From a virus, in the IMG/VR virus record IMGVR_UViG_3300044591_002232, positions 1 through 64,000 of that record: 64,000 bases of DNA; one strand, 5' to 3'. Of this stretch, positions 1 to 64,000 are shown piece by piece (positions within the stretch are counted from its first letter, which is position 1; every line of letters begins with the position of its first letter). The translations under genes and the position numbers were made by a program. A model generated the notes under the pieces. That model searched no databases. It saw nothing but the letters and a program-made list of their open reading frames with translations, and had not been told where the DNA came from.

Positions 1-2
1 AG

Positions 3-735
3 GGCAATTTAGGTATCCAAGGAACAATAGGTCCACAGGGTATCCAAGGTATTCAAGGAATTCAGGGCAATTTAGGTATCCAAGGAACAATAGGTCCACA
101 GGGTATCCAAGGTATTCAAGGAATTCAAGGAATTCAGGGAATTCAAGGAATTCAGGGCAATTTAGGTATCCAAGGTATTCAGGGTACTCAGGGTATTCAA
201 GGTATATCTGGTATTGTTGGTTCTATTGGCCCACAGGGTATCCAAGGTATCCAAGGTATTCAGGGTACTCAGGGTATTCAAGGTATATCTGGTATTGTTG
301 GTTCTATTGGCCCACAAGGTATCCAAGGTATCCAAGGTATTCAGGGTACTCAGGGTGTTCAAGGTATATCTGGTATTGTTGGTTCTATTGGCCCACAGGG
401 TATCCAAGGTATTCAGGGTACTCAGGGTATTCAAGGTATATCTGGTATTGTTGGTTCTATTGGCCCACAGGGTATCCAAGGTATTCAAGGTATTCAAGGT
501 ACTCAGGGTGTTCAAGGTATATCTGGTATTGTTGGTTCTATTGGCCCACAGGGTATCCAAGGTATTCAGGGTATTCAAGGTACTCAGGGTGTTCAAGGTA
601 TATCTGGTATTGTTGGTTCTATTGGCCCACAGGGTATCCAAGGTATTCAGGGTACTCAGGGTATTCAAGGTATATCTGGTATTGTTGGTTCTATTGGCCC
701 ACAGGGTATCCAAGGTATTCAGGGTATTCAAGGAG
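3..735 (+). repeat. Tandem Gly-X-Y coding repeat (collagen-like shaft)
   Basis: From about 190 a unit of 72 bp (24 residues) recurs at least seven times, with some copies 9 bp longer through an extra GIQ triplet. Before 190 shorter units repeat. Copies are nearly identical at DNA level, so length can change by slippage or recombination in steps of one triplet. Confidence 0.9.
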
Positions 736-1328
736 CGTCTGCTTTTTCAAATGCGACCGTAAATAATTTAAATGTCACGGGTATTTCTACATTAGGAATA
801 GTCAGAATATCTTCAGGAGTTGTAACTGCCACTTCTGGTATTGTAACTTATTATGGAGATGGTTCAAATTTAACTGGAATTACTGATGGTAATGTGGGTC
901 TCGGCACCACTGGCACACCGCAGTTTGCAGGGTTGGGTCTGGGCACGGCTGCCGTAGCCGGGTGGGAGCTGACGGTAGGGGGTGCCACCTGCCAGGTGCG
1001 GAATACGGTAACGGCGGTGAGCAATGTTTACTCGTTGGATGTGCAGGCTGCCAACGAGTTTGTTACTGCTGCAGCGATTGCAGAGGCAACTACGATTAAC
1101 CTGTCTAATCTGACTACAATCCCGAGCGGGTATTTATGGCGCGGGGTGCTGAGTTTTCAGTATACATCCGGCACGATTTCATGGTTTACGGGAAATAGTG
1201 GTTACACGGTGAAATGGGACGGAGGTAGCGCAATGACACCAACAGAAAATGAAATAGAGACCGTGGTGATTACAGTCGTTGGTGGTCAGACCACAATTGA
1301 AATTGCACCACTTAAGGGGAGGGTCTGA
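3..1328 (+). CDS. Collagen-like phage tail fibre protein, 5'-truncated by the window edge
   Basis: The frame is open from the first bases, so the N-terminus lies outside the window. About 244 residues are uninterrupted Gly-X-Y triplets rich in GIQ, GPQ and GIV, predicting a collagen-like trimeric shaft. After the shaft comes a segment with the motif YYGDGSNLTGI, which I associate with cyanophage structural proteins, then a C-terminal domain of about 145 residues. Base composition changes sharply near 895: shaft and linker are AT-rich, the C-terminal part is GC-rich like the next three genes. This suggests that the receptor-facing tip was swapped in from another source. A GTG at 894 is in frame but is internal, not a start. 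The propeller gene follows after 2 bp. Confidence 0.85.
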   Translation, partial: GNLGIQGTIGPQGIQGIQGIQGNLGIQGTIGPQGIQGIQGIQGIQGIQGIQGNLGIQGIQGTQGIQGISGIVGSIGPQGIQGIQGIQGTQGIQGISGIVGSIGPQGIQGIQGIQGTQGVQGISGIVGSIGPQGIQGIQGTQGIQGISGIVGSIGPQGIQGIQGIQGTQGVQGISGIVGSIGPQGIQGIQGIQGTQGVQGISGIVGSIGPQGIQGIQGTQGIQGISGIVGSIGPQGIQGIQGIQGASAFSNATVNNLNVTGISTLGIVRISSGVVTATSGIVTYYGDGSNLTGITDGNVGLGTTGTPQFAGLGLGTAAVAGWELTVGGATCQVRNTVTAVSNVYSLDVQAANEFVTAAAIAEATTINLSNLTTIPSGYLWRGVLSFQYTSGTISWFTGNSGYTVKWDGGSAMTPTENEIETVVITVVGGQTTIEIAPLKGRV

Positions 1329-1330
1329 TC

Positions 1331-2371
1331 ATGCTGAGACGTAGTGCGTTGCTGGCAGCAACGAATAGTGGTGGGCCGCCGGGGTTTGGGGTCAAGTACA
1401 CGAATCCTGCAACTCTGCCTACGGGCACCGGCTTCGGTGTTGCATTTTCCCCTGCTGGTGATGCTATTGCAGTGGCTCATTTCATCTCCCTATTTATCAC
1501 CGCCTATCCCTGGTCAGCATCTGGCTTCGGCACGAAGTACACCAATCCCGCGACGCTGCCTACGGGCACTGGCTGGGACGTTGCATTTTCTCCGGCTGGT
1601 GATGCTATTGCAGTGGCGCATAACAGCTCTCCATTTATCACCGCCTATCCCTGGTCAGCATCTGGCTTCGGCACAAAGTACACCAATCCCGCGACGCTGC
1701 CTACGAGCACTGGCTGGGACGTTGCATTTTCCCCTGCTGGTGATGCTATTGCAGTGGCGCATAACGGCTCTCCATTTATCACCGCCTATCCCTGGTCAGC
1801 ATCTGGCTTCGGCACAAAGTACACCAATCCCGCGACGCTACCTACAGGCGACAGCTTCGGCGGCGTTGCATTTTCTCCGGCTGGTGATGCTATTGCAGTG
1901 GCTCATGGCAGCTCCCCATTTATTACCGTCTATCCCTGGTCAGCATCTGGCTTCGGCACAAAGTACACCAATCCCGCGACGCTGCCTACAGGCGACAGCT
2001 GGGGCGTTGTATTTTCCCCTGCTGGTGATGCTATTGCAGTGGCTCATGACAGCTCCCCATTTATTACCGTCTATCCCTGGTCAGCATCTGGCTTCGGCAC
2101 GAAGTACACGAATCCTGCAACTCTGCCTACGGGCACCGGCTTCGGTGTTGCATTTTCCCCTGCTGGTGATGCTATTGCAGTGGCTCATGGCAGCTCTCCA
2201 TTTATCACCGCCTATCCCTGGTCAGCATCTGGCTTCGGCACAAAGTACACCAATCCCGCGACGCTGCCTACAGGCGACGGCCTCGGCGTTGCATTTTCTC
2301 CGGCTGGTGATGCTATTGCAGTGGCTCATGGCAGCTCCCCATTTATTACCGCCTATCCCTGGAACTCCTAA
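1331..2371 (+). CDS. Seven-repeat beta-propeller-like tail protein
   Basis: 346 residues: a 17-residue leader, then seven consecutive repeats averaging 47 residues. Each repeat holds KYTNPATLP, then F-S-P-A-G-D-A-I-A-V-A-H, then FITAYPW. Seven similar blades of this size, with the FSPAGDAIAVAH strand typical of WD40/Kelch-like propellers, predict a closed beta-propeller, probably a virion adhesin next to the tail fibre. Repeats differ mainly at two short positions (after PTG, and after AVAH), which should be loops on one face. GGAGGG at 1318-1323 is a good ribosome binding site. The stop overlaps the next start (TAATG). The gene is GC-rich compared with the bulk of the window. Confidence 0.75.
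   Translation: MLRRSALLAATNSGGPPGFGVKYTNPATLPTGTGFGVAFSPAGDAIAVAHFISLFITAYPWSASGFGTKYTNPATLPTGTGWDVAFSPAGDAIAVAHNSSPFITAYPWSASGFGTKYTNPATLPTSTGWDVAFSPAGDAIAVAHNGSPFITAYPWSASGFGTKYTNPATLPTGDSFGGVAFSPAGDAIAVAHGSSPFITVYPWSASGFGTKYTNPATLPTGDSWGVVFSPAGDAIAVAHDSSPFITVYPWSASGFGTKYTNPATLPTGTGFGVAFSPAGDAIAVAHGSSPFITAYPWSASGFGTKYTNPATLPTGDGLGVAFSPAGDAIAVAHGSSPFITAYPWNS
1382..2368 (+). repeat. Seven tandem repeats of about 141 bp (propeller blades)
   Basis: Seven near-identical units encode the blades. Two synonymous versions of the FSPAG segment (ttttcccctgctggt and ttttctccggctggt) are mixed among copies, which points to unequal crossover or gene conversion between blades. Confidence 0.9.
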
Positions 2372-2637
2372 TGAACAAGCTCTCCATTCTAACCACCGCC
2401 CTTGAAGGCCGCGATCACGAACTGCTCTCCTATCAAATCAACATCGACAACTACCGCCTGGCCATCGCCAAAATCAACGCCGACCACGCCGATAACGATG
2501 ATTTGCTTTCATTCCGTGATGATCTGCAGGCTCGCCTTGACGAAGAACTCCACCAGCATCTTCGCGCTCGCATCATCCGCGATGTGATCGCGGAGCAAGT
2601 TGCCGAGCTGTCCACCCAGGAGGAACTAATCTCATGA
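2371..2637 (+). CDS. Hypothetical small helical protein of the tail module
   Basis: 88 residues, Leu/Glu/Arg-rich and mostly helical by composition, with an acidic DDLLSFRDDL segment. It overlaps the stop of the propeller gene and the start of the next gene, so it is translationally coupled and probably an accessory or assembly factor of the adhesin. GC-rich codon use like its neighbours. No family recognised. Confidence 0.7.
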   Translation: MNKLSILTTALEGRDHELLSYQINIDNYRLAIAKINADHADNDDLLSFRDDLQARLDEELHQHLRARIIRDVIAEQVAELSTQEELIS

Positions 2638-3203
2638 ACTACGTCCACATCGCTGCAGACGGTCAGCCCGAGTACCCTTACAACCTCTGGCAGCTCCGCA
2701 AAGCACACCCCAACATCTCATTCCCCGCTGAACCCACCCCGGAAGACCTGGCGCCCTTCCACGTCTTTCCGGTCACCATCAACCCTCAGCCCGATGGTTA
2801 CGACCACCGCCTGCAGATCGTTGAGCAGATCCCGCCAACCATCACCGCTGATGGCTGGGTGATCAATTGGGCACTGCGCGACACCACCCCAGAGGAACAG
2901 GCCAGCTACGACGCTGCCCACACTCCCGAACCTCAGTGGATGGGTTTCGGTATCGAGCTGGCGGTTAACCCCGCCATCACCGAACTGTACGACAGCATCC
3001 CCACCGCACTGGCCAATGGCCTGAGCATCGGCCTGTCTGAAGCCAGCAAGGGCGACACCCGCTTATTCATCGGTTTGTGGCAGCGAGTTTTAGCCACTGG
3101 TGGGGTTTCTCCCGAGCTACTGGGAGAAATCGGCGCTCTGGCCCATCAGTTCAACCTGCCGACCAGTTTCGTTGCTCAGATGATGCCACCGAACAATGAA
3201 TAA
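2634..3203 (+). CDS. Tail-fibre-assembly-like protein
   Basis: 189 residues. The N-terminal part (YPYNLWQLRKAHPNISFP, then a Pro-rich stretch) resembles phage tail-fibre-assembly and DUF4376-type proteins, in which a short mimic of a substrate loop is followed by a variable chaperone domain. The C-terminal 90 residues are helical. It overlaps the previous gene by 4 bp and ends the GC-rich adhesion block. The assignment rests on N-terminal resemblance and position only. Confidence 0.6.
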   Translation: MNYVHIAADGQPEYPYNLWQLRKAHPNISFPAEPTPEDLAPFHVFPVTINPQPDGYDHRLQIVEQIPPTITADGWVINWALRDTTPEEQASYDAAHTPEPQWMGFGIELAVNPAITELYDSIPTALANGLSIGLSEASKGDTRLFIGLWQRVLATGGVSPELLGEIGALAHQFNLPTSFVAQMMPPNNE

Positions 3204-3241
3204 CCGCAGTGATCCGAAAAAATCTATCGGTTTACTAAACT

Positions 3242-3264
3242 TATAAATAAACAAAACTTATAAT
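3242..3264 (+). promoter_or_regulatory. T4-like late promoter TATAAATA and adjacent TATAAT
   Basis: TATAAATA at 3242-3249 matches the T4-type late promoter consensus exactly. A TATAAT follows at 3259-3264, only 7 bp before the ATG at 3271. This lies at the return to AT-rich DNA. No GACA-box is present. Confidence 0.5.
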
Positions 3265-3270
3265 GTCCTC

Positions 3271-4251
3271 ATGAATTTCGTTAAATATGCATTGGAGAAT
3301 GGTGGAACAATTAAACCTCTACTTATAAACCCAGAAGACCTTTCGGGACCATCAATCACAAATCCTTCTGTCTTCATTTATCAGAACAGAATATTAGTCA
3401 ATCTTCGTAATGTAAATTATACATTATATCACGCAGAACTCAATCGGTTTGAGCATATGTGGGGTCCATTATCCTACATTCATCCAGAAAATGATATGCA
3501 CCTGAGAACCACAAATTACATTGCAGAACTAGATGACAATCTAGATACGGTTCACTATTCAAAAATAGATACTTCAGACTTTGATACCTATCAACCACAG
3601 TGGGATTTCGTGGGCCTTGAAGATGTTCGGTTAGTAGAATGGAATGATAAACTCTATGGTATTGGTGTTCGCAGAGACTTAGACGACAAAGGAACCGGAA
3701 GAATGGAAATTAGTGAATTTCAGATTTCTGATTATTCGGTCAAAGAAGTTTTTCGTTATCGTATTCCTGGACCCCCCCCAGATAAAGAATACTGTATGAA
3801 AAACTGTACTCCAATTCTAGATAAACCTTTTCATTTATTAAAGTGGTCTAATCCCACTGCACTAATGAAATTTGATATTACTGGAAAGGAAACAGAAGTC
3901 TTTCAAACTGACCCAAATCCTACTCTACAAACTGACCTAAGAGGTGGTTCTCAGGTAATTCCTTATAAAAACGGATACTTATCACTTCTTCACGAGACAC
4001 ATCTTTATAATTCAGAACAAGGAAGAAAAAACGCGACTTATCGCCATCGGTTTGTAATTTGGGATAAGGAATTTAAACTTCAAAAAGTATCAAAATTATT
4101 TTCGTTTATGAATATAAAAATTGAGTTTTGTTGTGGTCTTGTAGAATATAAAAATGATTACTTGATTACTTTTGGTGCTCAAGATAATGCTGCTTATATT
4201 TTAAAAGTTTCTAAATCATTTGTGGAGGATTTTATTCATGAACAAACTTGA
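3271..4251 (+). CDS. GH130/GH43-like five-bladed propeller protein
   Basis: 326 residues. Motifs such as FVGLEDVRLV (about 112-121), RGGSQVIPYKNGYLSLLHET and IEFCCGLVEYKNDYLITFGAQD near the end (read here in parts) resemble beta-1,4-mannoside phosphorylase-like (GH130) propellers, which often sit beside glycosyltransferases. A role in making or trimming a glycan of the virion or the host surface is inferred. The next gene starts inside its 3' end, so both are likely co-expressed from the late-type promoter at 3242. Confidence 0.6.
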   Translation: MNFVKYALENGGTIKPLLINPEDLSGPSITNPSVFIYQNRILVNLRNVNYTLYHAELNRFEHMWGPLSYIHPENDMHLRTTNYIAELDDNLDTVHYSKIDTSDFDTYQPQWDFVGLEDVRLVEWNDKLYGIGVRRDLDDKGTGRMEISEFQISDYSVKEVFRYRIPGPPPDKEYCMKNCTPILDKPFHLLKWSNPTALMKFDITGKETEVFQTDPNPTLQTDLRGGSQVIPYKNGYLSLLHETHLYNSEQGRKNATYRHRFVIWDKEFKLQKVSKLFSFMNIKIEFCCGLVEYKNDYLITFGAQDNAAYILKVSKSFVEDFIHEQT

Positions 4252-6130
4252 AGGACTTCCAACTATTCATTACATTAGTTTAGAAGAAAGCCTAGACAGA
4301 AGAACTAATTTAGAAAATTGGTTTCAAAAATATAATATAACAAACTATGTTCCTCATTTATTCAAAAGATTTGAAAATTATAATCATAATTTAATCGGAA
4401 CAAATGTGCATCTTTTGGCGGAACATTCAAAAGGTCCGATTACTTCTCATTTATGTTTACTCAGGGAATTATACGAGACTTATGATGATGAATATTTTTT
4501 GATTGTTGAAGACGATTTGTCTTTAGAAACTGTTGAACACTGGAACTTTACCTGGAAGCAATTCTATCAAAATCTTCCTAAAGATTGGAATGGTATTCAA
4601 TTAACTATTGTAAGAGAATATAATGTTAAAGCGTATTCTTTTGAAGAAAGAAGAGATAAAGACTGGTGTGTTGCTGGGTATTTAATAAAAAGAAACTATG
4701 CAAAATATCTCTTAGACTTATATTATTTTGATACTGATTTTAATCTAAACACTAGTTTTATTCCCGTAGTTGAGGACGTATTATTTTTTCATACTAATCC
4801 AAACATATATTGTTTTCCTTTATTTGTTGAGGATTTTTATAATGCAAAATCAACTTACAGAAATCCAGAACTGGTAGATGATTGTCATCATAAATCTTAT
4901 CGTAATGTTTTAAATTGGTGGGAAAATAAAGGTAAAAATTTAACTATTAATCAAATAATGAATACACAACTTAATCACATTTATCAAGAACCTCAATTTG
5001 GTGAAAATTGGTTTTCATATCCAAATCTGTATAGGAAAATGATTGAAAAATTCCCATCAGGTTCCAAGTTTGTTGAAATTGGTTCTTGGAAAGGAAAATC
5101 TTCCGCATTTATGGCAGTTGAAATTGCAAATTCCAATAAAAACATTGAGTTCTATTGTGTAGATACTTGGGAAGGAAGTGTAGAGCATCAAGATATAGAC
5201 GATTTAAAATCTTTATATGACACATTTAACCAAAATATGATGCCTTTAAAAGGCTATCATATTCCTTTAAGAATGACTTCACTTGAAGCGGTAAAAACTT
5301 TTGAAGATAAGTCTTTAGATTTTGTTTTTATTGATGCTTCTCACGAATATGAAGACGTGAAAAAAGATATTATTTCTTGGTTACCTAAGGTAAAACCAGG
5401 TGGAATTATTGCCGGACACGATTACTATCTTAATGGGACTGACTTTTTCCCTGGAGTAAAGCAAGCGGTTAATGAGACACTAAAAATTGATGAATTAGAA
5501 TTTTCTGAAGATTGTTGGATGTATAAAGTAAAATCTATATCTAATGAATTAATAGAATATTCATTAGATACTGAAAATGCGGAAAAAAATTATAATCTCG
5601 CAAAGTGGTATGAAAGTCAGGGTCATACTGCACCAGCACATATCTATTACTTGAGAGCAGCAGAAAGAAGTGAAGATAATCTTTTGGCATACTCCGCATT
5701 AATTCGTGGGTCATTCTGCTATGGGGCACAAAAATCAAGAGATTCTAGTGAAAAAGTATTACTAGAAAATGCTCTTGTGTTGCTACCCAAAAGACCCGAA
5801 GCATATTATTTTCTTTCGTTGATATATGAAAGAAAACAAGAATGGCAACATTCTTACATTTATGCAACACTAGGTCTAAATTGCTATGAAAATAACGATG
5901 AATGCATAAACATTAATATTCCAGAATATTCCGGGAAACATTTGCTTATTTTTCAAAAGGCAATTTCTTCTTGGTGGTGGGGAAAAGGAGATGAAAGTAG
6001 AGGACTTTTAGAATTATTATGCGATAATTATTGGAATGTTTTAGATGTGACACATAAATCTTTAGTCGAAGAAAACGCAAAAAAAGTTGGAGCAAAATTT
6101 GAAAAAAGACTACATTTCAACTTTCAGTAA
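4238..6130 (+). CDS. GT25 glycosyltransferase - SAM methyltransferase fusion with TPR-like C-terminus
   Basis: 630 residues. The N-terminal 200 residues look like glycosyltransferase family 25 (IHYISLEESLDRR at the start, LIVEDDL acidic motif). Residues about 265-430 form a class I SAM-dependent methyltransferase of the Methyltransf_24 type (FVEIGSWKGKSSAFMAVE, LDFVFIDASHEYEDVKKD, PGGIIAGHDYY). The remaining 200 residues are helical with TPR-like character. An in-frame TTG at 4220 exists, but GGAGG at 4224-4228 is correctly spaced for the ATG at 4238. It overlaps the upstream gene by 14 bp. The product probably builds and methylates a glycan. Confidence 0.75.
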   Translation: MNKLEGLPTIHYISLEESLDRRTNLENWFQKYNITNYVPHLFKRFENYNHNLIGTNVHLLAEHSKGPITSHLCLLRELYETYDDEYFLIVEDDLSLETVEHWNFTWKQFYQNLPKDWNGIQLTIVREYNVKAYSFEERRDKDWCVAGYLIKRNYAKYLLDLYYFDTDFNLNTSFIPVVEDVLFFHTNPNIYCFPLFVEDFYNAKSTYRNPELVDDCHHKSYRNVLNWWENKGKNLTINQIMNTQLNHIYQEPQFGENWFSYPNLYRKMIEKFPSGSKFVEIGSWKGKSSAFMAVEIANSNKNIEFYCVDTWEGSVEHQDIDDLKSLYDTFNQNMMPLKGYHIPLRMTSLEAVKTFEDKSLDFVFIDASHEYEDVKKDIISWLPKVKPGGIIAGHDYYLNGTDFFPGVKQAVNETLKIDELEFSEDCWMYKVKSISNELIEYSLDTENAEKNYNLAKWYESQGHTAPAHIYYLRAAERSEDNLLAYSALIRGSFCYGAQKSRDSSEKVLLENALVLLPKRPEAYYFLSLIYERKQEWQHSYIYATLGLNCYENNDECININIPEYSGKHLLIFQKAISSWWWGKGDESRGLLELLCDNYWNVLDVTHKSLVEENAKKVGAKFEKRLHFNFQ

Positions 6131-6279
6131 ATCAAAATAATTCGTATTATGCAAATTCTACTTCTTTAAATTTTGTTCCAAGGGTGGACGGAGGCCCAAT
6201 TAAACAAAATTGGTTAAGAAGAATTATATACTGGCCTAAACGTTTACCAAATGAACAACTCCAGGCATTAACCAGGTAG
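6103..6279 (+). pseudogene. C-terminal relic of a lectin-type (LamG/ConA-like) tail protein
   Basis: A frame with no start codon runs from just after a TGA at 6100 to a TAG at 6277 and encodes 58 residues. It contains STSLNFVPRVDGGPIKQNW and ends RRIIYWPKRLPNEQLQALTR. This is the typical end of phage tail proteins with a concanavalin/LamG-like domain (R-R-x-x-Y-W/Y-P-x-R-L-x-x-x-E-L-Q-A-L-T). The rest of the gene is missing, so this is a leftover of module exchange. Confidence 0.65.
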
Positions 6280-6333
6280 ACACTTTATAAATCGTCCACT
6301 AACTTAACATAAAGTCCAATAATCGTCTATTAT
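6279..6333 (+). promoter_or_regulatory. GACA-box promoter cassette, upstream of the helicase
   Basis: The box starts at 6279 with GACAC and ends in GTCCAC at 6299. A -10 element TATTAT lies at 6328-6333, and the helicase ATG is 23 bp further on. No strong hairpin between them. Confidence 0.7.
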
Positions 6334-6356
6334 TCTGCTATTCACCAAATTTTGTA

Positions 6357-7589
6357 ATGACCTCCATTATTCTTCGTCCTCATCAGGCGACGGCTCTTTC
6401 TTCTATGGGAGAAAACGATCTTGGTAAAATTATTCTTCCGACTGGTGCAGGTAAAAGTATTGTTTTTATCAAAAACACCATAGAGCAATTTAAATCTGAT
6501 ATTCCCCAGACTGTTTGCGTTGTTGCCCCAAGGATTCTCCTCGCGGTTCAACTTTCTGCTGATTACGAAAAGCACGTTAATAATGCGAAATATATGCATG
6601 TGCATTCTGGTAGTCGGCTAAGAAACTACCGCACTACCAATATAAAAGATATTCAAGAGTGGCATAATATCCATAAAGATGATCATAAACTTATTTTTAC
6701 TTCTTATAATTCCCTGAAGAAAATCACCGAGTCAAATATTAAGGTGAACACCTACAATTTTGATGAATGTCACAATTCTACTAAGAAGTCCTTCTTTCCA
6801 CACATTGAAGATGCAGTAAGGGAAGCAGACAAGAAGTACTTTTTTACTGCCACTCCTAAGAACTCTGCAATTCCAACAAAAAAACCCGGAATGAATATTG
6901 CCGAGGTTTATGGTCATGATATTTGTAAGATTCCTATGACCGAGATGGTATATGGTGGTTATGTTTTGCCTCCATTGGTGGTTAAGAAGGAAGTGAATAT
7001 TGAAGAAAGTATGGATGAAATGAATAATAATCTGATTCTAAAAACCTTGGACGAGGATACTCCCAAGAAGGTTCTTATTTCTGCGAAATCAACAAAATCA
7101 ATTATTTCTCTTCTTACTGAGACCGATTTTGTCTCTCAGATGAAGGACAGAGATTATAGTATTATGCATATAACTGCGGCTCACGGGGCATATATTGATG
7201 GTAAAGAGGTAAAGCGAGATGTGTTTTTTAGAACTTTGGATGAGTGGGGAAATGACGATTCTAAGAAGTTTGTTCTTCTTAACTACTCGATTCTTTCTGA
7301 AGGGATCAATGTCAATTCGTTGGATGCCGTGATCTTTATGAGAAATATGGATGCAATTGCCATGTTGCAAACCATTGGACGTGTGATCCGTCTTCATAAA
7401 GAAGATGCAGATCACATTGCTTCTGGTGAATTGCGGGTCGGGGATTATAAAAATTACAAGAAGCCTTATGGTATGGTAGTACTTCCTCACGGTGATTCCA
7501 AATCGAAATCAATTGCTTCCGATATTGAAAATTTAATTTATCGGTCATTTGTTGCAGGCGAAGTAGTTTCTCAGGAAATTGTAAAGTAG
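6357..7589 (+). CDS. Superfamily 2 DEAD/DEAH helicase (UvsW/RAD25-like)
   Basis: 410 residues with a full set of SF2 helicase motifs: Q-like N-terminus (LRPHQ), Walker A PTGAGKS (28-34), Walker B DECH, motif III TATP, motif V-like LSEGINV and motif VI QTIGRVIR. Phage members of this family unwind branched DNA or RNA-DNA hybrids during recombination and replication; UvsW of T4 is the comparison. The final 40 residues are a short basic tail. It has its own cassette promoter and is followed by another cassette, so it is probably a single-gene transcript. Confidence 0.88.
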   Translation: MTSIILRPHQATALSSMGENDLGKIILPTGAGKSIVFIKNTIEQFKSDIPQTVCVVAPRILLAVQLSADYEKHVNNAKYMHVHSGSRLRNYRTTNIKDIQEWHNIHKDDHKLIFTSYNSLKKITESNIKVNTYNFDECHNSTKKSFFPHIEDAVREADKKYFFTATPKNSAIPTKKPGMNIAEVYGHDICKIPMTEMVYGGYVLPPLVVKKEVNIEESMDEMNNNLILKTLDEDTPKKVLISAKSTKSIISLLTETDFVSQMKDRDYSIMHITAAHGAYIDGKEVKRDVFFRTLDEWGNDDSKKFVLLNYSILSEGINVNSLDAVIFMRNMDAIAMLQTIGRVIRLHKEDADHIASGELRVGDYKNYKKPYGMVVLPHGDSKSKSIASDIENLIYRSFVAGEVVSQEIVK

Positions 7590-7644
7590 ACACTTTTTAA
7601 ACTGTCTACTTGTTAGATCAATTTCCTTCTTTATGGGGTATTCT
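7589..7644 (+). promoter_or_regulatory. GACA-box promoter cassette, upstream of RNA ligase
   Basis: The box begins one base before the end of the helicase stop codon and reads GACACTTTTTAAACTGTCTA plus C (7589-7609). By the 55-57 bp rule the -10 is TATTCT at 7639-7644. The ligase ATG is 40 bp downstream. Confidence 0.65.
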
Positions 7645-7684
7645 TGGTTTGTCCTGTAAATGTTCACTACCGTAAATTCCAATT

Positions 7685-9010
7685 ATGTTCAAAATTTCTG
7701 AAAAAGCCAACCCTAATTATCTTGCGGAGATCGTTGTATTAAATAATCTGCGACCACACCCAAACGCAGATAGATTGCAAATCGCCACAATTCAAGGAAA
7801 TAGTGTGATTGTTTCTCTTGATGCCAAAGAAGGGGATGTTTATGTTTATTTCCCATTAGAGTGCGCCATAAATAAAGAATTTCTTTCTTGGAGTAATTCG
7901 TTTTCCGATAAGACACTTAATAACGACAAAGAAGTGGCTGGATTCTTTAATACGAAAGGTCGTGTGAGGGCAGTTAAACTCCGTGGAATCCCATCACAAG
8001 GTTATGCTCTTCCGGCCCAAAAATTTCTTGATTGGCTAGAAGAAAAGACTGGAAAATCCATTTCTCTTAAAGAAGAATGGATCGGAAAGGAGTTTGATTC
8101 ATATGATGATATTCTGATCTGTGAGAAATATGTAAGTCCTCTAGTCCTTAAAAATCAGAATAAAGAGAAAAAGAATCAAAAGAAAGTTGTTCGTGAGCCA
8201 AAAGTGGTGGACGGACAATTCCGCTTCCATCCTGATACTCTTCAACTGAAGAAATCTATTCATAATATCTCTCCAAATGATTATATTTCTATTACACGAA
8301 AACTTCATGGAACTTCCTGGGTGGCAAGTCGCCTTCTTTGTAATAAAAAACTGACTCGATTTGAAAAAATCCTGAAGCGTTTTGGTATCAAAATTCAAGA
8401 TACTCATTACGATCTTCTTTGGGCCTCTCGTAGAGTTCTAAAGAACGGTTTTCTAGAAATCGGGAATAAAGATCATTTCTATTCTTATGATCTCTGGGAA
8501 GAAATCGCCAAATCAGTCGAATATGCCATTCAAGATTCCATTACTCTTTATGGTGAAGCAGTGGGGTACACGAAAACCGGGGCGTACATTCAAACCGGAT
8601 ATGATTATGGCTGCCCCGCCGGGCAGTTTGCAACTTATGTCTACCGAATTACAACAACCAATCATTCTGGGCAGGTTTATGAATTTTCTCATAGGCAAGT
8701 CAAGGACTATTGCGAAAAATATGGTCTGAATATGGTTCCAGAGATTTATTATGGAAAAGCAAAGGACTTATATCCCGAACTTTCCGTGAATGATCATTGG
8801 CATCAAAACTTCCTTGATCGTCTTATTGGAGATTATCTTGAAAAAGACTGTGAACTGTGCAAATCTAAGAAAGTACCAGATGAAGGTGTCTGTCTAAGAA
8901 AGGATATTTTTGATTCTGAAATTTATAAACTAAAATCCTTCAAATTCCTAGAATGGGAAACTAAGGAATTGGACAACGAAAACTTTGTAGATTTGGAGTC
9001 AGAAAATTGA
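7685..9010 (+). CDS. RNA ligase, DRB0094/Rnl5-like
   Basis: 441 residues. The N-terminal part (ISEKANPNYLAEIVVLNN, HPNADRLQIATIQG) is an OB-fold/tRNA-binding-like domain as found in DRB0094-type RNA ligases. The nucleotidyltransferase motif I is RKLHGTSW with Lys206 as the predicted adenylylated residue. Downstream sections hold GEAVGYT and a Lys-rich motif V area (IYKLKSFKFLEWE). The C-terminal segment has CELCKSKKVPDEGVC, a possible small metal site. It overlaps the kinase gene, giving a two-gene RNA end-repair unit. Confidence 0.85.
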   Translation: MFKISEKANPNYLAEIVVLNNLRPHPNADRLQIATIQGNSVIVSLDAKEGDVYVYFPLECAINKEFLSWSNSFSDKTLNNDKEVAGFFNTKGRVRAVKLRGIPSQGYALPAQKFLDWLEEKTGKSISLKEEWIGKEFDSYDDILICEKYVSPLVLKNQNKEKKNQKKVVREPKVVDGQFRFHPDTLQLKKSIHNISPNDYISITRKLHGTSWVASRLLCNKKLTRFEKILKRFGIKIQDTHYDLLWASRRVLKNGFLEIGNKDHFYSYDLWEEIAKSVEYAIQDSITLYGEAVGYTKTGAYIQTGYDYGCPAGQFATYVYRITTTNHSGQVYEFSHRQVKDYCEKYGLNMVPEIYYGKAKDLYPELSVNDHWHQNFLDRLIGDYLEKDCELCKSKKVPDEGVCLRKDIFDSEIYKLKSFKFLEWETKELDNENFVDLESEN

Positions 9011-9531
9011 AAATCCGAAACCGGGCTATTCTTCTCTGTGGAGTGCCGACCTCAGGCAAATCTTCCTGGGTGGCACAAAACAGTGACGGTTATATGGTCA
9101 TTTCATCGGACAATATCATCGAAAATTATGCCAAAAATGTTGGCTCTACATATAATGATGTATTCGATGATTATATCGAAACTGCAATTGAATTGATGCT
9201 AGGTCAATTGCGGCATTTTGTTCACCAAGGACAAAATATTATTGTTGATCAGACGCATCTGACTCCAAAGGTACGAAAGCGGAAACTCAAAATGATTCCG
9301 GATCATTATGAGAAGATTGCTGTTTATTTTGAAATTTCTAAAGAAGAAATGTTCCAAAGAAATCATAATAAAGATCGAACCAAGACTATTCCAGATTTTG
9401 TTTTAGAATCTATGCATGGTTCTTATGTTCGGCCCACTATTGATGAGGGATTCTTGACCGTCTATAGCGGCGAAGAATTTTCTCTTGTGCCAGCCGAAAA
9501 ATTGTCACAACCGCAGGCCATTTCTGTTTAA
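9007..9531 (+). CDS. Polynucleotide 5'-kinase (P-loop)
   Basis: 174 residues, kinase domain only. The P-loop is GVPTSGKSSW (residues 12-21), followed by SSDNII and the catalytic-region IIVDQTHLT. Later Arg residues (NHNKDRTKTIP) fit the lid. It matches the kinase domain of T4 Pnkp and the AAA_33 group; there is no phosphatase domain. The TTG start at 9007 overlaps the ligase stop, with GGAG at 8995 as binding site. With the ligase it should heal and seal broken RNAs such as cleaved tRNAs. The last codons contain the next promoter box. Confidence 0.85.
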   Translation: MKIRNRAILLCGVPTSGKSSWVAQNSDGYMVISSDNIIENYAKNVGSTYNDVFDDYIETAIELMLGQLRHFVHQGQNIIVDQTHLTPKVRKRKLKMIPDHYEKIAVYFEISKEEMFQRNHNKDRTKTIPDFVLESMHGSYVRPTIDEGFLTVYSGEEFSLVPAEKLSQPQAISV

Positions 9532-9544
9532 GGCGTGCTATTAT
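9489..9544 (+). promoter_or_regulatory. GACA-box promoter cassette inside the 3' end of the kinase gene
   Basis: The box is a variant beginning GCCAGCC and ending TTGTCAC at 9508, inside coding sequence. The -10 element TATTAT is at 9539-9544, and the next ATG follows after 34 bp. Confidence 0.5.
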
Positions 9545-9578
9545 TAACCTGTCCAACAAACAAAGAGGATTTTAAAAA

Positions 9579-9923
9579 ATGCAACAAACTTATGATCGGT
9601 CTTACAATTTTGATTCTAAGGACCCAAATGTGACCGTGATGGCCCGTGATTCTAGTGGTCGATGGTCACAAACCACTCTTGGCGATGTCCGAGTTTTTTC
9701 GGGATTCACTCATTTTTATTTTGTTGATGAAGTGGATGAAGACGAAGAAATGAAAGAACCTTCTTCTGTTGAACTTGCACGCCAGGGGGTCAATCGAATG
9801 ATCGATTGGATTTCACAGTGGTCAGTCCGAGCGCCTGCAGTTGATGCTAAACTCAACGAATTCCGTACAGAGATTTTTGTTGCGCTTGATGATGTAGAGG
9901 CCGAACTAGACGATACTTGGTGA
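9579..9923 (+). CDS. Hypothetical acidic protein
   Basis: 114 residues with a central acidic run (DEVDEDEEMKE) and an acidic end (DDVEAELDDTW). The N-terminal half is polar and looks beta-rich, the C-terminal half helical. AGAGGA precedes the ATG. Single gene between two cassettes. No family recognised. Confidence 0.75.
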   Translation: MQQTYDRSYNFDSKDPNVTVMARDSSGRWSQTTLGDVRVFSGFTHFYFVDEVDEDEEMKEPSSVELARQGVNRMIDWISQWSVRAPAVDAKLNEFRTEIFVALDDVEAELDDTW

Positions 9924-9977
9924 CACTTTTTTAACTGTCACACTAAAAATCAAAACACCTTAAACTCCTGATATACT
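9922..9977 (+). promoter_or_regulatory. GACA-box promoter cassette with near-perfect palindrome
   Basis: GTGACA (9920-9925) and TGTCAC (9936-9941) form a perfect inverted repeat spaced by 10 bp. The -10 TATACT at 9972-9977 lies inside the following hairpin. Confidence 0.7.
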
Positions 9978-10001
9978 ATTAATAGTTATCAGGAGTTTTT
10001 T
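9962..10001 (+). terminator. 12-bp terminator-like hairpin that includes a -10 and a ribosome binding site
   Basis: AAACTCCTGATA (9962-9973) pairs perfectly with TATCAGGAGTTT (9987-9998), followed by T residues. The loop contains the palindrome ACTATTAATAGT. The 5' arm overlaps the -10 TATACT. The 3' arm contains AGGAG, the ribosome binding site for the TTG start at 10005. One sequence may thus end the upstream transcript and control translation of the next gene. Confidence 0.75.
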
Positions 10002-10004
10002 CTT

Positions 10005-10676
10005 TTGAATTTTTGTTTAATTGGAGATGTGCATTCGCAATTCACCCGCCTCCATAAAGCAGTGGATTTTGCGCTTTCTAAAAATTTGCAGATTGTCCTT
10101 TTGGGTGATATTTTTGATAGTAAAATTGAATATTCTGATAGTACAGGTGTACTAAATCTTGTTGATAAACTTGTTAATTCTGGGCATATTTGCCTTAATT
10201 CCAATCATCAAGATAAACTAATTCGGCACCTAAAAGGTAATAATGTGTGTCTGAATAATGGCCTAGATCGGACTATTGCTGATTTTGAACGAGATAGTGT
10301 GGATACCAAAAAGGTATTTGATCTATTGACTTCTTTCCCCTACGGTGTCATTCTTAAAAATTCGCATGGCCAAGAGTTTCGGGCTGCTCATGCATATTTT
10401 CCCAATTCTGTGGATGGAAAAAGTGCCATTTATCGATCCGATCTAAATCGAAAATTCAGGGATGTTTTTATTTATGGAAAAGTTGACCGAGACCAAAATC
10501 GGCTAAAATGGTGGGAGACTATCGATCCTGAGCAAAAATTTGTGCGGGTCGCAGGACATTATCATGTCGTCACTGAAACCGAAACTTCACTAGTTTTGGA
10601 TAGTGAATGTGGATCTACAGTGGATGCCCCTCTTTCGCTTTACATTGCGGATTCTGGAGTCATTAAGGAGTTTTGA
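10005..10676 (+). CDS. Metallophosphoesterase (calcineurin-like, PrpE/PP2A-type)
   Basis: 223 residues with GDVHSQ near the start, GDIFDS, NSNHQDKL in the place of the GNHD/E motif, and GHYHV near the end. These fit the binuclear-metal phosphoesterase family that includes lambda protein phosphatase and diadenosine tetraphosphatases. The third motif has Ser where Gly is usual (NSNHQ). TTG start at 10005 with AGGAG 9 bp upstream. Its stop overlaps the HNH gene start (TGATG). Substrate unknown. Confidence 0.8.
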   Translation: MNFCLIGDVHSQFTRLHKAVDFALSKNLQIVLLGDIFDSKIEYSDSTGVLNLVDKLVNSGHICLNSNHQDKLIRHLKGNNVCLNNGLDRTIADFERDSVDTKKVFDLLTSFPYGVILKNSHGQEFRAAHAYFPNSVDGKSAIYRSDLNRKFRDVFIYGKVDRDQNRLKWWETIDPEQKFVRVAGHYHVVTETETSLVLDSECGSTVDAPLSLYIADSGVIKEF

Positions 10677-11152
10677 TGGATTATAAAGATCTTATTCCAC
10701 ATAAAGATGTGCTTCTTCTTAATTCTGACTACAACGCAATTTCCATCATAAAATGGAAAAGAGCTGTTGTTCTTCTAATTAAGAACAAAGTGAAGATGAT
10801 TTCCAAAAGAGTAATCTGCCTTTTAAATTATGTAAAAATTCCGTATCAAAAATTACTGAGCGTCAAGCCAACTAAGAATCTAGTTAAAAAACTAGGCAAT
10901 TATACTTGCGCTTACTGCGGATCTTATAAAGATCTTACAATCGATCATGTGATTCCATTATCTAGGGGAGGTAAACACTTATTTTCTAATCTTGCTTGTG
11001 CATGTAGAAATTGTAATGAAGAAAAGGGAAATATGACGCCAGAAGAATGGGGAAAATTGCCTTACATTCCTCATTATAAACCATCTTCTAAACTAGAAAT
11101 AATTGTGAAAAAATCGAATGTTGAAGAATGGCAACAGTACATTTACACCTAA
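10676..11152 (+). CDS. HNH endonuclease (free-standing)
   Basis: 158 residues. The N-terminal part resembles the LLLNSDYNAIS-W-RAV-LL-NK module of cyanobacterial and phage HNH proteins. The nuclease core is CAYCGS, then IDHVIPLSRGG, then SNLACACRNCNEEKGN, with two Cys pairs for zinc and the catalytic His in DHV. AAGGAG precedes the ATG at 10676, which is better than the TTG at 10673. Probably a mobile, homing-type nuclease. Confidence 0.85.
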   Translation: MDYKDLIPHKDVLLLNSDYNAISIIKWKRAVVLLIKNKVKMISKRVICLLNYVKIPYQKLLSVKPTKNLVKKLGNYTCAYCGSYKDLTIDHVIPLSRGGKHLFSNLACACRNCNEEKGNMTPEEWGKLPYIPHYKPSSKLEIIVKKSNVEEWQQYIYT

Positions 11153-11209
11153 GACACTTGCCAAACTGGCACAAGATCCATAAGATCCCCTAATCACATC
11201 CTATATAAT
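11153..11209 (+). promoter_or_regulatory. GACA-box promoter cassette starting a run of six tiny genes
   Basis: Box 11153-11172 (GACACTTG, then AACTGGCAC), -10 TATAAT at 11204-11209, next start codon 23 bp later. Confidence 0.7.
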
Positions 11210-11232
11210 ACAAAAGCCCAATTGGAGGACAC

Positions 11233-11388
11233 TTGAACCAGCAGCAAAAATTTATTTATGAGACCATCGCACAAATTGAAGACATTCTTTATGATGCGGA
11301 ATACGATCTCGGATCTGATTCAGTCATCTATAAAAAAACCAAAGATCTTCTTTCTTTCGTAGAAAATTATCAAGAAGAAAACGAATGA
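11233..11388 (+). CDS. Small hypothetical protein, 51 residues
   Basis: TTG start with GGAGG at 11224-11228, in the standard position after the cassette. The product is acidic and helical (ETIAQIEDILYDAEYDLG). It overlaps the next gene by ATGA. No family recognised. Confidence 0.6.
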   Translation: MNQQQKFIYETIAQIEDILYDAEYDLGSDSVIYKKTKDLLSFVENYQEENE

Positions 11389-11528
11389 GATTCACAGTTG
11401 TTTACAAAATTCCAAAACATAAAAAAGAACAGAAAGCCACCTTTCTGAATATTGAAGATTCCTTCAAATGGGAAAATCATGTAAAAGAAACCCTTAAAGC
11501 CTACGATCTAAAAATTATTCCATCTTAG
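11385..11528 (+). CDS. Small basic hypothetical protein, 47 residues
   Basis: Begins MRFTVVYKIPKHKKEQK and continues with a helix. ATGA overlap with the previous gene supports coupled translation. No family recognised. Confidence 0.6.
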   Translation: MRFTVVYKIPKHKKEQKATFLNIEDSFKWENHVKETLKAYDLKIIPS

Positions 11529-11540
11529 GAGAATTTGTTT

Positions 11541-11699
11541 ATGCTACCCACTTTTGTAGAGTCCAAAATTCGCATTGTTGATGTTGACATTATTCTTGAA
11601 GAAGACGGGTACTATTCTGTAGTCACCTATTCTGATGGGAAATTTGATGAGTTTGGCCCTTATGATTCTTATCAAGAGGCCGAATCGGCTGTTTACTAA
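11541..11699 (+). CDS. Small hypothetical protein, 52 residues
   Basis: Contains KIRIVDVDIILEEDGYYSVVTYSD, a predicted beta hairpin (quoted here as part of a longer strand region), then an acidic tail. AGGAG at 11527-11531 precedes the ATG. No family recognised. Confidence 0.55.
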   Translation: MLPTFVESKIRIVDVDIILEEDGYYSVVTYSDGKFDEFGPYDSYQEAESAVY

Positions 11700-11731
11700 A
11701 TACAACTAACCCACAAAAAGGAGGGAACACC

Positions 11732-11854
11732 ATGGAAACTCAGGTCATTGAGAAAAAGCAAGATTGGGAAATTCTTGAGTACCTTAATAGGGACGTAGAG
11801 GAAGAAGAAAATGAAGAGCCTTGCTATCCAGAATTTGATGACTGGGCAAGGTGA
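11732..11854 (+). CDS. Small acidic protein, 40 residues
   Basis: A strong AAGGAGGG at 11717-11724 precedes the ATG. The product is very acidic (DVEEEENEE). Its stop codon lies in a GACA box. Confidence 0.6.
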   Translation: METQVIEKKQDWEILEYLNRDVEEEENEEPCYPEFDDWAR

Positions 11855-11907
11855 CAATTGAAGAACTGTCCACTAATGGATAAAAAAGCAAAAATGCCTG
11901 TTAGGAT
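11853..11907 (+). promoter_or_regulatory. GACA box without a convincing promoter
   Basis: GACAATTGAAGAACTGTCCA plus C at 11853-11873 is a full box, but the next ATG is only 3 bp further. TAGGAT at 11902-11907 has the right spacing for a weak -10 inside the following gene. Activity is doubtful. Confidence 0.35.
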
Positions 11908-12031
11908 CAAGAGGTCTAGAGAGAAGCTATCATCTTCTCTGATTGACGAACTTCTAGAGACTGATATTTTTCAGTCATCTGTCAAGGAAGAATTATCTTT
12001 AGAAGTAAAACAACTTCTAAAGGACTTTTAA
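11876..12031 (+). CDS. Small hypothetical protein, 51 residues
   Basis: Basic N-terminal half (KKAKMPVRIKRSREK) and helical acidic C-terminal half. Starts directly after a GACA box. No family recognised. Confidence 0.55.
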   Translation: MDKKAKMPVRIKRSREKLSSSLIDELLETDIFQSSVKEELSLEVKQLLKDF

Positions 12032-12055
12032 TTTATTATATTTGGAGTTATTTTT

Positions 12056-12199
12056 ATGAACGAACAAGAAGCAATGGCGATTATTCGCTCTGGCAAAAAC
12101 GGCAGTCAAATTCTAGATCTTCTAGATAAGATTGTTTCTCTTTCCGATGTTGAAGAAACATCGTCAGAGGTTTCTGAAGAGATTGTGTTTGCCGACTGA
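12056..12199 (+). CDS. Small acidic protein, 47 residues
   Basis: TTGGAG lies upstream of the ATG. The product (AIIRSGKNGSQILDLLDKIV) resembles short helical phage peptides of unknown role. The stop is inside the next box. Confidence 0.6.
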   Translation: MNEQEAMAIIRSGKNGSQILDLLDKIVSLSDVEETSSEVSEEIVFAD

Positions 12200-12253
12200 C
12201 ACTTTTTAAACTGTCCACCGTATGCCCATTCTATTCGTAGGATGGGCTATTAT
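12198..12253 (+). promoter_or_regulatory. GACA-box cassette with UUCG-loop hairpin, upstream of DUF1566-like gene
   Basis: Box 12198-12218. Hairpin 12224-12247: GCCCATTCTA and TAGGATGGGC pair over 10 bp (one G-T) around a TTCG tetraloop. The -10 TATTAT (12248-12253) follows at once, and the ATG lies 22 bp after it. Confidence 0.75.
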
Positions 12254-12275
12254 TTTGGAAGTTCACTAAAGACTT

Positions 12276-12746
12276 ATGACTTCTAAATCTCAACTGCAAA
12301 CCAAAATTCAAGAACTGGAATCCGAGCTTCAAGAGTTCAAACAACAACTGAATAACTACAAAGAGACACCAACCATCGAAACCGCCAAAGTTGGTGATGT
12401 TCTAGAAGACGGTTGTATTGTACTCAAAAAAGAAAATGGTCTCGCTCTTTTGGTGGCCCCAAAATCAACCGAGGTTTATGATACTTGGAGTAAAGAGTTT
12501 TCAACAGTATTCAAGAAACTAGAAAAACAAGGATTTAATCCTTCTCAGTTCTTTATTCCAACCATGGATCAACTTAATCTTGCCTATAAGACCATTCCTC
12601 AACACTTCGCCAGCAACATCTATTGGTCTTCTACAGAGTTTAATGCTACGGGTGCTTACTATCAGGGCTTTAGCGGTGGTAGCATCTTCAGCTTCCGTAA
12701 GACGGCCGCGTGCAGTGTGCGTGCCTTCCGGTGTGTTACTTATTGA
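12276..12746 (+). CDS. DUF1566-like protein with C-type-lectin fold; candidate DGR variable protein, copy 1
   Basis: 156 residues. Residues 1-30 form a coiled coil. The C-terminal domain (IPTMDQLNLAY, IYWSSTEFNATGAY, GFSGGSIFSF, SVRAFRCVTY) matches the Lcl/DUF1566 group, a C-type-lectin-like fold often used as target by diversity-generating retroelements. A paralogue at 50780-51250 has an identical 3' end apart from 12 changes confined to 12609-12716. The product is probably a ligand-binding or display protein; its site in the phage is unknown. Confidence 0.75.
   Translation: MTSKSQLQTKIQELESELQEFKQQLNNYKETPTIETAKVGDVLEDGCIVLKKENGLALLVAPKSTEVYDTWSKEFSTVFKKLEKQGFNPSQFFIPTMDQLNLAYKTIPQHFASNIYWSSTEFNATGAYYQGFSGGSIFSFRKTAACSVRAFRCVTY
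12609..12716 (+). other. Candidate DGR variable region (VR), copy 1
   Basis: Compared with 51113-51220 there are 12 differences in 108 bp and none in the 83 bp before or 37 bp after. In nine of the 12 sites one copy carries A, and the other three are explainable as independent changes from A. Ten fall in codon positions 1 or 2. Confidence 0.6.
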
Positions 12747-12782
12747 ACCTTGAATTTTGATACTTGATACTTAAGCAAAGTT

Positions 12783-12932
12783 ATGAAATCATATTCAGCC
12801 CACTCGGACACCGAATTCTACGAGACAGACAATTTAAAAGAGGTAATTGAAGTTGCCCAGTCCATGGCCGAACATTTCGGCTCATCATACGTCATAAACA
12901 ACCAAACTAACGAAATTATTGAGAGGTTTTAA
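12783..12932 (+). CDS. Small hypothetical protein, 49 residues
   Basis: Sequence MKSYSAHSDTEFYETDNLK then a helix and FGSSYVINNQTNEIIERF, resembling small phage proteins that pair a helix with a beta hairpin. It precedes the PcfJ-like gene by 3 bp. Function unknown. Confidence 0.6.
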   Translation: MKSYSAHSDTEFYETDNLKEVIEVAQSMAEHFGSSYVINNQTNEIIERF

Positions 12933-12935
12933 AAA

Positions 12936-14486
12936 GTGATTCTGAATTTTACTGTTCCTGAAAATCTTTACGGTAAGATCGAGGCCTACGATACCGTAAA
13001 ACCCAAAACACAGAAGACTAGCAATAAAGGTCCTGTTTTCCCTCGGGCAGGTATTCCAGAGAATCTGGTTCCCGAAAATATTCTTCCAAAACAGCAACTT
13101 CTCAATATTATTCAAACCCTGAATCGATCAAATGATCCACATTATAGGTTTGTGGTCCAACAACACCACATTGATGATCAGAAAAAAATTCTGATCTGCA
13201 AACTTTCCAGTAAGTATTGGTTTGCCATTTGGTTTGACATGAATGATTCTGAGACAGTCTTTCATTATTCTCTTTGTCTGAGGAATCTCTCTTCTTATAA
13301 AACCTATAGGGATAATAACTTCTTTAGGGACCATAAAGTTAGTGAAGAGGACTTCACTTCCCAGAAACACAATAAAAAAGAATATCTTTATTTGTTCCGG
13401 TCTGTGACCCCAGAAGATCTTAAAAATAGGAAATATGAACTGTTTCCCAACTTTCCGTATTACAATGTGCATGGTGATTTTCTTCTCCCCTTTAAGACAA
13501 AACTAGCCAAATACATCAGGGTTTGGAATAATGAGCAAGATCCCTTTCGGGCCTACAATACCTCACTGGCAACTATTATGGGGTATTATGATTCATCGCT
13601 CAGTTCAACTGATCTGTTCAACTGGATTCCGGACACTTCACACTTTATTATAATCACTTATTCTATTAAAGAAATTATTTCTATTCTAGAAACTCCTTTC
13701 TTTAAAAAAGCAATTCAGACTTATATTCAGTCTTTCATTGATGAATATAATTCAATGGAGCGGTATCGGGCTATTAATTCTGGCCCGTTGTTGGCGAAGA
13801 TTAGGGCAATTAATCTTGCTTATTCTCTTTATGGCGAAGAACTTTCTCTGGATCTTTATCAACAGATTTGGAATGCCGAGATGTCAAATACTTCCTATGC
13901 CTTTAATGCTTCCAATAGTCATGAATTTGTTTCTTCTTGGATGCGAAACAATGTCCCGGCCAAGTCTTTTGTGAATATGTTTGTTCGGTCTTCTGGTGAA
14001 ATTTCAGATGCAATCTCCATGCTTTCTGATATTTTGCGAAGGAATGGAGAGATTACTTATGAGGGAAGGTGGAGGCCCAGGGAATTTCATGATCATATTA
14101 TGAGCGAACAATGGAAGCTCCGCAATAAAAATGAAAAACTGAATCAGGATCTTTTCCCACAACCTCTTAAAGTTGAGAATATGACCTACATTCAGCCGTT
14201 TGACGTCCACCAATTGTCGAAGTGGGGTCGAGAAGTTAGAAATTGTGTCGGTAATTCTACCTATATAAACGGCATCAAAAACAAGACGCACTTTATTATT
14301 CTTGGTCTAAAGAATAATGAACCCTATCTGACGGTGCAGGCGAGACTTGAGAACCAGAATTTTAAGGTGGTTCAAATTGTAAAAGTTTGTAATGCTAGTT
14401 TGAATACTCAAGAAACCCAGGAATTCAATAAAACCTTCTCAAAGGCCCTGGAAATTCGCACAAAAGAAATCGCAAAACAAGCATGA
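12936..14486 (+). CDS. PcfJ-like protein
   Basis: 516 residues, GTG start. The C-terminal 100 residues carry the PcfJ signature: W-x-R-E-V-R-N-C-V-G-N-S, then a small loop, then KTHFIILGLKNNEPYLTVQA and a VVQIVKVCN motif. The N-terminal 350 residues are helical and not recognised. PcfJ-like proteins occur on conjugative plasmids and in phages; the role is unknown, with nucleic-acid binding suspected. The gene is unusually long for this region and overlaps the next by 4 bp. Confidence 0.7.
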   Translation: MILNFTVPENLYGKIEAYDTVKPKTQKTSNKGPVFPRAGIPENLVPENILPKQQLLNIIQTLNRSNDPHYRFVVQQHHIDDQKKILICKLSSKYWFAIWFDMNDSETVFHYSLCLRNLSSYKTYRDNNFFRDHKVSEEDFTSQKHNKKEYLYLFRSVTPEDLKNRKYELFPNFPYYNVHGDFLLPFKTKLAKYIRVWNNEQDPFRAYNTSLATIMGYYDSSLSSTDLFNWIPDTSHFIIITYSIKEIISILETPFFKKAIQTYIQSFIDEYNSMERYRAINSGPLLAKIRAINLAYSLYGEELSLDLYQQIWNAEMSNTSYAFNASNSHEFVSSWMRNNVPAKSFVNMFVRSSGEISDAISMLSDILRRNGEITYEGRWRPREFHDHIMSEQWKLRNKNEKLNQDLFPQPLKVENMTYIQPFDVHQLSKWGREVRNCVGNSTYINGIKNKTHFIILGLKNNEPYLTVQARLENQNFKVVQIVKVCNASLNTQETQEFNKTFSKALEIRTKEIAKQA

Positions 14487-14710
14487 AAAAACTGAAAGTT
14501 AAGGCTCCTTATAATCACCACATGGAGTATCGTCATGATATTCAGAGAATTGTAGAAATCTTTGCCAAACGGGGTTATGAGATTTCTGAATCTGATGCTG
14601 TGATTACCTGGGAACAATTTTCTGATAGTATGTGCGCAGGGTGGATGATTTTAGGAACCGATGATGAAGTGTTTGAGGGCGCTTTTTATTACTTCGAGGC
14701 AGCCGAATGA
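14483..14710 (+). CDS. Hypothetical protein, 75 residues
   Basis: Overlaps genes on both sides by 4 bp. The sequence (KKLKVKAPYNHHMEYRHD, ITWEQFSDSMCAGWM) has no known motif; an alpha/beta fold is likely. Coupled to the PcfJ-like and phosphoesterase genes. Confidence 0.65.
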   Translation: MKKLKVKAPYNHHMEYRHDIQRIVEIFAKRGYEISESDAVITWEQFSDSMCAGWMILGTDDEVFEGAFYYFEAAE

Positions 14711-15504
14711 GAGTGCGCGTAGTTTCAGATATTCACTTAGAATTTTGCCAAGACGGACATGGAATTCCTGATCTTGGATCCGGAGAAGTTTTGATTTTAG
14801 GTGGTGACATTTTATGTGCAAGACATCTTGTCAAGGATGGGCCACTAAAACGGATTTATTCCGATTTTCTTAATAAATGCATACAAAATTTTGAGGACGT
14901 AATTTACCTAAATGGAAACCATGAGCACTATTCTCTAAACTACAACAAAACATTTGAGATTCTTAAAGAACACCTTCCAAAAGAAATCCATTATCTAGAA
15001 AACGATTATGTAAAAATCAAAGATGTTATTTTCCTCGGTTGCACTCTATGGACCGACTTCTTTAATGAAGATCCAATTGAAATGTTGGATGCTTCTAGAT
15101 TTATGTCTGATTATAATGTAATCAGAATCGATTCTACTTATAGAAAACTAAGGCCAGAAGATACTCTTTATTTTCATAAAAAGTCAAGAAAATTTCTTGA
15201 AGAAAAGGTAGAAGAGTTTAAAGATTATAAGATCTGGATTTGCACTCATCATACCCCCTCTTATCAGTCGATTCATGAGAAGTACAAAAATCAGGCTCTT
15301 AATGGCGCCTTTGCTAGTAATTTAGATGACTTTATTTTGAATCATCCACAGATTAAGTATTTTAGTCATGGACATACTCATGAAAGTTTTGATTATAAAA
15401 TTGGTGAGTGTCGAGTGATATGTAATCCGCGTGGGTATTACAATGGCTATAATAGTTCCGGACTAAATCCTAATTTTGATCCAGATTTAGAAATAGTAGT
15501 GTGA
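14707..15504 (+). CDS. Calcineurin-like metallophosphoesterase
   Basis: 265 residues with the full motif set: SDIHLEF at the start (D-x-H), GGDIL, NGNHEHY, THHTP and GHTHESF. This is the single-domain YkuE/Icc-like phosphoesterase group. Its target could be a phosphodiester, a nucleotide or a protein; nothing in the sequence decides. It is the last gene of a three-gene unit, and its stop lies in a GACA box. Confidence 0.85.
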   Translation: MRVRVVSDIHLEFCQDGHGIPDLGSGEVLILGGDILCARHLVKDGPLKRIYSDFLNKCIQNFEDVIYLNGNHEHYSLNYNKTFEILKEHLPKEIHYLENDYVKIKDVIFLGCTLWTDFFNEDPIEMLDASRFMSDYNVIRIDSTYRKLRPEDTLYFHKKSRKFLEEKVEEFKDYKIWICTHHTPSYQSIHEKYKNQALNGAFASNLDDFILNHPQIKYFSHGHTHESFDYKIGECRVICNPRGYYNGYNSSGLNPNFDPDLEIVV

Positions 15505-15557
15505 CAATTTTCAAACTGGCACACGATTTATCTGATACCCCAAAAAACTCCTACAAT
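15503..15557 (+). promoter_or_regulatory. GACA-box promoter cassette
   Basis: Box GACAATTTTCAAACTGGCAC (15503-15522), -10 TACAAT at 15552-15557, next ATG 22 bp later. No hairpin seen. Confidence 0.65.
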
Positions 15558-15579
15558 AATCCCAGTTAGCAAAAAACTC

Positions 15580-15744
15580 ATGCCGCCACATCTAACCCTC
15601 CAAACATCATCAGCATTTGAACGAATCTATGATGCTATTATGGGGAAAACATCCGATGACCTTTCGGCAATCAATCTTCATTTGCGTGAACTTCTGCGCA
15701 AAGCAAATGAAGTAGAAGAAATTCGCGCAGAACTTAACAATTGA
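15580..15744 (+). CDS. Small helical protein, 54 residues
   Basis: Leu/Glu/Arg-rich helix (FERIYDAIMGK, LRELLRKANEVEEIRAEL), likely coiled coil. Placed at standard distance from the cassette. No family recognised. Confidence 0.6.
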   Translation: MPPHLTLQTSSAFERIYDAIMGKTSDDLSAINLHLRELLRKANEVEEIRAELNN

Positions 15745-15755
15745 TGTAAAAAATT

Positions 15756-16166
15756 ATGAAAAATCAAAATGGCTTTATTGATCCTGTTGTCGGGACTGTT
15801 ATTGCTGGGGTAGTCTTGATAGGTGCCCTGGCCTTTGGTCTTCCACAATATAATGTATGGCAACAGTCTCTTTCTGGTAAGGCAGAGCTACAAAAAGCCG
15901 AATATACACGACAGGTGGCTGTTCTAGAAGCCCAGGCCAAAAAAGACTCCGCATCGCAACTCGCTGAAGCCGAGATCATTAGGGCCGAAGGCGTTGCCAA
16001 GGCGAATGCCATTATTGGAGAATCCCTGAAAGGAAATCCTGCCTATCTTCAATATCTTTGGATTACTCAAGGTGAGGAAAACACCCAACGAACTGTTTAT
16101 ATGGTTCCGAGCAATGGTGGCGCACCTGTTCCAACTTTTGATATTCAGGTTCCTGCGCAAAAATGA
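15756..16166 (+). CDS. Membrane protein with prohibitin/stomatin-like C-terminal helix
   Basis: 136 residues. One transmembrane segment at about 8-30 (PVVGTVIAGVVLIGALAFGL). A charged helix follows, with AEAEIIRAEGVAKANAIIGESL, which resembles the SPFH C-terminal region of HflK, stomatin and prohibitin-like proteins (quoted in part: IRAEGVAKANAII). The SPFH domain itself is absent. Likely an inner-membrane scaffold or lysis-timing factor. Overlaps the next gene by 4 bp. Confidence 0.65.
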   Translation: MKNQNGFIDPVVGTVIAGVVLIGALAFGLPQYNVWQQSLSGKAELQKAEYTRQVAVLEAQAKKDSASQLAEAEIIRAEGVAKANAIIGESLKGNPAYLQYLWITQGEENTQRTVYMVPSNGGAPVPTFDIQVPAQK

Positions 16167-16606
16167 ATGAAATCATCTTTTCGGCACACTCTCCTGCTGT
16201 TCTATGTGCCAACTATCCCGAATATAAAGTGGAATTTAAGATTGAAAACGGAGATGTAAATGTCCGAGAATATCTTACAGTTTTTAATAACTTCCTAAAG
16301 GCTCTTGGGTTCTCAGATTATACAATTCTAAAAGGGGAACTACAAGCCGCAACCGATAAGAATTGCAATGATTCAAAAATGGTAGATGAAATTCTAGAAA
16401 TGGAAGGTCTTATGGATTCTTTTGATCACACCCAGGAAATTCTAGATCTTGAACAAAACCATAAAGAAGAACTAGATCGTTATGAGGCCGAAATTATCAA
16501 ACTAAAGGCCGAGCTGTCTAGACTCAAGGATCCCGACAATCCCCAGTACACTGATGAAGAACTAGTTGCCATGCACACAAAAAGCCCAGACAAGCTATGG
16601 GACTAA
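16163..16606 (+). CDS. Hypothetical protein with C-terminal coiled coil
   Basis: 147 residues. Residues about 90-125 form a coiled coil (EELDRYEAEIIKLKAELSRL). The N-terminal half is alpha/beta with VEFKIENGDVNVREYLTVFN. Overlaps both neighbours. No family recognised. Confidence 0.65.
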   Translation: MNEIIFSAHSPAVLCANYPEYKVEFKIENGDVNVREYLTVFNNFLKALGFSDYTILKGELQAATDKNCNDSKMVDEILEMEGLMDSFDHTQEILDLEQNHKEELDRYEAEIIKLKAELSRLKDPDNPQYTDEELVAMHTKSPDKLWD

Positions 16607-16866
16607 TTCGACTTTTTGATTGGTATAAAGGATGGGATTACGGTTGGGATGTTTATCTAATTTTAGGCCAATTTAAAAAATTCAATCTATTTGAGGCCAC
16701 GTTTTCTCAGTCTATGTGTATGGACTGGGAACCCAATGTTTCTTTGAGAGTTTCTCTTTTTTCTGGATCGGTCTTCTCTTTTAGAATCGAGATTTATTCT
16801 TTGGTTTTTTATTGTGATTTTATTACTTATCGTTGTCCAATGGATCTTTTGCACACAAGAGAATGA
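16597..16866 (+). CDS. Hypothetical aromatic-rich protein, 89 residues
   Basis: Rich in Trp, Phe and Tyr (RLFDWYKGWDYGWDVYLI). Beta-rich by pattern and possibly membrane-associated. Starts inside the previous gene and overlaps the next by ATGA. Confidence 0.6.
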   Translation: MGLIRLFDWYKGWDYGWDVYLILGQFKKFNLFEATFSQSMCMDWEPNVSLRVSLFSGSVFSFRIEIYSLVFYCDFITYRCPMDLLHTRE

Positions 16867-17105
16867 ACTTTATTTTAAATCTCTGGTATAAATTCCAGAT
16901 GTGGAGATGGAAACGTAAATGCATCAAATATTTTAGTTGTAAATCGGAAACGATTTATGTTTCTCAACAAGATTATGATGCATTGGTCAGGAGAATCAAT
17001 GAGCCACCAGATCCAGAAACAGTTGAGAAATTGAAGAAATTTATGAATAGAAAATCACCCTGGGAGTCTTTAAATGACAGAAAAGGAAGTTCAGAAAATG
17101 ATTGA
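16863..17105 (+). CDS. Small protein with a TacA/DUF1778-like tail
   Basis: 80 residues from ATG 16863, which overlaps the previous stop; an in-frame TTG at 16833 is less likely. A basic N-terminal helix is followed by TIYVSQQDYDALVRRINEPP, then a helix and PWE. The latter part recalls the end of DUF1778 antitoxins, but the ribbon-helix-helix start is not evident, so the link is weak. Confidence 0.5.
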   Translation: MNFILNLWYKFQMWRWKRKCIKYFSCKSETIYVSQQDYDALVRRINEPPDPETVEKLKKFMNRKSPWESLNDRKGSSEND

Positions 17106-17223
17106 TGAGGCCATTAAATCCCACGAAATCCGGGTTGGCTGGATTAGTGGGATTATTGGCGCTCTGTTTACTTTTGGGATCATTCACTCTATTTGGCTAA
17201 TTAAACTCAATGTCAACTACTGA
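17074..17223 (+). CDS. Small single-span membrane protein, 49 residues
   Basis: Acidic N-terminal helix (TEKEVQKMIDEAIK) followed by a transmembrane segment (WISGIIGALFTFGIIHSIWL). This layout is common for small phage membrane peptides. Overlaps both neighbouring genes. Confidence 0.55.
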   Translation: MTEKEVQKMIDEAIKSHEIRVGWISGIIGALFTFGIIHSIWLIKLNVNY

Positions 17224-17329
17224 ATTTTTAGAATTTGTAGATTTTTTCTCAAGAGAACTTTACCTGTTCATTGCTTTTTTATGTGGTCTAATTCTGGGTT
17301 ATATTATAGGTTTTAGAGATGGCCAATAA
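17210..17329 (+). CDS. Small single-span membrane peptide, 39 residues
   Basis: MSTTEFLEFVDFF then a hydrophobic segment (YLFIAFLCGLILGYIIGF) and a short charged tail. Overlaps both neighbours. Confidence 0.5.
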   Translation: MSTTEFLEFVDFFSRELYLFIAFLCGLILGYIIGFRDGQ

Positions 17330-17549
17330 CAGACTGATTCTTCTTCGATATTTGGGTAGTATTCTTGTACTAATCGGATATTTTTTTCTTTTAAATGTTG
17401 ATATTTTAACCGGGGTTTCTCTGCGAATTGTTGCAAACTGTCTCTCTCTTCCTTGGGCAATAAAATATAAAATTTGGGATTTTGTGATTCTTCTTGTATT
17501 CTTTTTGGTTTTAGAGATTGCAAAATTTATCGAGTTGACCACTTCTTGA
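17319..17549 (+). CDS. Small multi-span membrane protein, 76 residues
   Basis: Two to three hydrophobic segments: LILLRYLGSILVLIGYFFLL, a central LSLPWAI region, and FVILLVFFLVLEIAKFI. No transporter signature clear enough to name. Ends just inside a GACA box. Confidence 0.6.
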   Translation: MANNRLILLRYLGSILVLIGYFFLLNVDILTGVSLRIVANCLSLPWAIKYKIWDFVILLVFFLVLEIAKFIELTTS

Positions 17550-17593
17550 ACTGGCACACTACTATTGCTGAGTGGTGTGCTTTACCTTATGAT
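17537..17593 (+). promoter_or_regulatory. GACA-box cassette with 9-bp hairpin
   Basis: Box 17537-17557; GCACACTAC (17554-17562) pairs with GTGGTGTGC (17572-17580) and T residues follow. -10 TATGAT at 17588-17593; ATG 26 bp later. The hairpin loop TATTGCTGA nearly recurs in the cassette at 19403. Confidence 0.75.
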
Positions 17594-17619
17594 TGTCTGG
17601 TAAACAAAGGAGGTTCATC

Positions 17620-17841
17620 ATGATGACAGAAAAAGAATTAAACCATGTAATTGATATGTCAGATTTCTGGGAAACTCACGACAAGAAAAGTCAGTCTTAT
17701 CTTGGAAAAATTCCTTCTAAAGATTTCTGGGATGAGGCGTATCAACTTTTTCTTGATTATGCAACACCAGAAGAACTGGAAACAGACACACTAAAACGAG
17801 AAACACTACAAAAAATTTCTACTGCATTGGGATTTGAATGA
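17620..17841 (+). CDS. Small paralogous protein (IPS-D-DY-LFL-EELE family), copy 1
   Basis: 73 residues from ATG 17620, chosen because AAAGGAGG lies 7 bp upstream. It shares the pattern I-P-S-K-D, then Y/W, L-F-L, A-T-P-E-E-L-E-T-D, K-R-E-T-L-Q-K-I with the products at 19202 and 56504, so the phage keeps at least three diverged copies. Function unknown. Confidence 0.65.
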   Translation: MMTEKELNHVIDMSDFWETHDKKSQSYLGKIPSKDFWDEAYQLFLDYATPEELETDTLKRETLQKISTALGFE

Positions 17842-18287
17842 TGACTAAAACCTTTACGCTAACACTCAGCGAAAAACAGGCCCAGACAATCTCAACTGCC
17901 TGTGAACTTCTGTCTCGCATTCAAAGTGGGCAGATTCTAGAGGCATTTGGGCACCTCCCACTTAAAAAAGACATTGATTGGGGAGTTTATCACGAAATTC
18001 GAGATGACCTGACCAAAAGGATGCCCGAAATTTTTATGGACGGGATTGATGGTTATGGCTCTTTTTTGGGGGTTAGAAATACCAAACTTCCAGAATCCCG
18101 CGACATTGCCTGGGACCTGTATCAGGTCATTCGCCACCACCTTTCTTGGCAGAAAGCCGTAGAAGATGGTATTGTCGAGAGTATGGATTCCCCAAGGGTG
18201 TTTCTTAAGATGATGGGAGTGAATTATGATACTCCAATGAAATTTGGCTGTGAATCACTTGCAAAAATGGAGATGATTGATGACTGA
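17838..18287 (+). CDS. Phage hypothetical protein (TLTLSEKQAQTI family)
   Basis: 149 residues. The start (FTLTLSEKQAQTISTACELL) matches a family of unknown function found in many phages, with an alpha-helical core and a conserved WDLYQVIRHHL. ATG overlaps the previous stop. Confidence 0.65.
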   Translation: MMTKTFTLTLSEKQAQTISTACELLSRIQSGQILEAFGHLPLKKDIDWGVYHEIRDDLTKRMPEIFMDGIDGYGSFLGVRNTKLPESRDIAWDLYQVIRHHLSWQKAVEDGIVESMDSPRVFLKMMGVNYDTPMKFGCESLAKMEMIDD

Positions 18288-18364
18288 CCTAGAAACTATG
18301 TTCACTAAATGTCGAAGTTCAGTTTGACAAAAATGGAATTCCTACTTTTGAGATTGAAAAATGA
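18280..18364 (+). pseudogene. Frameshifted small gene
   Basis: An ATG frame at 18280 gives MTDLETMFTKC and then stops early. A second frame supplies NVEVQFDKNGIPTFEIEK with its stop overlapping the next ATG, as intact genes here do. Together they look like one gene broken by a small indel near 18310. Confidence 0.45.
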
Positions 18365-18549
18365 CTGATGATCAAATCGTTAAAATTGTTATGAAATATT
18401 TTCTTCCTTATAGTGATGGTGAGGAGGGGGATTTACAATGGTGGGGTAAACATCAAGATATATTAGATTTCGCCCAGGCAATGTATAAGCAAGGTTATCA
18501 CCAAGGAACTTTTGATGAAAGTGCTCGTTACATTGGGGAAGATTATTGA
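18361..18549 (+). CDS. Small hypothetical protein, 62 residues
   Basis: Begins MTDDQIVKIVMKYFLPYSDG; the end has FAQAMYKQGYHQG. The same F-A-x-x-M-Y-K-x-G motif occurs in the relic at 20403-20471. Overlaps the next gene by 1 bp. Confidence 0.6.
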   Translation: MTDDQIVKIVMKYFLPYSDGEEGDLQWWGKHQDILDFAQAMYKQGYHQGTFDESARYIGEDY

Positions 18550-18722
18550 TGACTGAAACACCTAAAATAGACAAATTCATTGACGAAATATTCTTCTTAA
18601 AATCATCACACAAACTCTTAGAAAACCTTTTTGATGAAATTGGTCCATATAAGCATGGTGAAATTTCTTCTGAATTGTGGTACAAAGTTTGCAACCACTT
18701 TAATTTTGATGATAGTGAATAA
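18549..18722 (+). CDS. Small hypothetical protein, 57 residues
   Basis: Helical, MTETPKIDKFIDEIFFLKSS at the start. Translationally coupled to the previous gene (TGATG). No family recognised. Confidence 0.5.
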   Translation: MTETPKIDKFIDEIFFLKSSHKLLENLFDEIGPYKHGEISSELWYKVCNHFNFDDSE

Positions 18723-18757
18723 ATTCCAATTGTAAAATGGGGAAGATTAACTGAAAA

Positions 18758-18961
18758 ATGATTGACCAAATGCAAAAAGAATTTGACGAATGGTTCTATG
18801 GCTTCTATGGTCGATTCTCATTCAGAATAGAGTATTTTTATGAGGACTGTGGAGTAGAGGATGTAGAAACTCGCAGAAAATTACTTCTTAGATAGATTAA
18901 GTCCGCTTTTGAAGTTGGTTATGAGAGTGGTTATAACCAAGGACGTGATGTTATGATGTAA
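18758..18961 (+). pseudogene. Small gene interrupted by an in-frame amber codon
   Basis: The frame from ATG 18758 encodes 45 residues, hits TAG at 18893, then continues open for 21 codons (IKSAFEVGYESGYNQGRDVM). The sequence after the stop is the A-F-E-x-G-Y-x-x-G-Y-x-x-G ending common in small phage proteins. Either a nonsense mutation or a readthrough/suppressed amber. Confidence 0.55.
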
Positions 18962-18971
18962 CTGGAGAGCA

Positions 18972-19214
18972 ATGATGACTAGAAACCCCATCGCAATTTC
19001 TGATAATTTCGTTCTTTGTGAAGATGGAACGATTTGGAGGTGGAACAAAAGAAGTTCTGCTTTTTACTACGCTCTTGAACATTGGGAAAAGATGATACCT
19101 ATTCCAGATGATGAAGAATATCAAAAACAATGTGATTTCCACAAAGAACTTTATACTGATTATTGTGAAAAACTTCAAAGAGGGAAATTAGGTGGTAAAA
19201 CATGGACCCATTAG
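18972..19214 (+). CDS. Hypothetical protein, 80 residues
   Basis: GGAGAG precedes the ATG. The N-terminal half (IAISDNFVLCEDGTIWRWN) looks like a beta strand pair; the C-terminal half is a charged helix. Overlaps the next gene by 13 bp. Confidence 0.6.
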   Translation: MMTRNPIAISDNFVLCEDGTIWRWNKRSSAFYYALEHWEKMIPIPDDEEYQKQCDFHKELYTDYCEKLQRGKLGGKTWTH

Positions 19215-19414
19215 AAGAAAAAAGAATGTATTCTTATTTTGGTCGAATCCCATCTATTGACTTGTCTGATTATGAGTACCATATTTTTCTTACTTGTGCA
19301 ACTGCAGAAGAACTAGAGAAAGATATTATTAAAAAAGAAACATTGGTGACAATTGCTAAAATGTTGGGGAAAGATTTGACCAAGTGGGGATGGGATCGAC
19401 TGGACACTCAATAA
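19202..19414 (+). CDS. Small paralogous protein (IPS-D-DY-LFL-EELE family), copy 2
   Basis: 70 residues with GRIPSIDLSDYEYHIFL, ATAEELEKD, KKETLVTIAKML. Same layout as the products at 17620 and 56504. Ends in the next GACA box. Confidence 0.65.
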   Translation: MDPLEEKRMYSYFGRIPSIDLSDYEYHIFLTCATAEELEKDIIKKETLVTIAKMLGKDLTKWGWDRLDTQ

Positions 19415-19459
19415 TCTGGCACACTACTCTTGCTGAGTGGCGTGCTTTTGGTTTATAAT
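19403..19459 (+). promoter_or_regulatory. GACA-box cassette with hairpin
   Basis: Box 19403-19422; hairpin 19419-19445, almost the same as at 17554-17580, followed by TTTT. -10 TATAAT 19454-19459; ATG 26 bp later. Confidence 0.75.
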
Positions 19460-19485
19460 ACTAAAGTAAATCCTGGAGCAACAAC

Positions 19486-19728
19486 ATGACTGACGAACAA
19501 CTAATTGAAAAAGTGGCCGAAATTCTCTTTAAAGAAGAAGAACTTGATTGCCTTTACATTTATGACAATCTTGAGGTTCTTTTTATCGATGAAAGGCCCG
19601 AACTTCGTAAAAAGTATATAGAATGGCAAAAGCATGAAGAACTTCGGGCAAAGGAGCAAGAAGTAATGGAATTAGGATTTCGACTAGCAAAAGCACAAAG
19701 AGAACTTGAGGAGATTAAGGGACAGTGA
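19486..19728 (+). CDS. Coiled-coil protein, 80 residues
   Basis: MTDEQLIEKVAEILFKEE at the start; the last 30 residues form a coiled coil (KEQEVMELGFRLAKAQREL). Overlaps the next gene by 4 bp. Confidence 0.6.
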   Translation: MTDEQLIEKVAEILFKEEELDCLYIYDNLEVLFIDERPELRKKYIEWQKHEELRAKEQEVMELGFRLAKAQRELEEIKGQ

Positions 19729-19901
19729 ACAATCCTAAACTATCTGCATTGGACCTTTCCGTAATTCTTGATACACTCACTAGAACTCTATCAATTGCGG
19801 GGTTTGAACAGGCTCTGGGTGGTTATACTAAAGATGCCAGAGAAGCCGTTCTTGAAAAAGTTTATGCAATTATGGACAATATGGAAATGGAAAATTTATA
19901 A
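19725..19901 (+). CDS. Small helical protein, 58 residues
   Basis: GTG start in a GTGA overlap. Sequence LSALDLSVILDTLTRTLSIA, then a conserved-looking YTKDAREAVLEKVY. No family recognised. Confidence 0.55.
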   Translation: MNNPKLSALDLSVILDTLTRTLSIAGFEQALGGYTKDAREAVLEKVYAIMDNMEMENL

Positions 19902-19903
19902 TT

Positions 19904-19984
19904 ATGATTTTTATAGTAATTATTTTACTGTTGATATTGGCGGGATACCGCATTGAAATAAAATTTGGAGACCTTGATGACTAA
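19904..19984 (+). CDS. Tiny membrane peptide, 26 residues
   Basis: MIFIVIILLLILAGYRIEIK is a single hydrophobic span with a short charged tail. Starts 2 bp after the previous stop. A 20-codon frame at 19977-20039 follows and is too short to judge. Confidence 0.35.
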   Translation: MIFIVIILLLILAGYRIEIKFGDLDD

Positions 19985-20023
19985 AGCTGAAATTTCAAAC
20001 CTAATTACACCAGAATTTCCACC

Positions 20024-20230
20024 ATGCAGAATAATTTAAAAACACTTGACGAACATAATAAGATTGTTGAAGAATTAAGAAAAATTCAACCGACCGGCCA
20101 TACTGGAATCGCCTGTCCGAATTGTGGGAATGAACTTTTTGATATTTCCCCTGGACTTGTTCTACTATCTAATCCACCACAATATAGAGTTTTTTGTAGA
20201 GTATGCAATTGGATGGGGTGTAGGTACTAA
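20024..20230 (+). CDS. Zinc-ribbon protein, 68 residues
   Basis: Two Cys pairs, CPNCG (about 36-40) and CRVC (about 58-61), form a rubredoxin-type zinc ribbon after a helical N-terminus. Overlaps the next start (TAATG). Role unknown. Confidence 0.65.
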   Translation: MQNNLKTLDEHNKIVEELRKIQPTGHTGIACPNCGNELFDISPGLVLLSNPPQYRVFCRVCNWMGCRY

Positions 20231-20412
20231 TGAAATTATCTAATTACAGGATTAAAAAAGTCACAAAACCTAATGGTAAAGTTTGGTATTTTCCACAGAG
20301 AAAGATTCTGGGATTTTTGTGGCGTAATATAAGCAGCGGATATTCAGATTTTCATTGGGCAAATGACAAAATTATAGAGGATTATGAATCTTATTTGGGG
20401 GATTTAGTTTAA
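20230..20412 (+). CDS. Small phage protein, 60 residues
   Basis: YRIKKVTKPNGKVWYFPQRK followed by a Trp-rich turn. The pattern Y-x-I-x-x-x-T-x-P-N/D-G-x-x-x-Y-x-P-Q is common in small phage proteins of unknown role; a beta-rich fold is likely. Confidence 0.6.
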   Translation: MKLSNYRIKKVTKPNGKVWYFPQRKILGFLWRNISSGYSDFHWANDKIIEDYESYLGDLV

Positions 20413-20471
20413 TAGAATTTGCCCGAGAAATGTATAAAAGAGGGCAACAAGAACTTAACCAAATCAAATAA
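20403..20471 (+). pseudogene. 3' relic of a small gene
   Basis: An open frame without proper start ends with FAREMYKRGQQELNQIK and TAA. It resembles the end of the product at 18361 (FAQAMYKQG), suggesting a deleted paralogue. Confidence 0.4.
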
Positions 20472-20511
20472 TTTCTAGTATCATTAAAACACAACTAATT
20501 GGAGTAATTTT

Positions 20512-20700
20512 ATGAGCATTTCGACTAATGGTCAACTTTGCTATGGGTGTCTTTTTGAAGAAGACTATGAATTTCCATGGAGTAATGATGAGTTTGAATA
20601 TGATATTGAGTTATGGTGGAGACATATTAAGGGGTTTGTAAATCCCATAGAAACTCCTTATGATGGAAAGGATCATAAACAGTTAATCATTCGCTACTAA
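20512..20700 (+). CDS. Small phage protein, 62 residues
   Basis: ATTGGAG lies upstream. Contains CYGCLFEEDYEFPW and DIELWW. No family recognised. It is the last gene before the IS607-type element. Confidence 0.55.
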   Translation: MSISTNGQLCYGCLFEEDYEFPWSNDEFEYDIELWWRHIKGFVNPIETPYDGKDHKQLIIRY

Positions 20701-20736
20701 ATAGTAACGTTAAACAACAAACTTTACTAAATAAAT

Positions 20737-21330
20737 ATGTATGTAACTTTAAGGGAGGCAAGAAAACAACTAGGACTTCATCCAAATACCCTTAGAAAGT
20801 ATGCCGATGAGGGGATTATTGAAACAATAAAAACTCCATCTGGACAACGAAGATTCAATGTTGAATCTTTTATAAAACAAAAACAAAATAGTTTACAAAC
20901 AATTCTTTACTGCAGAGTTTCAAGTGCTAGACAAAAAGACGACCTCCAAAATCAAAAAAATTATCTCATCTCAAAGTACCCAGGAGCAGAGGTTATTATT
21001 GATGTCGGCTCTGGACTCAATTTTAAACGAAGAGGTTTGCGTTCCATTTTGGAACGATTATTGCAGGGAGATTCAATCCAACTTGTGGTTGCCCAGCGTG
21101 ACCGACTTTGCAGATTCGGATTTGACCTCATTGAATATCTCGTCGTTAAAAACGGTGGAGAAATCGTGGTTCTCGATCAAATCGAGCACAGTCCAGAAGG
21201 AGAACTTGTATCCGACATCCTTTCTATCATCCATGTTTTCTCTTGTAGAATACATGGGATGCGAAAGTATAAAAATCAAATCAAAGAAGATAAGGATTTA
21301 CCCAAACCAAACTCAAAGACAAATCCTTAG
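20737..21330 (+). CDS. tnpA: IS607-family serine recombinase TnpA
   Basis: 197 residues. Residues 1-45 are a MerR-like helix-turn-helix (LREARKQLGLHPNTLRKYAD, GQRRF). The resolvase domain follows with YCRVSS (catalytic Ser62), QRDRLCRFGFDLIEYL and EGELVSDILSIIHVFS. IS607 recombinases act as tetramers, integrating a circular intermediate at short targets. The last 25 codons overlap tnpB in another frame. The protein appears complete. Confidence 0.9.
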   Translation: MYVTLREARKQLGLHPNTLRKYADEGIIETIKTPSGQRRFNVESFIKQKQNSLQTILYCRVSSARQKDDLQNQKNYLISKYPGAEVIIDVGSGLNFKRRGLRSILERLLQGDSIQLVVAQRDRLCRFGFDLIEYLVVKNGGEIVVLDQIEHSPEGELVSDILSIIHVFSCRIHGMRKYKNQIKEDKDLPKPNSKTNP

Positions 21331-22411
21331 ACAATGGTTTGGTGCATCAAGATACACTTATAATGAAACCGTTAAGTTTTTAAAAGAACCAGATACTAAG
21401 GCATCTTGGAAATCAATAAAAACTGGTTTGATTCATTCTTTACCCGATTGGGCGGAAGAAATTCCTTATCAAATTAAATCTGTTGCCGTAAGAGATTGCT
21501 GTAAGGCAGTTTCTATGTGTAAACGAAAAAATAGAGGAATTCCACCAGAAGATTGGCATGAAGTTAAATTTAGAAGCAGACGTGAACCAAAACAAACAAT
21601 TTACGTTCCTAAGACTTCTATATCTAAAAATGGTGTTTATCACACTATTTTAGGGAAATTAAAAATGAGTGAAATGCTTCCCGACAACATTATGGATTCA
21701 AGATTAACATTAGATAATGGTAGATACTTTTTAATAATTCCTTACGAAGAAAAAACAATTCCATGTGAGAACCAAGCAAGAGTTGTTTCTTTAGATCCAG
21801 GAGTTAGAATATTCCAGACATTTTATAACCCAGAATTTTCCGGGGCTATTGGTGATGGCGACATTGGTAGAATAACCAGATTATGTTATCATCTTGATTC
21901 TCTAATCTCAAAACGAGATAAGTCTAAGTCTAGAAAAAAATATAGACTCAATAAGGCTATCAAACGAATGAGAAATAAAATCAAAGATTTGGTCGATGAA
22001 ATTCATCATAAGACTGCAAGGTTTTTGGTTGATAATTTTGATATTATTCTTCTTCCTTCATTTGATGTAAGTCAAATGGTTAAAAAGGGTAAGAGAAAAA
22101 TCAACTCTAAAACGACCAGATCTATGTTGACATGGGCTCATTATAGATTTAAGTGTTTTCTTAAAGACAAATGTGAAGAATTTAATAAGGTTCTTCTTAT
22201 TGTTAATGAGGCCTATACATCAAAAACAGTGTCTTGGAATGGAAAAATTAATTACTCTTTAGGTGGATCTAAAGTTGTTAAAGACAAAAACCATTGTGTC
22301 CCTAGAGATATTAATGGAGCCCGAAATATTTGGGTAAAAAGCGTCTCAAGAATTCTTGAGGCTTTGGGAGATAGCCCCTCAAGTAGCAATACTTGTGCAT
22401 TGTTAACGTAA
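21254..22411 (+). CDS. tnpB: TnpB with rearranged (Fanzor-like) RuvC site
   Basis: 385 residues from ATG 21254; the open frame extends upstream over tnpA, but homology starts here. RuvC-I is VSLDPG (Asp181). At the usual RuvC-II Glu position stands Pro268 (LLPSF); instead Glu319 in VNEAYTSKT, 51 residues on, is the probable partner, as described for Fanzor and some TnpBs. RuvC-III is RDINGARNI (Asp352). The zinc ribbon is damaged: SKTVSWNG where TCSxCG is usual, and only Cys348 of the second pair. So the nuclease may be weakened although the frame is intact. Confidence 0.8.
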   Translation: MGCESIKIKSKKIRIYPNQTQRQILRQWFGASRYTYNETVKFLKEPDTKASWKSIKTGLIHSLPDWAEEIPYQIKSVAVRDCCKAVSMCKRKNRGIPPEDWHEVKFRSRREPKQTIYVPKTSISKNGVYHTILGKLKMSEMLPDNIMDSRLTLDNGRYFLIIPYEEKTIPCENQARVVSLDPGVRIFQTFYNPEFSGAIGDGDIGRITRLCYHLDSLISKRDKSKSRKKYRLNKAIKRMRNKIKDLVDEIHHKTARFLVDNFDIILLPSFDVSQMVKKGKRKINSKTTRSMLTWAHYRFKCFLKDKCEEFNKVLLIVNEAYTSKTVSWNGKINYSLGGSKVVKDKNHCVPRDINGARNIWVKSVSRILEALGDSPSSSNTCALLT

Positions 22412-22415
22412 GTTA
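22345..22415 (+). ncRNA. Candidate guide RNA (omega/reRNA) scaffold at the tnpB 3' end
   Basis: TnpB guide RNAs derive from the gene's 3' end and the element end. Here are a perfect 16-bp palindrome (22345-22360), a stem CTTGAGG/CCTCAAG (22355-22361 with 22377-22383) and the end repeat. Structure only; no expression evidence. Confidence 0.35.
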
Positions 22416-22498
22416 GCAAAAATCTATCGGATCACGGAATTGATGTTATTAATGTAAAGGATATTAAGAAGATTATTGAGGAACTTGAAAATGAGTAA
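22412..22498 (+). pseudogene. 3' fragment of a gene cut by the IS607-type insertion
   Basis: Directly after tnpB a startless frame encodes SKNLSDHGIDVINVKDIKK and IIEELENE, ending at 22498 in an ATGA overlap with the next gene, as intact genes do here. The 5' part is not recognisable on the left side. Confidence 0.5.
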
Positions 22499-22730
22499 GG
22501 CCCAAAAAATCTGGGAGGCATTTAAGGGAGAACTCACCCAGCCCGCAACTGATGATATGAGAGAAGCCTTGGCAACCGCATTTCGTGAATTAAATACTTT
22601 GTGTTCAGAATCACTATCACCAAACCAGGATATGGATGAGTTTTATGCTAGGCTCTATGGTAGTAGCGATTATGTCGTTTATTCTGACGAAATTGACAAA
22701 GTAGTAAATGAACTAGAAGAACTAGAATGA
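22491..22730 (+). CDS. Hypothetical protein, 79 residues
   Basis: Start set at ATG 22491 (GAGGA 8 bp upstream) rather than the TTG at 22476. Helical, MSKAQKIWEAFKGELTQP, acidic end. Overlaps the next gene by 4 bp. Confidence 0.6.
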   Translation: MSKAQKIWEAFKGELTQPATDDMREALATAFRELNTLCSESLSPNQDMDEFYARLYGSSDYVVYSDEIDKVVNELEELE

Positions 22731-22984
22731 ATTCAAAGAGAAAGATAAAACGAAGACTATCCTATGAGGTCTCTTTTTGGTATAATGGAAATAGAGAAAC
22801 AAAATATTTTCATTCGGCCAAGAAAATGAGGACCTATGTTAATGGTATTCACGAAATTACTGAAGTTGATTTCCCAACTGTGATCATTGAAAAAACTTGG
22901 TGTTATCGAAACCACCACCCAAAACATAAATGGTGGTACGAATCCACTGAACCTAATCAATTCATTTGTTATGAGAAATATTAG
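22727..22984 (+). CDS. Hypothetical basic protein, 85 residues
   Basis: Begins NSKRKIKRRLSYEVSFWYNG; beta-rich with many aromatic and His residues near the end (NHHPKHKWWYES). No family recognised. Its stop touches the next GACA box. Confidence 0.6.
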   Translation: MNSKRKIKRRLSYEVSFWYNGNRETKYFHSAKKMRTYVNGIHEITEVDFPTVIIEKTWCYRNHHPKHKWWYESTEPNQFICYEKY

Positions 22985-23040
22985 GACACCTGACCAACCG
23001 TCCACTCTGCCTTGTGGTGGAGTGGACTTTGACTTACAAT
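22985..23040 (+). promoter_or_regulatory. GACA-box cassette with 8-bp hairpin
   Basis: Box 22985-23005; GTCCACTC (23000-23007) pairs with GAGTGGAC (23020-23027). -10 TACAAT 23035-23040; ATG 25 bp later. Nearly the same cassette occurs at 23305 and 33235. Confidence 0.75.
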
Positions 23041-23065
23041 AACGAAGTAAACCACCGAACTCCTT

Positions 23066-23290
23066 ATGAATAGTTTGAACTATTATCTTTACAGATTGAG
23101 ATTGACTATTGATGGGTGGAAGTATTGGATGACCACTCCTTATGAAGATTTGCAAAAAATTACGAGTCCATATAATCCAGATGAACTATACTGGAGTGTC
23201 CGTAAAAGTGGACATACAATTGCCGCAAACTTTTGGTATATGGTAAATGATGGTTATTATGATATGATTGATGAATGGGAGGATTTATGA
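23066..23290 (+). CDS. Hypothetical protein, 74 residues
   Basis: Aromatic-rich, LNYYLYRLRLTIDGWKYW at the start and acidic at the end. Single gene between two nearly identical cassettes. No family recognised. Confidence 0.55.
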   Translation: MNSLNYYLYRLRLTIDGWKYWMTTPYEDLQKITSPYNPDELYWSVRKSGHTIAANFWYMVNDGYYDMIDEWEDL

Positions 23291-23304
23291 GTTGTATAAA
23301 GCAG

Positions 23305-23360
23305 GACACTTGACCAACCGTCCACTCTGTCTTGTGGTGGGGTGGACTTTGCCTTATAAT
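23305..23360 (+). promoter_or_regulatory. GACA-box cassette with hairpin
   Basis: Box starts at 23305; GTCCACTC (23320-23327) pairs with GGGTGGAC (23340-23347). -10 TATAAT 23355-23360; ATG 25 bp later. A near copy of the 22985 cassette, so probably duplicated locally. Confidence 0.75.
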
Positions 23361-23385
23361 GCCCTTGTAACCCACCGAATTCCTT

Positions 23386-23760
23386 ATGAACGAACAACTA
23401 CAGGCTCAAATTACGCAAATTCTCTCTCAGATTATGGTATCAGTCGGAGAAGTCAAGGATTTTTCTGTTGCCCAACTACCTGACATTGCCCAGCAGTATA
23501 TCACTTATGGCCTATGGGCAAATGCTTTTTATGCTGTATTTTCTGGTATGGTTGTTATTGTATGTGTAGGTCTAGGTTGGGGCATTATTAAATATGCTAA
23601 CGATGAAGAAGATGGAGATGTTTTTGTGGGGTTTCCTATCCTCTTTGCTATGGGATTTGTTAGTTTTTTTATTCTTCTTGACAAAATCCATAACCTCATT
23701 ATGGTACTGACCGCACCCAAAGTGTGGTTCCTGCTTGAACTTAAAAACCTTCTTTCTTGA
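23386..23760 (+). CDS. Two-span membrane protein, 124 residues
   Basis: Amphipathic N-terminal helix, then two transmembrane segments (WANAFYAVFSGMVVIVCVGL and VGFPILFAMGFVSFFILLD) separated by an acidic loop (ANDEEDGD). Size and layout are compatible with a holin, but nothing is specific. Confidence 0.6.
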   Translation: MNEQLQAQITQILSQIMVSVGEVKDFSVAQLPDIAQQYITYGLWANAFYAVFSGMVVIVCVGLGWGIIKYANDEEDGDVFVGFPILFAMGFVSFFILLDKIHNLIMVLTAPKVWFLLELKNLLS

Positions 23761-23764
23761 TATT

Positions 23765-23962
23765 ATGGGATTTTTTCTGCTTTTTCTCTATCTTCTAGCT
23801 CTATTTCTTGGTTTTGTTTTTGTTGCCGGAGATTCTAATTCTAGACCAATAAAAAGAGAATCCACTGTAAAATTCTGCATCGAGAAACCTGTAGAATGTA
23901 AAAAAGAGTTTGATTTTTATCAAATGCGCGAAGAATTCAATTCATCCAAGGAGAACAAATGA
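23765..23962 (+). CDS. Membrane-anchored protein, about 65 residues
   Basis: An N-terminal hydrophobic segment (FFLLFLYLLALFLGFVFVAG) and a polar, charged tail with two Cys. Start uncertain: ATG 23765 is preferred, TTG 23735 is possible; neither has a clear binding site. Overlaps the next gene by 4 bp. Confidence 0.5.
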   Translation: MGFFLLFLYLLALFLGFVFVAGDSNSRPIKRESTVKFCIEKPVECKKEFDFYQMREEFNSSKENK

Positions 23963-24684
23963 CCTACATTATCAAACACGACTTTAATCAAAATGTTCCT
24001 TACTATGTAAGGCTAGTTGACGACAAGACTTTTGATGAGATTTACGACCCAACTTTTGCTACTCAATTCAATACCAAAAACGAGGCCCAAAAGTGGATTG
24101 ACACTTACTCATCAATGGCCGAACACTCACAGGTTGTTGAAACTGCTGATGCGATTCAAGAGTATGAGAAATGGGTTAAGTCTGGTTCAATTAGGAGAAC
24201 TCTGGCCTGTGTTAATACTTCAATGTCTAGGCCCTACAATGATGAACCTCTTGATGAGGTAATTGATTGGTGGATTTATGCAAAAGAGAATGATAGAGAG
24301 ATCAAATTTAAGCATTATAAAACTTGGCCACAACTTTATAGTATTTCCAAACATCTTTGGGATGTAAATCGATATTCTAATCGTAATTATACAAATTATT
24401 ATATTTCTTTTGAAATTTTCACCCGGAGAGATGGCAAGTTTGAAGATTTTGAATCAGAATTAAATAAGGTCATTGACAAAGTTACCTATAAAGATGATGA
24501 AGGTTATTTAATCTTCTCAATTTTTGACCATTATCTTTCTGAGCACGGTAATAGTGTTTCTTTGCTTATTCATCCAGAATCTAAACACGTAAAGATTAGT
24601 GGACGATACTCTTATGATAACAATGAGTTTTCTTCCCTTGAAGATGCATTTAATTATATGAAAAAGGAGCGTTATTATGAGTGA
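23959..24684 (+). CDS. Hypothetical protein, 241 residues
   Basis: Begins MTYIIKHDFNQNVPYYVRLV, a start shared in style with the product at 34038. Central TWPQLYSISKHLW and C-terminal beta-rich part. AAGGAG-like sequence precedes the ATG. No family recognised. Confidence 0.65.
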   Translation: MTYIIKHDFNQNVPYYVRLVDDKTFDEIYDPTFATQFNTKNEAQKWIDTYSSMAEHSQVVETADAIQEYEKWVKSGSIRRTLACVNTSMSRPYNDEPLDEVIDWWIYAKENDREIKFKHYKTWPQLYSISKHLWDVNRYSNRNYTNYYISFEIFTRRDGKFEDFESELNKVIDKVTYKDDEGYLIFSIFDHYLSEHGNSVSLLIHPESKHVKISGRYSYDNNEFSSLEDAFNYMKKERYYE

Positions 24685-24913
24685 ACAAGACGCAAACTTT
24701 TGTCCTAAATGTGGAGGAAATTGCTATAGAGATTCTGTAGACATTGGGGTTGGTGTTATTCACGGCCCATACGGATGCATTAATTGCGGGTGGTCTGAAG
24801 ATTCTTATTATGACTCTAGTGATGGGACTTGCCAAGCAGAATTAGAAAATCCAGAGTACCGTTATGATTCTCGTGGTGGTGCTATTTTGAAAACTCCTTA
24901 TTCTTATGACTAA
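24677..24913 (+). CDS. Zinc-ribbon protein, 78 residues
   Basis: CPKCGG (about 9-14) and CINCG (about 34-38) form a zinc ribbon; the rest is acidic and Tyr-rich. AAAAGGAG precedes the ATG. Overlaps both neighbours. Confidence 0.65.
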   Translation: MSEQDANFCPKCGGNCYRDSVDIGVGVIHGPYGCINCGWSEDSYYDSSDGTCQAELENPEYRYDSRGGAILKTPYSYD

Positions 24914-25094
24914 CACTAAAACTCTAATCCAACGCATCGCAACGGCAATCTCAACTGCCCCGCAAGGGGAAACCTATGAGGACTGCCGAAATAATGAGGC
25001 AAAGGCAGTTCTTGACGAGATTGCCGATTGGATTGAAGACCTACAAGTGCTTTGGATTACTCCATCTAGACTTCGTGAAGAGAAAAATAAATGA
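24906..25094 (+). CDS. Small helical protein, 62 residues
   Basis: MTNTKTLIQRIATAISTAPQ then a conserved-looking A-V-L-D-E-I-A-D-W. Overlaps neighbours by 8 and 4 bp. No family recognised. Confidence 0.55.
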   Translation: MTNTKTLIQRIATAISTAPQGETYEDCRNNEAKAVLDEIADWIEDLQVLWITPSRLREEKNK

Positions 25095-25438
25095 CCAATC
25101 CTGATAACCCAAAAGTCATAAAATCTAAAAACCAAAATTATTCCCAAAGTATTCAAGAATGGGTTGAGATGGGGCAAGTTTGGAAAGAACATCTTGAAGA
25201 ACTTGAAAAAGACAATAAAAACCTAAAGTTTTCTAGGGACTTTTATAAATCAAGGTGCGAACTTCTAGAAAAAGTCCAAAAGTATATGAGAGACCCAGAA
25301 CGAACAATTGTTTGTGACATTCTTGCGAACAATGCCTTACTCCCAGACCCAAAAGGAGAACGATATGGGCAAGACCTTTTGCCTCTTGTAAAAACTAGCT
25401 TCTTTCCAAAAGACCTTGAGGATTTATTTAAAAAATGA
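25091..25438 (+). CDS. Coiled-coil hypothetical protein, 115 residues
   Basis: Coiled coil at about 25-60 (WKEHLEELEKDNKNLKFSRD), followed by a Leu/Pro-rich part. No family recognised. Confidence 0.6.
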   Translation: MTNPDNPKVIKSKNQNYSQSIQEWVEMGQVWKEHLEELEKDNKNLKFSRDFYKSRCELLEKVQKYMRDPERTIVCDILANNALLPDPKGERYGQDLLPLVKTSFFPKDLEDLFKK

Positions 25439-25508
25439 CCAAACAACAAGAAAACTAAACCCATCCACAATCTCCTTATGAACCAAGACTTCCGGTTCTA
25501 TCAAAACC

Positions 25509-25516
25509 TATAAATA
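25509..25516 (+). promoter_or_regulatory. T4-like late promoter motif TATAAATA
   Basis: An exact TATAAATA lies 25 bp before the ATG at 25541, in a 100-bp gap that lacks a GACA box. Second such match in the window after 3242. Confidence 0.4.
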
Positions 25517-25540
25517 CTCGTTCAGAAAACTCTTCACCTT

Positions 25541-25753
25541 ATGGCTCATCCGGGAGACCTAAAAGTGACTGAACCAAGATTTTCAATCCACAGAGACAAA
25601 CACAAAATACAAGAACTCAAAAAAATGTCTAACAATCAGTTTCCTATGATGCACTGTGCAAAGGCGTTATATTCAACAGATGGAGACCTGGATAAGGCGC
25701 TTATTTGGGTGCAACAAAATCCCGTAGATGGTCTAGTAGATTACAAATTATGA
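25541..25753 (+). CDS. Small protein with EF-Ts N-terminal/UBA-like domain
   Basis: 70 residues. The segment KIQELKKMSNNQFPMMHCAK followed by ALYSTDGDLDKALIWVQQN resembles the UBA/TS-N domain of elongation factor Ts (L-R-x-x-T-G-A-G-M-M-D-C-K-K-A-L-x-x-x-x-G-D-x-x-K-A-I-x-x-L-R). The rest of EF-Ts is absent. In EF-Ts this domain contacts EF-Tu; Qbeta replicase recruits the same host pair, so EF-Tu binding is conceivable. Confidence 0.6.
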   Translation: MAHPGDLKVTEPRFSIHRDKHKIQELKKMSNNQFPMMHCAKALYSTDGDLDKALIWVQQNPVDGLVDYKL

Positions 25754-26112
25754 ACCTAACACAATTCTTTGATGCCTCAATCAAACTTCAGAATTATGGA
25801 TGTTACATTTATTCTATCAGGGAAGACGAATATAAAAATTACTTTGTAACATTTGCTTATGCTGATGTCTGCTCTGGTCTTGCCTTTGGTGGAATTAAAT
25901 ATACAATTGATTTTTGCCCAACACCAAAATATGTTTATAAAAACGAGCCTAGGGCGGATGTAAATATTAATCAAAAGGTCTCCACTATTGATGAGGCAGT
26001 TGATTTTATTATTGCTGATATTCAAAAACTTGAAGAAGAAGCAAAAGAAGGAGAACGACAAAAAGTTCTTTCTAAACTTACTCAAAGAGAACGAGAACTA
26101 CTGGGAGTTTGA
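25750..26112 (+). CDS. Hypothetical protein, 120 residues
   Basis: ATG 25750 in an ATGA overlap. Alpha/beta N-terminal part with YADVCSGLAFGGIKYTIDF; a helical C-terminal tail ending SKLTQRERELLGV, similar in style to the end of the product at 60608 (KLSQEEKEILGL). Confidence 0.6.
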   Translation: MNLTQFFDASIKLQNYGCYIYSIREDEYKNYFVTFAYADVCSGLAFGGIKYTIDFCPTPKYVYKNEPRADVNINQKVSTIDEAVDFIIADIQKLEEEAKEGERQKVLSKLTQRERELLGV

Positions 26113-26114
26113 TT

Positions 26115-26384
26115 ATGAAAGTAAAAGCCTTGATTGAAGAACTCCAAGAGTATCCAGCGGATATGGAAGTTCTTATTGATTATGGGTCTCAAATTTATGA
26201 TGGAGAAATCATAGTAAAAGGAAAAGATTTATACCATTGTAATTGTACTTCAAAATTGCAGAGTAATTTTGATTTTTACTCTGAATATGATGAACCTTGT
26301 GTTTATAAGGATGAGGTTGATGGTAAAATAGTAGTGATGAAAGTTCCAACCGAAAAGAAAAAGTTTATTGTTTTAGATTGTTGA
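26115..26384 (+). CDS. Hypothetical protein (KALIEELQEYPADMEV family)
   Basis: 89 residues from ATG 26115, with GGGAG 7 bp upstream. The start MKVKALIE, then a Pro and an E-V strand, matches a group of small phage proteins of unknown role; the product at 28664 begins in the same way. Last gene before the first TnpB element. Confidence 0.6.
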   Translation: MKVKALIEELQEYPADMEVLIDYGSQIYDGEIIVKGKDLYHCNCTSKLQSNFDFYSEYDEPCVYKDEVDGKIVVMKVPTEKKKFIVLDC

Positions 26385-26398
26385 TTTTGATTTAAAAA

Positions 26399-27608
26399 CT
26401 CCAAAGGAGTTCTCTTAACCTCACGGTTAAAAATTCCTGCTTCAACGCTTACGCCTTCAGCAAATTCGCTTCGGGTCTTATCTCTGCTCCACAGGCAAAC
26501 CCTGCCAATCCGACAGTTAAAATATTTTTTGCCGCATTAATGTCTCTATCGTGAACTGCTCCACAATCATGACAAGTCCATTCACGGACACTTAACGGCA
26601 TAGAAGATTGAATAGAACCACAAGAACTACAAGTTTTACTTGAAGGGAAAAATCTATCAACTTTCAATAGAGTTCTCCCATACCAGTCGCACTTATATTT
26701 TAATAAAAAAATAAATTGCGACCAAGAAACTTCAGCAATTGCTCTTGCTAATTTGTGGTTTTTCAACATACCAGACACATTTAAGTCCTCAACCACTATC
26801 GTTTGATTCTCACGAACAAGTTGAGTGCTTATTTTGTGATGATAATCTAATCTTGTATCTACAATCTTTTGATGTAGTTTAGCAACTTTAACTCTTGCTT
26901 TCTCACGATTTTTAGAACCTTTCTGCTTTTTATATAATCTTTGATTGAGGATTTTTAATCTTTTTTGGACTTTTCTTAACCACTTTGGATTGGTAATTTT
27001 ATCACCGTTAGAAGTAGCAAAGAAACAATCAATACCTAAATCAAGACCTATCACTTTATCTGTTGGTTCAAGTTGTTTGATTTCTTCTTGACACAACATA
27101 CTAATCATCCATCTTCCGCTTGGTTCAAGTGTGATGGTTATAGTAGAAGGATAAGAAGGGATTTGACGAGACCAACGAATATTCAAGGGTTCTTTTGATT
27201 TTGCTATATAAATCTTACCTTCTTTATACTTAAAGGCAGATTTAGTTAATTCACAAGAGTTTCTGTTTTTTCTCTTCTTAAATCTTGGATATTTACTTTT
27301 CTTTTGGAAAAAGTTTTTAAATCCAGTTTGTAGATGTTGAAGAGATTGTTGTAGAGGAACACAAGAAACTTCATTTAACCATTCATACTCTTCTTTTTTC
27401 TTGAGTTCCGTCAAAAGAGCACTTGTTTGATTGTATCCTACAGAGTTTTTATTTTGATGCCATTCTTTGGTTCTATAATCAAGAAAATGATTATAGACCA
27501 CACGGCAACAACCAAGAGTTTTTCTTAAAAGAACCTCTTGACTTTCTGTAGGATAAAATCTAAACTTGTATGCTCTATACATTTATGAGTTGTATGTTTA
27601 ACTCATAA
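26399..27608 (-). mobile_element. IS605-type tnpB element without transposase, copy A
   Basis: tnpB alone, bounded by hairpins. On the 3' side are ACTCC/GGAGT (26399-26411) and TTAACC/GGTTAA (26416-26431); on the 5' side TTATGAGT/ACTCATAA (27583-27608). No Y1 transposase is nearby, so movement would need a transposase in trans. It sits between a gene end and the cassette at 27648, breaking nothing visible. Confidence 0.7.
26449..27582 (-). CDS. tnpB: TnpB, RNA-guided nuclease of IS200/IS605 family
   Basis: 377 residues, complete: N-terminal YRAYKFRFYPTESQE, RuvC-I GLDLGI (Asp181), RuvC-II VVEDLNV (Glu265), zinc ribbon CSSCG and CHDCG (Cys318, 321, 337, 340) and RuvC-III DRDINAAKN (Asp347). 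TnpB cuts DNA matched by an RNA made from the element end and thereby favours retention of the element. All key residues are present, so it may be active. It opposes the direction of the neighbouring genes. Confidence 0.9.
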   Translation of the reverse strand: MYRAYKFRFYPTESQEVLLRKTLGCCRVVYNHFLDYRTKEWHQNKNSVGYNQTSALLTELKKKEEYEWLNEVSCVPLQQSLQHLQTGFKNFFQKKSKYPRFKKRKNRNSCELTKSAFKYKEGKIYIAKSKEPLNIRWSRQIPSYPSTITITLEPSGRWMISMLCQEEIKQLEPTDKVIGLDLGIDCFFATSNGDKITNPKWLRKVQKRLKILNQRLYKKQKGSKNREKARVKVAKLHQKIVDTRLDYHHKISTQLVRENQTIVVEDLNVSGMLKNHKLARAIAEVSWSQFIFLLKYKCDWYGRTLLKVDRFFPSSKTCSSCGSIQSSMPLSVREWTCHDCGAVHDRDINAAKNILTVGLAGFACGAEIRPEANLLKA

Positions 27609-27647
27609 GTATTTATAAAAGTTTAACCTTTTCTTAACCTAATTTAG

Positions 27648-27704
27648 GACACTTTACGAACTGGAACAGGAGCACTTGAAATCCGGTGCCTTTTGTAGTA
27701 TAAT
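27648..27704 (+). promoter_or_regulatory. GACA-box promoter cassette beside the TnpB element
   Basis: Box GACACTTTACGAACTGGAAC (27648-27667); a weak hairpin with GCAC/GTGC; -10 TATAAT 27699-27704; ATG 23 bp later. Confidence 0.65.
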
Positions 27705-27727
27705 GACCTTACAAACAAAGAACCAAA

Positions 27728-28111
27728 ATGACTAACCAAGCAAATTGTAATCATCGCACACCACCAAAACATCACGTTGATTATTTGGATGAAAGAATGG
27801 TAATTGTGAATGGAGTATCTTATACCAAAAAAGAACCAACCCCAATAGTTATTCAAAAAGACGAAAACACCATTGTTGTTGGTGGGGTGGAGTATCAAAA
27901 GGTGCAGCAGGCCCTCACAATCTATGAATTTCTTATTCAATGTGAATATGGAGAACTAAATCCCCCTTATATTGATAAAAAAATTGAAATTGAAACTAAT
28001 GCAGAAAACTTCTTAAATTATCTTTATGAATATTGTGATGTAATTGAAGAAGATGATGATAAACTTGTTGTGAGTATTTCTAAACAACAAATGGTGATGC
28101 CCAATGACTAA
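27728..28111 (+). CDS. Hypothetical protein, 127 residues
   Basis: Contains the repeated pattern I-V-V-G-G-V-E-Y and V-I-V-N-G-V-S-Y; the next product also starts with I-I-E-I-G-G-V-K-Y-K. These short beta modules appear to be shared between neighbours. C-terminal part acidic. Confidence 0.6.
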   Translation: MTNQANCNHRTPPKHHVDYLDERMVIVNGVSYTKKEPTPIVIQKDENTIVVGGVEYQKVQQALTIYEFLIQCEYGELNPPYIDKKIEIETNAENFLNYLYEYCDVIEEDDDKLVVSISKQQMVMPND

Positions 28112-28364
28112 TCAACAACATCCTGATATTATTGAAATCGGTGGTGTAAAATACAAACGAATTGTAGAAAACCCAAAACCAGAGACACTTTTTGATATTA
28201 TTTACGAATGGAAGTATAATACCTGTGACCCAACCTGCGAAAAACTTGTAGATATGATTGAAAGTGAATGGTTGCCTCTTGAAGGTTCCCACGACGGAAA
28301 AAGTTATATTTATAGTGCTGGTTGGAATGATTGTATCAAATATCTAAAGAAGAACCTCAAATGA
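28104..28364 (+). CDS. Hypothetical protein, 86 residues (paralogue of 37315)
   Basis: N-terminal beta module (EIGGVKYKRIV), then a domain ending W-L-P-L-E, S-A-G-W-N-D-C-I-K-Y-L-K. The product at 37315-37551 ends with the same pattern (WLPKEHDTNGYGWNSCIK). Function unknown. Confidence 0.6.
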   Translation: MTNQQHPDIIEIGGVKYKRIVENPKPETLFDIIYEWKYNTCDPTCEKLVDMIESEWLPLEGSHDGKSYIYSAGWNDCIKYLKKNLK

Positions 28365-28534
28365 CTAAAATACTCAAATACATAAAATCCAGAAAAACAA
28401 TCTACGTTCCTTCACTTTGGCTCGGTATTTTGTTAGTTGCTTTTTTCTTTCCACAGTATGGTTTGTGGTTTATGTTTGGAACTGCTTGGGGAGTATTGTG
28501 GATGGTCGCGTACAATTGGTATCACGACAAATGA
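28361..28534 (+). CDS. Small membrane protein, 57 residues
   Basis: ATG 28361 overlaps the previous stop. One or two hydrophobic segments (WLGILLVAFFFPQYGLWFMF, TAWGVLWMVAY) after a basic N-terminus. Confidence 0.55.
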   Translation: MTKILKYIKSRKTIYVPSLWLGILLVAFFFPQYGLWFMFGTAWGVLWMVAYNWYHDK

Positions 28535-28674
28535 TTGATTATGCTTTGATTGAGTACGAACTCATCTTGGAAGAAGTCGCAAAACTTCCAAGAGCAAGCG
28601 CCACAGACACTTGCGGAACCATCCCTAGTGTGCTAGACTTGCTGTACCAACGACTTTTGGATTATGACTGTTGA
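28531..28674 (+). CDS. Small hypothetical protein, 47 residues
   Basis: MIDYALIEYELILEEVAKLP start in an ATGA overlap; then a Cys-containing loop and a helix (LDLLYQRLL). No family recognised. Confidence 0.5.
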   Translation: MIDYALIEYELILEEVAKLPRASATDTCGTIPSVLDLLYQRLLDYDC

Positions 28675-28810
28675 AGAATTGATTGAAAAACTAAAAGAGT
28701 TTCCTCTTGACTCAAAAGTGAAGGTTTATGATGATTATTGGGGAGAACGTATAGACCCTCTTATTGATATGTGGGAAAAAGAAGTTGTTTTTTATTCTGA
28801 CCGACGATGA
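28664..28810 (+). CDS. Small hypothetical protein, 48 residues
   Basis: MTVEELIEKLKEFPLDSKVK resembles the N-terminus of the 26115 product. The rest is acidic. Overlaps both neighbours. Confidence 0.5.
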   Translation: MTVEELIEKLKEFPLDSKVKVYDDYWGERIDPLIDMWEKEVVFYSDRR

Positions 28811-29016
28811 CTAATATAATTATTCCTAAAATAGCATACCTTCCTCTTGAATTTACACTTCCTGTGGATGAGTTCTTGAAAATGTGGGACGAAACCTTAG
28901 GAGAACCTACACAAAAAGATTATGATAATTATTGTCGTTCTTGTGCCGTAGAAGTTTTTTACGGTACTTTGAGTGAAGATATTGAAGAAAGTATTCGTTT
29001 ACGACAGGACAATTGA
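28807..29016 (+). CDS. Hypothetical protein, 69 residues
   Basis: Mixed alpha/beta; LPLEFTLPVDEFLKMWDETL in the first half and two Cys in NYCRSCAVEVF. No family recognised. Confidence 0.55.
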   Translation: MTNIIIPKIAYLPLEFTLPVDEFLKMWDETLGEPTQKDYDNYCRSCAVEVFYGTLSEDIEESIRLRQDN

Positions 29017-29017
29017 G

Positions 29018-29233
29018 ATGAACTTCAGTGATTTACCCGACAACTCTTGGGAAAAAGTAATGTATAAGGTTGTAGAGTTTATTGGTGGGGATGCCCCATA
29101 CTTATGTAATTGGAGTGATGAAATTCCAACACCGCAAAAAGTAGCAGAAGAGATTGTTTCTATGGTAGCATATCTTGATGATACCGACCCAGATAAGTTT
29201 ATTGAATCCTTTAGAAAGTTTTGTAAAAAATGA
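29018..29233 (+). CDS. Hypothetical protein, 71 residues
   Basis: ATG 29018 chosen, 1 bp after the previous stop, with AGGA upstream. Acidic, with DNSWEKVMYKVVEFIGG. Overlaps the next gene by 4 bp. Confidence 0.55.
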   Translation: MNFSDLPDNSWEKVMYKVVEFIGGDAPYLCNWSDEIPTPQKVAEEIVSMVAYLDDTDPDKFIESFRKFCKK

Positions 29234-29397
29234 CTGAACAAAATAGAATCTATTTTTCATACCGAGATGTAAACAGAGAACTACAACACGCATCTATAAC
29301 TCATGAGGATGCTGGTCCATTACTTGGAGATATGATGACGCAATTGTATGAATATATTGCCTGGATAAAAAATTCACCTGGAGGTAAAAATGACTGA
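29230..29397 (+). CDS. Small hypothetical protein, 55 residues
   Basis: MTEQNRIYFSYRDVNRELQH, then a helix. Overlaps the genes on both sides. No family recognised. Confidence 0.5.
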   Translation: MTEQNRIYFSYRDVNRELQHASITHEDAGPLLGDMMTQLYEYIAWIKNSPGGKND

Positions 29398-29647
29398 ACG
29401 CTCAAAATATTATCCAGTTTCTATTGAGAAACTACAAAAGGCAAGCATAGCAGATTTGGCATATCTCATTGCGCCCATGAATATTGGCATAGATTATGAG
29501 TATTTTAAACAAATCAAACATGTTCTTGATATACCAAAACCCTCAAAATCTTTAGAAGAATTCAAACAAGAACTAGATAGTAAATTTGTTGACTTTTTGG
29601 TAAAAACCAAGAGGAAATTTGCTGTATCTAAAGAGAGTGCCGAATAG
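29390..29647 (+). CDS. Hypothetical protein, 85 residues
   Basis: GGAGG at 29381 precedes the ATG. Helical with KASIADLAYLIAPMNIGIDY. Last gene before the second TnpB element. Confidence 0.55.
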   Translation: MTERSKYYPVSIEKLQKASIADLAYLIAPMNIGIDYEYFKQIKHVLDIPKPSKSLEEFKQELDSKFVDFLVKTKRKFAVSKESAE

Positions 29648-29676
29648 TAATAAAAACCAATAAAAATCTAAAAACT

Positions 29677-30876
29677 CTATTGATTTTCTAGACGCTTCAA
29701 CGCAGACGCTAAATGATGTTGGACACCATTTAGACTTACTTCCGCTCCACGTCCGTAATCGACATACTCTGCCGATGTTAATTCTTGACCCGAAAGGTCT
29801 AACCACCCTTTTTTAAGGATGTTGATAGAGGCATTTAAGTCTCTATCGCGATGAGAGCCACAAGAAGGACAAGTCCATTCACGAACACTTAAAGGCATCT
29901 TGTCTTCTTTATGTCCACAGTTAGAACAGGTCTTGGAACTAGGGTAAAACCTATCTATTTTGGTCAAAGTTTTTCCGTACCAGTTACACTTGTACTCCAA
30001 CATAGAAACAAAAGTAGACCAAGAGGCATCACTAATGGATTTTGCAAGTTTGTGGTTCTTTAACATTCCAGAAACATTTAAGTCTTCAACAACAATCAAA
30101 TCAAATGTCTTAACAAGTTCTGTTGAAATATTATGCAAGAAATAATTTCTTGAGTTAGTAATGTTTTCGTGTACTTTAGCAACTTTAATACGTTGTCTAT
30201 TGTAACGATTACTACCTTTCTTTTTACGACTTAAATGTTTCTGTGCTTTTTTAAGTTTAGATTGGTTCTTTCTAAACCATCTTGGGTTATTGATGACTTG
30301 ACCATTTGATAAAGTCATTAGTTCTTTTAAACCCAAATCAATACCTACTACTTTACCAGTAGAGGGTATTGGATTGAGTTCTTGTTGGACTAAAATTGAA
30401 ACAAAATACTTTCCGGTTGGAGTTTTAGAAACAGTAATGCTTCTAAAATCGGCTTCTTCAGGGATATTTCGGTCCAGAACAATTTTGACCCAACCAATTT
30501 TTTCGATCCTTATTGAACATTTTTCTTGATCAAGTTTAAATCTAGTTTTTTCTGGAAGCCTAAATGATTGTCTATTGGTCTTTTTCTTGAATTTCGGCTT
30601 TCCAAGTTTAACCTTCCTTTTTTTGTTAAAGTATTGTTTCTTAAACTCAACAAAATCCATTCTTTTTTGTTGAAGTGTTGATGCCGATACTTCTTTAAGG
30701 AACTCAAACTCCTCTTGGTCTTTTAGTGTTTTTTCATTTACTATGGTACCATCATTATTGTTAAAATTTTCAACTAACTTATTCCAAACAAAACGAACAC
30801 AACCAAAAGTTTTAGCAAATAAAACCTCTTGTTCTTTTGTAGGATAAATCCTATATTTGTATGCTTTTAAATGCAT
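29677..30876 (-). CDS. tnpB: TnpB, RNA-guided nuclease of IS200/IS605 family
   Basis: 399 residues, complete: RuvC-I GIDLGL (Asp180), RuvC-II VVEDLNV (Glu264), zinc ribbon CSNCG and CPSCG (Cys317, 320, 336, 339), RuvC-III DRDLNAS (Asp346). Similar to copy A over the catalytic half (NVSGMLKNHKLA is shared) but diverged in the N-terminal half, so they are separate acquisitions or an old duplication. The C-terminal tail is longer. Confidence 0.9.
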   Translation of the reverse strand: MHLKAYKYRIYPTKEQEVLFAKTFGCVRFVWNKLVENFNNNDGTIVNEKTLKDQEEFEFLKEVSASTLQQKRMDFVEFKKQYFNKKRKVKLGKPKFKKKTNRQSFRLPEKTRFKLDQEKCSIRIEKIGWVKIVLDRNIPEEADFRSITVSKTPTGKYFVSILVQQELNPIPSTGKVVGIDLGLKELMTLSNGQVINNPRWFRKNQSKLKKAQKHLSRKKKGSNRYNRQRIKVAKVHENITNSRNYFLHNISTELVKTFDLIVVEDLNVSGMLKNHKLAKSISDASWSTFVSMLEYKCNWYGKTLTKIDRFYPSSKTCSNCGHKEDKMPLSVREWTCPSCGSHRDRDLNASINILKKGWLDLSGQELTSAEYVDYGRGAEVSLNGVQHHLASALKRLENQ

Positions 30877-30885
30877 GTCACTTTA

Positions 30886-30965
30886 ATTGGGTCGTTATAT
30901 CTATTTAGTAAATTTTATTTTTAGGGAGAGATTTATTCTCTCCCGCTTGAAAAGAACGACCCAAT
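30886..30965. other. Nested inverted repeats at the 5' side of tnpB copy B
   Basis: An 11-bp perfect inverted repeat (30886-30896, 30955-30965) encloses an 8-bp hairpin with TTTAT-type loop (30924-30944). Probably the transposition hairpin and/or a terminator protecting the element. Confidence 0.6.
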
Positions 30966-31094
30966 CAAGCACTTTTATTTAGTAAAGTTTTTATTGGAAA
31001 TTTATTGATTTTATGCATTTTTGTATTTATACCCATATTTTTCTCAAGATGTAAAAAAATTGCCCAGGCATCCGGGGTTTTAGAGACCCTCAAG

Positions 31095-31150
31095 GACACC
31101 TGATCAACTGGCACAATTACCCATAAACACCCCCACTAATCCCCTAAACT
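31095..31150 (+). promoter_or_regulatory. GACA-box promoter cassette
   Basis: Box GACACCTGATCAACTGGCAC (31095-31114). -10 is TAAACT at 31145-31150 by spacing, with TACAAT at 31150-31155 as alternative; ATG at 31175. The 100 bp between the TnpB element and this box show nothing further. Confidence 0.65.
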
Positions 31151-31174
31151 ACAATTGCCTTAAACAAAACACCC

Positions 31175-31732
31175 ATGAAAACTTTTGACACCTTTGAGAA
31201 ACTAGATGGAATGCTTCTTTGTAAGAAGAAGCCTATTATTGTCCATTGTATTCAGATTAATGAGCCATTTCGAGTAAATAGCCTGGAAGGCGATTATAAG
31301 CAGGGAAAAGTCGGTGATTATCTAATGCGCGGAATTGACGGTGAACTGTATATTTGCGACAAGGATATTTTTGAGCGGTCTTATGACATTATCGAGGAAG
31401 AACGCTCCCAAGAAGGACTAACTCTTGGTGAACTCATTGATACTTTGAGGTCAATGCCACCAGATACAAAAGTTTCCAATCTTACTTACCCTCACTCTTA
31501 TAGGGGTTATTATACAGACTTGGCCTTTGAAAAAAAGTCTGGTACTCGTCTGGCTTGTGAACTCCTTTTTGAATGTGAATCTGCACTAGAAAGTACATTT
31601 TACGGTTATAGAGGGGGAGAGTATGGAATGAATATGGAAACATCTGTCTGGATTGCAGATTATGGTTCCACCGGGGAAAGGCTTATTGGGCTAGGACCCG
31701 ATGGAACAATTGAAACCAAGTTTCTAAACTAA
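31175..31732 (+). CDS. Two-domain phage protein with PGDYG-like N-terminus
   Basis: 185 residues. Residues 15-72 (PIIVHCIQINEPF, GKVGDYLMRGIDGELYICDK, DIFERSYDI) match the PGDYG-like small domain common in phages; the product at 54660 is the same domain alone. The C-terminal part (LTLGELIDTLRSMPPDTKV, PHSYRGYYTDLAFE) is a second phage domain of unknown role. A fusion of two usually separate units. Confidence 0.65.
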   Translation: MKTFDTFEKLDGMLLCKKKPIIVHCIQINEPFRVNSLEGDYKQGKVGDYLMRGIDGELYICDKDIFERSYDIIEEERSQEGLTLGELIDTLRSMPPDTKVSNLTYPHSYRGYYTDLAFEKKSGTRLACELLFECESALESTFYGYRGGEYGMNMETSVWIADYGSTGERLIGLGPDGTIETKFLN

Positions 31733-31762
31733 AAACACTACATTAACAAAGGAGATTTTTTT

Positions 31763-31969
31763 ATGTATCAAATCGTTATCGCAACTCCTCTGGGAGAACT
31801 TGGAACCAAACCCTTCTCTGAGGAAGAAAAGTCTAAGGTTGAAACTGAAATTCTTGAAAATCTTTCAATTCTAACTTATGTAAGTTTTGTACTTGAAGAC
31901 GGCCAAGACCTCTATATGACAAAGGATATGATTGGTCGGAGTGTCTTTTTCCTCAAAAAATTGTCGTGA
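31763..31969 (+). CDS. Hypothetical protein, 68 residues
   Basis: AAAGGAG precedes the ATG. Alpha/beta with MYQIVIATPLGELGTKPFSE. Overlaps the next GTG start. No family recognised. Confidence 0.6.
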   Translation: MYQIVIATPLGELGTKPFSEEEKSKVETEILENLSILTYVSFVLEDGQDLYMTKDMIGRSVFFLKKLS

Positions 31970-32235
31970 TTTTTGAATACTCAAATTCTTGGAATTCTCC
32001 GAGATTTTGGCTTTCACCAAATATTGGAGATGTTGTTGGGCAATTGTCTCTTTCTCATGGACTTGCCCTTGTAGAATATTCTCAAGAACTTTCTTGGACT
32101 CGTTCTATTGGTTCTTTTCTTGTCAGCGGAGACTTTAATGATGTTAGAGTCTTTGGGGAACGACTTGAAAAAGACTATTCAAAGTATTTAACTCTTACTC
32201 ACACTGACTGGATTTATTACCAAAACCTATTATGA
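31966..32235 (+). CDS. Hypothetical protein, 89 residues
   Basis: GTG start in a GTGA overlap. Trp- and Ser-rich, FEYSNSWNSPRFWLSPNIGD, then a hydrophobic middle. Overlaps the next gene by 4 bp. Confidence 0.55.
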   Translation: MIFEYSNSWNSPRFWLSPNIGDVVGQLSLSHGLALVEYSQELSWTRSIGSFLVSGDFNDVRVFGERLEKDYSKYLTLTHTDWIYYQNLL

Positions 32236-32966
32236 TTATCGAAACTCTTCTTTCTCTGGCAATTTCTCACGCTGTTCCCCAACTTCCATCTCCTGTAATT
32301 TTTCAGGCCCTGACTCCTCCTGCTTATGCAAAGAGTTTTGGTGCGAGTAGTTCATCTTCTTTCCGTTCATCTTCTTCTTTTAGTTCTGGCTCGTCTTTTC
32401 GGTCTACTTCTTCTTTCCGGCCCAGTTCTAGTCCGTCATTTAGTTCCCCTAGGATTTCTACACCGGCTCCTGCGCCTAGGATTTCATCACCAGCACCCGT
32501 GAGGATTTCTACACCACCTCCTGCACCCAAGATTTCCGCTCCTCCTAAAGTATCTTCTTCGGCTCCTGCGAATAATATTGTTCGTATCAATAAGCAAACG
32601 ACTTCTGCACCAAAGACAGTCTCTGCACCTCCAGTAAAGAACACTATTTCTGCACCAAAAACTACTCCTACTTCCCCGGCTCCTGTGGTGACGCGAGAGA
32701 CTTATGTGGAGCGTTATAATGATTCTGGAATTATGGGGAATCCTTGGTTCTGGATGTACATGTTTGATAACAACCGACAATCTGCCCCTGTCCAACAACA
32801 GGTTCCGACTCAGGTGATTGTTAAAGATTCCGAAGGAGAATCTGTAAAAATTCCTGAAAATCAGATGATTGTTCGTAAATATAGTCACAATCCTCTCCGA
32901 GAGTTTGCAGTATTCTCTCTTGGTGGTGGACTTGGTGTTCTTCTTGGTCGTCGTCTTAGTCTTTGA
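32232..32966 (+). CDS. Ser/Pro-rich exported or membrane protein
   Basis: 244 residues. A hydrophobic N-terminus ending PPAYAKS looks like a signal peptide with an A-Y-A cleavage site. Residues 35-150 are low complexity: SSSFRSSSSF-type serine runs, then repeats of (S/T)-P-A-P and I-S-(T/A)-P. A short folded part follows (NPWFWMYMFDNNRQ) and a C-terminal hydrophobic segment (FSLGGGLGVLLG) next to RR. It could span the envelope; a disordered linker role is inferred. Confidence 0.65.
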   Translation: MIIETLLSLAISHAVPQLPSPVIFQALTPPAYAKSFGASSSSSFRSSSSFSSGSSFRSTSSFRPSSSPSFSSPRISTPAPAPRISSPAPVRISTPPPAPKISAPPKVSSSAPANNIVRINKQTTSAPKTVSAPPVKNTISAPKTTPTSPAPVVTRETYVERYNDSGIMGNPWFWMYMFDNNRQSAPVQQQVPTQVIVKDSEGESVKIPENQMIVRKYSHNPLREFAVFSLGGGLGVLLGRRLSL

Positions 32967-32976
32967 GGATTGAAAA

Positions 32977-33234
32977 ATGAACAACGATGATTCTTTTACA
33001 GGCGGCGTGCTTCTTATTGTATTTTTGGGGCTTGTTTTTGGATTGGGGTTTGGTTTGGGGGGTGTCGTTGGTGAATATGTTGGTCAAAAAGAAACCGCAA
33101 TACTCACCGTAAACGGACTCAACCGAATTAAAGAACAATTGCCGACCGGAACCAAAATCACCAATCCATTTGGAGACGAAGACCTGAAAAGTCTTAGTTA
33201 TGATGCTCAAAAAATCTTGAGGCTTTTTAACTGA
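32977..33234 (+). CDS. Membrane protein, 85 residues
   Basis: A glycine-rich transmembrane segment (VLLIVFLGLVFGLGFGLGGV) near the N-terminus, then a polar domain. 10 bp after the Ser/Pro-rich gene, so probably its partner. Ends in a GACA box. Confidence 0.6.
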   Translation: MNNDDSFTGGVLLIVFLGLVFGLGFGLGGVVGEYVGQKETAILTVNGLNRIKEQLPTGTKITNPFGDEDLKSLSYDAQKILRLFN

Positions 33235-33290
33235 GACACCTAATCAACTGTCCACTCTGCCTTGTGGTGGAGTGGATTTTGCCTTATGAT
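33235..33290 (+). promoter_or_regulatory. GACA-box cassette with hairpin
   Basis: Box 33235-33255; TCCACTC/GAGTGGA hairpin (33251-33276) as in the 22985 cassette; -10 TATGAT 33285-33290; ATG 24 bp later. Confidence 0.75.
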
Positions 33291-33314
33291 ACACTCATAA
33301 ACACAGGAGACCTT

Positions 33315-33506
33315 ATGGAAACACTTTGGGACACAATACATAGAGACCTTACGAGAATGGGGGCTCTCTCTGAATATAAAGTTGATAGTATAGAACTTGC
33401 AAACCATTTAGAACAACTTTATGATAATATTGAAGAACTTAAAATTCAAATTTCTCAACTAAAAGAAGAACTTAAAAGTGAAATCCGTCAATTGAAAGAT
33501 GAATGA
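33315..33506 (+). CDS. Coiled-coil protein, 63 residues
   Basis: ATG 33315 fits the cassette spacing and CAGGAG. C-terminal coiled coil (IEELKIQISQLKEELKSEIR). Overlaps the next gene by 8 bp. Confidence 0.6.
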   Translation: METLWDTIHRDLTRMGALSEYKVDSIELANHLEQLYDNIEELKIQISQLKEELKSEIRQLKDE

Positions 33507-33705
33507 AATGAAAATGCTTAAAGAAGCACAAGCAGTTGCAGATGCTATTGAAGAAGTGAGATTTGACTGGGGTAATATGGAACAATCTCATCCTCACATT
33601 ATTGCCGTTGCTGCTCTTCGTAAAGTTGTAGAAGAACTCAAGTATATTGGTATTACTGAAAAGAACATTCTTGAAATTGCGAATACACTGGAGGAGTTGA
33701 AATGA
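33499..33705 (+). CDS. Hypothetical helical protein, 68 residues
   Basis: KMLKEAQAVADAIEEVRFDW, then HIIAVAALRKVVEELKYIG. Helical bundle likely. Overlaps both neighbours. Confidence 0.55.
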   Translation: MNEMKMLKEAQAVADAIEEVRFDWGNMEQSHPHIIAVAALRKVVEELKYIGITEKNILEIANTLEELK

Positions 33706-34028
33706 TTGACGTTTCACAGCTGACTGAAGAGCAACTTAACGAACTTGAACTTCAAATTCAAAAACATAAAGAACAGCAAAAAATAAATAATGCTTTAGAA
33801 AATTTAAAAGGTTATAAAGTAACTTTTTATGTGAGGTTTGACCCTGAAAAGCATAAGAATGATATGCTTACGAGTGATGGAGAACTTGATACGGGATTTT
33901 TTACTGATTACCTGTGTGATAATGTCGTTACAGACCTGATTGAAGATTTTCAATTGTATGATTACGAGGACGTCAGTTATCCTAATGTGGAGATGGCAAC
34001 AAAACAAGAAATTGAAGAGAAATTTTGA
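33702..34028 (+). CDS. Hypothetical protein, 108 residues
   Basis: Helical N-terminus (LTEEQLNELELQIQKHKEQQ) then an alpha/beta domain with KVTFYVRFDPEKH. Overlaps the previous gene by 4 bp. No family recognised. Confidence 0.6.
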   Translation: MIDVSQLTEEQLNELELQIQKHKEQQKINNALENLKGYKVTFYVRFDPEKHKNDMLTSDGELDTGFFTDYLCDNVVTDLIEDFQLYDYEDVSYPNVEMATKQEIEEKF

Positions 34029-34037
34029 GGAACTGAA

Positions 34038-34379
34038 GTGACCTACATTATCTTAAGAGACACTCTTGGTGCGGGATTAACTACCTTTGAGTCCACAAAA
34101 TTAGAAGTTTTTAGCGAACAAAGCCTTCCAGAAGCGGTTGTAGCAGCTGGCCAAGAACTTATGGACAACGCCGGAATTGATACTGTTAACGAATACGAAG
34201 AAGAACTAGGTAGACATCTTGCGATTTCTGATGAGATTGTTATTTGCGAAATCATCGATGAGGTTGATAAAATGTCCGCCGATGTTTATATCAGGCATCA
34301 CATTGTAGAGGCCAAAATTAAACAGTCTACTGATGAGTATGGACTTTACCTAAAACTTAAAAAGAAATTTGAAAAATGA
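34038..34379 (+). CDS. Hypothetical protein, 113 residues
   Basis: GTG start with GAGGA upstream. MTYIILRDTLGAGLTTFEST, then helices. Overlaps the next gene by ATGA. No family recognised. Confidence 0.6.
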   Translation: MTYIILRDTLGAGLTTFESTKLEVFSEQSLPEAVVAAGQELMDNAGIDTVNEYEEELGRHLAISDEIVICEIIDEVDKMSADVYIRHHIVEAKIKQSTDEYGLYLKLKKKFEK

Positions 34380-34543
34380 AACTCTACCGATACAAGAAAG
34401 ATGGACATCTTTACAAACTTTATGAACAAAAGATTCCCTATTATAGTCTTATAGCAGTTCCTTATTTTCCAAATCAAGGAATTCTTGCTAAAAGTAAAAG
34501 ATCTATTGTTATAAACGATTTTGAGGTGGTTGCTGAACGATGA
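34376..34543 (+). CDS. Small basic protein, 55 residues
   Basis: KLYRYKKDGHLYKLYEQKIP, beta-rich. Coupled by ATGA overlaps on both sides. Confidence 0.55.
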   Translation: MKLYRYKKDGHLYKLYEQKIPYYSLIAVPYFPNQGILAKSKRSIVINDFEVVAER

Positions 34544-34695
34544 CTAAACTAACCTATGAAGAATGGAGTAAAGAAAATCCTATTGATTGGGAAAAAATTT
34601 ATGAGACTGGAAATGAAGACTCTCTAATCAGCAAAGACTTTGTAGAAATGGCACATCATTGGGAATATAAAAATTATTGTAAGGAAAATGACTAA
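34540..34695 (+). CDS. Small acidic protein, 51 residues
   Basis: TYEEWSKENPIDWEKIYETG, helical. Coupled on both sides. No family recognised. Confidence 0.5.
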   Translation: MTKLTYEEWSKENPIDWEKIYETGNEDSLISKDFVEMAHHWEYKNYCKEND

Positions 34696-34831
34696 ATTCA
34701 TTATTGACGTTTCCCTTGACGGATATGACACCGAAGAAGAAATGCTTGAACATTGTGATGAATCTGCAGTAGAAGAAGCATTGAGCGATTATGGGTTTAT
34801 GGTCAATTATGTGAGGTGGACCGAAGAATGA
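34688..34831 (+). CDS. Small acidic protein, 47 residues
   Basis: KFIIDVSLDGYDTEEEMLEH, a beta strand then helices, ending NYVRWTEE. Last gene of a five-gene overlapping run. Confidence 0.5.
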   Translation: MTKFIIDVSLDGYDTEEEMLEHCDESAVEEALSDYGFMVNYVRWTEE

Positions 34832-34853
34832 AACTGTTTGAAAGTCATTGGAG

Positions 34854-34909
34854 GACACTTGACTAACTGACACAAGGGCGCTTCACTGGTGCCCTTTTTG
34901 GCCTATAAT
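34854..34909 (+). promoter_or_regulatory. GACA-box cassette with 8-bp terminator hairpin
   Basis: Box 34854-34873; AAGGGCGC (34874-34881) pairs with GTGCCCTT (34889-34896), then TTT. -10 TATAAT 34904-34909; ATG 26 bp later. Confidence 0.8.
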
Positions 34910-34935
34910 ACTCTCATACACACAGGAGACTTTTT

Positions 34936-35319
34936 ATGAAACCCTTTGATTATTACTCTAGGCCCCAAACTCTTTATCCCAATAAAAAGGATTACATCAC
35001 AGTTTATGTGTATGATAAAGGTCTTTGTGTTCACGAAGGCGATTATTACACAAAGAGTATTCTAAAAGAAAAATACCCTAACGCGGTCATTCAGGAAGTT
35101 CTTAATGTAGATGGGTATAATGCACATTTAAAGCAATATGGCGAAGAAACTCATAAACTTCATGATGAGTTTATCAACGACCTCTTTGAGAATTTCAATG
35201 TGACTGATAATCCCAAAAGACACAAGGTATTTGAACTTGCCTGGGAACAGGGTCACGCTTATGGTTTTGAAGAGGTTTATAATAAATTTTATGACCTAGT
35301 GGACCTTATTAAGGATTGA
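34936..35319 (+). CDS. Hypothetical protein, 127 residues (paralogue of 44134)
   Basis: MKPFDYYSRPQ start, then Y-N-A-H-L-K-x-Y-x-E-E and W-E-x-G; the product at 44134-44526 shares MKP-YY, YNAHLKHYYEE and KAWELGKG. Two diverged copies of an unknown alpha-helical family. Confidence 0.65.
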   Translation: MKPFDYYSRPQTLYPNKKDYITVYVYDKGLCVHEGDYYTKSILKEKYPNAVIQEVLNVDGYNAHLKQYGEETHKLHDEFINDLFENFNVTDNPKRHKVFELAWEQGHAYGFEEVYNKFYDLVDLIKD

Positions 35320-35330
35320 GGAGACTTTTT

Positions 35331-35540
35331 ATGAAAACCACAATCACTAAAGAACAACTTGAACGACTTTGGACTGCAATCGAATACACACGAGGAACGA
35401 TTGGTCCTGGATGTGTCCTTGAAAGCACAGAGAAACCTGAATGGGGAATTGTACTTCATACAGCACGGGCACATTCTTCTAGGAGGTTTCTAGACCAAGC
35501 AATTGAACTTGTAAATCAACTGAAAAAGGAGTGCAAATGA
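35331..35540 (+). CDS. Hypothetical protein, 69 residues
   Basis: ATG 35331 with GAGGAG at the right distance. TITKEQLERLWTAIEYTRGT, then a beta part. Overlaps the next gene. Confidence 0.55.
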   Translation: MKTTITKEQLERLWTAIEYTRGTIGPGCVLESTEKPEWGIVLHTARAHSSRRFLDQAIELVNQLKKECK

Positions 35541-35701
35541 AAATTGTAATTAACTATCACCCACAACTAGATGAGTATCATTCAAAAATTTGGGATGGGC
35601 CTGATGGAATTTATGAAGAAAGTTTTGTTTGTCGTTCTCTTGGAGAACTATTTGAACAAATTATAATGTGGAGAACACTTATTGGACAACAATACAAATA
35701 A
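35537..35701 (+). CDS. Small hypothetical protein, 54 residues
   Basis: KIVINYHPQLDEYHSKIWDG, then GELFEQIIMW. Resembles HicB-like partial beta-alpha units only loosely; not named. ATGA overlap with the previous gene. Confidence 0.5.
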   Translation: MKIVINYHPQLDEYHSKIWDGPDGIYEESFVCRSLGELFEQIIMWRTLIGQQYK

Positions 35702-35739
35702 CTAATCTTAAACATTAAAAACCAACACACTTAATTATC

Positions 35740-36276
35740 ATGGGCTGTTTTTCTGCTTCTTGTTGCATCACTCGTACTGAAATCAGTGCTGGCGAACCAG
35801 TTTTCGTTGCTTTCGTAAAACCAACATATAGATCTGGAGGTATCAAAAAATTTACTACAAGTTCTATTCTAAGTCTGTCTCACTTTAATGAACTCCAATG
35901 GACTGCCAATCAATCTTGCGGAGAATTTGTTTATATCTCCGTCGAGGATTATGATGATTATGGATGTGTTAATTCTCATGTAGAAGAACAGATTGACCCT
36001 TATGGAATTTGGTGGGATTTCCAATTCATTGCTCATAAGTCTGTTTGTGAGACTCTTTTGGGTAGAGAGCTAGGTGAGGGGATTCAACTTGAGAAAGATT
36101 TTTTTGAGCTGCTTCATATGTGCCATATGGCAAGAATTGAGGTTTATCACGATTTACTCGGACCCCAACATTTGATGACACGCGAATTAGAACTTCAGGA
36201 ACTTGTTCATAAAGAAACCGGAAGAATTTTAGAGATTAAGAAACAACAATTAGAGGAATTTGAAAATGACTTTTGA
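35740..36276 (+). CDS. Phage protein of the MGCW/MGCF family, copy 1
   Basis: 178 residues. MGCFSASCCITRTEISAGEP matches a phage family that begins M-G-C-W/F-x-x-x-C-x-x-S/T and has the D-Y-D-D-Y-G motif; the product at 58257 is a longer member. Function unknown. C-terminal coiled coil (ETGRILEIKKQQLEEFE). Confidence 0.65.
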   Translation: MGCFSASCCITRTEISAGEPVFVAFVKPTYRSGGIKKFTTSSILSLSHFNELQWTANQSCGEFVYISVEDYDDYGCVNSHVEEQIDPYGIWWDFQFIAHKSVCETLLGRELGEGIQLEKDFFELLHMCHMARIEVYHDLLGPQHLMTRELELQELVHKETGRILEIKKQQLEEFENDF

Positions 36277-36949
36277 TAACGAAATTGAAAAAACAGAAGG
36301 AGAAATCAAAGTTCTTCAAGCAAAACTAGAACTTCTCAAAGAAATGGAGAATCACAAATCACCAGTAGAAGAGGCATATAAAAATGCTTATGGTAATTAC
36401 CCTATGGGCGAACCTTTTTGGGTTGTTTTTAAAAAGGGCTATGAGGCCCATCAATCATTGCCAGAAAGTAATGATTGGAAAACAGTAGCACTCAATTTTG
36501 GAGAATTACTTTCTAGTGTCGGACCTAACGGGTATTATAATATGACGGCTGACCAGTGGTTAGAATGGGCCAAAAATACATATACTTCTAATGAAGTAGG
36601 AGAATATGAACTAAAAGAAGAATCCCCTCCACCAGAATCAACTCCAAATAAGTACTTCCAACGGATACTTAATGCACCTATTGATGAAAGAGGTTATATA
36701 GATTTGAGAGGACCTACAAGTGAGTTTCGTCAAAAACTCTTTGAAGGAATTAAATCAGTCTTTTATAACCCAGAGTACGAGAGAACCCATTGGAGTGTAA
36801 AAGTCAATATGGCAGTTGATGAGGTTTTTACTCATTTTCAGGATGTTATTCCAGCATCACAAGACCCGATTTATGATGCTTTTGACAAGGGATGGAACTG
36901 TTGTTTATCGAGTATTAAAATCTGTATGGAGAAGGAGAAATTAGAGTAG
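36266..36949 (+). CDS. Hypothetical protein, 227 residues
   Basis: ATG 36266 chosen with GAGGAA upstream. N-terminal coiled coil (EIEKTEGEIKVLQAKLELLK); then a segment with VFKKGYEAHQSLPE and a Cys-containing C-terminus (WNCCLSSIKIC). No family recognised. Confidence 0.65.
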   Translation: MTFDNEIEKTEGEIKVLQAKLELLKEMENHKSPVEEAYKNAYGNYPMGEPFWVVFKKGYEAHQSLPESNDWKTVALNFGELLSSVGPNGYYNMTADQWLEWAKNTYTSNEVGEYELKEESPPPESTPNKYFQRILNAPIDERGYIDLRGPTSEFRQKLFEGIKSVFYNPEYERTHWSVKVNMAVDEVFTHFQDVIPASQDPIYDAFDKGWNCCLSSIKICMEKEKLE

Positions 36950-37005
36950 ACACTTTGTTAAGTGTCATAATGCACACAACGCCTTGTGATTTAACGCCCT
37001 ATACT
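36949..37005 (+). promoter_or_regulatory. GACA-box cassette with perfect 7-bp palindrome
   Basis: GACACTT TGTT AAGTGTC (36949-36966) is a perfect inverted repeat, shorter than the usual box. -10 TATACT 37000-37005; ATG 26 bp later. Confidence 0.65.
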
Positions 37006-37031
37006 CAATAAGTATCAACGCAAAATTACTC

Positions 37032-37313
37032 ATGAGCATGAACCTCGCCTTGACCGACAAAGATAGTGGTCTTGATATTGACCTTTGGCAAACGCCAACT
37101 TTTATCACTTGGATGTGTCTGTCCTATAATCCCGAAACAAAACACCCAGACGGGGGACATGATGGAGTTCGTCGTAGGTATGTGGAATGGGTGAAATCTC
37201 ATACAAATGGTAAATGGGATTCTCCAGAAGATTTAGAATATATGACAGAAAGAATCAATGAACATTTGTCTACACTTCAAAAAGTAAAAAATCCTGAATT
37301 CTCCTTTATTTAA
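37032..37313 (+). CDS. Hypothetical protein, 93 residues
   Basis: NLALTDKDSGLDIDLWQTPT, then a His/Gly-rich turn (HPDGGHDGVRRRYVEWV). No family recognised. 1 bp before the next gene. Confidence 0.6.
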   Translation: MSMNLALTDKDSGLDIDLWQTPTFITWMCLSYNPETKHPDGGHDGVRRRYVEWVKSHTNGKWDSPEDLEYMTERINEHLSTLQKVKNPEFSFI

Positions 37314-37314
37314 A

Positions 37315-37551
37315 ATGACCGAACAAGAACAAGACGAGCGATTTAAAGAATGCCTAAGTATCATTGACCAATGGGCCGAGAGAAATAAACCACCGACACT
37401 CTGGGAGATTATACGAAATGATTTGGGTTATAGTATTGACCTAACAGACGAAATTATAGATGCCGTGGAGAGGTGGCTACCAAAAGAACACGATACGAAC
37501 GGTTATGGTTGGAATAGTTGTATTAAAATGTTGAGGAACAAATTACAATGA
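37315..37551 (+). CDS. Hypothetical protein, 78 residues (paralogue of 28104)
   Basis: Shares the ending W-L-P-K-E-H-x-x-x-x-G-Y-G-W-N-S-C-I-K with the 28104 product; N-terminal half differs. Overlaps the next gene by 4 bp. Confidence 0.6.
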   Translation: MTEQEQDERFKECLSIIDQWAERNKPPTLWEIIRNDLGYSIDLTDEIIDAVERWLPKEHDTNGYGWNSCIKMLRNKLQ

Positions 37552-37781
37552 CACAAATTCCAAGCGACTTCCACACATATTCTCCCAAACAAAGAGAACA
37601 ATTTTGGCTTAAATCTTACGAAGAACAACAAAAAATAATCAACGATTCATATATTTCAATGATTGTTGATGAGGCCGGAAACCTGGATAAGTACAAAATT
37701 ATTGAGGTTATCCTAGACCTACAAGACAAAATAGAAGATTTAGAAAACACTTGCCAACGAACTGATTCGTACTATGATTAA
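37548..37781 (+). CDS. Hypothetical protein, 77 residues
   Basis: Helical, FHTYSPKQREQFWLKSYEEQ, C-terminal coiled coil (VILDLQDKIEDLENTCQ). No family recognised. Confidence 0.55.
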   Translation: MTQIPSDFHTYSPKQREQFWLKSYEEQQKIINDSYISMIVDEAGNLDKYKIIEVILDLQDKIEDLENTCQRTDSYYD

Positions 37782-37813
37782 TCTAAATAGTCAGAACTCC
37801 TGCTTTAGGAATT

Positions 37814-38716
37814 ATGGCTATCACCATAAAAGGTAAAAATTTCTACAAAGACGGAAAGAAAATTCGCCTTGCTGGTAATCATACCTGGAACACTGTTCAG
37901 ACAATTGGTGGTGAAAAAATAGGAATTGATAAGATAACCGGGAACTTCACAAGACTCTGGACAGTAGAAACAAAAGGAGCAAACTTTTCTCAATCACAAT
38001 GGGGTAGTAATACTCCCGGTATTGTAAGAATCAAAAACGGTCCCTGGAAGAAAGACGGTTCTCTAAACAAGAATTTTTATAAAAATCTAGAAGATGCCGT
38101 AAAAAGAGCCGAAAAAAGAGACATTGTAACCGGAGTCGTTCTTTTTGAAGGTTCTATTCCTGATATTTTTCCCCTAGCCTGGGAGAATCATCCATTCAAT
38201 GGTCTAGGACCAAAGGCACACGAACTTGTTCATACAAAGGGTCCTTGGAATAAGTTTCAAAGAGCCCACGTTAAGACAGTCGTAGAAATACTAGAACCTT
38301 ATGATAATGTAATTTATGAGGTTGGTAATGAGTTAATGTCCAACTCAACTGGTTGGTTTCAAAAGCAGGTTGTAAAATGGATTAACAAGTGGACGAATAA
38401 ACCAGTTGGCGTTTCTTATGCTCGGGGGATTAGAGCATCTAGTGGTAGAGATGAATCAGTATGGATGAAAAATACAGGAGCAGATTGGTTTGGTCCGACT
38501 TTTACTGCCCTAAGTAAAGGACAATTCTCTAAGAGTAATAAGCCAATTATATTTGATACGGACCACTCTTGGCCTCTTCGGTCTAATGTTTCTGGTCTGC
38601 AGAGCGCCTGGAGCCGAGGGTACAACCTCTTGCTAATGGACGGGTTTAATGGTACAATGTTGAGGAATCAGCAGAGCCTCGTTCCTGATAGGAATTTTAT
38701 AAACAATATTGTGTGA
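37814..38716 (+). CDS. Glycoside hydrolase-like TIM-barrel protein
   Basis: 300 residues. The start KGKNFYKDGKKIRLAGNHTW, then FTRLWTVE, VIYEVGNEL (Asn172-Glu173, the typical acid/base pair of clan GH-A barrels) and IIFDTDHSW (candidate nucleophile region) fit a GH5-like or DUF4038-like fold. It could act as a lysin or a depolymerase on host glycans. A membrane peptide gene overlaps its stop, which suits a lysis pair. Confidence 0.65.
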   Translation: MAITIKGKNFYKDGKKIRLAGNHTWNTVQTIGGEKIGIDKITGNFTRLWTVETKGANFSQSQWGSNTPGIVRIKNGPWKKDGSLNKNFYKNLEDAVKRAEKRDIVTGVVLFEGSIPDIFPLAWENHPFNGLGPKAHELVHTKGPWNKFQRAHVKTVVEILEPYDNVIYEVGNELMSNSTGWFQKQVVKWINKWTNKPVGVSYARGIRASSGRDESVWMKNTGADWFGPTFTALSKGQFSKSNKPIIFDTDHSWPLRSNVSGLQSAWSRGYNLLLMDGFNGTMLRNQQSLVPDRNFINNIV

Positions 38717-38841
38717 TGTATTTTCTTTATCCGATTTTTCTTTTTTGGATTTGCCTTGAATTAGTCCAAATTTCTTGGCTATTGTTTTTTCTTATGCTGC
38801 CTTTTATTGTAAGTATTCTTGACCACATTCAACCCTTTTGA
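38716..38841 (+). CDS. Small membrane protein, 41 residues (holin-like candidate)
   Basis: Two hydrophobic stretches (YFLYPIFLFWICLELV, WLLFFLMLPFIVSIL) almost fill the peptide. ATG overlaps the hydrolase stop. Position beside a possible lysin suggests holin or pinholin; this is inference. Confidence 0.45.
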   Translation: MYFLYPIFLFWICLELVQISWLLFFLMLPFIVSILDHIQPF

Positions 38842-38842
38842 T

Positions 38843-39592
38843 ATGATTAACTTATTAAACAAAATTCTTCATTTTTCAGAATCAATTAAATGTTCTAATG
38901 ACCCAATTTATTTTATTAACAATTATGTGAAATTTTCTTCGCTTAAAGAAGATAATGCGCCTTTTCTTCTTTATCCCGCCCAAGAAGAAATTGTCAAAAA
39001 AATTCATAAAAACAAATACAATCTTATAAAGGCCCCAAGACAATTTGGCAAATCATCGGTTCCATTATTCTATCTTTTACATCAGGCAATTTTTAAATCT
39101 AATTGCAATATTGTGATTAGTAGTTTTAGTTATCAAAATTCAAAATATTTACTTGAACGATTCTATAATACATATGAACAGTTACCCGATTGGATTAAAC
39201 CCGGAATAGTAAAAAGAACCTCAATGTGGATAATACTTAAAAATAATTCTAGGGTAAAAATAGTAACAAATATTTCTGCCCCTGAAACTTGGGAGAATTG
39301 GGAATACACTCACGCATTCTTAGATGAGTTTGCTTTTATGGAATATTATACTTCTGAGAATTTATTGGGCTCTTTCTTTCATCGTAATAGCTCTCCTAAA
39401 ATAATCATCGCAAGTACCAAAAAAGAAGGTAGTTATTTTAATGAGCTGGTTGAATATGCAAAGGATGGTATAAACAAATATTCATTATCAGAATATGATT
39501 GGAGAAATATTCCTAGGCTAGATATTAATTGGAAGGAAGAAGTGATTAAAAACATTGGTGAAGATGCCTTTAAACGTGAATACGAATTATGA
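38843..39592 (+). CDS. Terminase large-subunit-like ATPase domain without nuclease
   Basis: 249 residues from ATG 38843 (TTG 38819 possible). Walker A KAPRQFGKSS (63-72), LPDWIKPG, Walker B HAFLDEFAF (Asp161, Glu162), an I-I-I-A-S-T coupling motif and the closing NIGEDAFKREYEL. The order and spacing match the ATPase half of T4 gp17 closely. The reading frame ends where gp17 passes to its RNase H-like nuclease, so half the protein is absent. The G-F-R-G segment is also altered (APETWENWE). Either a relic or a repurposed ATPase. Confidence 0.75.
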   Translation: MINLLNKILHFSESIKCSNDPIYFINNYVKFSSLKEDNAPFLLYPAQEEIVKKIHKNKYNLIKAPRQFGKSSVPLFYLLHQAIFKSNCNIVISSFSYQNSKYLLERFYNTYEQLPDWIKPGIVKRTSMWIILKNNSRVKIVTNISAPETWENWEYTHAFLDEFAFMEYYTSENLLGSFFHRNSSPKIIIASTKKEGSYFNELVEYAKDGINKYSLSEYDWRNIPRLDINWKEEVIKNIGEDAFKREYEL

Positions 39593-39978
39593 TTAACTTT
39601 TTTAAATCTTTATGGGAAGATTTCATTATCTCCCGCTACGTCTCTGTTGGACTTCAATGGGGTGATGCAGAATCTTATTCGTTTATGGGTGAATGTGTTG
39701 GATACAACTCTCTTTGTAAGTCCCTAGAAAGACTAGAAACTCAATACGCAAAATTGGGCTATAAGGTAGTTGACCGAGAAACGTGGGTTCTTGCTGGTGG
39801 TTATGGCGAAGAATATGAATCAAAACTTAGAATTAAAGTCTACAAACCAAAAATAGTCATAAGAGATTCTGGTGCATCCGAATGGGTAAACAGTGCCGAA
39901 TATTTCTTAAGTGAAGAGGGCCAAGAGTTTTTAAAGAAAAGTAGTGAATTTGCCAAACGTTACATTGAGAAAAAATGA
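39589..39978 (+). CDS. Hypothetical protein, 129 residues
   Basis: ATGA overlap with the ATPase gene. No nuclease motifs, so it is not the missing terminase half. Contains VGLQWGDAESYSFMGECVGY and a helical C-terminus. Confidence 0.6.
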   Translation: MINFFKSLWEDFIISRYVSVGLQWGDAESYSFMGECVGYNSLCKSLERLETQYAKLGYKVVDRETWVLAGGYGEEYESKLRIKVYKPKIVIRDSGASEWVNSAEYFLSEEGQEFLKKSSEFAKRYIEKK

Positions 39979-40433
39979 CTGAATATTCCTGGTTAGAACC
40001 AATTCAAAGAGAAACCGAACGGATTAAAGAAGAAACCGAACGCATTAAAAAAGAGACCGAACGCCTTAGAGAGGAAAATAAAAAATTGTCTAAAATAAAT
40101 GTCAAAGAACAATTTGGACATATTCCAGATGGATTTTTTCTTGGTGAAGAATCTCAAAAAAACTACTACAACTATCGTATAATTGATTACACAGCGTCTG
40201 GCGAAGGGCGGACTATTTTTCTACAAATCTATCGCAATGATTCAAACGATTATTATGAAAAACGATGGCGACAATTTGTTGGTCAAGAATTCTATCTACC
40301 AGGAACCGAAGAACTTTCTGAAAGAGAGTTCCTGGACAAATATTCTAGATTTCTACCAAATGTCGTTGCCCATAAACTCCGAGATAGAAGTCTGACTATC
40401 TGGGAAACACAAGTACACTTTAACTACGGATAA
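39975..40433 (+). CDS. Coiled-coil N-terminal hypothetical protein, 152 residues
   Basis: Residues 10-40 repeat the heptad E-T-E-R-I-K-E three times at DNA level too, forming a coiled coil. The C-terminal domain is beta-rich. No family recognised. Confidence 0.65.
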   Translation: MTEYSWLEPIQRETERIKEETERIKKETERLREENKKLSKINVKEQFGHIPDGFFLGEESQKNYYNYRIIDYTASGEGRTIFLQIYRNDSNDYYEKRWRQFVGQEFYLPGTEELSEREFLDKYSRFLPNVVAHKLRDRSLTIWETQVHFNYG

Positions 40434-40435
40434 TT

Positions 40436-40696
40436 ATGGAACTCTTAGAAAAATTTAATGATTATTGCAATTTAGAATTTGCCTCTATGCCACATGGAAT
40501 GCCTGTTTCTTGTGAACACTTACAGTCAATTGTAATAAGAGGTGCGATTCAGGCATTTAATCAAAGGGAGGGGGTTAGAAAATCTATCGCTCCTTATGAA
40601 TTAGAAGAACTCGCAGACCTGATTGAACAGCAGGGTAACAGGACGGTTCAGGAAGTGTCCGAGGCTCATCGTCAGGCGGGTCTAGATGCCTTATAA
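40436..40696 (+). CDS. Hypothetical helical protein, 86 residues
   Basis: DYCNLEFASMPHGMPVSCEH, then helices with YELEELADLIEQQG. Its 3' end overlaps a degenerate GACA cassette. Confidence 0.6.
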   Translation: MELLEKFNDYCNLEFASMPHGMPVSCEHLQSIVIRGAIQAFNQREGVRKSIAPYELEELADLIEQQGNRTVQEVSEAHRQAGLDAL

Positions 40697-40697
40697 T
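40642..40697 (+). promoter_or_regulatory. Degenerate GACA-box cassette inside a gene end
   Basis: GACGGTTCAGGAAGTGTCC starts at 40642, and TATAAT is at 40692-40697, 56 bp span. Next ATG 28 bp later. The box matches only in part. Confidence 0.4.
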
Positions 40698-40725
40698 ACA
40701 TTTGTCAACAACGGAGTTTTAATCA

Positions 40726-40929
40726 ATGTCTAACAATTCTTCTTCATCTTCTAGCGGAATCGGATTTCCTGGTCTTTTGACTGTCTTGTTTATTGGTCTT
40801 AAACTGACTGGGTATATTAATTGGCCCTGGATTTGGGTGCTTTCACCGATTTGGATTAGTGTCAGTATCGTGGTTGCAATCATTTTGATCCTTGCACTTA
40901 TTGCACTTATTGCGGAGATGAACAAGTGA
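40726..40929 (+). CDS. Transmembrane Fragile-X-F-type protein
   Basis: 67 residues. A Ser-rich start, then GIGFPGLLTVLFIGLKLTGY, W-P-W-I-W-V-L-S-P-I-W-I and a second span. This matches the small phage and bacterial family called transmembrane Fragile-X-F protein. CGGAG upstream. Function unknown. Confidence 0.75.
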   Translation: MSNNSSSSSSGIGFPGLLTVLFIGLKLTGYINWPWIWVLSPIWISVSIVVAIILILALIALIAEMNK

Positions 40930-41138
40930 ATCTCATTCCACATTACCAAGGAACTTTTGAGGCATTCCGACACGAAGACAAACAATATGGGCGCCTTGAG
41001 TATCTCTCTGGTGCTTATGTTTGGTTCTCATTTGATTTCTTCACTGAAAGTTATCAAAGTTTTGAAAATGAACTAAACCATAACCGAGAATTGGTTAAAG
41101 AACTAGAAAATTCTTACAAACAACTTAAAAATTCATAA
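40926..41138 (+). CDS. Hypothetical protein, 70 residues
   Basis: GTG start in a GTGA overlap. Beta-rich first half (YGRLEYLSGAYVWFSFD), helical second half. No family recognised. Confidence 0.55.
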   Translation: MNLIPHYQGTFEAFRHEDKQYGRLEYLSGAYVWFSFDFFTESYQSFENELNHNRELVKELENSYKQLKNS

Positions 41139-41740
41139 TGAGGGATACCAACTATTTTTCATTGGATTTGGAGTTGAACAATAAAAATGATGGAACTACT
41201 CCACGAATTATTCAGGTTGGCATTGCCTGGGGGAGTCCAATAAGACCCGAGGAAATCAAGACACACTCTTGGTATCTTGACCCTGAAGAAAATATTACAC
41301 CATTTATCACCGAACTCACAGGAATTACCGACGAAATTATCAAAGAAAAAGCAGTTCCTCACGATAAACTTGCCGAAGAATTCGGAATGCTTATATCTCG
41401 GGAGAAGTGTTTTGTCAACCCTGTAGTTTGGGGAGGTGGTGGAGAAGGAAATGATGCAACCGAACTCAAGGATGAATTCAGAGAAAGAGGAATTGTCTTC
41501 CCATACTTCGGTCGCAGAGTAATAGATGTAAAAACTCTATACGTCTTCAATCAAATGGTTCGTGGCAAAACTCCTTCTGGTGGTCTAAGAAAATCAATGA
41601 TTTCTTATGGCCTTAAATTTCAGGGAACTCCTCATAACGCTTCCAATGATGCACTCAACACTCTTCGGTTCTTCTTCTATTTTTTAGAACGTCAGAAAAT
41701 GTTTGAAGATTACAAAGAGTTGATGGGCGGTCTTAAGTAG
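41138..41740 (+). CDS. DEDD-type 3'-5' exonuclease
   Basis: 200 residues. FSLDLEL (Asp10, Glu12) is ExoI, TPFITELTGITDEII is the conserved helix region, and HNASNDALNTLRF near the end is ExoIII with His and Asp of the DEDDh type. Resembles the DnaQ/RNase T-like group, with a proofreading or DNA/RNA-trimming role. Coupled to the upstream gene, and its stop touches a GACA box. Confidence 0.8.
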   Translation: MRDTNYFSLDLELNNKNDGTTPRIIQVGIAWGSPIRPEEIKTHSWYLDPEENITPFITELTGITDEIIKEKAVPHDKLAEEFGMLISREKCFVNPVVWGGGGEGNDATELKDEFRERGIVFPYFGRRVIDVKTLYVFNQMVRGKTPSGGLRKSMISYGLKFQGTPHNASNDALNTLRFFFYFLERQKMFEDYKELMGGLK

Positions 41741-41796
41741 GACACTCGACGAACTGGAACATATGCACTTTACGGGGGTCATTTTTGGCCTATAAT
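41741..41796 (+). promoter_or_regulatory. GACA-box promoter cassette
   Basis: Box GACACTCGACGAACTGGAAC (41741-41760), -10 TATAAT 41791-41796, ATG 24 bp later. No stable hairpin. Confidence 0.65.
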
Positions 41797-41820
41797 AATC
41801 TTGTACCTCACAAAAATCTA

Positions 41821-41997
41821 ATGTCAACTAAGCACTACCTTTTGATTGCTGGAGACGAATATTATCCTTCTGACTGTACCGGTGATTGGATTGAATGCTA
41901 CGAAACCAAAGAGGAAGCAATAGAAAAATGGGATGAAATATCAAATAGGTATGATTGGTATGAAATTGTTGATTTGAGGGACTGGATGAACCGATGA
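41821..41997 (+). CDS. Small phage protein (LLIAGDEYYP family), 58 residues
   Basis: Start placed by the cassette spacing. KHYLLIAGDEYYPSDCTGDW, then a helix with ETKEEAIEKWDEI. This pattern recurs in phages as a protein of unknown role. Confidence 0.65.
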   Translation: MSTKHYLLIAGDEYYPSDCTGDWIECYETKEEAIEKWDEISNRYDWYEIVDLRDWMNR

Positions 41998-42107
41998 CTA
42001 AAGACGAAATCCCCTTTATTATAGGTCTTTTTGTTGCTTTATTTTTGTCTCTTTCATTATGGCTCCATCTGATTTTTATTGTTCCAATTGGAAGAGAAAA
42101 TGACTGA
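41994..42107 (+). CDS. Small membrane peptide, 37 residues
   Basis: TKDEIPFIIGLFVALFLSLS and a further hydrophobic stretch. Overlaps both neighbours. Confidence 0.5.
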   Translation: MTKDEIPFIIGLFVALFLSLSLWLHLIFIVPIGREND

Positions 42108-42477
42108 CAACGAAAGACTTAAATCTTCGGACTTGTTTGACTTTGATAACTGGACCTATAATATTCTTAGGGAAGATGTTAAAAACAACTTCTTTCAAGA
42201 GATATTCACATTTAAAAAGTATAGGACCAGATATTGGATAGCCGCAGTTAGAAAGGGTCCTTATGTGAAAAAGAGAGATATGAAGATTCTTTGCTATGGA
42301 ATTTATGTCCCCGGACAGTTTTGTTTTAATTCTCCAAATTGGATTTCATCGGGATATTATAAAATAAAATACTGGAACAACTCGCAAGAACCCATGGATA
42401 TTATTAGACACCTGAGAGCCAAACTAGATGTTGAGGCTCTTCCGGAAAATCTAGTCTTTTCATCTGATGATATTTAA
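42100..42477 (+). CDS. Hypothetical protein, 125 residues
   Basis: ATG 42100 chosen. TDNERLKSSDLFDFDNWTYN, then a basic aromatic middle (KKYRTRYWIAAVRKGPYVKK). No family recognised. Confidence 0.6.
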   Translation: MTDNERLKSSDLFDFDNWTYNILREDVKNNFFQEIFTFKKYRTRYWIAAVRKGPYVKKRDMKILCYGIYVPGQFCFNSPNWISSGYYKIKYWNNSQEPMDIIRHLRAKLDVEALPENLVFSSDDI

Positions 42478-42478
42478 A

Positions 42479-42742
42479 ATGACCACCGAAAAAGAAATTC
42501 TACAACAAGCCGCCGATAAGGCCTCGGAAATTCTACAAATTCCGAACAGATACATTGATACAGTGAAGTTTCTTCAACTTTACTCACTTCTTCATGTTGT
42601 CGTTGGCGGCGATGGAGAAAATATGAGGTGGTTCCTCATGACCCATAACAAACATTTAGGGTTCTGTCCTGCCGCAAAGCTGACCGAAGAATATTATCTT
42701 GATAAAATTATTGCTTACTTGGAAACTTATGTAGACCCATGA
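42479..42742 (+). CDS. Hypothetical protein, 87 residues
   Basis: TEKEILQQAADKASEILQIP, helical with a glycine-rich turn (VVVGGDGENMRW). A 21-codon frame at 42739-42804 follows and runs into the next box; it is too short to call. Confidence 0.6.
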   Translation: MTTEKEILQQAADKASEILQIPNRYIDTVKFLQLYSLLHVVVGGDGENMRWFLMTHNKHLGFCPAAKLTEEYYLDKIIAYLETYVDP

Positions 42743-42792
42743 ACACAAAACAACAAAATAAAAAACTACAGAAAATGCTCCAAGACCTAAAG

Positions 42793-42849
42793 GACACTTT
42801 TTAAACTGGCACACTGGAGATAAAATCTGGTGTGTTTTTGGGTTATTAT
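42793..42849 (+). promoter_or_regulatory. GACA-box cassette with 9-bp terminator hairpin
   Basis: Box 42793-42812; CACACTGGA (42810-42818) pairs with TCTGGTGTG (42826-42834), then TTTTT. -10 TATTAT 42844-42849, overlapping TATAAT 42847-42852. The next clear ATG is 67 bp away, longer than usual. Confidence 0.75.
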
Positions 42850-42916
42850 AATTAAGTACACAAAAAGAACTTCCACGACACCCTGTATTTCTTGGATTTG
42901 GGGATCCCGATGACTT

Positions 42917-43207
42917 ATGATTGAAGACCTAATTGAAAATCCATCCGAAGAGAATAGGCAAAAATATCTAGATTTTGTGAATCAAAAAGAATATGATCTG
43001 ATTGTCGAGGCCCACGAGTTTCCACCAAAATCCCAGGAGTTTTTCGATAAAAAAAGCGAGGCCTTTGCTTTTAGGAGGGAATCTGCTAAGATTCTCCTGA
43101 ACCGATGGGTCGCCAAATACGGAACAGCTGAAAATTGTCCGGTTTCTTATGCAGACACCCTAAATGTACCGTTTCAACAAATTAAACCACCAAAGGAGAA
43201 TAATTAA
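42917..43207 (+). CDS. Hypothetical protein, 96 residues
   Basis: Helical, charged, EDLIENPSEENRQKYLDFVN. Ends IKPPKENN. No family recognised. Overlaps the next gene by 1 bp. Confidence 0.6.
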   Translation: MIEDLIENPSEENRQKYLDFVNQKEYDLIVEAHEFPPKSQEFFDKKSEAFAFRRESAKILLNRWVAKYGTAENCPVSYADTLNVPFQQIKPPKENN

Positions 43208-43464
43208 TGGATTATGATAAAGTATGGGAATCCATGAATTCCTTAGAAGGAACCATCTGTAATGCTTGTAGTGTTCGTGAGGTCATTGAGACTGCTATTA
43301 CTGCACTTGAAGAGCGAGATTATAAGAAGGCCGAAGCCCTGATGAATGCTTCTTATCAGTTTCTACAATATTTTATTGATGATTTTGATACGCATTTTAG
43401 AGTTGCCTGGGATGAAACCGTTGGTAAGTGTAAAAAAGAAGATCCTTCTCTATCTAAATTATGA
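43207..43464 (+). CDS. Small phage helical protein, 85 residues
   Basis: SLEGTICNACSVREVIETAI, then TALEERDYKKAEALMNASYQ. This resembles a widespread phage helical-bundle family of unknown role. Overlaps the next gene by 4 bp; AAAGGAG precedes the ATG. Confidence 0.6.
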   Translation: MDYDKVWESMNSLEGTICNACSVREVIETAITALEERDYKKAEALMNASYQFLQYFIDDFDTHFRVAWDETVGKCKKEDPSLSKL

Positions 43465-43868
43465 AAGAAATTCTCAAAAAAGTTAATTATTTCTTCCTGA
43501 CTCTTATCAGGAACGAGCCGACTTCCCCGGCCCTGTCTAAAATTATCAATCAGTATCTAGATGACCCGGATACGACTATTGTAATCCATGACGAATACTC
43601 ATGCACTCTTCAACACCCAACCTTTAAAATATTGCCCTTATGGATTAATAATTACCCTTATTGTTATGGGTTTCTTTATCCGGCTAATTTTAAATGCACT
43701 CTAGCCGATTTAAAAAATTATGAGGAACTCAAAAAGATTTTTGGTCGAAAACTTCCTGATCGAAAGACCGTCTGTCGTCTGCACGAGGCCGTAGAAAATA
43801 AAAAGAAAGAATTGGGATACTATCCCGATTCAGTAGAAAAACGAGCCAGGGAAATTCTCAATGTTTAA
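43461..43868 (+). CDS. Hypothetical protein, 135 residues
   Basis: Alpha/beta, with YLDDPDTTIVIHDEYSCTLQ and PLWINNYPYCYGFLYP. No family recognised. Overlaps the next gene by 8 bp. Confidence 0.6.
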   Translation: MKEILKKVNYFFLTLIRNEPTSPALSKIINQYLDDPDTTIVIHDEYSCTLQHPTFKILPLWINNYPYCYGFLYPANFKCTLADLKNYEELKKIFGRKLPDRKTVCRLHEAVENKKKELGYYPDSVEKRAREILNV

Positions 43869-44025
43869 TTTATTTCTTCTAACACTTCTCACTTGTAATC
43901 AGGTTTTCGAGCTTTATAAAAGATTGATAACCAATCCTAGTCTCACTGAGACTCAAAAAAAGGAAATTATAGTAGAAATTCAGAAAGTAGTCAAATCGTG
44001 TCCTGTGATTATTAAAAACAAATAA
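43861..44025 (+). CDS. Small possibly exported protein, 54 residues
   Basis: MFNLFLLTLLTCNQVFELYK has a short hydrophobic start that could be a signal or anchor; the rest is helical and basic. Confidence 0.45.
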   Translation: MFNLFLLTLLTCNQVFELYKRLITNPSLTETQKKEIIVEIQKVVKSCPVIIKNK

Positions 44026-44032
44026 TCTGCAC

Positions 44033-44088
44033 GACATACGCATCACATACGCATCATCCCTTTAAATCCCAGCCATTTGCCCTATAAT
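44033..44088 (+). promoter_or_regulatory. Promoter with degenerate GACA box and direct repeats
   Basis: GACA at 44033 keeps the 56-bp span to TATAAT (44083-44088), but the right half-site is replaced by the direct repeat ACATACGCATC. The next ATG is 45 bp away. Confidence 0.4.
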
Positions 44089-44133
44089 AGTCACAGGACA
44101 GTCAAAGTCCAGTTGACCCTTGCTAAAGACATC

Positions 44134-44526
44134 ATGAAACCACTTGCTTATTATCAAACAACATCGGTATCAATTGCCAAAAAGGACGACTATACGACCA
44201 TTTATTACTATCGCAAAGGGGTAATGGTAGGGATAAAAAGGCAATTTGATGATGATTTCAAACCACCAAAGAACTGTGTAGAAGAAAAGGTTCTTGATGA
44301 AGTATCATATAATGCCCACCTAAAGCATTATTATGAAGAACAAGATAGACTGAAAAATGAATTCCAAACCGACCTGATTGCAGAATACAATATGGTCAAT
44401 CACCCAAAGGCAAACAGGATTTTTGATAAGGCCTGGGAACTGGGGAAAGGAAATCCTGAAGAAGTCGAATATTATTTCCAGGATCTAGTAGAACTTTTTA
44501 ACGAAAATATTTCTTACAAAAACTAA
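44134..44526 (+). CDS. Hypothetical protein, 130 residues (paralogue of 34936)
   Basis: ATG 44134 chosen by comparison with 34936. Shares MKP-YY, SYNAHLKHYYEEQDRLKNEF and KAWELGKG. Function unknown. Confidence 0.65.
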   Translation: MKPLAYYQTTSVSIAKKDDYTTIYYYRKGVMVGIKRQFDDDFKPPKNCVEEKVLDEVSYNAHLKHYYEEQDRLKNEFQTDLIAEYNMVNHPKANRIFDKAWELGKGNPEEVEYYFQDLVELFNENISYKN

Positions 44527-44529
44527 ATC

Positions 44530-44814
44530 ATGTCACTCACTATAGAAGAGATCCAAAACCAAATTAACACTCTTCAGCAAACCTTAGATCAGCTAAAAAA
44601 TCCAAAACTAGAAATTTCTAGGCACTTTACGGGTCAGTATTTTGCTCCTTATAAAGGAGTTTTTTACCGAAGAATGGAATCCGAGGGTGTTGCGATTTGG
44701 GAAACTTTTCTGGAGCCATCAGAAAGATGGGTTGCGGTCACCGCTAAAGAACTTAAAGAACTAGAAAACATTTTTCAGTCTGATTGCATTACAAAAGAAA
44801 AAGGCGATGATTAA
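44530..44814 (+). CDS. Hypothetical protein with N-terminal coiled coil, 94 residues
   Basis: IEEIQNQINTLQQTLDQLKN coiled coil, then a beta-rich part (FAPYKGVFYRRMESEGVAIW). Last plus-strand gene before the convergent minus-strand cluster. Confidence 0.6.
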   Translation: MSLTIEEIQNQINTLQQTLDQLKNPKLEISRHFTGQYFAPYKGVFYRRMESEGVAIWETFLEPSERWVAVTAKELKELENIFQSDCITKEKGDD

Positions 44815-44829
44815 ACACCGCCTGGTAAA

Positions 44830-45078
44830 TTATGTGGCTGAGACCAATGATCCATCTTCTTCGGGTGGTTCATTGGTTTTTTCTGTTTCTGGACTTCTCA
44901 ACTGATAAATGGTCGCGTCCTGAGTAACATTCGTCATATCACCAAAATTGATCATGTTTTGATCGATATTGGCAATTTGGCTGTCAATCACATTATAAGG
45001 ATAATATCTCCTGTAATAATATGGATCAATATTATAATAACGCCTATAATAAGGATAAGGCCTAAATCGATAATGCAT
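44830..45078 (-). CDS. Tyr/Arg-rich protein, 82 residues
   Basis: The start is Tyr/Arg/Pro-rich (RFRPYPYYRRYYNIDPYYYR). The middle, SQIANIDQNMINFGDMTNV, resembles the C-terminal SQIAETRQGMVNFGTMAGV of the product at 46567, so the two share a motif. AAGGAG lies upstream. Probably a virion or surface protein. Confidence 0.65.
   Translation of the reverse strand: MHYRFRPYPYYRRYYNIDPYYYRRYYPYNVIDSQIANIDQNMINFGDMTNVTQDATIYQLRSPETEKTNEPPEEDGSLVSAT
44843..44882 (+). terminator. Strong terminator at the convergent junction
   Basis: ACCAATGATCCATC (44843-44856) pairs with GGGTGGTTCATTGGT (44863-44877) with one mismatch around TTCTTC, then six T. It ends plus-strand transcription and overlaps the 3' end of the minus-strand gene at 44830. 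Confidence 0.8.
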
Positions 45079-45090
45079 TTTTAAGTCTCC

Positions 45091-45219
45091 TTAATAATAG
45101 GGGTAGTAGGAATAATAAGGATACCATCTATTGTAATAGGGATAGCACCTATTCCAATAATAGTCGTCATAACAATATCTCCGCCTGTGGTACGGATAGT
45201 ATGGGTAGGGGTAGTACAT
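45091..45219 (-). CDS. Tyr/Pro-rich peptide, 42 residues
   Basis: Almost only Tyr, Pro, Arg, Cys and Trp (MYYPYPYYPYHRRRYCYDDY). ATG at 45219 has CAGGAG upstream and lies inside the 3' end of the protease gene, in another frame. Similar to the start of the 44830 product. Confidence 0.55.
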   Translation of the reverse strand: MYYPYPYYPYHRRRYCYDDYYWNRCYPYYNRWYPYYSYYPYY

Positions 45220-45964
45220 TGAGTTCTCCTGCTTGGGATGGGATATCAAATGTCCAAATGTCGTATGCCTCTTTTTCAATATAATCAAAAGGAATCCAAC
45301 AATAGCCGTTGTCTCCCCAATCAGACCCAAAACTATTCTTTGCCAAAAATAGTCTCTTATTTAAATCATAACCAACCATACACATAGCATGGCCTCCAAG
45401 ATTTCTTTCCTTTCTAGAAGGAAAAGTAACAGTAGAAATACGCTCATTTAGATCCATAAAACTTTCATAAATGGTCATTCCAAATACAACTGGTTTGTTG
45501 TTGTTTATCACCTGGGCAATATAATAGGTGCTTATAAGTTTTTGGTAATTAAGAATTTTTCTTTTTATACCGTCCTCATATGCCTCTTCACTTGGTTTTA
45601 TGTTGAATTTGTCTATATCATAAGGCCATAATTTTTCACAACACACTCCATATTTGGATAATGATTTCATGCCATCCCTAAGAAACATTCCCTCGTCTTC
45701 TTCGATTATTCCGTGCTCAAGGCGTGTATTATAATAAACAAATAATCTACTTAGATGAGTAAACTGTTCAGGATAATTTCGATTAACGCAAAGTTCATAG
45801 GCATTTGTTATTGCATTGGCGGCGCAACTACCTAAATCGTCTTGCGATTCGACAATTGTATCCCATTCACGGAGATCTACGGATTCCCGCAAGATCTCTG
45901 TGCTATCGTTTCGGTAAATAAAGTCTCTAGTGTCAATTTGAGATGGTTTAATATTAAATTTCAT
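45167..45964 (-). CDS. Papain-like cysteine protease (C1A)
   Basis: 265 residues. VDLREW starts the mature-like region; SQDDLGSCAANA gives Gln41 and Cys47, NLGGHAMCMVGYD gives His192, and LAKNSFGSDWGDNGYCWIP gives Asn210. All four catalytic positions of papain-type enzymes are there. No signal peptide is seen. It may process virion proteins or act on host proteins; the neighbours are collagen-like and Tyr-rich proteins of structural character. Confidence 0.88.
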   Translation of the reverse strand: MKFNIKPSQIDTRDFIYRNDSTEILRESVDLREWDTIVESQDDLGSCAANAITNAYELCVNRNYPEQFTHLSRLFVYYNTRLEHGIIEEDEGMFLRDGMKSLSKYGVCCEKLWPYDIDKFNIKPSEEAYEDGIKRKILNYQKLISTYYIAQVINNNKPVVFGMTIYESFMDLNERISTVTFPSRKERNLGGHAMCMVGYDLNKRLFLAKNSFGSDWGDNGYCWIPFDYIEKEAYDIWTFDIPSQAGELNVLPLPILSVPQAEILL

Positions 45965-45973
45965 GGTTCTAGG

Positions 45974-46507
45974 TTAAATAATGTGCCAATCGCCGCCACG
46001 ACAAATTATGTTGATTGAATCATAAGGTACTTCAATAATGTACTCATCATCACCGTCAATTAATGAGCCATCCAAAGTCGTAATGGTGACTTTACGATTT
46101 CCGAGTGGTGGACCCATTTCTGCCTTTACGATGATCTCATAACAGTCGATGCAGTTTTCAGGTAGTGTAATAGTAACAGGTTCGTTGCTGTTGACACCGA
46201 TATAGTAATCATCGCAAGTAGCATCATAATCATCTGAAACCAGGATGCTTTTGCATTTACAGGTACACACTCCTGGCTCCCCTGGGGGTCCTGGGGGTCC
46301 TGGGGGTCCTGGGGGTCCTTCATTGCAGTGGTTGATAGTGTCCCTATCATCAATTTTGATGATAGTTTTATCGCCACGATCATTCAACATCGATGTTATT
46401 TCAGATCGAGTTGAATTAATGGCACCCTCTAGGGCTGGGTCATTATTTCTTTGATATTGGGCCAAAAGATTATAAAGATCAATGAGTTTTCTTTCTGCTG
46501 AGTCCAT
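45974..46507 (-). CDS. Short collagen-like protein, 177 residues
   Basis: N-terminal helix (LIDLYNLLAQYQRNNDPALE), then a Gly-Pro-Pro run at about 64-77 (GPPGPPGPPGPPGEPG), then Cys-rich CTCKCK and a beta-rich C-terminal domain. This looks like a trimeric fibre with short shaft. AAGGAG upstream. The Gly-Pro-Pro codons are tandem ggg-gtc-ctg repeats on the plus strand. Confidence 0.8.
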   Translation of the reverse strand: MDSAERKLIDLYNLLAQYQRNNDPALEGAINSTRSEITSMLNDRGDKTIIKIDDRDTINHCNEGPPGPPGPPGPPGEPGVCTCKCKSILVSDDYDATCDDYYIGVNSNEPVTITLPENCIDCYEIIVKAEMGPPLGNRKVTITTLDGSLIDGDDEYIIEVPYDSINIICRGGDWHII

Positions 46508-46527
46508 AGTTATTCTCCTTTTTAAAA

Positions 46528-46552
46528 AAGGGGGAGTTACCTCCCCCAGATA
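46528..46552 (-). terminator. Rho-independent terminator on the minus strand
   Basis: Read on the minus strand, GGGGGAG GTAA CTCCCCC is followed by six T. It lies between the helical-protein gene and the collagen-like gene, so these need separate or read-through transcription. Confidence 0.8.
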
Positions 46553-46566
46553 ACTACTGAATTAAA

Positions 46567-47361
46567 TCAGCGTACAGCGTTGCTGGTTGAGGACTGACCA
46601 ACACCGGCCATGGTTCCGAAGTTAACCATACCTTGACGGGTCTCAGCAATTTGGCTGTTTAGGGCATTTAGCTGAGAGTTAACCTGGGAAGACAGGGCTG
46701 CAAATTGCGTATTGACGAGACCATCTCTGGCACCCCAATAGTCGTGGCGGCAATGTTGGAGATCAGTGTTGCGCTCAATAAGAAGACGATTGAGTTCATC
46801 ATTCTTGAGAGAATTGATGAGGTCACGGGTCTTCTCGTTTTCATAACCGACCTGCTTGCTAAGTTCAAACTTGCTCTCGGCAATTTCCTTGCTGAGTTGA
46901 GATTGACCTAGGGCAACAGCGGCGGCAACTTTAGCGGACTCAAGAGCAGTAGCAGTGGCCCCCCTTTCAGCAGTGAGAAGAATCTCGGTGCTGAGTTTTT
47001 GGGAGGCCATGTCTGTAGTTGCTTTTAGAGCCGCAACATCACGGGAAGTATCAAAATCTCTTGCTTGGCCAGCAAGATAGAAATCAGTGGCTCTTTGCTG
47101 AATCTTATCAGCGGCCTCATCGACTTTAACCTGAGTATGATAACCAGTGGTTAAAATATCACGGTTGGTTGATTCAGCGTGATCGGCAATTGCATACTTG
47201 ATTTCGCCTTGACCGACTGCATTAGCATAACGGTTATCGGCTGAGCGAGTAGCAACATCATAACGAATCTCGCCGCGCTCTACAGAACCTTCTCTACGAA
47301 TGTCTGAGTGCTGACCGGCAAGAATAGACCAGGGATCCGGTGCATAAACTGTGTCTGGCAT
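46567..47361 (-). CDS. Long helical structural-type protein, 264 residues
   Basis: ATG 47361 with AGGAG upstream; an upstream in-frame start exists but is less likely. A very long Ala/Glu/Lys-rich alpha-helix region (about 40-240), with a conserved-looking LQHCRHDYWGARDGLV, ends in QVNSQLNALNSQIAETRQGM and VNFGTMAGVGQSS. Probably a fibrous virion protein. GC content is somewhat higher than that of neighbours. Confidence 0.7.
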   Translation of the reverse strand: MPDTVYAPDPWSILAGQHSDIRREGSVERGEIRYDVATRSADNRYANAVGQGEIKYAIADHAESTNRDILTTGYHTQVKVDEAADKIQQRATDFYLAGQARDFDTSRDVAALKATTDMASQKLSTEILLTAERGATATALESAKVAAAVALGQSQLSKEIAESKFELSKQVGYENEKTRDLINSLKNDELNRLLIERNTDLQHCRHDYWGARDGLVNTQFAALSSQVNSQLNALNSQIAETRQGMVNFGTMAGVGQSSTSNAVR

Positions 47362-47420
47362 TTGTTTTTCTCCTAAGGAAAAGAAAGGGTGGTTTGTTGG
47401 TAACACAATCTAATTCCTTC

Positions 47421-47435
47421 CTGACATAATGTCAG
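47421..47435. promoter_or_regulatory. 15-bp perfect palindrome between divergent genes
   Basis: CTGACATAATGTCAG is centred at 47428, with the GACA/TGTC half-sites of the GACA box but a much shorter spacing. It lies 60 bp upstream of the minus-strand gene and over the plus-strand ATG 47429. Possible operator. Confidence 0.45.
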
Positions 47436-47629
47436 ACGAGTCGGTTCTACAGGCGGCTGCAAATGAGTCGTCTGAGATTATTTCTCTTAGAATTGGATTA
47501 TGTTACCCAATTAGAGGAGAAGCATTAATGAAAGAGCCATTTCTGGAATCTTTTAGTAATACATCTTATTCTCTAAAGAGGAGAATTTCGTCTCCTGTTT
47601 TATTTAGTAAATTCGGAACGCCATTTTAA
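47429..47629 (+). CDS. Doubtful small protein, 66 residues
   Basis: Ser-rich N-terminus (SDESVLQAAANESSEIISLR), unusual composition, starts inside a palindrome and converges on the gene at 47600. May not be real. Confidence 0.3.
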   Translation: MSDESVLQAAANESSEIISLRIGLCYPIRGEALMKEPFLESFSNTSYSLKRRISSPVLFSKFGTPF

Positions 47630-47863
47630 AAACCCGGCAATTGTATTTGGGTATTTTGGTTTTGCCCGACCTCTTGGTTTCTTTTGGGTTTTTATAAAAC
47701 ACTCATAATCAGACCAATTAAATGTTGGAATGGATCGATCTTGCTCAAGGCTTACCCAAAAGGTGGATTCATTTTTTAAGTGATCTTTCCACAAGGTAAA
47801 GGTGGCAAAAATTAATAACCAACCGAGTTTTATGTTTGAACAGAATTTTTTAATAGAAATCAT
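47600..47863 (-). CDS. Hypothetical protein, 87 residues
   Basis: A hydrophobic part near the start (IKLGWLLIFATFTLW), then NWSDYECFIKTQKKPRGRAK and PNTIAGFLKWRSEFTK. AAGAG precedes the ATG. Pattern of a real phage protein, but no family recognised. Confidence 0.45.
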   Translation of the reverse strand: MISIKKFCSNIKLGWLLIFATFTLWKDHLKNESTFWVSLEQDRSIPTFNWSDYECFIKTQKKPRGRAKPKYPNTIAGFLKWRSEFTK

Positions 47864-47906
47864 ATGCTCTTTTAATGAACTTAATATTATATATGGGGTT
47901 TAGGGC

Positions 47907-47935
47907 TTGACAAATTGGTGGATCCGTGCTAGTGT
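47907..47935 (+). promoter_or_regulatory. Sigma70-type promoter with canonical -35
   Basis: TTGACA (47907-47912), 17 bp spacer, TAGTGT (47930-47935). It differs from the GACA-box class. The next ATG is 22 bp downstream. Confidence 0.5.
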
Positions 47936-47957
47936 GGAGCACCAGACCAGATGGAGC

Positions 47958-48155
47958 ATGACTGATTTAATTACTTTTACACAAACATCAGACGAGCCAT
48001 ATTTACGGCACGATTACAAAATCCACTTCATAAATAAGAAGACCAGAACATTTAACAATTACCAGGACGTACTTCAGACTTGGTTTCAGACACCAAGTGA
48101 ACTTTTAGATTATGTCGAGATTTTAGACTACCGAGAAAAAGCGAAGGGGTTTTAA
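47958..48155 (+). CDS. Hypothetical protein, 65 residues
   Basis: ATG 47958 preferred; the TTG at 47907 belongs to the -35 box. TDLITFTQTSDEPYLRHDYK, then a helix. No family recognised. Confidence 0.5.
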   Translation: MTDLITFTQTSDEPYLRHDYKIHFINKKTRTFNNYQDVLQTWFQTPSELLDYVEILDYREKAKGF

Positions 48156-48156
48156 A

Positions 48157-48243
48157 ATGCAAATTAACTGGTTTAACGTATTGATAGATCTTTATATTAT
48201 CTGGTATGGATTTAATTACGGAAAAAATAAAGATGATAAGTAA
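48157..48243 (+). CDS. Tiny peptide, 28 residues
   Basis: MQINWFNVLIDLYIIWYGFN and a charged tail. Overlaps the next ATG (48233). Low certainty. Confidence 0.35.
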   Translation: MQINWFNVLIDLYIIWYGFNYGKNKDDK

Positions 48244-48622
48244 ACCAATTTTAGGAACAGAAAATAAAACAAAAATGTCGTGGGCCGAGTATATTTTTAC
48301 TCACGTTCTTCCTACCTGGGTTCAGGTTTTTAGAATGAACTTTAGAATCTGGTCTGACCTAATGACAGATAATTTAGATAATTATGCTCTTCTAAAAAAT
48401 GATGATCCACTAGAAGAATGTTTGGGTTGGTTTTGGTCTAGTCTCGGTGAAGATGAGGTTTATCCAAAAGAGTTTCTAGAACATCTACTTCAGATGGTTG
48501 ATGATATTGACACTGGTAAGGTAAAGACTTATACATTAGAAGAATGTAGGGAAGACCTAAAACTTTTAGGAGTGGACGATTCTGAAAGTGACCACTTAGG
48601 CTCCAAATCTGGTTTAAATTGA
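48233..48622 (+). CDS. Hypothetical protein, 129 residues
   Basis: Start at ATG 48233 or 48206. Helical, with KMSWAEYIFTHVLPTWVQVF and an acidic LEECLGWFWSSLGEDEVYP. No family recognised. Confidence 0.55.
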   Translation: MISKPILGTENKTKMSWAEYIFTHVLPTWVQVFRMNFRIWSDLMTDNLDNYALLKNDDPLEECLGWFWSSLGEDEVYPKEFLEHLLQMVDDIDTGKVKTYTLEECREDLKLLGVDDSESDHLGSKSGLN

Positions 48623-48655
48623 GTTAAACTGTGAAAGTTCAAAGGAAAATTATTA

Positions 48656-48940
48656 ATGACTGACCCTATCCACATTGCACTAGACCGACTACATGACTAT
48701 GCAGTTGGCCATCCTAATCATGACACTGATGAGATAGTGGAAGCCGCCATCGCCGCCATCGCCGCCGAACGGGAAGCATGTGCGCGGATTTGTGATAAGC
48801 AATACGAAAGGGCACGAACCAGCACAGGTGCAGCACGAGCCGATGCCTGCGCCACGGCTATTCGCGCCCGCACCGCCCTGACAAAAGAACAATTTACCGC
48901 TTCTAGTCAGTTTATCGAAAAAGATGATGACCAAATTTAG
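48656..48940 (+). CDS. Small helical phage protein, 94 residues
   Basis: The 5' third is AT-rich, then GC-rich DNA begins (AAIAAIAAEREACARICDKQ, then ATAIRARTAL). The AAIAAEREACA...AIRAR pattern is common in phage proteins of unknown role. The composition change inside the gene marks the left edge of an acquired block. Confidence 0.65.
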   Translation: MTDPIHIALDRLHDYAVGHPNHDTDEIVEAAIAAIAAEREACARICDKQYERARTSTGAARADACATAIRARTALTKEQFTASSQFIEKDDDQI

Positions 48941-49448
48941 ACAGCTGCCTGGCCAAGATGTCTTAAGGGAGCTTTTCCGCTACAGCGACTCCGATGGCGC
49001 ATTGTTCTGGAAGTATCGCCATAACAGTCAAATCGATCTGAGCAAACCCGCTGGCTGGCTGCAGCAAAATGGCTATCACGGGATTGCTGTGAACGGAGTC
49101 AAGTACAAGAGACATCGTATCATCTGGTGTTTCTTTAATCGTGATCCCAGGGAAATGGAAGTGGATCATATTAACGGAATCAGGAATGATGATAGGATCG
49201 AGAATCTGAGATTGGCTACCCGAACTCAGAATCAATACAACCGTCCCGTCCTTTCTACCAATAAGTGCGGACTAAAAGGTGTTTCACCTCACCATAACAA
49301 GTGGCGTGCGCAAATTCAAGATAGCAATGGACGGAATAAGTTTTTAGGTACTTTTGCTACACCAGAAGACGCTGCAGCAGCCTACGCAAAGGCTGCTCTT
49401 GAGCTTCAGGGTCAGTTTGTCCACCAATCCCTTACCACTCATGTCTAG
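48924..49448 (+). CDS. HNH homing endonuclease with AP2 DNA-binding domain
   Basis: 174 residues. LRELFRYSDSDGALFWK, then VNGVKYKRHRIIW, then the HNH_3 core VDHINGIRNDDRIENLR and LATRTQNQYN. The C-terminal AP2 domain is GVSPHHNKWRAQI, FLGTFATPEDAAAAYAKAAL. This pair is typical of phage homing endonucleases. No intron is visible around it, so it is free-standing. Confidence 0.9.
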   Translation: MMTKFRQLPGQDVLRELFRYSDSDGALFWKYRHNSQIDLSKPAGWLQQNGYHGIAVNGVKYKRHRIIWCFFNRDPREMEVDHINGIRNDDRIENLRLATRTQNQYNRPVLSTNKCGLKGVSPHHNKWRAQIQDSNGRNKFLGTFATPEDAAAAYAKAALELQGQFVHQSLTTHV

Positions 49449-50124
49449 TCATCAGTTGCCCAGCAAAAATAACCACCCATCCCGCCCGGACCTGTCCAAA
49501 ATGACAAGCAATCTTTTATCGGATGGTGGCTACGAAGCCAGCTCAATGTGGACTGGCCATGGAACACGGCAGGTGGCCCAGCACGAGCCTGAGGTGGCGG
49601 GGCCAGTCACAGATGGCCGTCCCATGAACCAGTCTTACTGGTTGGCATTACTCAACCACGATGCCTATGCAGCATCATTCCAATCAGTGGGCCAGTACCG
49701 ATCAGCATTGATCGAACGTGCGTCATCACCACGGGCCCAGCCCGAGCGAGAGGGACCGACAGATGAAGAGTGGGAAGACCTAAAGGAGCGCCTGTGGGAT
49801 CAGTACCAAACCGTTGGTTATCAAGGCGAGCGCTTTATGTACGACGCCGATTTCTACACGGCGCTTGATGTTGCCCGCCAAGAGATCACCCGCCACGCCC
49901 GCCCCACCATCGAGCCGGTGCCCGTGGCTGAGCGGCTGCCGGGACCGGAGGATTGTGATGCCAAAGGAAGATGCTGGGTCGGATGCCCTGAATTCAGCGA
50001 CGACGGCGATTACGGACCGACCACGTTTAACCCATCTTGGGAGCTGGCACCTTTCGCCCAAGGGGACACCCACTGGCGCCCCCACAACGCCCTGCCGGTG
50101 CCCGGTGCGGAGGTGCAATCGTGA
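49441..50124 (+). CDS. DUF551-like phage protein, 227 residues
   Basis: ATG 49441 overlaps the HNH gene. The C-terminal part (VPVAERLPGPEDCDAKGRCW, then DTHWRPHNALPVPG) matches the DUF551/eae-like end found in phages and their cyanobacterial hosts. The N-terminal half has a DEEWEDLKERLWDQYQ helix. GC-rich, unlike the rest of the phage. Confidence 0.7.
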   Translation: MSSHQLPSKNNHPSRPDLSKMTSNLLSDGGYEASSMWTGHGTRQVAQHEPEVAGPVTDGRPMNQSYWLALLNHDAYAASFQSVGQYRSALIERASSPRAQPEREGPTDEEWEDLKERLWDQYQTVGYQGERFMYDADFYTALDVARQEITRHARPTIEPVPVAERLPGPEDCDAKGRCWVGCPEFSDDGDYGPTTFNPSWELAPFAQGDTHWRPHNALPVPGAEVQS

Positions 50125-50288
50125 AGGTCGAAGACTTCAGAGCCAGCATCATCGCCGCAGCCGCTCTCCTTCCACCTGAGCCCCGAGGCCCAAAATCAGG
50201 CACGACCTGCCTCTATCGCGGTGGCGAGGTTCTGTGGTGGGCCGAGCCTGATCCATGGTCCCCCATTCTGTCGGTGCCCGGTGCCTGA
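50121..50288 (+). CDS. Small GC-rich protein, 55 residues
   Basis: GTG start overlapping the previous stop; GGAGG at 50109 is well placed. KVEDFRASIIAAAALLPPEP, then Trp-rich GEVLWWAEPDPWSPILSVPG, which ends like the previous gene's PVPGAE. Last gene of the GC-rich island. Confidence 0.6.
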   Translation: MKVEDFRASIIAAAALLPPEPRGPKSGTTCLYRGGEVLWWAEPDPWSPILSVPGA

Positions 50289-50321
50289 GGGGGAGGTAAT
50301 GGCACGACCTTAGCCGAGAAT

Positions 50322-50376
50322 GACACTTTAAGAACTGTCCACTTCTGACAAAATTCTAGAAATCCCTAGATACAAT
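50322..50376 (+). promoter_or_regulatory. GACA-box promoter cassette at the end of the GC-rich island
   Basis: Box 50322-50342 (GACACTTTAAGAACTGTCCA plus C), -10 TACAAT 50371-50376, ATG 25 bp later. Marks the return to phage-type sequence. Confidence 0.7.
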
Positions 50377-50401
50377 AAGATCAAATCAATTCAGGTTTCC
50401 A

Positions 50402-50623
50402 ATGTCCCGCACCCATCGCCAAACTTCTTACAATAAATGTGCTCTTAGGAGCCCCAAAACCCTGAACGAAAAACGTCAAATTGATTCTTTTCTCACCGAT
50501 GATGAAACTGTGGAGTTTCAGATTTCTGGTATGAATAGGATCAAAAATCGCCGGTCCATTCCCACACATCACGACGACATTGTTTGTTCTTCTTATTATG
50601 AGACTGATTATGACCACCACTGA
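50402..50623 (+). CDS. Hypothetical protein, 73 residues
   Basis: SRTHRQTSYNKCALRSPKTL is a basic start recalling small phage proteins (MSRTHRR type); the end is acidic and His-rich. No function known. Confidence 0.6.
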   Translation: MSRTHRQTSYNKCALRSPKTLNEKRQIDSFLTDDETVEFQISGMNRIKNRRSIPTHHDDIVCSSYYETDYDHH

Positions 50624-50777
50624 AAAAACTGCGTATTCTAAGTCTATGTTAGCAGATGCCGAAGATTTTCTCTGGAAAAACTTTGGTATCTCTGTAGGAA
50701 CCCCCGATTATGAATGGCCTCAAGATCAAATCATCTCAGAGGCTGTAAAACGCGGCTGGAAATTTAGTTTTTATTGA
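50610..50777 (+). CDS. Small helical protein, 55 residues
   Basis: ATG 50610 chosen. SKSMLADAEDFLWKNFGISV, then a beta end (VKRGWKFSFY). Overlaps the previous gene; next gene starts 2 bp after it. Confidence 0.5.
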   Translation: MTTTEKTAYSKSMLADAEDFLWKNFGISVGTPDYEWPQDQIISEAVKRGWKFSFY

Positions 50778-50779
50778 TT

Positions 50780-51250
50780 ATGACAACCAAAACACAACTT
50801 CAAACCAAAATTCAAGAACTAGAAGAAGAACTTTCTTCTTTTAAACAACAATTGAATAACTATAAAAACCATCCAACTATTCAAGAGGCATCTGTAGGTG
50901 ACGTTCTTGAGGATGGCTGTATCGTCCTTAAAAAAGAAAATGGTGTCGCTCTTTTGGTGGCCCCAAAATCAACCGATGTTTATGCTACTTGGAGTAAAGA
51001 ATTCCCTAAATTCTTCAAGAAACTAGAAGAACAAGGATTTAATCCTTCTCAGTTCTTTATTCCAACCATGGATCAACTTAATCTTGCCTATAAGACCATT
51101 CCTCAACACTTCACCAGGACCATCTATTGGTCTTCTACAGAGTTTAATGCTACGGGTGCTTACTGTCAGGGCTTTAGCGGTGGTAGCATCTTCAGCTTCA
51201 GTAAGACGATCAAGAACAGCGTGCGTGCCTTCCGGTGTGTTACTTATTGA
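50780..51250 (+). CDS. DUF1566-like protein; candidate DGR variable protein, copy 2
   Basis: 156 residues, start aligned with copy 1. The N-terminal two thirds differ from copy 1 by ordinary, largely synonymous changes, whereas the last 230 bp are identical except for 12 sites in 51113-51220. C-type-lectin-like motifs IYWSSTEFNATGAYCQGF and SVRAFRCVTY. This pattern suggests recent transfer of the 3' end between copies plus targeted mutation. Confidence 0.75.
   Translation: MTTKTQLQTKIQELEEELSSFKQQLNNYKNHPTIQEASVGDVLEDGCIVLKKENGVALLVAPKSTDVYATWSKEFPKFFKKLEEQGFNPSQFFIPTMDQLNLAYKTIPQHFTRTIYWSSTEFNATGAYCQGFSGGSIFSFSKTIKNSVRAFRCVTY
51113..51220 (+). other. Candidate DGR variable region (VR), copy 2
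   Basis: Counterpart of 12609-12716. At most differing sites this copy keeps A (for example ATC AAG AAC against GCC GCG TGC), so it may be closer to the unseen template. Confidence 0.6.
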
Positions 51251-51255
51251 ACCTT

Positions 51256-51311
51256 GACACTTGAGGAACTGTCCATACTTCTGCCCGCACCACAAATGCG
51301 GGCTTTATAAT
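51256..51311 (+). promoter_or_regulatory. GACA-box cassette with perfect 7-bp hairpin
   Basis: Box from 51256, 6 bp after the DUF1566-like gene stop; GCCCGCA (51283-51289) pairs with TGCGGGC (51297-51303). -10 TATAAT 51306-51311; ATG 22 bp later. Confidence 0.8.
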
Positions 51312-51333
51312 ATTCACAGTTAATCCAAATTCA

Positions 51334-51510
51334 ATGGACACCTTCGGATTTTATGATGCATCAAATTGGCCCCAAGATCCTAAACAAAACTCGGCTTGGA
51401 ATGCCTATGCAAGGTCCACCACTCGGCGGTATCTTTCACCCGGAATCGCCCCTGAATGTTTTGTTGTAAGGCATCGTGGCTATAAGGGATACTACGTTTT
51501 TGGTAAATAA
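51334..51510 (+). CDS. Small hypothetical protein, 58 residues
   Basis: DTFGFYDASNWPQDPKQNSA, then a basic aromatic end (RHRGYKGYYVFGK). Cassette spacing supports the start. Confidence 0.6.
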   Translation: MDTFGFYDASNWPQDPKQNSAWNAYARSTTRRYLSPGIAPECFVVRHRGYKGYYVFGK

Positions 51511-51512
51511 AC

Positions 51513-51836
51513 ATGGCAATTTGGGAAGCTAAAATTATTGCGGTTCAAAACGGACCCTTTATTAATGTGCGAGTAAATGCAAGTTCTGCAAACACCGCAA
51601 AAGCAACAATTAATGCGATTTATAATAATCCCCCAATGATTACTAACCTTAGATGTGTTAGTAGTATGGATAGTGGTGGTAATTACACATCTTCCTCGGA
51701 TCCAGATGATATGACTATCAAGTACTGGATTTTAGGAATTGGTACTGTTTTATATTTTGCCGTGACTTATTGGTATATCGCCATTCCTTTGGGGATTTTG
51801 GCATTTATTTTGTGGCTTAAATGGAACAGTTTGTAA
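51513..51836 (+). CDS. Membrane protein with extracellular-type N-terminal domain, 107 residues
   Basis: Polar alpha/beta N-terminal 65 residues (VRVNASSANTAKATINAIYN), then two hydrophobic spans (YWILGIGTVLYFAVTYWYIA, IPLGILAFILWL). 2 bp after the previous gene. Confidence 0.6.
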   Translation: MAIWEAKIIAVQNGPFINVRVNASSANTAKATINAIYNNPPMITNLRCVSSMDSGGNYTSSSDPDDMTIKYWILGIGTVLYFAVTYWYIAIPLGILAFILWLKWNSL

Positions 51837-51857
51837 ATTTTGATTGCGTCTTTTTGG

Positions 51858-51914
51858 GTCAATTCCAAAACTGTCACAACCCTGTCAGCAAATGGCAACC
51901 ATGTGCCCTAAGAT
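51858..51914 (+). promoter_or_regulatory. GACA-box promoter cassette, weak box
   Basis: The box GTCAATTCCAAAACTGTCAC keeps the right half-site; -10 TAAGAT 51909-51914 by spacing; ATG 51937 is 22 bp later. Confidence 0.5.
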
Positions 51915-51936
51915 ACAGAGCAATCGAAAAAAGCCA

Positions 51937-52299
51937 ATGATTTCTTATTTCTCCCAAATTCTCGCCAATGATCTCACTGTTGATGATATTGAGAATCTTT
52001 CACTAGAAGATACTTATAAGGTTCTAGACGAACTACAATCTTATAAGGAAGTTTATTTCGCAAAATGGCGTAAGGTCCCAAAAGCCGAGATTGATTCAGA
52101 AAAGAGTGTTGAAATTCTTGAGGACATGAAGGCCTACAATACTCTTTTTATTGTCGCAAAGCGTCGGGCTCATTATCTCAATCATGCAAAGGTGAAGCAA
52201 CTGACAACTGCTGTTATTGTATGGAAAAAGCGTGCCTTTAAACTTGGTAAGGACCTCGGTTTTTCTAATGACCAGGTGAAGGAGATTATGGTTTACTGA
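51937..52299 (+). CDS. Hypothetical helical protein, 120 residues
   Basis: Start ATG 51937 fits the cassette. ISYFSQILANDLTVDDIENL, then basic helices (FIVAKRRAHYLNHAKVKQLT). No family recognised. Confidence 0.6.
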   Translation: MISYFSQILANDLTVDDIENLSLEDTYKVLDELQSYKEVYFAKWRKVPKAEIDSEKSVEILEDMKAYNTLFIVAKRRAHYLNHAKVKQLTTAVIVWKKRAFKLGKDLGFSNDQVKEIMVY

Positions 52300-52369
52300 A
52301 CTTAATTAAATAAGCCGTAACAGATCCAACAAGAAGAACACAAAAACCAGTAAGAATTTCTTGGGTCAT
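52286..52369 (-). CDS. Tiny membrane peptide on the minus strand, 27 residues
   Basis: MTQEILTGFCVLLVGSVTAY followed by LIKFSKP looks like a real single-span phage peptide, although it overlaps the end of the plus-strand gene. Confidence 0.35.
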   Translation of the reverse strand: MTQEILTGFCVLLVGSVTAYLIKFSKP

Positions 52370-52404
52370 TGTTTTTCCATAAATACTTATTATTTATTGA
52401 TATC

Positions 52405-52650
52405 ATGCAAGACCTAATCGCCCAAGAAATTCTTAAAATTCTCATGGAATCGGGTATCTTTAGAGAAGAAAGTACTGCTCTAGAAGTTTTGGAATCTGCC
52501 CCTAAATCCTGGATTGCTGAACTAGAAGAATCAGCTAGTTTTGTGGCCATTTCTTCACTGCAAGAGAGCCTAGAAGAGGCCGTTGCGAATAAAGATTTTG
52601 AGTCGGCAAAGAACATTAAAGAAAAAATTGCACAACTGAGCCAATCTTAA
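52405..52650 (+). CDS. Helical protein with UVR-like motif, 81 residues
   Basis: ATG 52405 chosen. The C-terminal LEEAVANKDFESAKNIKEKI matches the UVR motif pattern (E-A-V-x-N-x-D-F-E-x-A-x-x-I-R-D-x-I) known from UvrB and ClpC-type proteins, where it mediates protein contacts. Confidence 0.6.
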   Translation: MQDLIAQEILKILMESGIFREESTALEVLESAPKSWIAELEESASFVAISSLQESLEEAVANKDFESAKNIKEKIAQLSQS

Positions 52651-52694
52651 AAGTGTCCACTTTTTAAAAAGTCTGGGCACTTTTTGGTTATTAT
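52640..52694 (+). promoter_or_regulatory. GACA-box cassette with strong hairpin
   Basis: Box GCCAATCTTAAAAGTGTCCA plus C (52640-52660); hairpin GTGTCCACTTTTT/AAAAAGTCTGGGCAC (52653-52680) then TTTTT; -10 TATTAT 52689-52694. Confidence 0.65.
52653..52685 (+). terminator. Terminator inside the cassette
   Basis: Stem of 12-13 bp with an inner CTTTTTAAAAAG palindrome and five T after it. It follows the UVR-motif gene by 2 bp. Confidence 0.75.
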
Positions 52695-52706
52695 TGTTTT
52701 GTATCT

Positions 52707-52808
52707 GTGAAAGATGCTGATGATCTTCATAAAACCGCTGATAAACTTAGGGAATCTGTCGATAAACTTGTAAACAAGAAAAATGGTAAAAACCGAAAAA
52801 GAACTTAG
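52707..52808 (+). CDS. Doubtful small basic peptide, 33 residues
   Basis: GTG start 12 bp after the -10, so the leader would be very short. DADDLHKTADKLRESVDKLV is a plausible helix, ending in a Lys/Arg tail. Overlaps the next gene. Confidence 0.3.
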   Translation: MKDADDLHKTADKLRESVDKLVNKKNGKNRKRT

Positions 52809-52929
52809 AGAATTAATTAAAAAGAGCACGGAATTAATTAAAAAACAAAATGAAAGACTGGAACAACTAATTCAAACCCTTAAAAAGACCAATTCACAAA
52901 CTGGCACACGACCACCAGATTCTCCCTGA
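52783..52929 (+). CDS. Coiled-coil peptide, 48 residues
   Basis: KELRELIKKSTELIKKQNER, then LEQLIQTLKK. The 59754 product has the same ELLKKQNERLEQMI stretch in front of a zinc domain, so this may be a shortened relative. Its end lies in a GACA box. Confidence 0.5.
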   Translation: MVKTEKELRELIKKSTELIKKQNERLEQLIQTLKKTNSQTGTRPPDSP

Positions 52930-52943
52930 TCGGGTGCTATTCT
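52887..52943 (+). promoter_or_regulatory. GACA-box cassette before the RNA region
   Basis: Box GACCAATTCACAAACTGGCA plus CAC (52887-52908), -10 TATTCT 52938-52943. No start codon follows; it faces the structured region and tRNA. Confidence 0.6.
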
Positions 52944-52949
52944 TTAAAG

Positions 52950-53016
52950 GTGTTAAGGGCTCTCGCTCAATTTTGGGATTCCGTCTCACTTAACACAAAT
53001 CGAAAAGGAATTTGTG
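52950..53016 (+). ncRNA. Candidate structured RNA upstream of tRNA-Leu
   Basis: GTGTTAAG (52950-52957) pairs with CTTAACAC (52989-52996), and CACAAAT (52994-53000) with ATTTGTG (53010-53016). The region starts right after the -10 at 52943 and has no open frame. It could be a small RNA or the leader of the tRNA transcript. Confidence 0.4.
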
Positions 53017-53052
53017 CAGGCTTCTTTTCTTCTATTTAATCCGTTACAATGG

Positions 53053-53079
53053 GCCTGAGTTGAAGCAGGCTTGTTTTTC
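53053..53079 (+). terminator. Hairpin with T run before tRNA-Leu
   Basis: GCCTG AGTTGAAG CAGGC followed by TTGTTTTT. TACAAT at 53045-53050 just upstream could be a further -10, making a promoter-hairpin pair. Confidence 0.6.
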
Positions 53080-53081
53080 TT

Positions 53082-53160
53082 ACTCCACTGGCGAAACGGT
53101 AAACGCGGCAGACTCAAAATCTGCTTCTTCGGATTCCCAGTTCAAATCTGGGGTGGAGTA
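53082..53160 (+). tRNA. tRNA-Leu (anticodon CAA)
   Basis: Full cloverleaf: acceptor ACTCCAC/GTGGAGT, D arm GCG...CGC with GG in the loop, anticodon arm GCAGA/TCTGC with loop CTCAAAA (anticodon CAA, reads UUG), an 11-base variable arm typical of leucine tRNAs, T arm CCCAG TTCAAAT CTGGG, discriminator A. CCA is not encoded. Only tRNA in the window; it may support codon use or replace a host tRNA cut by defence nucleases. Confidence 0.93.
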
Positions 53161-53180
53161 CTAACCTACTATTCTTTATT

Positions 53181-53408
53181 ATGAACACTTTACATCAAGA
53201 CATTGAAAAAATTACTAATATGAGTTGCGGCGATGTAATTGATATTAATATGTCTGAAGAATCTGGTGGAGAAGTTCATCGTCATAATGATGGCTTGGTT
53301 CTTTATGAAATCCCATTATATGGTGGTGAAGGTAATTTAGTCGCAACATACCAGTTTAATAAAGAAGGTATTGAAGAATTAGTTACAACAGTCCATTCTT
53401 GGACATAG
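53181..53408 (+). CDS. Hypothetical acidic protein, 75 residues
   Basis: NTLHQDIEKITNMSCGDVID, then a beta-rich part (GLVLYEIPLYGGEGNLVATY). Begins 20 bp after the tRNA. No family recognised. Confidence 0.6.
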   Translation: MNTLHQDIEKITNMSCGDVIDINMSEESGGEVHRHNDGLVLYEIPLYGGEGNLVATYQFNKEGIEELVTTVHSWT

Positions 53409-53423
53409 TAAGTATTTTTTACC

Positions 53424-53582
53424 ATGAACACCACAGAAACCATTAATCTTCTCACAAAAAGAATCAAAAATCTTAAAGAAGAACTAGACCAAAATCCACA
53501 ATATAAACAAAACATTGTGGATTCTATTCTAGACGACATTTCTTATTATCAAAACCAACTGAATTCTTTACGAGACCAATGA
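53424..53582 (+). CDS. Coiled-coil peptide, 52 residues
   Basis: INLLTKRIKNLKEELDQNPQ then a helix to LNSLRDQ. ATGA overlap with the next gene. Confidence 0.5.
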   Translation: MNTTETINLLTKRIKNLKEELDQNPQYKQNIVDSILDDISYYQNQLNSLRDQ

Positions 53583-53716
53583 CTGAAGAAAATTTCTATC
53601 TTTTGTGGGAAAGATTCGCTCTTTCTGAAATTACAAAAAGTATTCCTGATAATGTAGAAGAATTTTGTAAACAGAATGAAATTACTGTTGATTATTTTAT
53701 AGAGGAGTGGTTGTGA
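53579..53716 (+). CDS. Small acidic protein, 45 residues
   Basis: TEENFYLLWERFALSEITKS, then FCKQNEITVDYFIEEW, a helical layout resembling short DNA-binding folds, but too small to assign. Stop is inside a GACA box. Confidence 0.5.
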   Translation: MTEENFYLLWERFALSEITKSIPDNVEEFCKQNEITVDYFIEEWL

Positions 53717-53770
53717 CGATTTGAAAGGTGCCCACCTCTTAAGGCCCAGCCGCAATCCATCCACTAAAAT
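53715..53770 (+). promoter_or_regulatory. GACA-box promoter cassette, variant box
   Basis: GACGATTTGAAAGGTGCCCA plus C (53715-53735), -10 TAAAAT 53765-53770 by spacing, ATG 24 bp later. Confidence 0.5.
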
Positions 53771-53794
53771 TACCAAGCATTTCACAAGAAACTT

Positions 53795-54364
53795 ATGAGC
53801 ATCCATCTTGACAAATACCTCAATCAAGAGGTCCAAATAGAACTCCGAAACGGAGAGGGATATATTGGCGTAGTTGAAGAATGTCTAGATTCACGTTTTA
53901 GCTTCAGATTTAAAATAGGAAATAACCCAAATTATTATAATACACTAGGATATTATAGTAACTCTTGCGTGGCAGAACCCCACGACATCGTATCAATCAA
54001 ACCATTCACAAAAACCATGAAATTCACCGGACTTGCCCAAAAACATCCACACATTGACCTCAATAAGTTTATTGGAAAGACTATTCTTATTCGGCTGAAT
54101 AAAGAATACTCGGGCCTTTCAACCCAATATATTGGAAAAATTTCTGGTGATTTAAACATCGGTGGGTTTCAGTTTACAAATTCAGGAAAGCGTTCTCATT
54201 GCCCAACTACTCAATGGATTACAGAAATCTATGAAGAAGGAGCCTTCCACATTGAAACCAAAGAAATTCCTGATGTAGACCCCGAAGTAGAAAAGGCCAA
54301 AGAAGCCGTAAAAAATCTGTCTGAGGAACAAATTGCTCAACTTCTTCATTCTCTTAAAAAATGA
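53795..54364 (+). CDS. Tandem Sm/LSm-like domain protein, copy 1
   Basis: 189 residues. Residues 6-70 (YLNQEVQIELRNGEGYIGVV, then HDIVSI) and 88-150 (FIGKTILIRLNKEYSG, then WITEIY) each show the Sm pattern: strand, G-x-x-x-x-G bend, and a closing D-I-V-x-I or I-T-E-I strand. A linker has FTGLAQKHPHIDLNKF. The C-terminal helix is LSEEQIAQLLHSLKK. The 61309 product has the same plan. Sm folds usually bind RNA, so an RNA-related role is inferred. Confidence 0.6.
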   Translation: MSIHLDKYLNQEVQIELRNGEGYIGVVEECLDSRFSFRFKIGNNPNYYNTLGYYSNSCVAEPHDIVSIKPFTKTMKFTGLAQKHPHIDLNKFIGKTILIRLNKEYSGLSTQYIGKISGDLNIGGFQFTNSGKRSHCPTTQWITEIYEEGAFHIETKEIPDVDPEVEKAKEAVKNLSEEQIAQLLHSLKK

Positions 54365-54561
54365 ACTGGCTTCCAATTGAAACTGCACCAAAAGACCGCA
54401 AAATGTTTGCTGTCATTGCCAAGGATGTTGTAGTAACTCCAAATGGAGTTCCTTATACAACTGACCCATATTATGTTTGGATGGAAAGTGAGGACGCATT
54501 TGCTAGATGGCCACACCCATTTCCACCAACCCATTGGCATCCTATGCCCAATTTTTCTTAA
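54361..54561 (+). CDS. DUF551-like small protein, 66 residues
   Basis: NWLPIETAPKDRKMFAVIAK and THWHPMP near the end match the DUF551 pattern (W-x-P-I-x-x-A-P-x-D, closing W-x-P). Overlaps the previous gene by ATGA. Confidence 0.65.
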   Translation: MNWLPIETAPKDRKMFAVIAKDVVVTPNGVPYTTDPYYVWMESEDAFARWPHPFPPTHWHPMPNFS

Positions 54562-54567
54562 TTATGA

Positions 54568-54624
54568 AACCACTTTTTAAACCGTCCACTGCACCACCAC
54601 AAGCCGCCCATTTCACTCTATACT
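54568..54624 (+). promoter_or_regulatory. GACA-box promoter cassette
   Basis: Variant box AACCACTTTTTAAACCGTCC plus AC from 54568, -10 TATACT 54619-54624, ATG 35 bp later. Confidence 0.6.
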
Positions 54625-54659
54625 AAAAAAGTCCACTTAATTCATCAAACAAACAAAAA

Positions 54660-54932
54660 ATGGCATTTTACAATAAAAAACCAGTCACTATTGAGGCTCG
54701 TCAATTTGACGGAACACTTGAATGCACCCAGGCTCTTTATGAGTGGGTGGAAAGCTGCAATCCTGGAAAGCTCCGATACCTTCAAAATCCAGACGGAACT
54801 TGCCTGATGTATATCACTACTCTTGAGGGTCCACACAGTAGCACTATTGGGGACTTTCTTATCCGAGGAGTAAAGAACGAATTTTACTTCTGCAAGCCAG
54901 ATATTTTTGAAATGACTTACGACCCCGCCTGA
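54660..54932 (+). CDS. PGDYG-like phage protein, 90 residues
   Basis: KPVTIEARQFDGTLE, then TIGDFLIRGVKNEFYFCKPD and IFEMTYDPA follow the family pattern (K-P-x-x-x-x-A-x-Q-F; G-D-x-L-I-x-G-x-x-G-E; I-F-x-x-T-Y). The N-terminal part of the 31175 product is the same domain. Function unknown. Confidence 0.7.
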   Translation: MAFYNKKPVTIEARQFDGTLECTQALYEWVESCNPGKLRYLQNPDGTCLMYITTLEGPHSSTIGDFLIRGVKNEFYFCKPDIFEMTYDPA

Positions 54933-54934
54933 TT

Positions 54935-55171
54935 ATGGAAATCACTTATCGCGGAATCCCCAAGAAAGAACGCATCTGGCGTGGTCGATGTATGGAATGT
55001 GGCTCTACTGCCACTGCAAGGCAATCAGAACTGACTCACATTTCAACAGATCAACTAGAGGGGGAATTTTCATGGATGACGTGTCCTGTTTGCAATGCCG
55101 GATCTGATTCCGATGGTCACGGGGGAATGCTTTTTTATCCACGAACTGAAGTCAATTGGAGTCGAGATTGA
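54935..55171 (+). CDS. Zinc-binding phage protein, 78 residues
   Basis: EITYRGIPKKERIWRGRCME with CMECG (about 19-23) and CPVC (about 50-53). The start and the C-x-x-C-G-S pattern are common in small phage zinc proteins. Confidence 0.65.
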   Translation: MEITYRGIPKKERIWRGRCMECGSTATARQSELTHISTDQLEGEFSWMTCPVCNAGSDSDGHGGMLFYPRTEVNWSRD

Positions 55172-55226
55172 AAAGGATGGGCAGTTAACCTACTGTCCAC
55201 CACACCACCATAAGTCACCCATTTCA

Positions 55227-55403
55227 ATGTACAACATCAACCCCAACCAACGCTACATTGTATATGCTCAGCGAGCAATTATCTATTTTATTCTTGCTCT
55301 TATTCTAAACAGCCTTGCAATCTACCCATTTCTTTTGGGAGCTTGTATCGGCTGGGCTTTTTGCAATACTGTTCTTTCTATTATCACTCTAATTCAAGAC
55401 TAA
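55227..55403 (+). CDS. Small membrane protein, 58 residues
   Basis: ATG 55227 chosen. Two hydrophobic spans (AIIYFILALILNSLAIYPFL and LGACIGWAFCNTVLSIITLI). Confidence 0.55.
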   Translation: MYNINPNQRYIVYAQRAIIYFILALILNSLAIYPFLLGACIGWAFCNTVLSIITLIQD

Positions 55404-55447
55404 TGTTTACTTTTGGATTGGTCAAAAAATTACCTTTATTCCCTTGT

Positions 55448-55504
55448 GACACTTCAAGAACCTGCACAGCCTCCTTTGTAAAACTGCACATTTAGACGTA
55501 TGAT
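55448..55504 (+). promoter_or_regulatory. GACA-box promoter cassette
   Basis: Box GACACTTCAAGAACCTGCAC (55448-55467), -10 TATGAT 55499-55504, ATG 35 bp later. Confidence 0.6.
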
Positions 55505-55539
55505 GACTGCTCCACCCAAACCCAATACAAAAACTAATA

Positions 55540-55839
55540 ATGTACTTCTCAGAATACGGCGTTTCTCTTGAGGCGGGAGAACTTCGGGACATTCTCACGG
55601 GCAAGACAGGATTTCGTAGGTGCCCTGATTGTGAAGGTCACGGAGAGAGTTGGATACTTCATTATGTTGATGTTAATGACCCTGACCAAAATAATGAACA
55701 ATACAAAATTGTAAGTGCTCAATTTGCTGCCGATTTTGATGAGGATAATATCCATTCAGAATACTCTTGGGCAGAGTGTGATTTGGAGGATTGTGAAACT
55801 TGTTATAGTGTCGGGTATATCCCTATTGAAGGTTATTGA
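55540..55839 (+). CDS. DnaJ-type zinc-finger protein, 99 residues
   Basis: CPDCEGHGE (about 28-36) and CETCYSVGY (about 86-94) are DnaJ-like C-x-x-C-x-G-x-G repeats at both ends of an acidic insert. No J domain. Similar pairs occur in the 59754 product. Confidence 0.65.
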   Translation: MYFSEYGVSLEAGELRDILTGKTGFRRCPDCEGHGESWILHYVDVNDPDQNNEQYKIVSAQFAADFDEDNIHSEYSWAECDLEDCETCYSVGYIPIEGY

Positions 55840-55843
55840 GGTT

Positions 55844-55899
55844 GACACTTTATAAACTGGCACAATGACCCTACCCCCAGGGTCCTTTTCTTTTAAAAT
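55844..55899 (+). promoter_or_regulatory. GACA-box cassette with terminator hairpin
   Basis: Box 55844-55863; GACCCT (55867-55872) pairs with AGGGTC (55879-55884), then CTTTTC. -10 TAAAAT 55894-55899 by spacing; ATG 27 bp later. Confidence 0.7.
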
Positions 55900-55926
55900 T
55901 ATCCCATAATCAAACAGCAATCCACC

Positions 55927-56274
55927 ATGAAATTTGAGCATCATTCTTCAACTAGCAATGTGGTTCGTTTGTTCATGGAGAATGACGAAATGCATGATTT
56001 TCGTAATGACATGTTTGAGGCGGTGTGCAATAGCCAAGAACCGGCTCCTGTTCTTTATGATTTTATCACTGATAATTGGATTGTTGGAAAATCTTTTGAG
56101 ATGTGTAGTTGTTCTGTCAAGTATCTGGTGGAACTCGTGAGTTACTTGGAGACTAACCAAAAATGGGATAGTTATATGTCACCAACAACCAAAGTTCTTA
56201 TTGAATTTACCAAACATGCTCAAAGGCGCATTGCCAATATTAAATTTTTTGAAGAAGTAATGGAGACGATTTAA
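55927..56274 (+). CDS. Hypothetical protein, 115 residues
   Basis: Helical, with FRNDMFEAVCNSQEPAPVLY and a CSCS motif in the middle. No family recognised. Confidence 0.6.
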   Translation: MKFEHHSSTSNVVRLFMENDEMHDFRNDMFEAVCNSQEPAPVLYDFITDNWIVGKSFEMCSCSVKYLVELVSYLETNQKWDSYMSPTTKVLIEFTKHAQRRIANIKFFEEVMETI

Positions 56275-56279
56275 ATATT

Positions 56280-56507
56280 ATGGACCCTAACAGAAACAAA
56301 CTAGAAACAATTCTTAAACTCCCCACTCATCGTCTCTTGGGGGTTTATCGTAAAGAAAGAGAGTATTTACACGTTTATGCAGCGGACTGGGTATGGTATT
56401 GTGATTGTTCTTCTTGTGTTGAATGGAGAGAAAATAGAAAAAAAATTAATCAAAAACTTTCTGTAATAAAAGAAGAACTTGACAAACGAGAACACTTATC
56501 AAAATGA
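56280..56507 (+). CDS. Small phage protein with Cys cluster, 75 residues
   Basis: TILKLPTHRLLGVYRKEREY, then WYCDCSSCVEW and a helix. The pattern (R-L-L-x-x-Y-R-K then C-x-C-x-x-C) recurs in phages as a protein of unknown role. Overlaps the next gene by 4 bp. Confidence 0.6.
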   Translation: MDPNRNKLETILKLPTHRLLGVYRKEREYLHVYAADWVWYCDCSSCVEWRENRKKINQKLSVIKEELDKREHLSK

Positions 56508-56731
56508 AAATTAAAGAATTAGAAGAACTCATAAAGTCCGGTAAATTTTTTGATGCAAACAGCATAGTCCCATCAAAAGACCTTGATTCTTATGATTACA
56601 ACTTATTTCTCAAATTTGCTAGTCAAAAAGAACTAGAAGATGATTCTTTCACCACAGAAACATTCAAGAAAATTGAGGAGTACAAAATTCAAGGACTTAC
56701 TCCGACTGTTAGTTTTGTAGACGAAATTTGA
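56504..56731 (+). CDS. Small paralogous protein (IPS-D-DY-LFL-EELE family), copy 3
   Basis: 75 residues with SIVPSKDLDSYDYNLFLKFA, SQKELEDD, TTETFKKI, matching the products at 17620 and 19202 in order and spacing. Confidence 0.65.
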   Translation: MKIKELEELIKSGKFFDANSIVPSKDLDSYDYNLFLKFASQKELEDDSFTTETFKKIEEYKIQGLTPTVSFVDEI

Positions 56732-56740
56732 ATTATTATT

Positions 56741-56959
56741 ATGAACGACCTAATTGAAGCACTCCAAATCTTTTCCAAATATGGAAATTTTGAACCCCCA
56801 TTGTTCCATTGTGAAAACAATTCTTTGACTGTTAATCCTGCAATTTCACCTTTTTATGTATCCTCTGAGGATAAGAAGAGGTTGGAAGAATTGGGATTCT
56901 TTGTTAGTACTGATTATGGATACGATATCTTTAAATCTCATCGTTTCATCGTTTCGTGA
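56741..56959 (+). CDS. Phage protein (NDLIEAL-SKY family), 72 residues
   Basis: NDLIEALQIFSKYGNFEPPL, FHCENNSLTVNP, VSSEDKKRLEELGFF and a closing FKSHRFIVS. This layout belongs to a widespread phage family of unknown function. Confidence 0.7.
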   Translation: MNDLIEALQIFSKYGNFEPPLFHCENNSLTVNPAISPFYVSSEDKKRLEELGFFVSTDYGYDIFKSHRFIVS

Positions 56960-56972
56960 TCTGTTGATTATT

Positions 56973-57197
56973 ATGAAAACACTTTTAAATATTGGCGAAT
57001 GTATAATTTTAAGTATTGTACTTTCCATACCAACATTTTTGGCTGTTTATCTTGTATCTAAAATTCCAAAGATGCCAAAAGAACCACCACAAAAGTTTGA
57101 AGTAGTTGACACGTACAAGGGTTGCGTGGTGGTTCGCTATACTCCGGTGAATTCGGCTCATTATCACTACTTTTTGGATTGCACCAGAGACACCTAA
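56973..57197 (+). CDS. Small membrane protein, 74 residues
   Basis: ATG 56973 chosen. Transmembrane segment IILSIVLSIPTFLAVYLV, then a soluble tail ending SAHYHYFLDC, as in other small phage membrane proteins. Its end lies in a GACA box. Confidence 0.6.
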   Translation: MKTLLNIGECIILSIVLSIPTFLAVYLVSKIPKMPKEPPQKFEVVDTYKGCVVVRYTPVNSAHYHYFLDCTRDT

Positions 57198-57245
57198 CCA
57201 ACTGGCACAAGGACCCGACCAGACCAGCCAATTCTCTTTTATACT
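57189..57245 (+). promoter_or_regulatory. GACA-box promoter cassette
   Basis: Box GACACCTAACCAACTGGCAC (57189-57208), -10 TATACT 57240-57245, ATG 23 bp later. No stable hairpin. Confidence 0.7.
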
Positions 57246-57268
57246 GTCTCCAGTTCAATCAACTGATT

Positions 57269-57544
57269 ATGCCATTACTTATTTCTAAATTTAATAATTC
57301 AAAAGGCGATTTGTCGATTAAACTAGGTCAATTTATCCCAGATGAGGAACTAAATGAATTTATGTCACCTAGAACTAATACGGTGGTTTATGCGTCTTAT
57401 CAAGAGTTGACTGTGTGTTGCGATATTCTAGGGAGACGGAACCCATCTGGAATTACTCATGGATTTTTTGGAGATAATGCAAAGGAAATTGTAGGAAATT
57501 GGAATTCTTATCAAAAAGAAGTAAATGGGGTGACACCTGATTAA
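57269..57544 (+). CDS. Hypothetical protein, 91 residues
   Basis: Start ATG 57269 set by the cassette. PLLISKFNNSKGDLSIKLGQ, then YASYQELTVCCDILGRRN. No family recognised; its stop lies in the next box. Confidence 0.6.
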   Translation: MPLLISKFNNSKGDLSIKLGQFIPDEELNEFMSPRTNTVVYASYQELTVCCDILGRRNPSGITHGFFGDNAKEIVGNWNSYQKEVNGVTPD

Positions 57545-57588
57545 CTGACACAAGGACCCTACCGCCTCCCACCAACATCCATTACAAT
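57532..57588 (+). promoter_or_regulatory. GACA-box promoter cassette
   Basis: Box GACACCTGATTAACTGACAC (57532-57551), -10 TACAAT 57583-57588, ATG 30 bp later. Confidence 0.7.
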
Positions 57589-57618
57589 ACACTCAGTTCA
57601 ACCAACTCATTTCAAATT

Positions 57619-58170
57619 ATGTTGACTCCAATTGATTTCAAAAACAACTATTTTGCCCTGCTTGCCGAATCTCAACGAATTACTGGTGTAAGGCCAGCTA
57701 GTTTTATGTTTTGGCGGAATGATTCTATTTTCAATAGTGGAAGTTCCATCACGACCGAGCAATGGAGTAATCTTGTAAAGGTTGCCTCTATTATTAAATC
57801 AAATCAAAATCGATTTTATATGGGGGCCATCCACAAAAAAACTAGTTGCGGGACTGCTCACTGTATCTCCGGATATGCACACGCCCTCTATATGAATGAT
57901 ATTGATTATTATGATAATAAATCCTCCAATATTCTAGAAATTTCTACGAATATGCTTTCCCATTATGCCAAGCCATTTTTCTGGATTATGCATTCTAACC
58001 TTAACGCAAACAGGGAGGCTCATAAAGGACTTCCAGAACAACTAGTTATGAAGTGGTTCATTGACCCAATTCTTGAGGAGGCCCGCAAAGAATCTCACGA
58101 TTTGTCTGGTGAAATTACTCAGTTTGTTCAAAAGTCTCAACAAGAACAAATGGCTACTTGTGATGTATAA
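57619..58170 (+). CDS. Hypothetical protein, 183 residues
   Basis: Contains MGAIHKKTSCGTAHCISGYA, a C-G-T-x-x-C-I-x-G motif seen in some phage proteins of unknown role, then helical parts. Single gene between two cassettes. Confidence 0.65.
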   Translation: MLTPIDFKNNYFALLAESQRITGVRPASFMFWRNDSIFNSGSSITTEQWSNLVKVASIIKSNQNRFYMGAIHKKTSCGTAHCISGYAHALYMNDIDYYDNKSSNILEISTNMLSHYAKPFFWIMHSNLNANREAHKGLPEQLVMKWFIDPILEEARKESHDLSGEITQFVQKSQQEQMATCDV

Positions 58171-58173
58171 GTA

Positions 58174-58230
58174 GCCACCTTTTTAACTGTCACAAGGGCT
58201 CCTCACCGGGAGTCCTTTTTGCTTTATAAT
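58174..58230 (+). promoter_or_regulatory. GACA-box cassette with 8-bp terminator hairpin
   Basis: Box GCCACCTTTTTAACTGTCAC (58174-58193); AGGGCTCC pairs with GGAGTCCT (58195-58216), then TTTT. -10 TATAAT 58225-58230; ATG 26 bp later. Confidence 0.8.
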
Positions 58231-58256
58231 ACCAAAACAACTGTGAGGAAACTTTA

Positions 58257-59150
58257 ATGGGCTGCTGGAACAAAACTTGCGGGGTTTCTAACCTGCATAT
58301 TCATGCAGGAGACCCTGTTTATGTTTTTATTCTACAACAAAATACTGTAAGGTCTAATCATTGTTATTCTAATCATTTTTATACCCCAGTGATGGTCCCT
58401 TTTCAAAGTCATTATGATTATTATGGTCGTGGAAAGAATAATAGCGGTATTGGGTTAGAGGTAATTATTAAAAACCTAAAAGAAAAACTGATTGAGAAAG
58501 AAATTGGCGAAAATCAATATCACGATATTGCAGTGAAACGAGAAAGATTTGATGTACATATGCTTTTTGAGTCTATGCAAAAAGGTCGGCTTGAGATTCA
58601 GAATCCTTATGCCAGATACTCTGGAAATCCAGAAAATATTTCTGTTGATTTTGTGATGATGCGAAAGGATGTGGTAGATAAACTCATTGGAGAATATGAT
58701 ATTGAGGAGTATAGTAATGGTGGGTACATATATTACAAATTTTCTACTGTTTTAGATGGTGTGGATGAACTTATTCAGGCTATTCAAGATAAAGTTAATA
58801 AACCATATTTCTTTAGTGCTATTAAATTATCTACCAATGATAAGATCAATCACTGGGTTAGTTTTTGGACTGGATTTGAATTTAGTAGTTTTATCAATCC
58901 TCTTACTGAACTTACATCCCTAGTAAAACAAAAACGCATCGAAGATGCCAAGCAATTTGCCATAGATGCTTTGAAGGGTGCATTTATGACCAAGTTTATG
59001 GAAATGACTCGTCGTAGTTGGATTCCTCAGTGCGGCGAAGGGAGCCAGAATATAGAACTTGCTGGTCATAAAATACTTGCTAAGACTATTCTTGAAATTG
59101 CAGAAAAAGAAGAAAGGGAAATTGAACAAGAGGATTACGATGACACCTGA
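58257..59150 (+). CDS. Phage protein of the MGCW family, copy 2, 297 residues
   Basis: MGCWNKTCGVSNLHIHAGDP, then SHYDYYGRG, as in the family also represented at 35740. The C-terminal 120 residues are a separate domain (WVSFWTGFEFSSFINPLTEL and a Trp/Arg segment). Function unknown; Cys residues suggest metal binding. Confidence 0.7.
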   Translation: MGCWNKTCGVSNLHIHAGDPVYVFILQQNTVRSNHCYSNHFYTPVMVPFQSHYDYYGRGKNNSGIGLEVIIKNLKEKLIEKEIGENQYHDIAVKRERFDVHMLFESMQKGRLEIQNPYARYSGNPENISVDFVMMRKDVVDKLIGEYDIEEYSNGGYIYYKFSTVLDGVDELIQAIQDKVNKPYFFSAIKLSTNDKINHWVSFWTGFEFSSFINPLTELTSLVKQKRIEDAKQFAIDALKGAFMTKFMEMTRRSWIPQCGEGSQNIELAGHKILAKTILEIAEKEEREIEQEDYDDT

Positions 59151-59196
59151 GTAACTGCCACAAGGACCCTATCACCGGGTCCTTTTTCTCTATAAT
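59142..59196 (+). promoter_or_regulatory. GACA-box cassette, clear example with 8-bp hairpin
   Basis: Box GACACCTGAGTAACTGCCAC (59142-59161); AAGGACCC (59162-59169) pairs with GGGTCCTT (59177-59184), then TTT; -10 TATAAT 59191-59196; ATG 26 bp later. The hairpin exactly fills the space between box and -10. Confidence 0.85.
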
Positions 59197-59222
59197 AATC
59201 GAGTAACCTACTAACAACTAAA

Positions 59223-59336
59223 ATGGCACTATCAGTATCCCAACAAATTGCATCCATTGAAAATCAATTGGCCAAATTGAAGGACCAAATTGAAGAACAA
59301 GAAAATTCCCAAAAAAAGGTTTTCTATCACATTTAA
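59223..59336 (+). CDS. Coiled-coil peptide, 37 residues
   Basis: SVSQQIASIENQLAKLKDQI followed by a short charged tail. Start placed by the cassette. Overlaps the next gene by 47 bp. Confidence 0.5.
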   Translation: MALSVSQQIASIENQLAKLKDQIEEQENSQKKVFYHI

Positions 59337-59481
59337 ATATAACACTACGAAAGAATTCTGGGGTGATGTGGAACCGACTGAAGGACTTATTCATAGTATC
59401 CTCCAGTCTAAATTAGAAAAAATTAGTGAAGCTATGACACTTTACTGGGGATTAGAATTGGTTGAGGTTTTTGAGATTTAG
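59290..59481 (+). CDS. Small hypothetical protein, 63 residues
   Basis: TTG start with AAGGA upstream. Basic N-terminus (KNKKIPKKRFSITFKYNTTK), then a helix. The long overlap with the coiled-coil peptide makes it less certain. Confidence 0.45.
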   Translation: MKNKKIPKKRFSITFKYNTTKEFWGDVEPTEGLIHSILQSKLEKISEAMTLYWGLELVEVFEI

Positions 59482-59485
59482 ACAA

Positions 59486-59761
59486 ATGAAAATCGAACTA
59501 AAGTACATTATTTCTATCATTTTCTGCATATTATTTCTTACGTCCTGTGGGGATTATGACTTTATTTTAGAAAACCAATGTAAACTAACAGGAAAACATG
59601 AAGTAAGGACAGTAGATACTTCTTATATGATTTATGTGGGCGATGTCCCTATTTGGTTTCCAGATAGTTCAGAAGTGACCTATTATGAATATTCCTGTGT
59701 CAATGATAATGTATTCTGGTCTAGAGAACAAGTAATAGCCAAACCTACTGAAAATGATTAG
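59486..59761 (+). CDS. Putative lipoprotein, 91 residues
   Basis: ATG 59486 gives a signal peptide (YIISIIFCILFLTSCGDYDF) with lipobox L-T-S-C and cleavage before Cys. The rest is beta-rich with two further Cys. Phage lipoproteins can block superinfection or act as spanins; no Pro-rich spanin stretch is seen. Confidence 0.65.
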   Translation: MKIELKYIISIIFCILFLTSCGDYDFILENQCKLTGKHEVRTVDTSYMIYVGDVPIWFPDSSEVTYYEYSCVNDNVFWSREQVIAKPTEND

Positions 59762-60041
59762 CATAATGGACGAAAGTAAAGCCAGAATCTTAATAAGGAA
59801 ACAAACCGAACTTCTTAAAGAAGAAACCGAACTTCTTAAGAAACAAAATGAAAGACTAGAACAAATGATTACAAAAGTTAAATGTGAAACCTGCGATGGG
59901 ACCGGACTTGTAAAAGTTCTTATTAATCCAGATGGTTATTACGTTTATGCTGATGAACCGATTATAGAAACTTTAGGATGTCAGAATTGTGGAGGAAGTG
60001 GTTATGAACATAAAGACCCACCTGAAACACCGGCATCTTGA
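59754..60041 (+). CDS. Coiled-coil and DnaJ-type zinc-finger protein, 95 residues
   Basis: A coiled coil (ELLKEETELLKKQNERLEQM) precedes CETCDGTG (about 43-50) and CQNCGGSG (about 76-83). No J domain. Related pieces: the 52783 coiled coil and the 55540 zinc pair. Confidence 0.65.
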   Translation: MISIMDESKARILIRKQTELLKEETELLKKQNERLEQMITKVKCETCDGTGLVKVLINPDGYYVYADEPIIETLGCQNCGGSGYEHKDPPETPAS

Positions 60042-60540
60042 CCTAGAACTTCACAGGCCAATTCTTGATGAAGAATTAAACATCGCCACTTTTGTTCTCT
60101 ATAATCTCTCTGGTCAACTGGTGGGTTATCAACAATACAACCCTCTAGGCGACAAGAAGATTTTCAATTCCAAACTTGAGGGGAAATACTACACATACCG
60201 GAACAAAAACCAACCAACCATCGCAATCTGGGGAGTAGAGAGTTATTATGTTTCTGATGGTCCTATCTTCCTCACCGAAGGAATCTTTGATGCTTGTCGG
60301 ATGACTGAACTAGGCCAATCAGGATTTGCGACTCTTGCAAATAATCCACCAAAAGATTATAAAAATTGGCTAGAAATGTTACATCGCCCGGTCATTGTTG
60401 TTTGTGATAATGATGATGCTGGAAGAAAATTAGCCAAGTTTGGTGATTATGTTGAGGTAGTGCCTGATGGTAAGGACCTTGGAGAAGCACCGGATGATTA
60501 TGTTCAGTTTCTTGTAAATAACTATTGTGCCGGTTTTTGA
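60004..60540 (+). CDS. TOPRIM-domain protein (primase-like), 178 residues
   Basis: ATG 60004 with GGAGG 9 bp upstream. The C-terminal 95 residues are TOPRIM: FLTEGIFDA (Glu92), then VIVVCDNDDAGRKLA (Asp135, Asp137), as in DnaG-type primases and small phage TOPRIM proteins. The N-terminal 80 residues resemble the part that precedes TOPRIM in phage primases. The zinc finger and helicase parts are absent. A second, chimeric copy of its C-terminal half is at 62081. Confidence 0.75.
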   Translation: MNIKTHLKHRHLDLELHRPILDEELNIATFVLYNLSGQLVGYQQYNPLGDKKIFNSKLEGKYYTYRNKNQPTIAIWGVESYYVSDGPIFLTEGIFDACRMTELGQSGFATLANNPPKDYKNWLEMLHRPVIVVCDNDDAGRKLAKFGDYVEVVPDGKDLGEAPDDYVQFLVNNYCAGF

Positions 60541-60584
60541 ACTGTCTACATCGGTCTCCATTTGCGTCCAATATCCCGTATAAT
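60529..60584 (+). promoter_or_regulatory. GACA-box cassette overlapping the TOPRIM gene end
   Basis: Variant box GCCGGTTTTTGAACTGTCTA plus C from 60529, -10 TATAAT 60579-60584, ATG 23 bp later. The same gene end plus box occurs at 62420. Confidence 0.65.
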
Positions 60585-60607
60585 ACACTCAGTTCACCAA
60601 CAAAAAC

Positions 60608-60901
60608 ATGATTATTTGGCAAACCTATCGAAATGCTGATATGATAGAGGGCCGGGGACCAAGCATTCCTGACCTTGCCTTTCTTCATAGGCAACATGCG
60701 GCCAATTATATTGATGCTCAAGATGGTGTCATGGGTCGTAGGGTAAAATGGTCTAAAGATACTTTTGGAGATTGGTACATGAAAAGAGTCGAAGTGCTTG
60801 AGTATGATTATATGGAAAGTGAGCAACGAAAAGAGGAACTCAAAGAACAAGCACTTAACAAACTCTCCCAAGAAGAAAAAGAAATTCTTGGTCTTATTTG
60901 A
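60608..60901 (+). CDS. Hypothetical protein, 97 residues
   Basis: IIWQTYRNADMIEGRGPSIP, then a D-T-F-G-D-W-Y motif and a charged helix ending KLSQEEKEILGL, like the end of the 25750 product. No known role. Confidence 0.6.
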   Translation: MIIWQTYRNADMIEGRGPSIPDLAFLHRQHAANYIDAQDGVMGRRVKWSKDTFGDWYMKRVEVLEYDYMESEQRKEELKEQALNKLSQEEKEILGLI

Positions 60902-60923
60902 CAAATTCACAACATAACCTACC

Positions 60924-61304
60924 ATGAGCATCTCCATCGAAGTTTCCGACAACAAGTACCAAATGATTCTTAGTGGCATTGAGTCCCTTCAGACAAGGTA
61001 TTTTAATTCTGGCAATAAAACTATGGCTGACCGAGCTTCCGACCTCTATTCAGAACTGCGTAAGCATCAAAAAGTAGAAAAAGCCAAAAACACACAACTA
61101 CTTGTCGTTGATGTCCAGAACCCTGGCTCTACGTCTTATCATAATGCCAATACGATTGGTAGTTTCCTTCTTGGTCGGAAGATTTCTGACTATCTACTGT
61201 TTATCGTTGGTGATAACAACAAAACACGACAGATTTTTATCACAAGTTCCGAATGTTTCGAGATTCAATCTCAAGTCCTAGACCAAATTTACACCTTCAA
61301 CTAA
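60924..61304 (+). CDS. Two-domain protein with LLVVD-type C-terminus, 126 residues
   Basis: The N-terminal 55 residues are a helical phage domain (SISIEVSDNKYQMILSGIES). The C-terminal 70 (TQLLVVDVQNPGSTSYHNAN, IGSFLLGRKISDYLLF) resemble the complete 63209 product and the N-terminal half of the 62081 chimera. An example of domain reuse. Confidence 0.6.
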   Translation: MSISIEVSDNKYQMILSGIESLQTRYFNSGNKTMADRASDLYSELRKHQKVEKAKNTQLLVVDVQNPGSTSYHNANTIGSFLLGRKISDYLLFIVGDNNKTRQIFITSSECFEIQSQVLDQIYTFN

Positions 61305-61308
61305 TCTT

Positions 61309-61836
61309 ATGGTTATCGATCTTTTACAGCACGTTGGCGAAACTATCACCGTTCAACTTGGTGATGATAGTTTCTTAACTGGACAAGTTTCCACAAGTGA
61401 AGCTCCTGAATTTCCATATGTAATTTGTGGTTACTGGTTTCAAAGGTATGGGACCGGAGTTAGTCGAGCAAATATTGTTCGGATTCTTTCATCAGAAAAA
61501 ACCTTCAACGGAATAGCCCAAAAAGCGCCCAACATCAATTTGGATGATTTTGTGGGCCAGAAGGTTTATGTAAAACTAGCCAGAGGTACTGAACATATCA
61601 CAAACGTCAGTCCTATTTACAATTTGTCCGAGATTGGACGATATGGAAAGAACGGAACATCCGCATCCGGTAATGAAAATTGGGATATTGTAGAAATCTA
61701 CGGCCAGGATGCCTATGAAATTAACACAAAATCTACCTTTGATAATCCCAATGACTATCAAATCGAGCAGGCCAAACAATTGCTCAATCAAATGAGCGAA
61801 GAACAAATCGCCAAACTTCTGAAATCGCTTAAATGA
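61309..61836 (+). CDS. Tandem Sm/LSm-like domain protein, copy 2
   Basis: 175 residues, same plan as 53795: LLQHVGETITVQLGDDSFLT first, FNGIAQKAPNINLDDFVGQK and VYVKL second, WDIVEIY as closing strand, C-terminal helix MSEEQIAKLLKSLK. Sequence similarity is moderate but collinear, so it is an old duplicate. Confidence 0.6.
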   Translation: MVIDLLQHVGETITVQLGDDSFLTGQVSTSEAPEFPYVICGYWFQRYGTGVSRANIVRILSSEKTFNGIAQKAPNINLDDFVGQKVYVKLARGTEHITNVSPIYNLSEIGRYGKNGTSASGNENWDIVEIYGQDAYEINTKSTFDNPNDYQIEQAKQLLNQMSEEQIAKLLKSLK

Positions 61837-62078
61837 ATAATCAAATTGATCCCACTTCTGGTCTTGCAATTAATTGCCGCAATTGCATTCATTGTAGCAT
61901 AAGTTGCAATGGTGCGTATTTTGATAAATGTTTGAAGGCTGGTGGGTCTTATTGTGATCAAATACACAAATATTCGGTAATTTATCGAAATATTTGTGTG
62001 AACTACAGTTCATGGACCCCAAGAAAAAAGACTATTATGGAACTACTTGGAGACAAGATTCGTAAACTTCTTTCTTGA
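61833..62078 (+). CDS. Cys-rich protein, 81 residues
   Basis: Seven Cys in the first 55 residues (CRNCIHCSISCNG, DKCLKAGGSYC, NICVNY), then SSWTPRKK. The pattern C-x-x-C-x-H-C...W is found in small phage proteins and suggests a zinc or disulfide fold. Confidence 0.6.
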   Translation: MNNQIDPTSGLAINCRNCIHCSISCNGAYFDKCLKAGGSYCDQIHKYSVIYRNICVNYSSWTPRKKTIMELLGDKIRKLLS

Positions 62079-62080
62079 AC

Positions 62081-62431
62081 ATGAAACTCCTCGCAATCGG
62101 GCTCAACAAACAACCAGAATACAGCGAGGCTTATGAGGTCGGAGAATGGATGGAAGGTAAAAAATTGGCCGACTATTCTCTATTTGCATACAGCGAACGG
62201 GCCGGAATTATCCAACAAATAAACACCGACCCAAGAACACCGAAAGATTATAAAAATTGGCTCAAAATGCTAATCAGACCAATTATAGTAATTTGTGATA
62301 ATGACGTTGCCGGGGAACAATTAGCCGAATTCGGTGATTATGTAGAGGTCATTCCTGAAGGTAAAGATCTGGGGGAATCTTCTGATGATTATGTTCAGTT
62401 TCTTGTAAATAACTATTGTGCCGATTTTTGA
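62081..62431 (+). CDS. Chimeric protein: LLVVD-type N-terminus fused to half a TOPRIM domain
   Basis: 116 residues. Residues 1-50 (KLLAIGLNKQPEYSEAYEVG, EWMEGKKLADYSLFAY) follow the 63209 product. From TPKDYKNWLKML on it follows the C-terminal half of the 60004 TOPRIM protein to the last residue and beyond into the promoter box. It keeps CDNDVAG (the Asp pair) but lacks the catalytic Glu segment, so it should be inactive as a primase. Clear product of recombination. Confidence 0.7.
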   Translation: MKLLAIGLNKQPEYSEAYEVGEWMEGKKLADYSLFAYSERAGIIQQINTDPRTPKDYKNWLKMLIRPIIVICDNDVAGEQLAEFGDYVEVIPEGKDLGESSDDYVQFLVNNYCADF

Positions 62432-62476
62432 ACTGACCACTCAGGCCGCCCTCGGGTGGCCTTTATGGCCTATACT
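62420..62476 (+). promoter_or_regulatory. GACA-box cassette with hairpin
   Basis: Box GCCGATTTTTGAACTGACCA plus C from 62420; AGGCCGCC pairs with GGTGGCCT (62443-62462). -10 TATACT 62471-62476; ATG 21 bp later. The hairpin is identical to that at 63152-63171. Confidence 0.8.
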
Positions 62477-62497
62477 ACTTTCAGTTCAACCACAATT

Positions 62498-62638
62498 ATG
62501 ACTCTCACCGGATTTGAATACGCTAGTTTGGTGTTCTTTATTTTTCTGGCTCAAGCAAATAAGAACACTCCATCTATTCCAATTATTACTTTTATGTTTG
62601 GCGGTTTGACTTTGTTTTTTATGATTGTTGGTAAGTAA
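62498..62638 (+). CDS. Small membrane protein, 46 residues
   Basis: Start from cassette spacing. Two hydrophobic stretches (FEYASLVFFIFLA, IPIITFMFGGLTLFFMIVG). Confidence 0.55.
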   Translation: MTLTGFEYASLVFFIFLAQANKNTPSIPIITFMFGGLTLFFMIVGK

Positions 62639-62641
62639 TTT

Positions 62642-62809
62642 ATGATTACAAGAATTTTTTCTGTTGGACTAGGAATTTTTCTAATTATCCTAATCCTATT
62701 TTTCAGGGGACTGCCAGTTTTAGTTCTTCTAAAAATGTTTCCCCTGATTGCCCTATTTCTTCTCGCAATTGCTTTTATAATTGCGGGAATTGCCTCAGAT
62801 TCAAATTAA
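62642..62809 (+). CDS. Small membrane protein, 55 residues
   Basis: Two spans, FSVGLGIFLIILILFF and MFPLIALFLLAIAFIIAGIA, joined by a short basic loop. Layout fits a small holin-type protein but nothing proves it. Confidence 0.5.
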   Translation: MITRIFSVGLGIFLIILILFFRGLPVLVLLKMFPLIALFLLAIAFIIAGIASDSN

Positions 62810-62837
62810 TTTGTCCTTTACTCTCTTAAAAATTACT

Positions 62838-62978
62838 ATGGAACCAACCGTTACAATCACAAAAAAAGAATATGAAAGCCTGCTTGAAGACTCTAAAATT
62901 CTCCAAGCACTTTATGCTGGAGGAGTAGATAATTGGGAGTGGTATGGCGAATCCCTGGCATCCCTTGAAGATTCCTGA
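62838..62978 (+). CDS. Small phage protein (GVDNWEWY type), 46 residues
   Basis: TVTITKKEYESLLEDSKILQ, then ALYAGGVDNWEWY, a pattern common in phages: a short helix plus the motif L-x-A-G-V-D-N-W. Function unknown. Confidence 0.6.
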   Translation: MEPTVTITKKEYESLLEDSKILQALYAGGVDNWEWYGESLASLEDS

Positions 62979-63018
62979 TTTTATTTTTTAACTATCCTTT
63001 ACTCTTTTTTAAAACGTT

Positions 63019-63129
63019 ATGTCTACTGGTAAAATTGTTATTGGCGCCGTTGGTGTTCTTGGTGTTCTTCTAATCAATGGGGCGCCTATTCTCTCACTCT
63101 CTGACAAGGATTTTGTCACTACAAAGTGA
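63019..63129 (+). CDS. Small membrane peptide, 36 residues
   Basis: KIVIGAVGVLGVLLINGAPI span with a short polar tail. Stop lies in the next GACA box. Confidence 0.5.
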   Translation: MSTGKIVIGAVGVLGVLLINGAPILSLSDKDFVTTK

Positions 63130-63184
63130 CCAATTCTCAAACTGACCACTCAGGCCGCCCTCGGGTGGCCTTTTTGTTTATAAT
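63128..63184 (+). promoter_or_regulatory. GACA-box cassette with hairpin
   Basis: Box GACCAATTCTCAAACTGACC plus AC (63128-63149); hairpin 63152-63171; T run; -10 TATAAT 63179-63184; ATG 24 bp later. Hairpin shared with 62443-62462, so the cassettes exchange parts. Confidence 0.8.
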
Positions 63185-63208
63185 GACTAAGTACATCTAA
63201 ACAATCCC

Positions 63209-63415
63209 ATGAAACTTCTTGTTGTTGATCTCAAAAATCCACAGAACTCAGAATACATGAACATACACAATTTTGAATCTTGGATGTCAGGAAAGGCTCT
63301 GAAAGACTACATGTTTGCGAAAGTAAGTGAAACCGGATATTCTCAACTGATTATATTGGATACATACACCCCAACACCATTGAAGCACCAGATTCTTAAC
63401 CAATTGCTTTTCTGA
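63209..63415 (+). CDS. LLVVD-type small protein, 68 residues
   Basis: KLLVVDLKNPQNSEYMNIHN, WMSGKALKDYMFAKV, LKHQILNQLLF. It is the free-standing form of the domain fused in the products at 60924 and 62081. Function unknown. Confidence 0.6.
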   Translation: MKLLVVDLKNPQNSEYMNIHNFESWMSGKALKDYMFAKVSETGYSQLIILDTYTPTPLKHQILNQLLF

Positions 63416-63419
63416 AACA

Positions 63420-63971
63420 ATGCCAAAAAAGAAATCTCCTAAAATTCAAATAGTTAAGGAACTTTCTTTTGATGATGTGATTCAGTCCGAAAAGATTTAT
63501 TCTTCTAGATTTTTTGGAACAGCCAAAAGAATTAAACTTCTTAAAAAACTTGGACATACTTGCGTTTCATGTGGACGATCTGCGTCCAGGCTACAAAAGT
63601 GTAAGGATTTAAAAGATAACAATAGAATTTTCTGGCGCATTCTCTCTGAAGATGATATGGAGATCACTATTGATCATATTAAACCCAAATCATTAGGTGG
63701 TAAGGACACATTGGAAAACTATCAGACAATGTGTTTAGAGTGTAATGTTAACAAAGGAAACACTCTTGGCCTAGTTCGTTTTACTGATTATAAAGGAAAT
63801 ATCTCTGGAAAAGAACTTTGGTTAAAGTGTAAAAAGTGGATATATAAGGGCATTATTGACCGAATTGATGTCAATCCTTATACGGGAAATCCTGAAATTT
63901 TTATCATCAGTGAACGTGGTTCATGCTACAAAATAAACAACAATGCCTTTATCAATCTTAAAAATGACTGA
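63420..63971 (+). CDS. HNH endonuclease, 183 residues
   Basis: CVSCGRS (about 48-54), ITIDHIKPKSLGGKDTLEN and CLECNVNKGN give the HNH core with two Cys pairs and the catalytic His. A basic N-terminus and a C-terminal domain of about 55 residues (IDRIDVNPYTGNPEIFIISE) flank it. Free-standing, third HNH of the window. Confidence 0.85.
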   Translation: MPKKKSPKIQIVKELSFDDVIQSEKIYSSRFFGTAKRIKLLKKLGHTCVSCGRSASRLQKCKDLKDNNRIFWRILSEDDMEITIDHIKPKSLGGKDTLENYQTMCLECNVNKGNTLGLVRFTDYKGNISGKELWLKCKKWIYKGIIDRIDVNPYTGNPEIFIISERGSCYKINNNAFINLKND

Positions 63972-64000
63972 ATTTAACCACTATTTAAGGGATGTAGTAA
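63964..64000 (+). CDS. Start of a gene cut by the window edge
   Basis: ATG 63964 in an ATGA overlap; visible residues MTEFNHYLRDVV. Nothing more can be said. Confidence 0.5.
   Translation, partial: MTEFNHYLRDVV

What the first reader, a model, noticed from the sequence alone, without database searches (positions are those of the whole stretch)
12609..12716. Pair of DUF1566 proteins with DGR-like variable regions
Seen: the genes at 12276 and 50780 are identical over 83 bp before and 37 bp after a 108-bp window that holds 12 substitutions. Ten are in codon positions 1 or 2, nine have A in one copy, and the other three fit two separate changes from A. Upstream of this the genes differ by ordinary, mostly silent changes. 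Known: diversity-generating retroelements copy a template repeat with adenine-specific errors into C-type-lectin-fold proteins, DUF1566-like ones among them. Inference: the phage has, or recently had, a DGR that feeds two targets nearly 40 kb apart. No reverse transcriptase or template repeat is in this window.
Basis: partly seen in the sequence, partly recalled or inferred. Interest (0 to 1): 0.86.

Follow-up and report, generated by a model that had tools for sequence, protein, structure and literature searches.

The report
Retroelement target genes missing their retroelement
A complete cyanobacterial virus genome carries three genes whose variable ends bear the marks of a protein-diversifying retroelement, yet the genome has neither the reverse transcriptase nor the template, so the diversity must have been written in another phage or an ancestor and then shuffled by recombination.

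Summary
The two window genes, and a third copy 4.1 kb beyond the window, carry true DGR-type variable regions (VRs), but not for the reason first given. The window belongs to a 249,820-bp T4-like Synechococcus-type phage that closes in silico (127-bp terminal repeat, reading-frame-continuous). It contains no reverse transcriptase (RT), no Avd and no template repeat (TR). A distant relative (IMGVR_UViG_3300032294_003113) does have an intact DGR with homologous VRs: 53/53 of its VR/TR mismatches fall on TR adenines. Against that external template, the third copy and its relative in a sister strain differ at 21/40 adenine sites but only 4/89 others (P=1e-9).

The a/b pair alone is weak (P=0.04). 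Nine of its 12 differences are old b-lineage alleles left by gene conversion, not new mutations. Between sister strains whose downstream flanks are about 99% identical, the VR is only 65% identical at locus a and 84-87% at locus b, and VR types hop between loci.

Best reading: DGR-written alleles in a genome without a DGR, spread by recombination. Whether a co-infecting phage's DGR still writes them in trans is open. It is a new variant of a known kind: RT-less orphan targets.

The parts
12276..12746 (+). Target gene a: 156-aa protein with an N-terminal coiled coil and a C-terminal C-type-lectin-like (Lcl_C/DUF1566) domain
   Evidence: ORF; Lcl_C weak hit; profile of the family hits the Legionella Lcl C-terminal domain 8q4e, E=1.1e-11; Foldseek 8q4e E=5e-5, prob 1.0, on a model of mean pLDDT 67.5
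12603..12731 (+).
   Evidence: alignment with the G005 TR; 65% identical to its ortholog in sister strain G001 against 99.1% downstream flank
12717..12731 (+). Candidate IMH-like 3' end of VR a (GTGCGTGCCTTCCGG), identical in all VRs and in the TR of the related phage
   Evidence: function inferred from position only
50780..51250 (+). Target gene b, paralog of a (156 aa)
   Evidence: ORF, 84% protein identity to a
51107..51235 (+). Variable region of gene b; a mosaic of b-lineage and a-lineage alleles
51221..51235 (+). Candidate IMH-like 3' end of VR b

Best explanation
Genes a, b and (outside the window, record position 68141) c are target genes of a diversity-generating retroelement, but this phage has no such element. 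Their variable 3' ends were written by adenine-specific mutagenic retrohoming from template repeats related to, but different from, the one in the DGR-bearing relative. That happened in an ancestor or in another phage. The written alleles now exist as at least two types, which homologous recombination (gene conversion) moves among the three loci and between strains. The product is a family of small coiled-coil/C-type-lectin proteins with different binding faces, probably for recognising varying ligands. Shown: adenine-specificity against an external template, absence of RT/Avd/TR in a genome that closes in silico, mosaic structure, and far faster VR divergence than its flanks. Inferred: where the writing took place, the IMH role of the 3' end, and the binding function.
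For: A relative, G005 (IMGVR_UViG_3300032294_003113), has VR1, VR2, Avd, TR, RT and VR3. Avd hits PF22296 at 63 bits and RT hits RVT_1 at 55.7 bits. 53/53 of its VR/TR mismatches are at TR adenines. Its core genes are collinear with the window phage's 203-223 kb region. With this external TR, c versus d (ortholog of a in G001) differs at 21/40 A sites and 4/89 others, P=1.1e-9; restricted to codon positions 1 and 2 it is 21/40 versus 2/46, P=3e-7. Six copies together: 29 of 51 variable columns at A, P=4e-7. No RVT_1, no bAvd, no fourth VR/TR-like sequence. The genome closes on a 127-bp terminal repeat into one 632-aa collagen-like tail-fibre ORF and has TerL, portal, capsid, sheath and scaffold genes. 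Mosaics: b is b4-like, then a-like, then b4-like; a is d-like with a b4-like VR core. Locus a VR is 65% identical between G000 and G001 with 99.1% downstream flank.
Against: The own template has not been found, so the A-test uses a relative's TR. In comparisons between the two VR types, 13-19 differences lie at non-A sites, which needs at least two diverged templates or ordinary divergence. The a/b pair alone is only marginal (7/40 versus 5/89, P=0.04; P=0.11 at codon positions 1 and 2). No classic GC-rich hairpin was found just downstream of VR a or c, but neither was one found for the VRs of G005. G001, G002 and G003 carry the same VR in an unvarying clone.
Confidence: 0.62

Rival explanations
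1. The VRs are still being written in trans: during co-infection of the same cyanobacterium, the RT, Avd and TR-RNA of a DGR-bearing phage (or of the host) retrohome into the window phage's VRs, which keep the IMH-like 3' end as a landing site.
For: The last 30 bp of the gene, including the IMH-like part, are identical in all six copies and in G005 VR3 although the proteins are otherwise only about 37% identical. VRs diverge strongly between near-identical strains. A related DGR exists in a related phage. BPP-1 components work from separate plasmids (PMC12875486).
Against: Non-A letters of the window VRs do not match the only TR found, so that particular DGR is not the writer. No matching TR or VR in 84,980 prokaryote genomes: two hits, both judged chance. 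No other TR in IMG/VR. Recombination alone explains most of the recent changes that can be traced.
Confidence: 0.22
2. A narrower form of the best explanation: the phage lineage had its own DGR and lost RT, Avd and TR recently; the VRs are fossils and nothing is imported from other phages.
For: Three intact targets with two template types; DGR present in a collinear relative. The c copy is an internal-deletion remnant in G001 and G004, as expected for decaying targets.
Against: No remnant of the cassette near the collinear position, also absent in six closely identical contigs covering parts of 199-213 kb. Three targets stay open in G000.
Confidence: 0.3
3. Not a DGR product: a binding surface under strong positive selection plus gene conversion between paralogs.
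For: The mosaic structure is real, and variable residues lie in the lectin domain's C-terminal part.
Against: c/d changes avoid third positions (2 of 25) and hit adenine sites of an independent template (P=1e-9; within changed codons 21/26 versus 4/19, P=8.5e-5).
Confidence: 0.06
4. The phage's own RT or TR exists but was missed, or VR placement is an assembly artefact of near-identical flanks.
For: Closure rests on a 127-bp overlap inside a 63-bp tandem repeat, so sequence could be missing there. Short identical flanks around VRs can mislead short-read assembly.
Against: The closed junction is one continuous collagen ORF. Separate assemblies G001-G003 agree on the VR at locus a; the G001 and G004 VRs at locus b agree closely.
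Confidence: 0.07

Closest known systems
DGR in IMGVR_UViG_3300032294_003113 (a related large T4-like phage)
   Same: Same target family (Lcl_C/DUF1566 C-type-lectin end), same last ~30 bp of the gene, homologous VR with A-derived codons
   Different: Has RT, Avd and TR beside its VRs; no N-terminal coiled coil on its targets; non-A template letters differ from the window VRs
Bordetella phage BPP-1 DGR (mtd/avd/TR/brt)
   Same: Adenine-specific variation of a C-type-lectin-fold target at the gene's 3' end
   Different: Single adjacent target with the full cassette in cis; a GC-rich hairpin after VR (PMC3240598) was not found here
Remote variable proteins of cyanobacterial DGRs (PMC7517822) and partial DGRs in Nanoarchaeota (PMC4372165)
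   Same: VR-bearing target genes without an RT beside them
   Different: In those cases an RT and TR are in the same genome; here the whole genome lacks them
Legionella Lcl C-terminal domain (PDB 8q4e)
   Same: Fold and sequence family of the variable domain

Membership tests
DGR target gene (variable protein) | VR at the 3' end of the gene, on a ligand-binding fold (C-type lectin-like) | tested here: met
   VR ends at the gene's 3' end; Lcl_C fold by profile and Foldseek
DGR target gene (variable protein) | VR differences concentrated at adenines of the template | tested here: met
   Against a related phage's TR: c/d 21/40 versus 4/89, P=1.1e-9; 29/51 variable columns at A, P=4e-7. Own template not available; a/b pair alone marginal
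DGR target gene (variable protein) | IMH shared between VR and TR 3' ends | tested here: met
   GTGCGTGCCTTCCGG identical in all VRs and in the G005 TR; function not tested
DGR target gene (variable protein) | Hairpin/cruciform shortly downstream of VR (reported for phage DGRs, not strictly required for homing) | tested here: not met
   No inverted repeat of 5 bp or more with 3-10 nt loop within 80 bp of a or c; b has a 7-bp one at +47; the intact relative's VRs lack it too
Complete DGR cassette | Reverse transcriptase of the DGR clade | tested here: not met
   No RVT_1 match in 249,820 bp; tblastn with the relative's RT gives only chance hits
Complete DGR cassette | Template repeat | tested here: not met
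   Only the three VRs match by blastn and by core search
Complete DGR cassette | Avd or other accessory protein | tested here: not met
   No bAvd match; control genomes barely ring for this family, so the negative is weaker than for RT

The most novel reading that the evidence does not exclude
A phage that keeps DGR target genes as 'public' landing sites and has them diversified in trans by the DGR of co-infecting phages: a satellite-like relation at the level of a mutation system.
Probability: 0.2. Interest if true: 0.85.

Novelty: new variant of a known kind. Interest (0 to 1): 0.55.

Why it matters
DGR surveys find elements by their RT and, as PMC8144416 states, miss remote targets. A complete phage genome with three DGR-type targets and no RT shows that the reach of a DGR can be wider than the genomes that encode it. 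It also gives a concrete system (this phage, its sister strains and the DGR-bearing relative) in which to ask whether DGR products are shared between phages by recombination or by writing in trans.

Tried and rejected
Host-encoded template: a pattern for the shared 3' end in 84,980 prokaryote genomes gave two unrelated hits, judged chance. TR-shaped pattern in IMG/VR: only G005. RT relatives by protein: only G005 is close, the rest about 28% identical. Phage isolates: no DNA match, and only weak partial protein matches to the target. The c ortholog in G001/G004 was first suspected to be a TR because of its shortened shape; it is an internal-deletion remnant. A contig spanning the collagen-repeat gap was sought and not found; the terminal overlap closed the map instead. 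My first inference that the a/b differences post-date a conversion was dropped after the mosaic trace. G002 and G003 give no independent view of G001 because they are the same clone. In one search the second part (a DNA comparison of G005 with the record) printed nothing because of a wrong file name; it was redone.

Full report
Observation. The window is the first 64 kb of a 249,820-bp virus record. A third copy, c, lies at 68141-68611. Its 5' part is close to a, but its VR differs from a at 38 of 108 positions.

The genome. The major capsid protein is 87% identical to that of Synechococcus phage B23, and portal, terminase, sheath, scaffold and head-closure proteins are present: a large T4-like cyanophage, by inference. 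The ends of the record are classed by IMG/VR as open. Both ends lie in the same collagen-like tail-fibre gene and share a 127-bp terminal repeat; joined there, the two partial ORFs become one 632-aa ORF. The overlap sits in a 63-bp tandem repeat, so a small gap in that repeat cannot be excluded, but an RT cassette there is unlikely.

No DGR machinery. RVT_1 finds nothing, bAvd finds nothing, and tblastn with a relative's RT and Avd gives only chance hits. No other VR- or TR-like sequence exists in the record. Sister contigs G001 and G004 also lack RVT_1, though parts of their genomes are unseen. Six contigs closely identical to the record over parts of 199-213 kb, the region collinear with the DGR-bearing relative, have no such insert either.

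A relative with the whole system. Scanning IMG/VR for the conserved gene end led to G005, IMGVR_UViG_3300032294_003113 (37,769 bp). Its order is VR1, VR2, Avd, TR, RT, further genes, VR3. The RT hits RVT_1 (55.7 bits) and the Avd hits bAvd and the NCBIfam Avd model, the latter below its curated cut-off. The RT reads IGNLTSQ, the DGR form of that motif as I know it. Its closest phage-isolate relatives are RTs of Burkholderia, Shewanella and Pseudomonas phages at 37-38% identity. All 53 VR/TR mismatches fall on TR adenines. Its other genes are collinear with the window phage's 203-223 kb region at roughly 30-70% protein identity. A further VR on contig L102 differs from this TR at 24 sites, 21 of them A.

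External test of the window VRs. The G005 TR was not used to find the differences, so it is an independent yardstick. c versus d (the locus-a ortholog in sister strain G001) differs at 21/40 A sites and 4/89 others (P=1.1e-9); using only codon positions 1 and 2 it is 21/40 versus 2/46 (P=3e-7); within changed codons it is 21/26 versus 4/19 (P=8.5e-5). Over six copies, 29 of 51 variable columns are A sites (P=4e-7). a versus b alone gives 7/40 versus 5/89 (P=0.04), and P=0.11 at codon positions 1 and 2.

Two VR types, moved by recombination. Type I (a, b, both b orthologs, the c remnant of G001) and type II (c, d) differ at many non-A sites, several of them third positions, so at least two diverged templates wrote them, by inference. 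Type does not follow locus: locus a is type I in G000 and type II in G001; locus c is type II in G000, and its G001 remnant reads type I. Tracing alleles shows b of G000 to be b4-like up to 12525 (a coordinates), a-like from 12566 to 12658, and mostly b4-like from 12696 on; a of G000 is d-like with a b4-like core. Nine of the 12 a/b differences are sites where b has the b4 allele.

Tempo. At locus a, G000 and G001 are 99.1% identical downstream, 95.5% in the 5' part of the gene, 65% in the VR and 100% in the last 30 bp. At locus b the VR is 84-87% identical with 99.3-99.5% downstream. VR turnover is thus much faster than its surroundings, but how much is new writing and how much imported alleles is not resolved. 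The clone seen in G001, G002 and G003 has one VR, and consensus assemblies hide minor variants.

Protein. The targets have an N-terminal coiled coil and a C-terminal domain related to the Legionella Lcl C-terminal domain (profile E=1.1e-11; Foldseek E=5e-5). The model is of modest confidence (pLDDT 67.5, below 50 in part of the VR), so residue-level mapping of variable positions is not claimed. Neighbours are HNH endonucleases, a phosphoesterase and unknown genes rather than tail genes, so attachment to a virion is unproven.

Known context. Remote targets of DGRs are known in cyanobacteria (PMC7517822). Partial DGRs consisting of target, VR and cis elements were described in Nanoarchaeota, with RTs elsewhere in the same genome (PMC4372165); their authors left open fossils or remote diversification. 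A large survey states that it cannot see remote targets (PMC8144416). I found no paper in this library on RT-less DGR targets in a complete phage, which is not proof that none exists.

Verdict. Real DGR-type variable regions, in triplicate, in a phage genome that lacks the DGR. The writing was done elsewhere or earlier; recombination spreads the results; current writing in trans is possible and testable.

Noticed in passing
record 206266-207993 (L020:6284-7996), outside the window: ThyX-like ORF of about 570 aa with an intein-like insert (CLAGESLITV...VVHNC) holding an HNH-like stretch; the ThyX of the relative G005 is 253 aa without it.
   Followed up: no
record 133516-134172 (L016:13516-14172), outside the window: Another DUF1566/Lcl_C-like protein (218 aa, PHROG_4245) in a higher-GC stretch beside head genes; its end reads NVRAFRR but its DNA does not match the VRs.
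   Followed up: partly
window 1-1328 and record 249123-249820: The record's two ends lie in one collagen-like tail-fibre gene with 63-bp tandem repeats; the 127-bp overlap closes the map although the record's ends are classed as open.
   Followed up: yes
L034:1446-1613 (G001) and the same place in G004 (L033): Target gene c is reduced to an internal-deletion remnant in sister strains, keeping the start and the VR end.
   Followed up: partly
L102:11315-11551 (IMGVR_UViG_3300033571_016612): A further VR whose differences from the G005 template are 21 of 24 at adenines, on a 40-kb contig without a match to the G005 RT; same metagenome as G006, which is identical to G005 where compared, so possibly a remote target of the G005-type DGR.
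   Followed up: partly
record 72841-74061 (L013:12841-14061), outside the window: Transposase (phrog_506) about 4 kb from target gene c.
   Followed up: no
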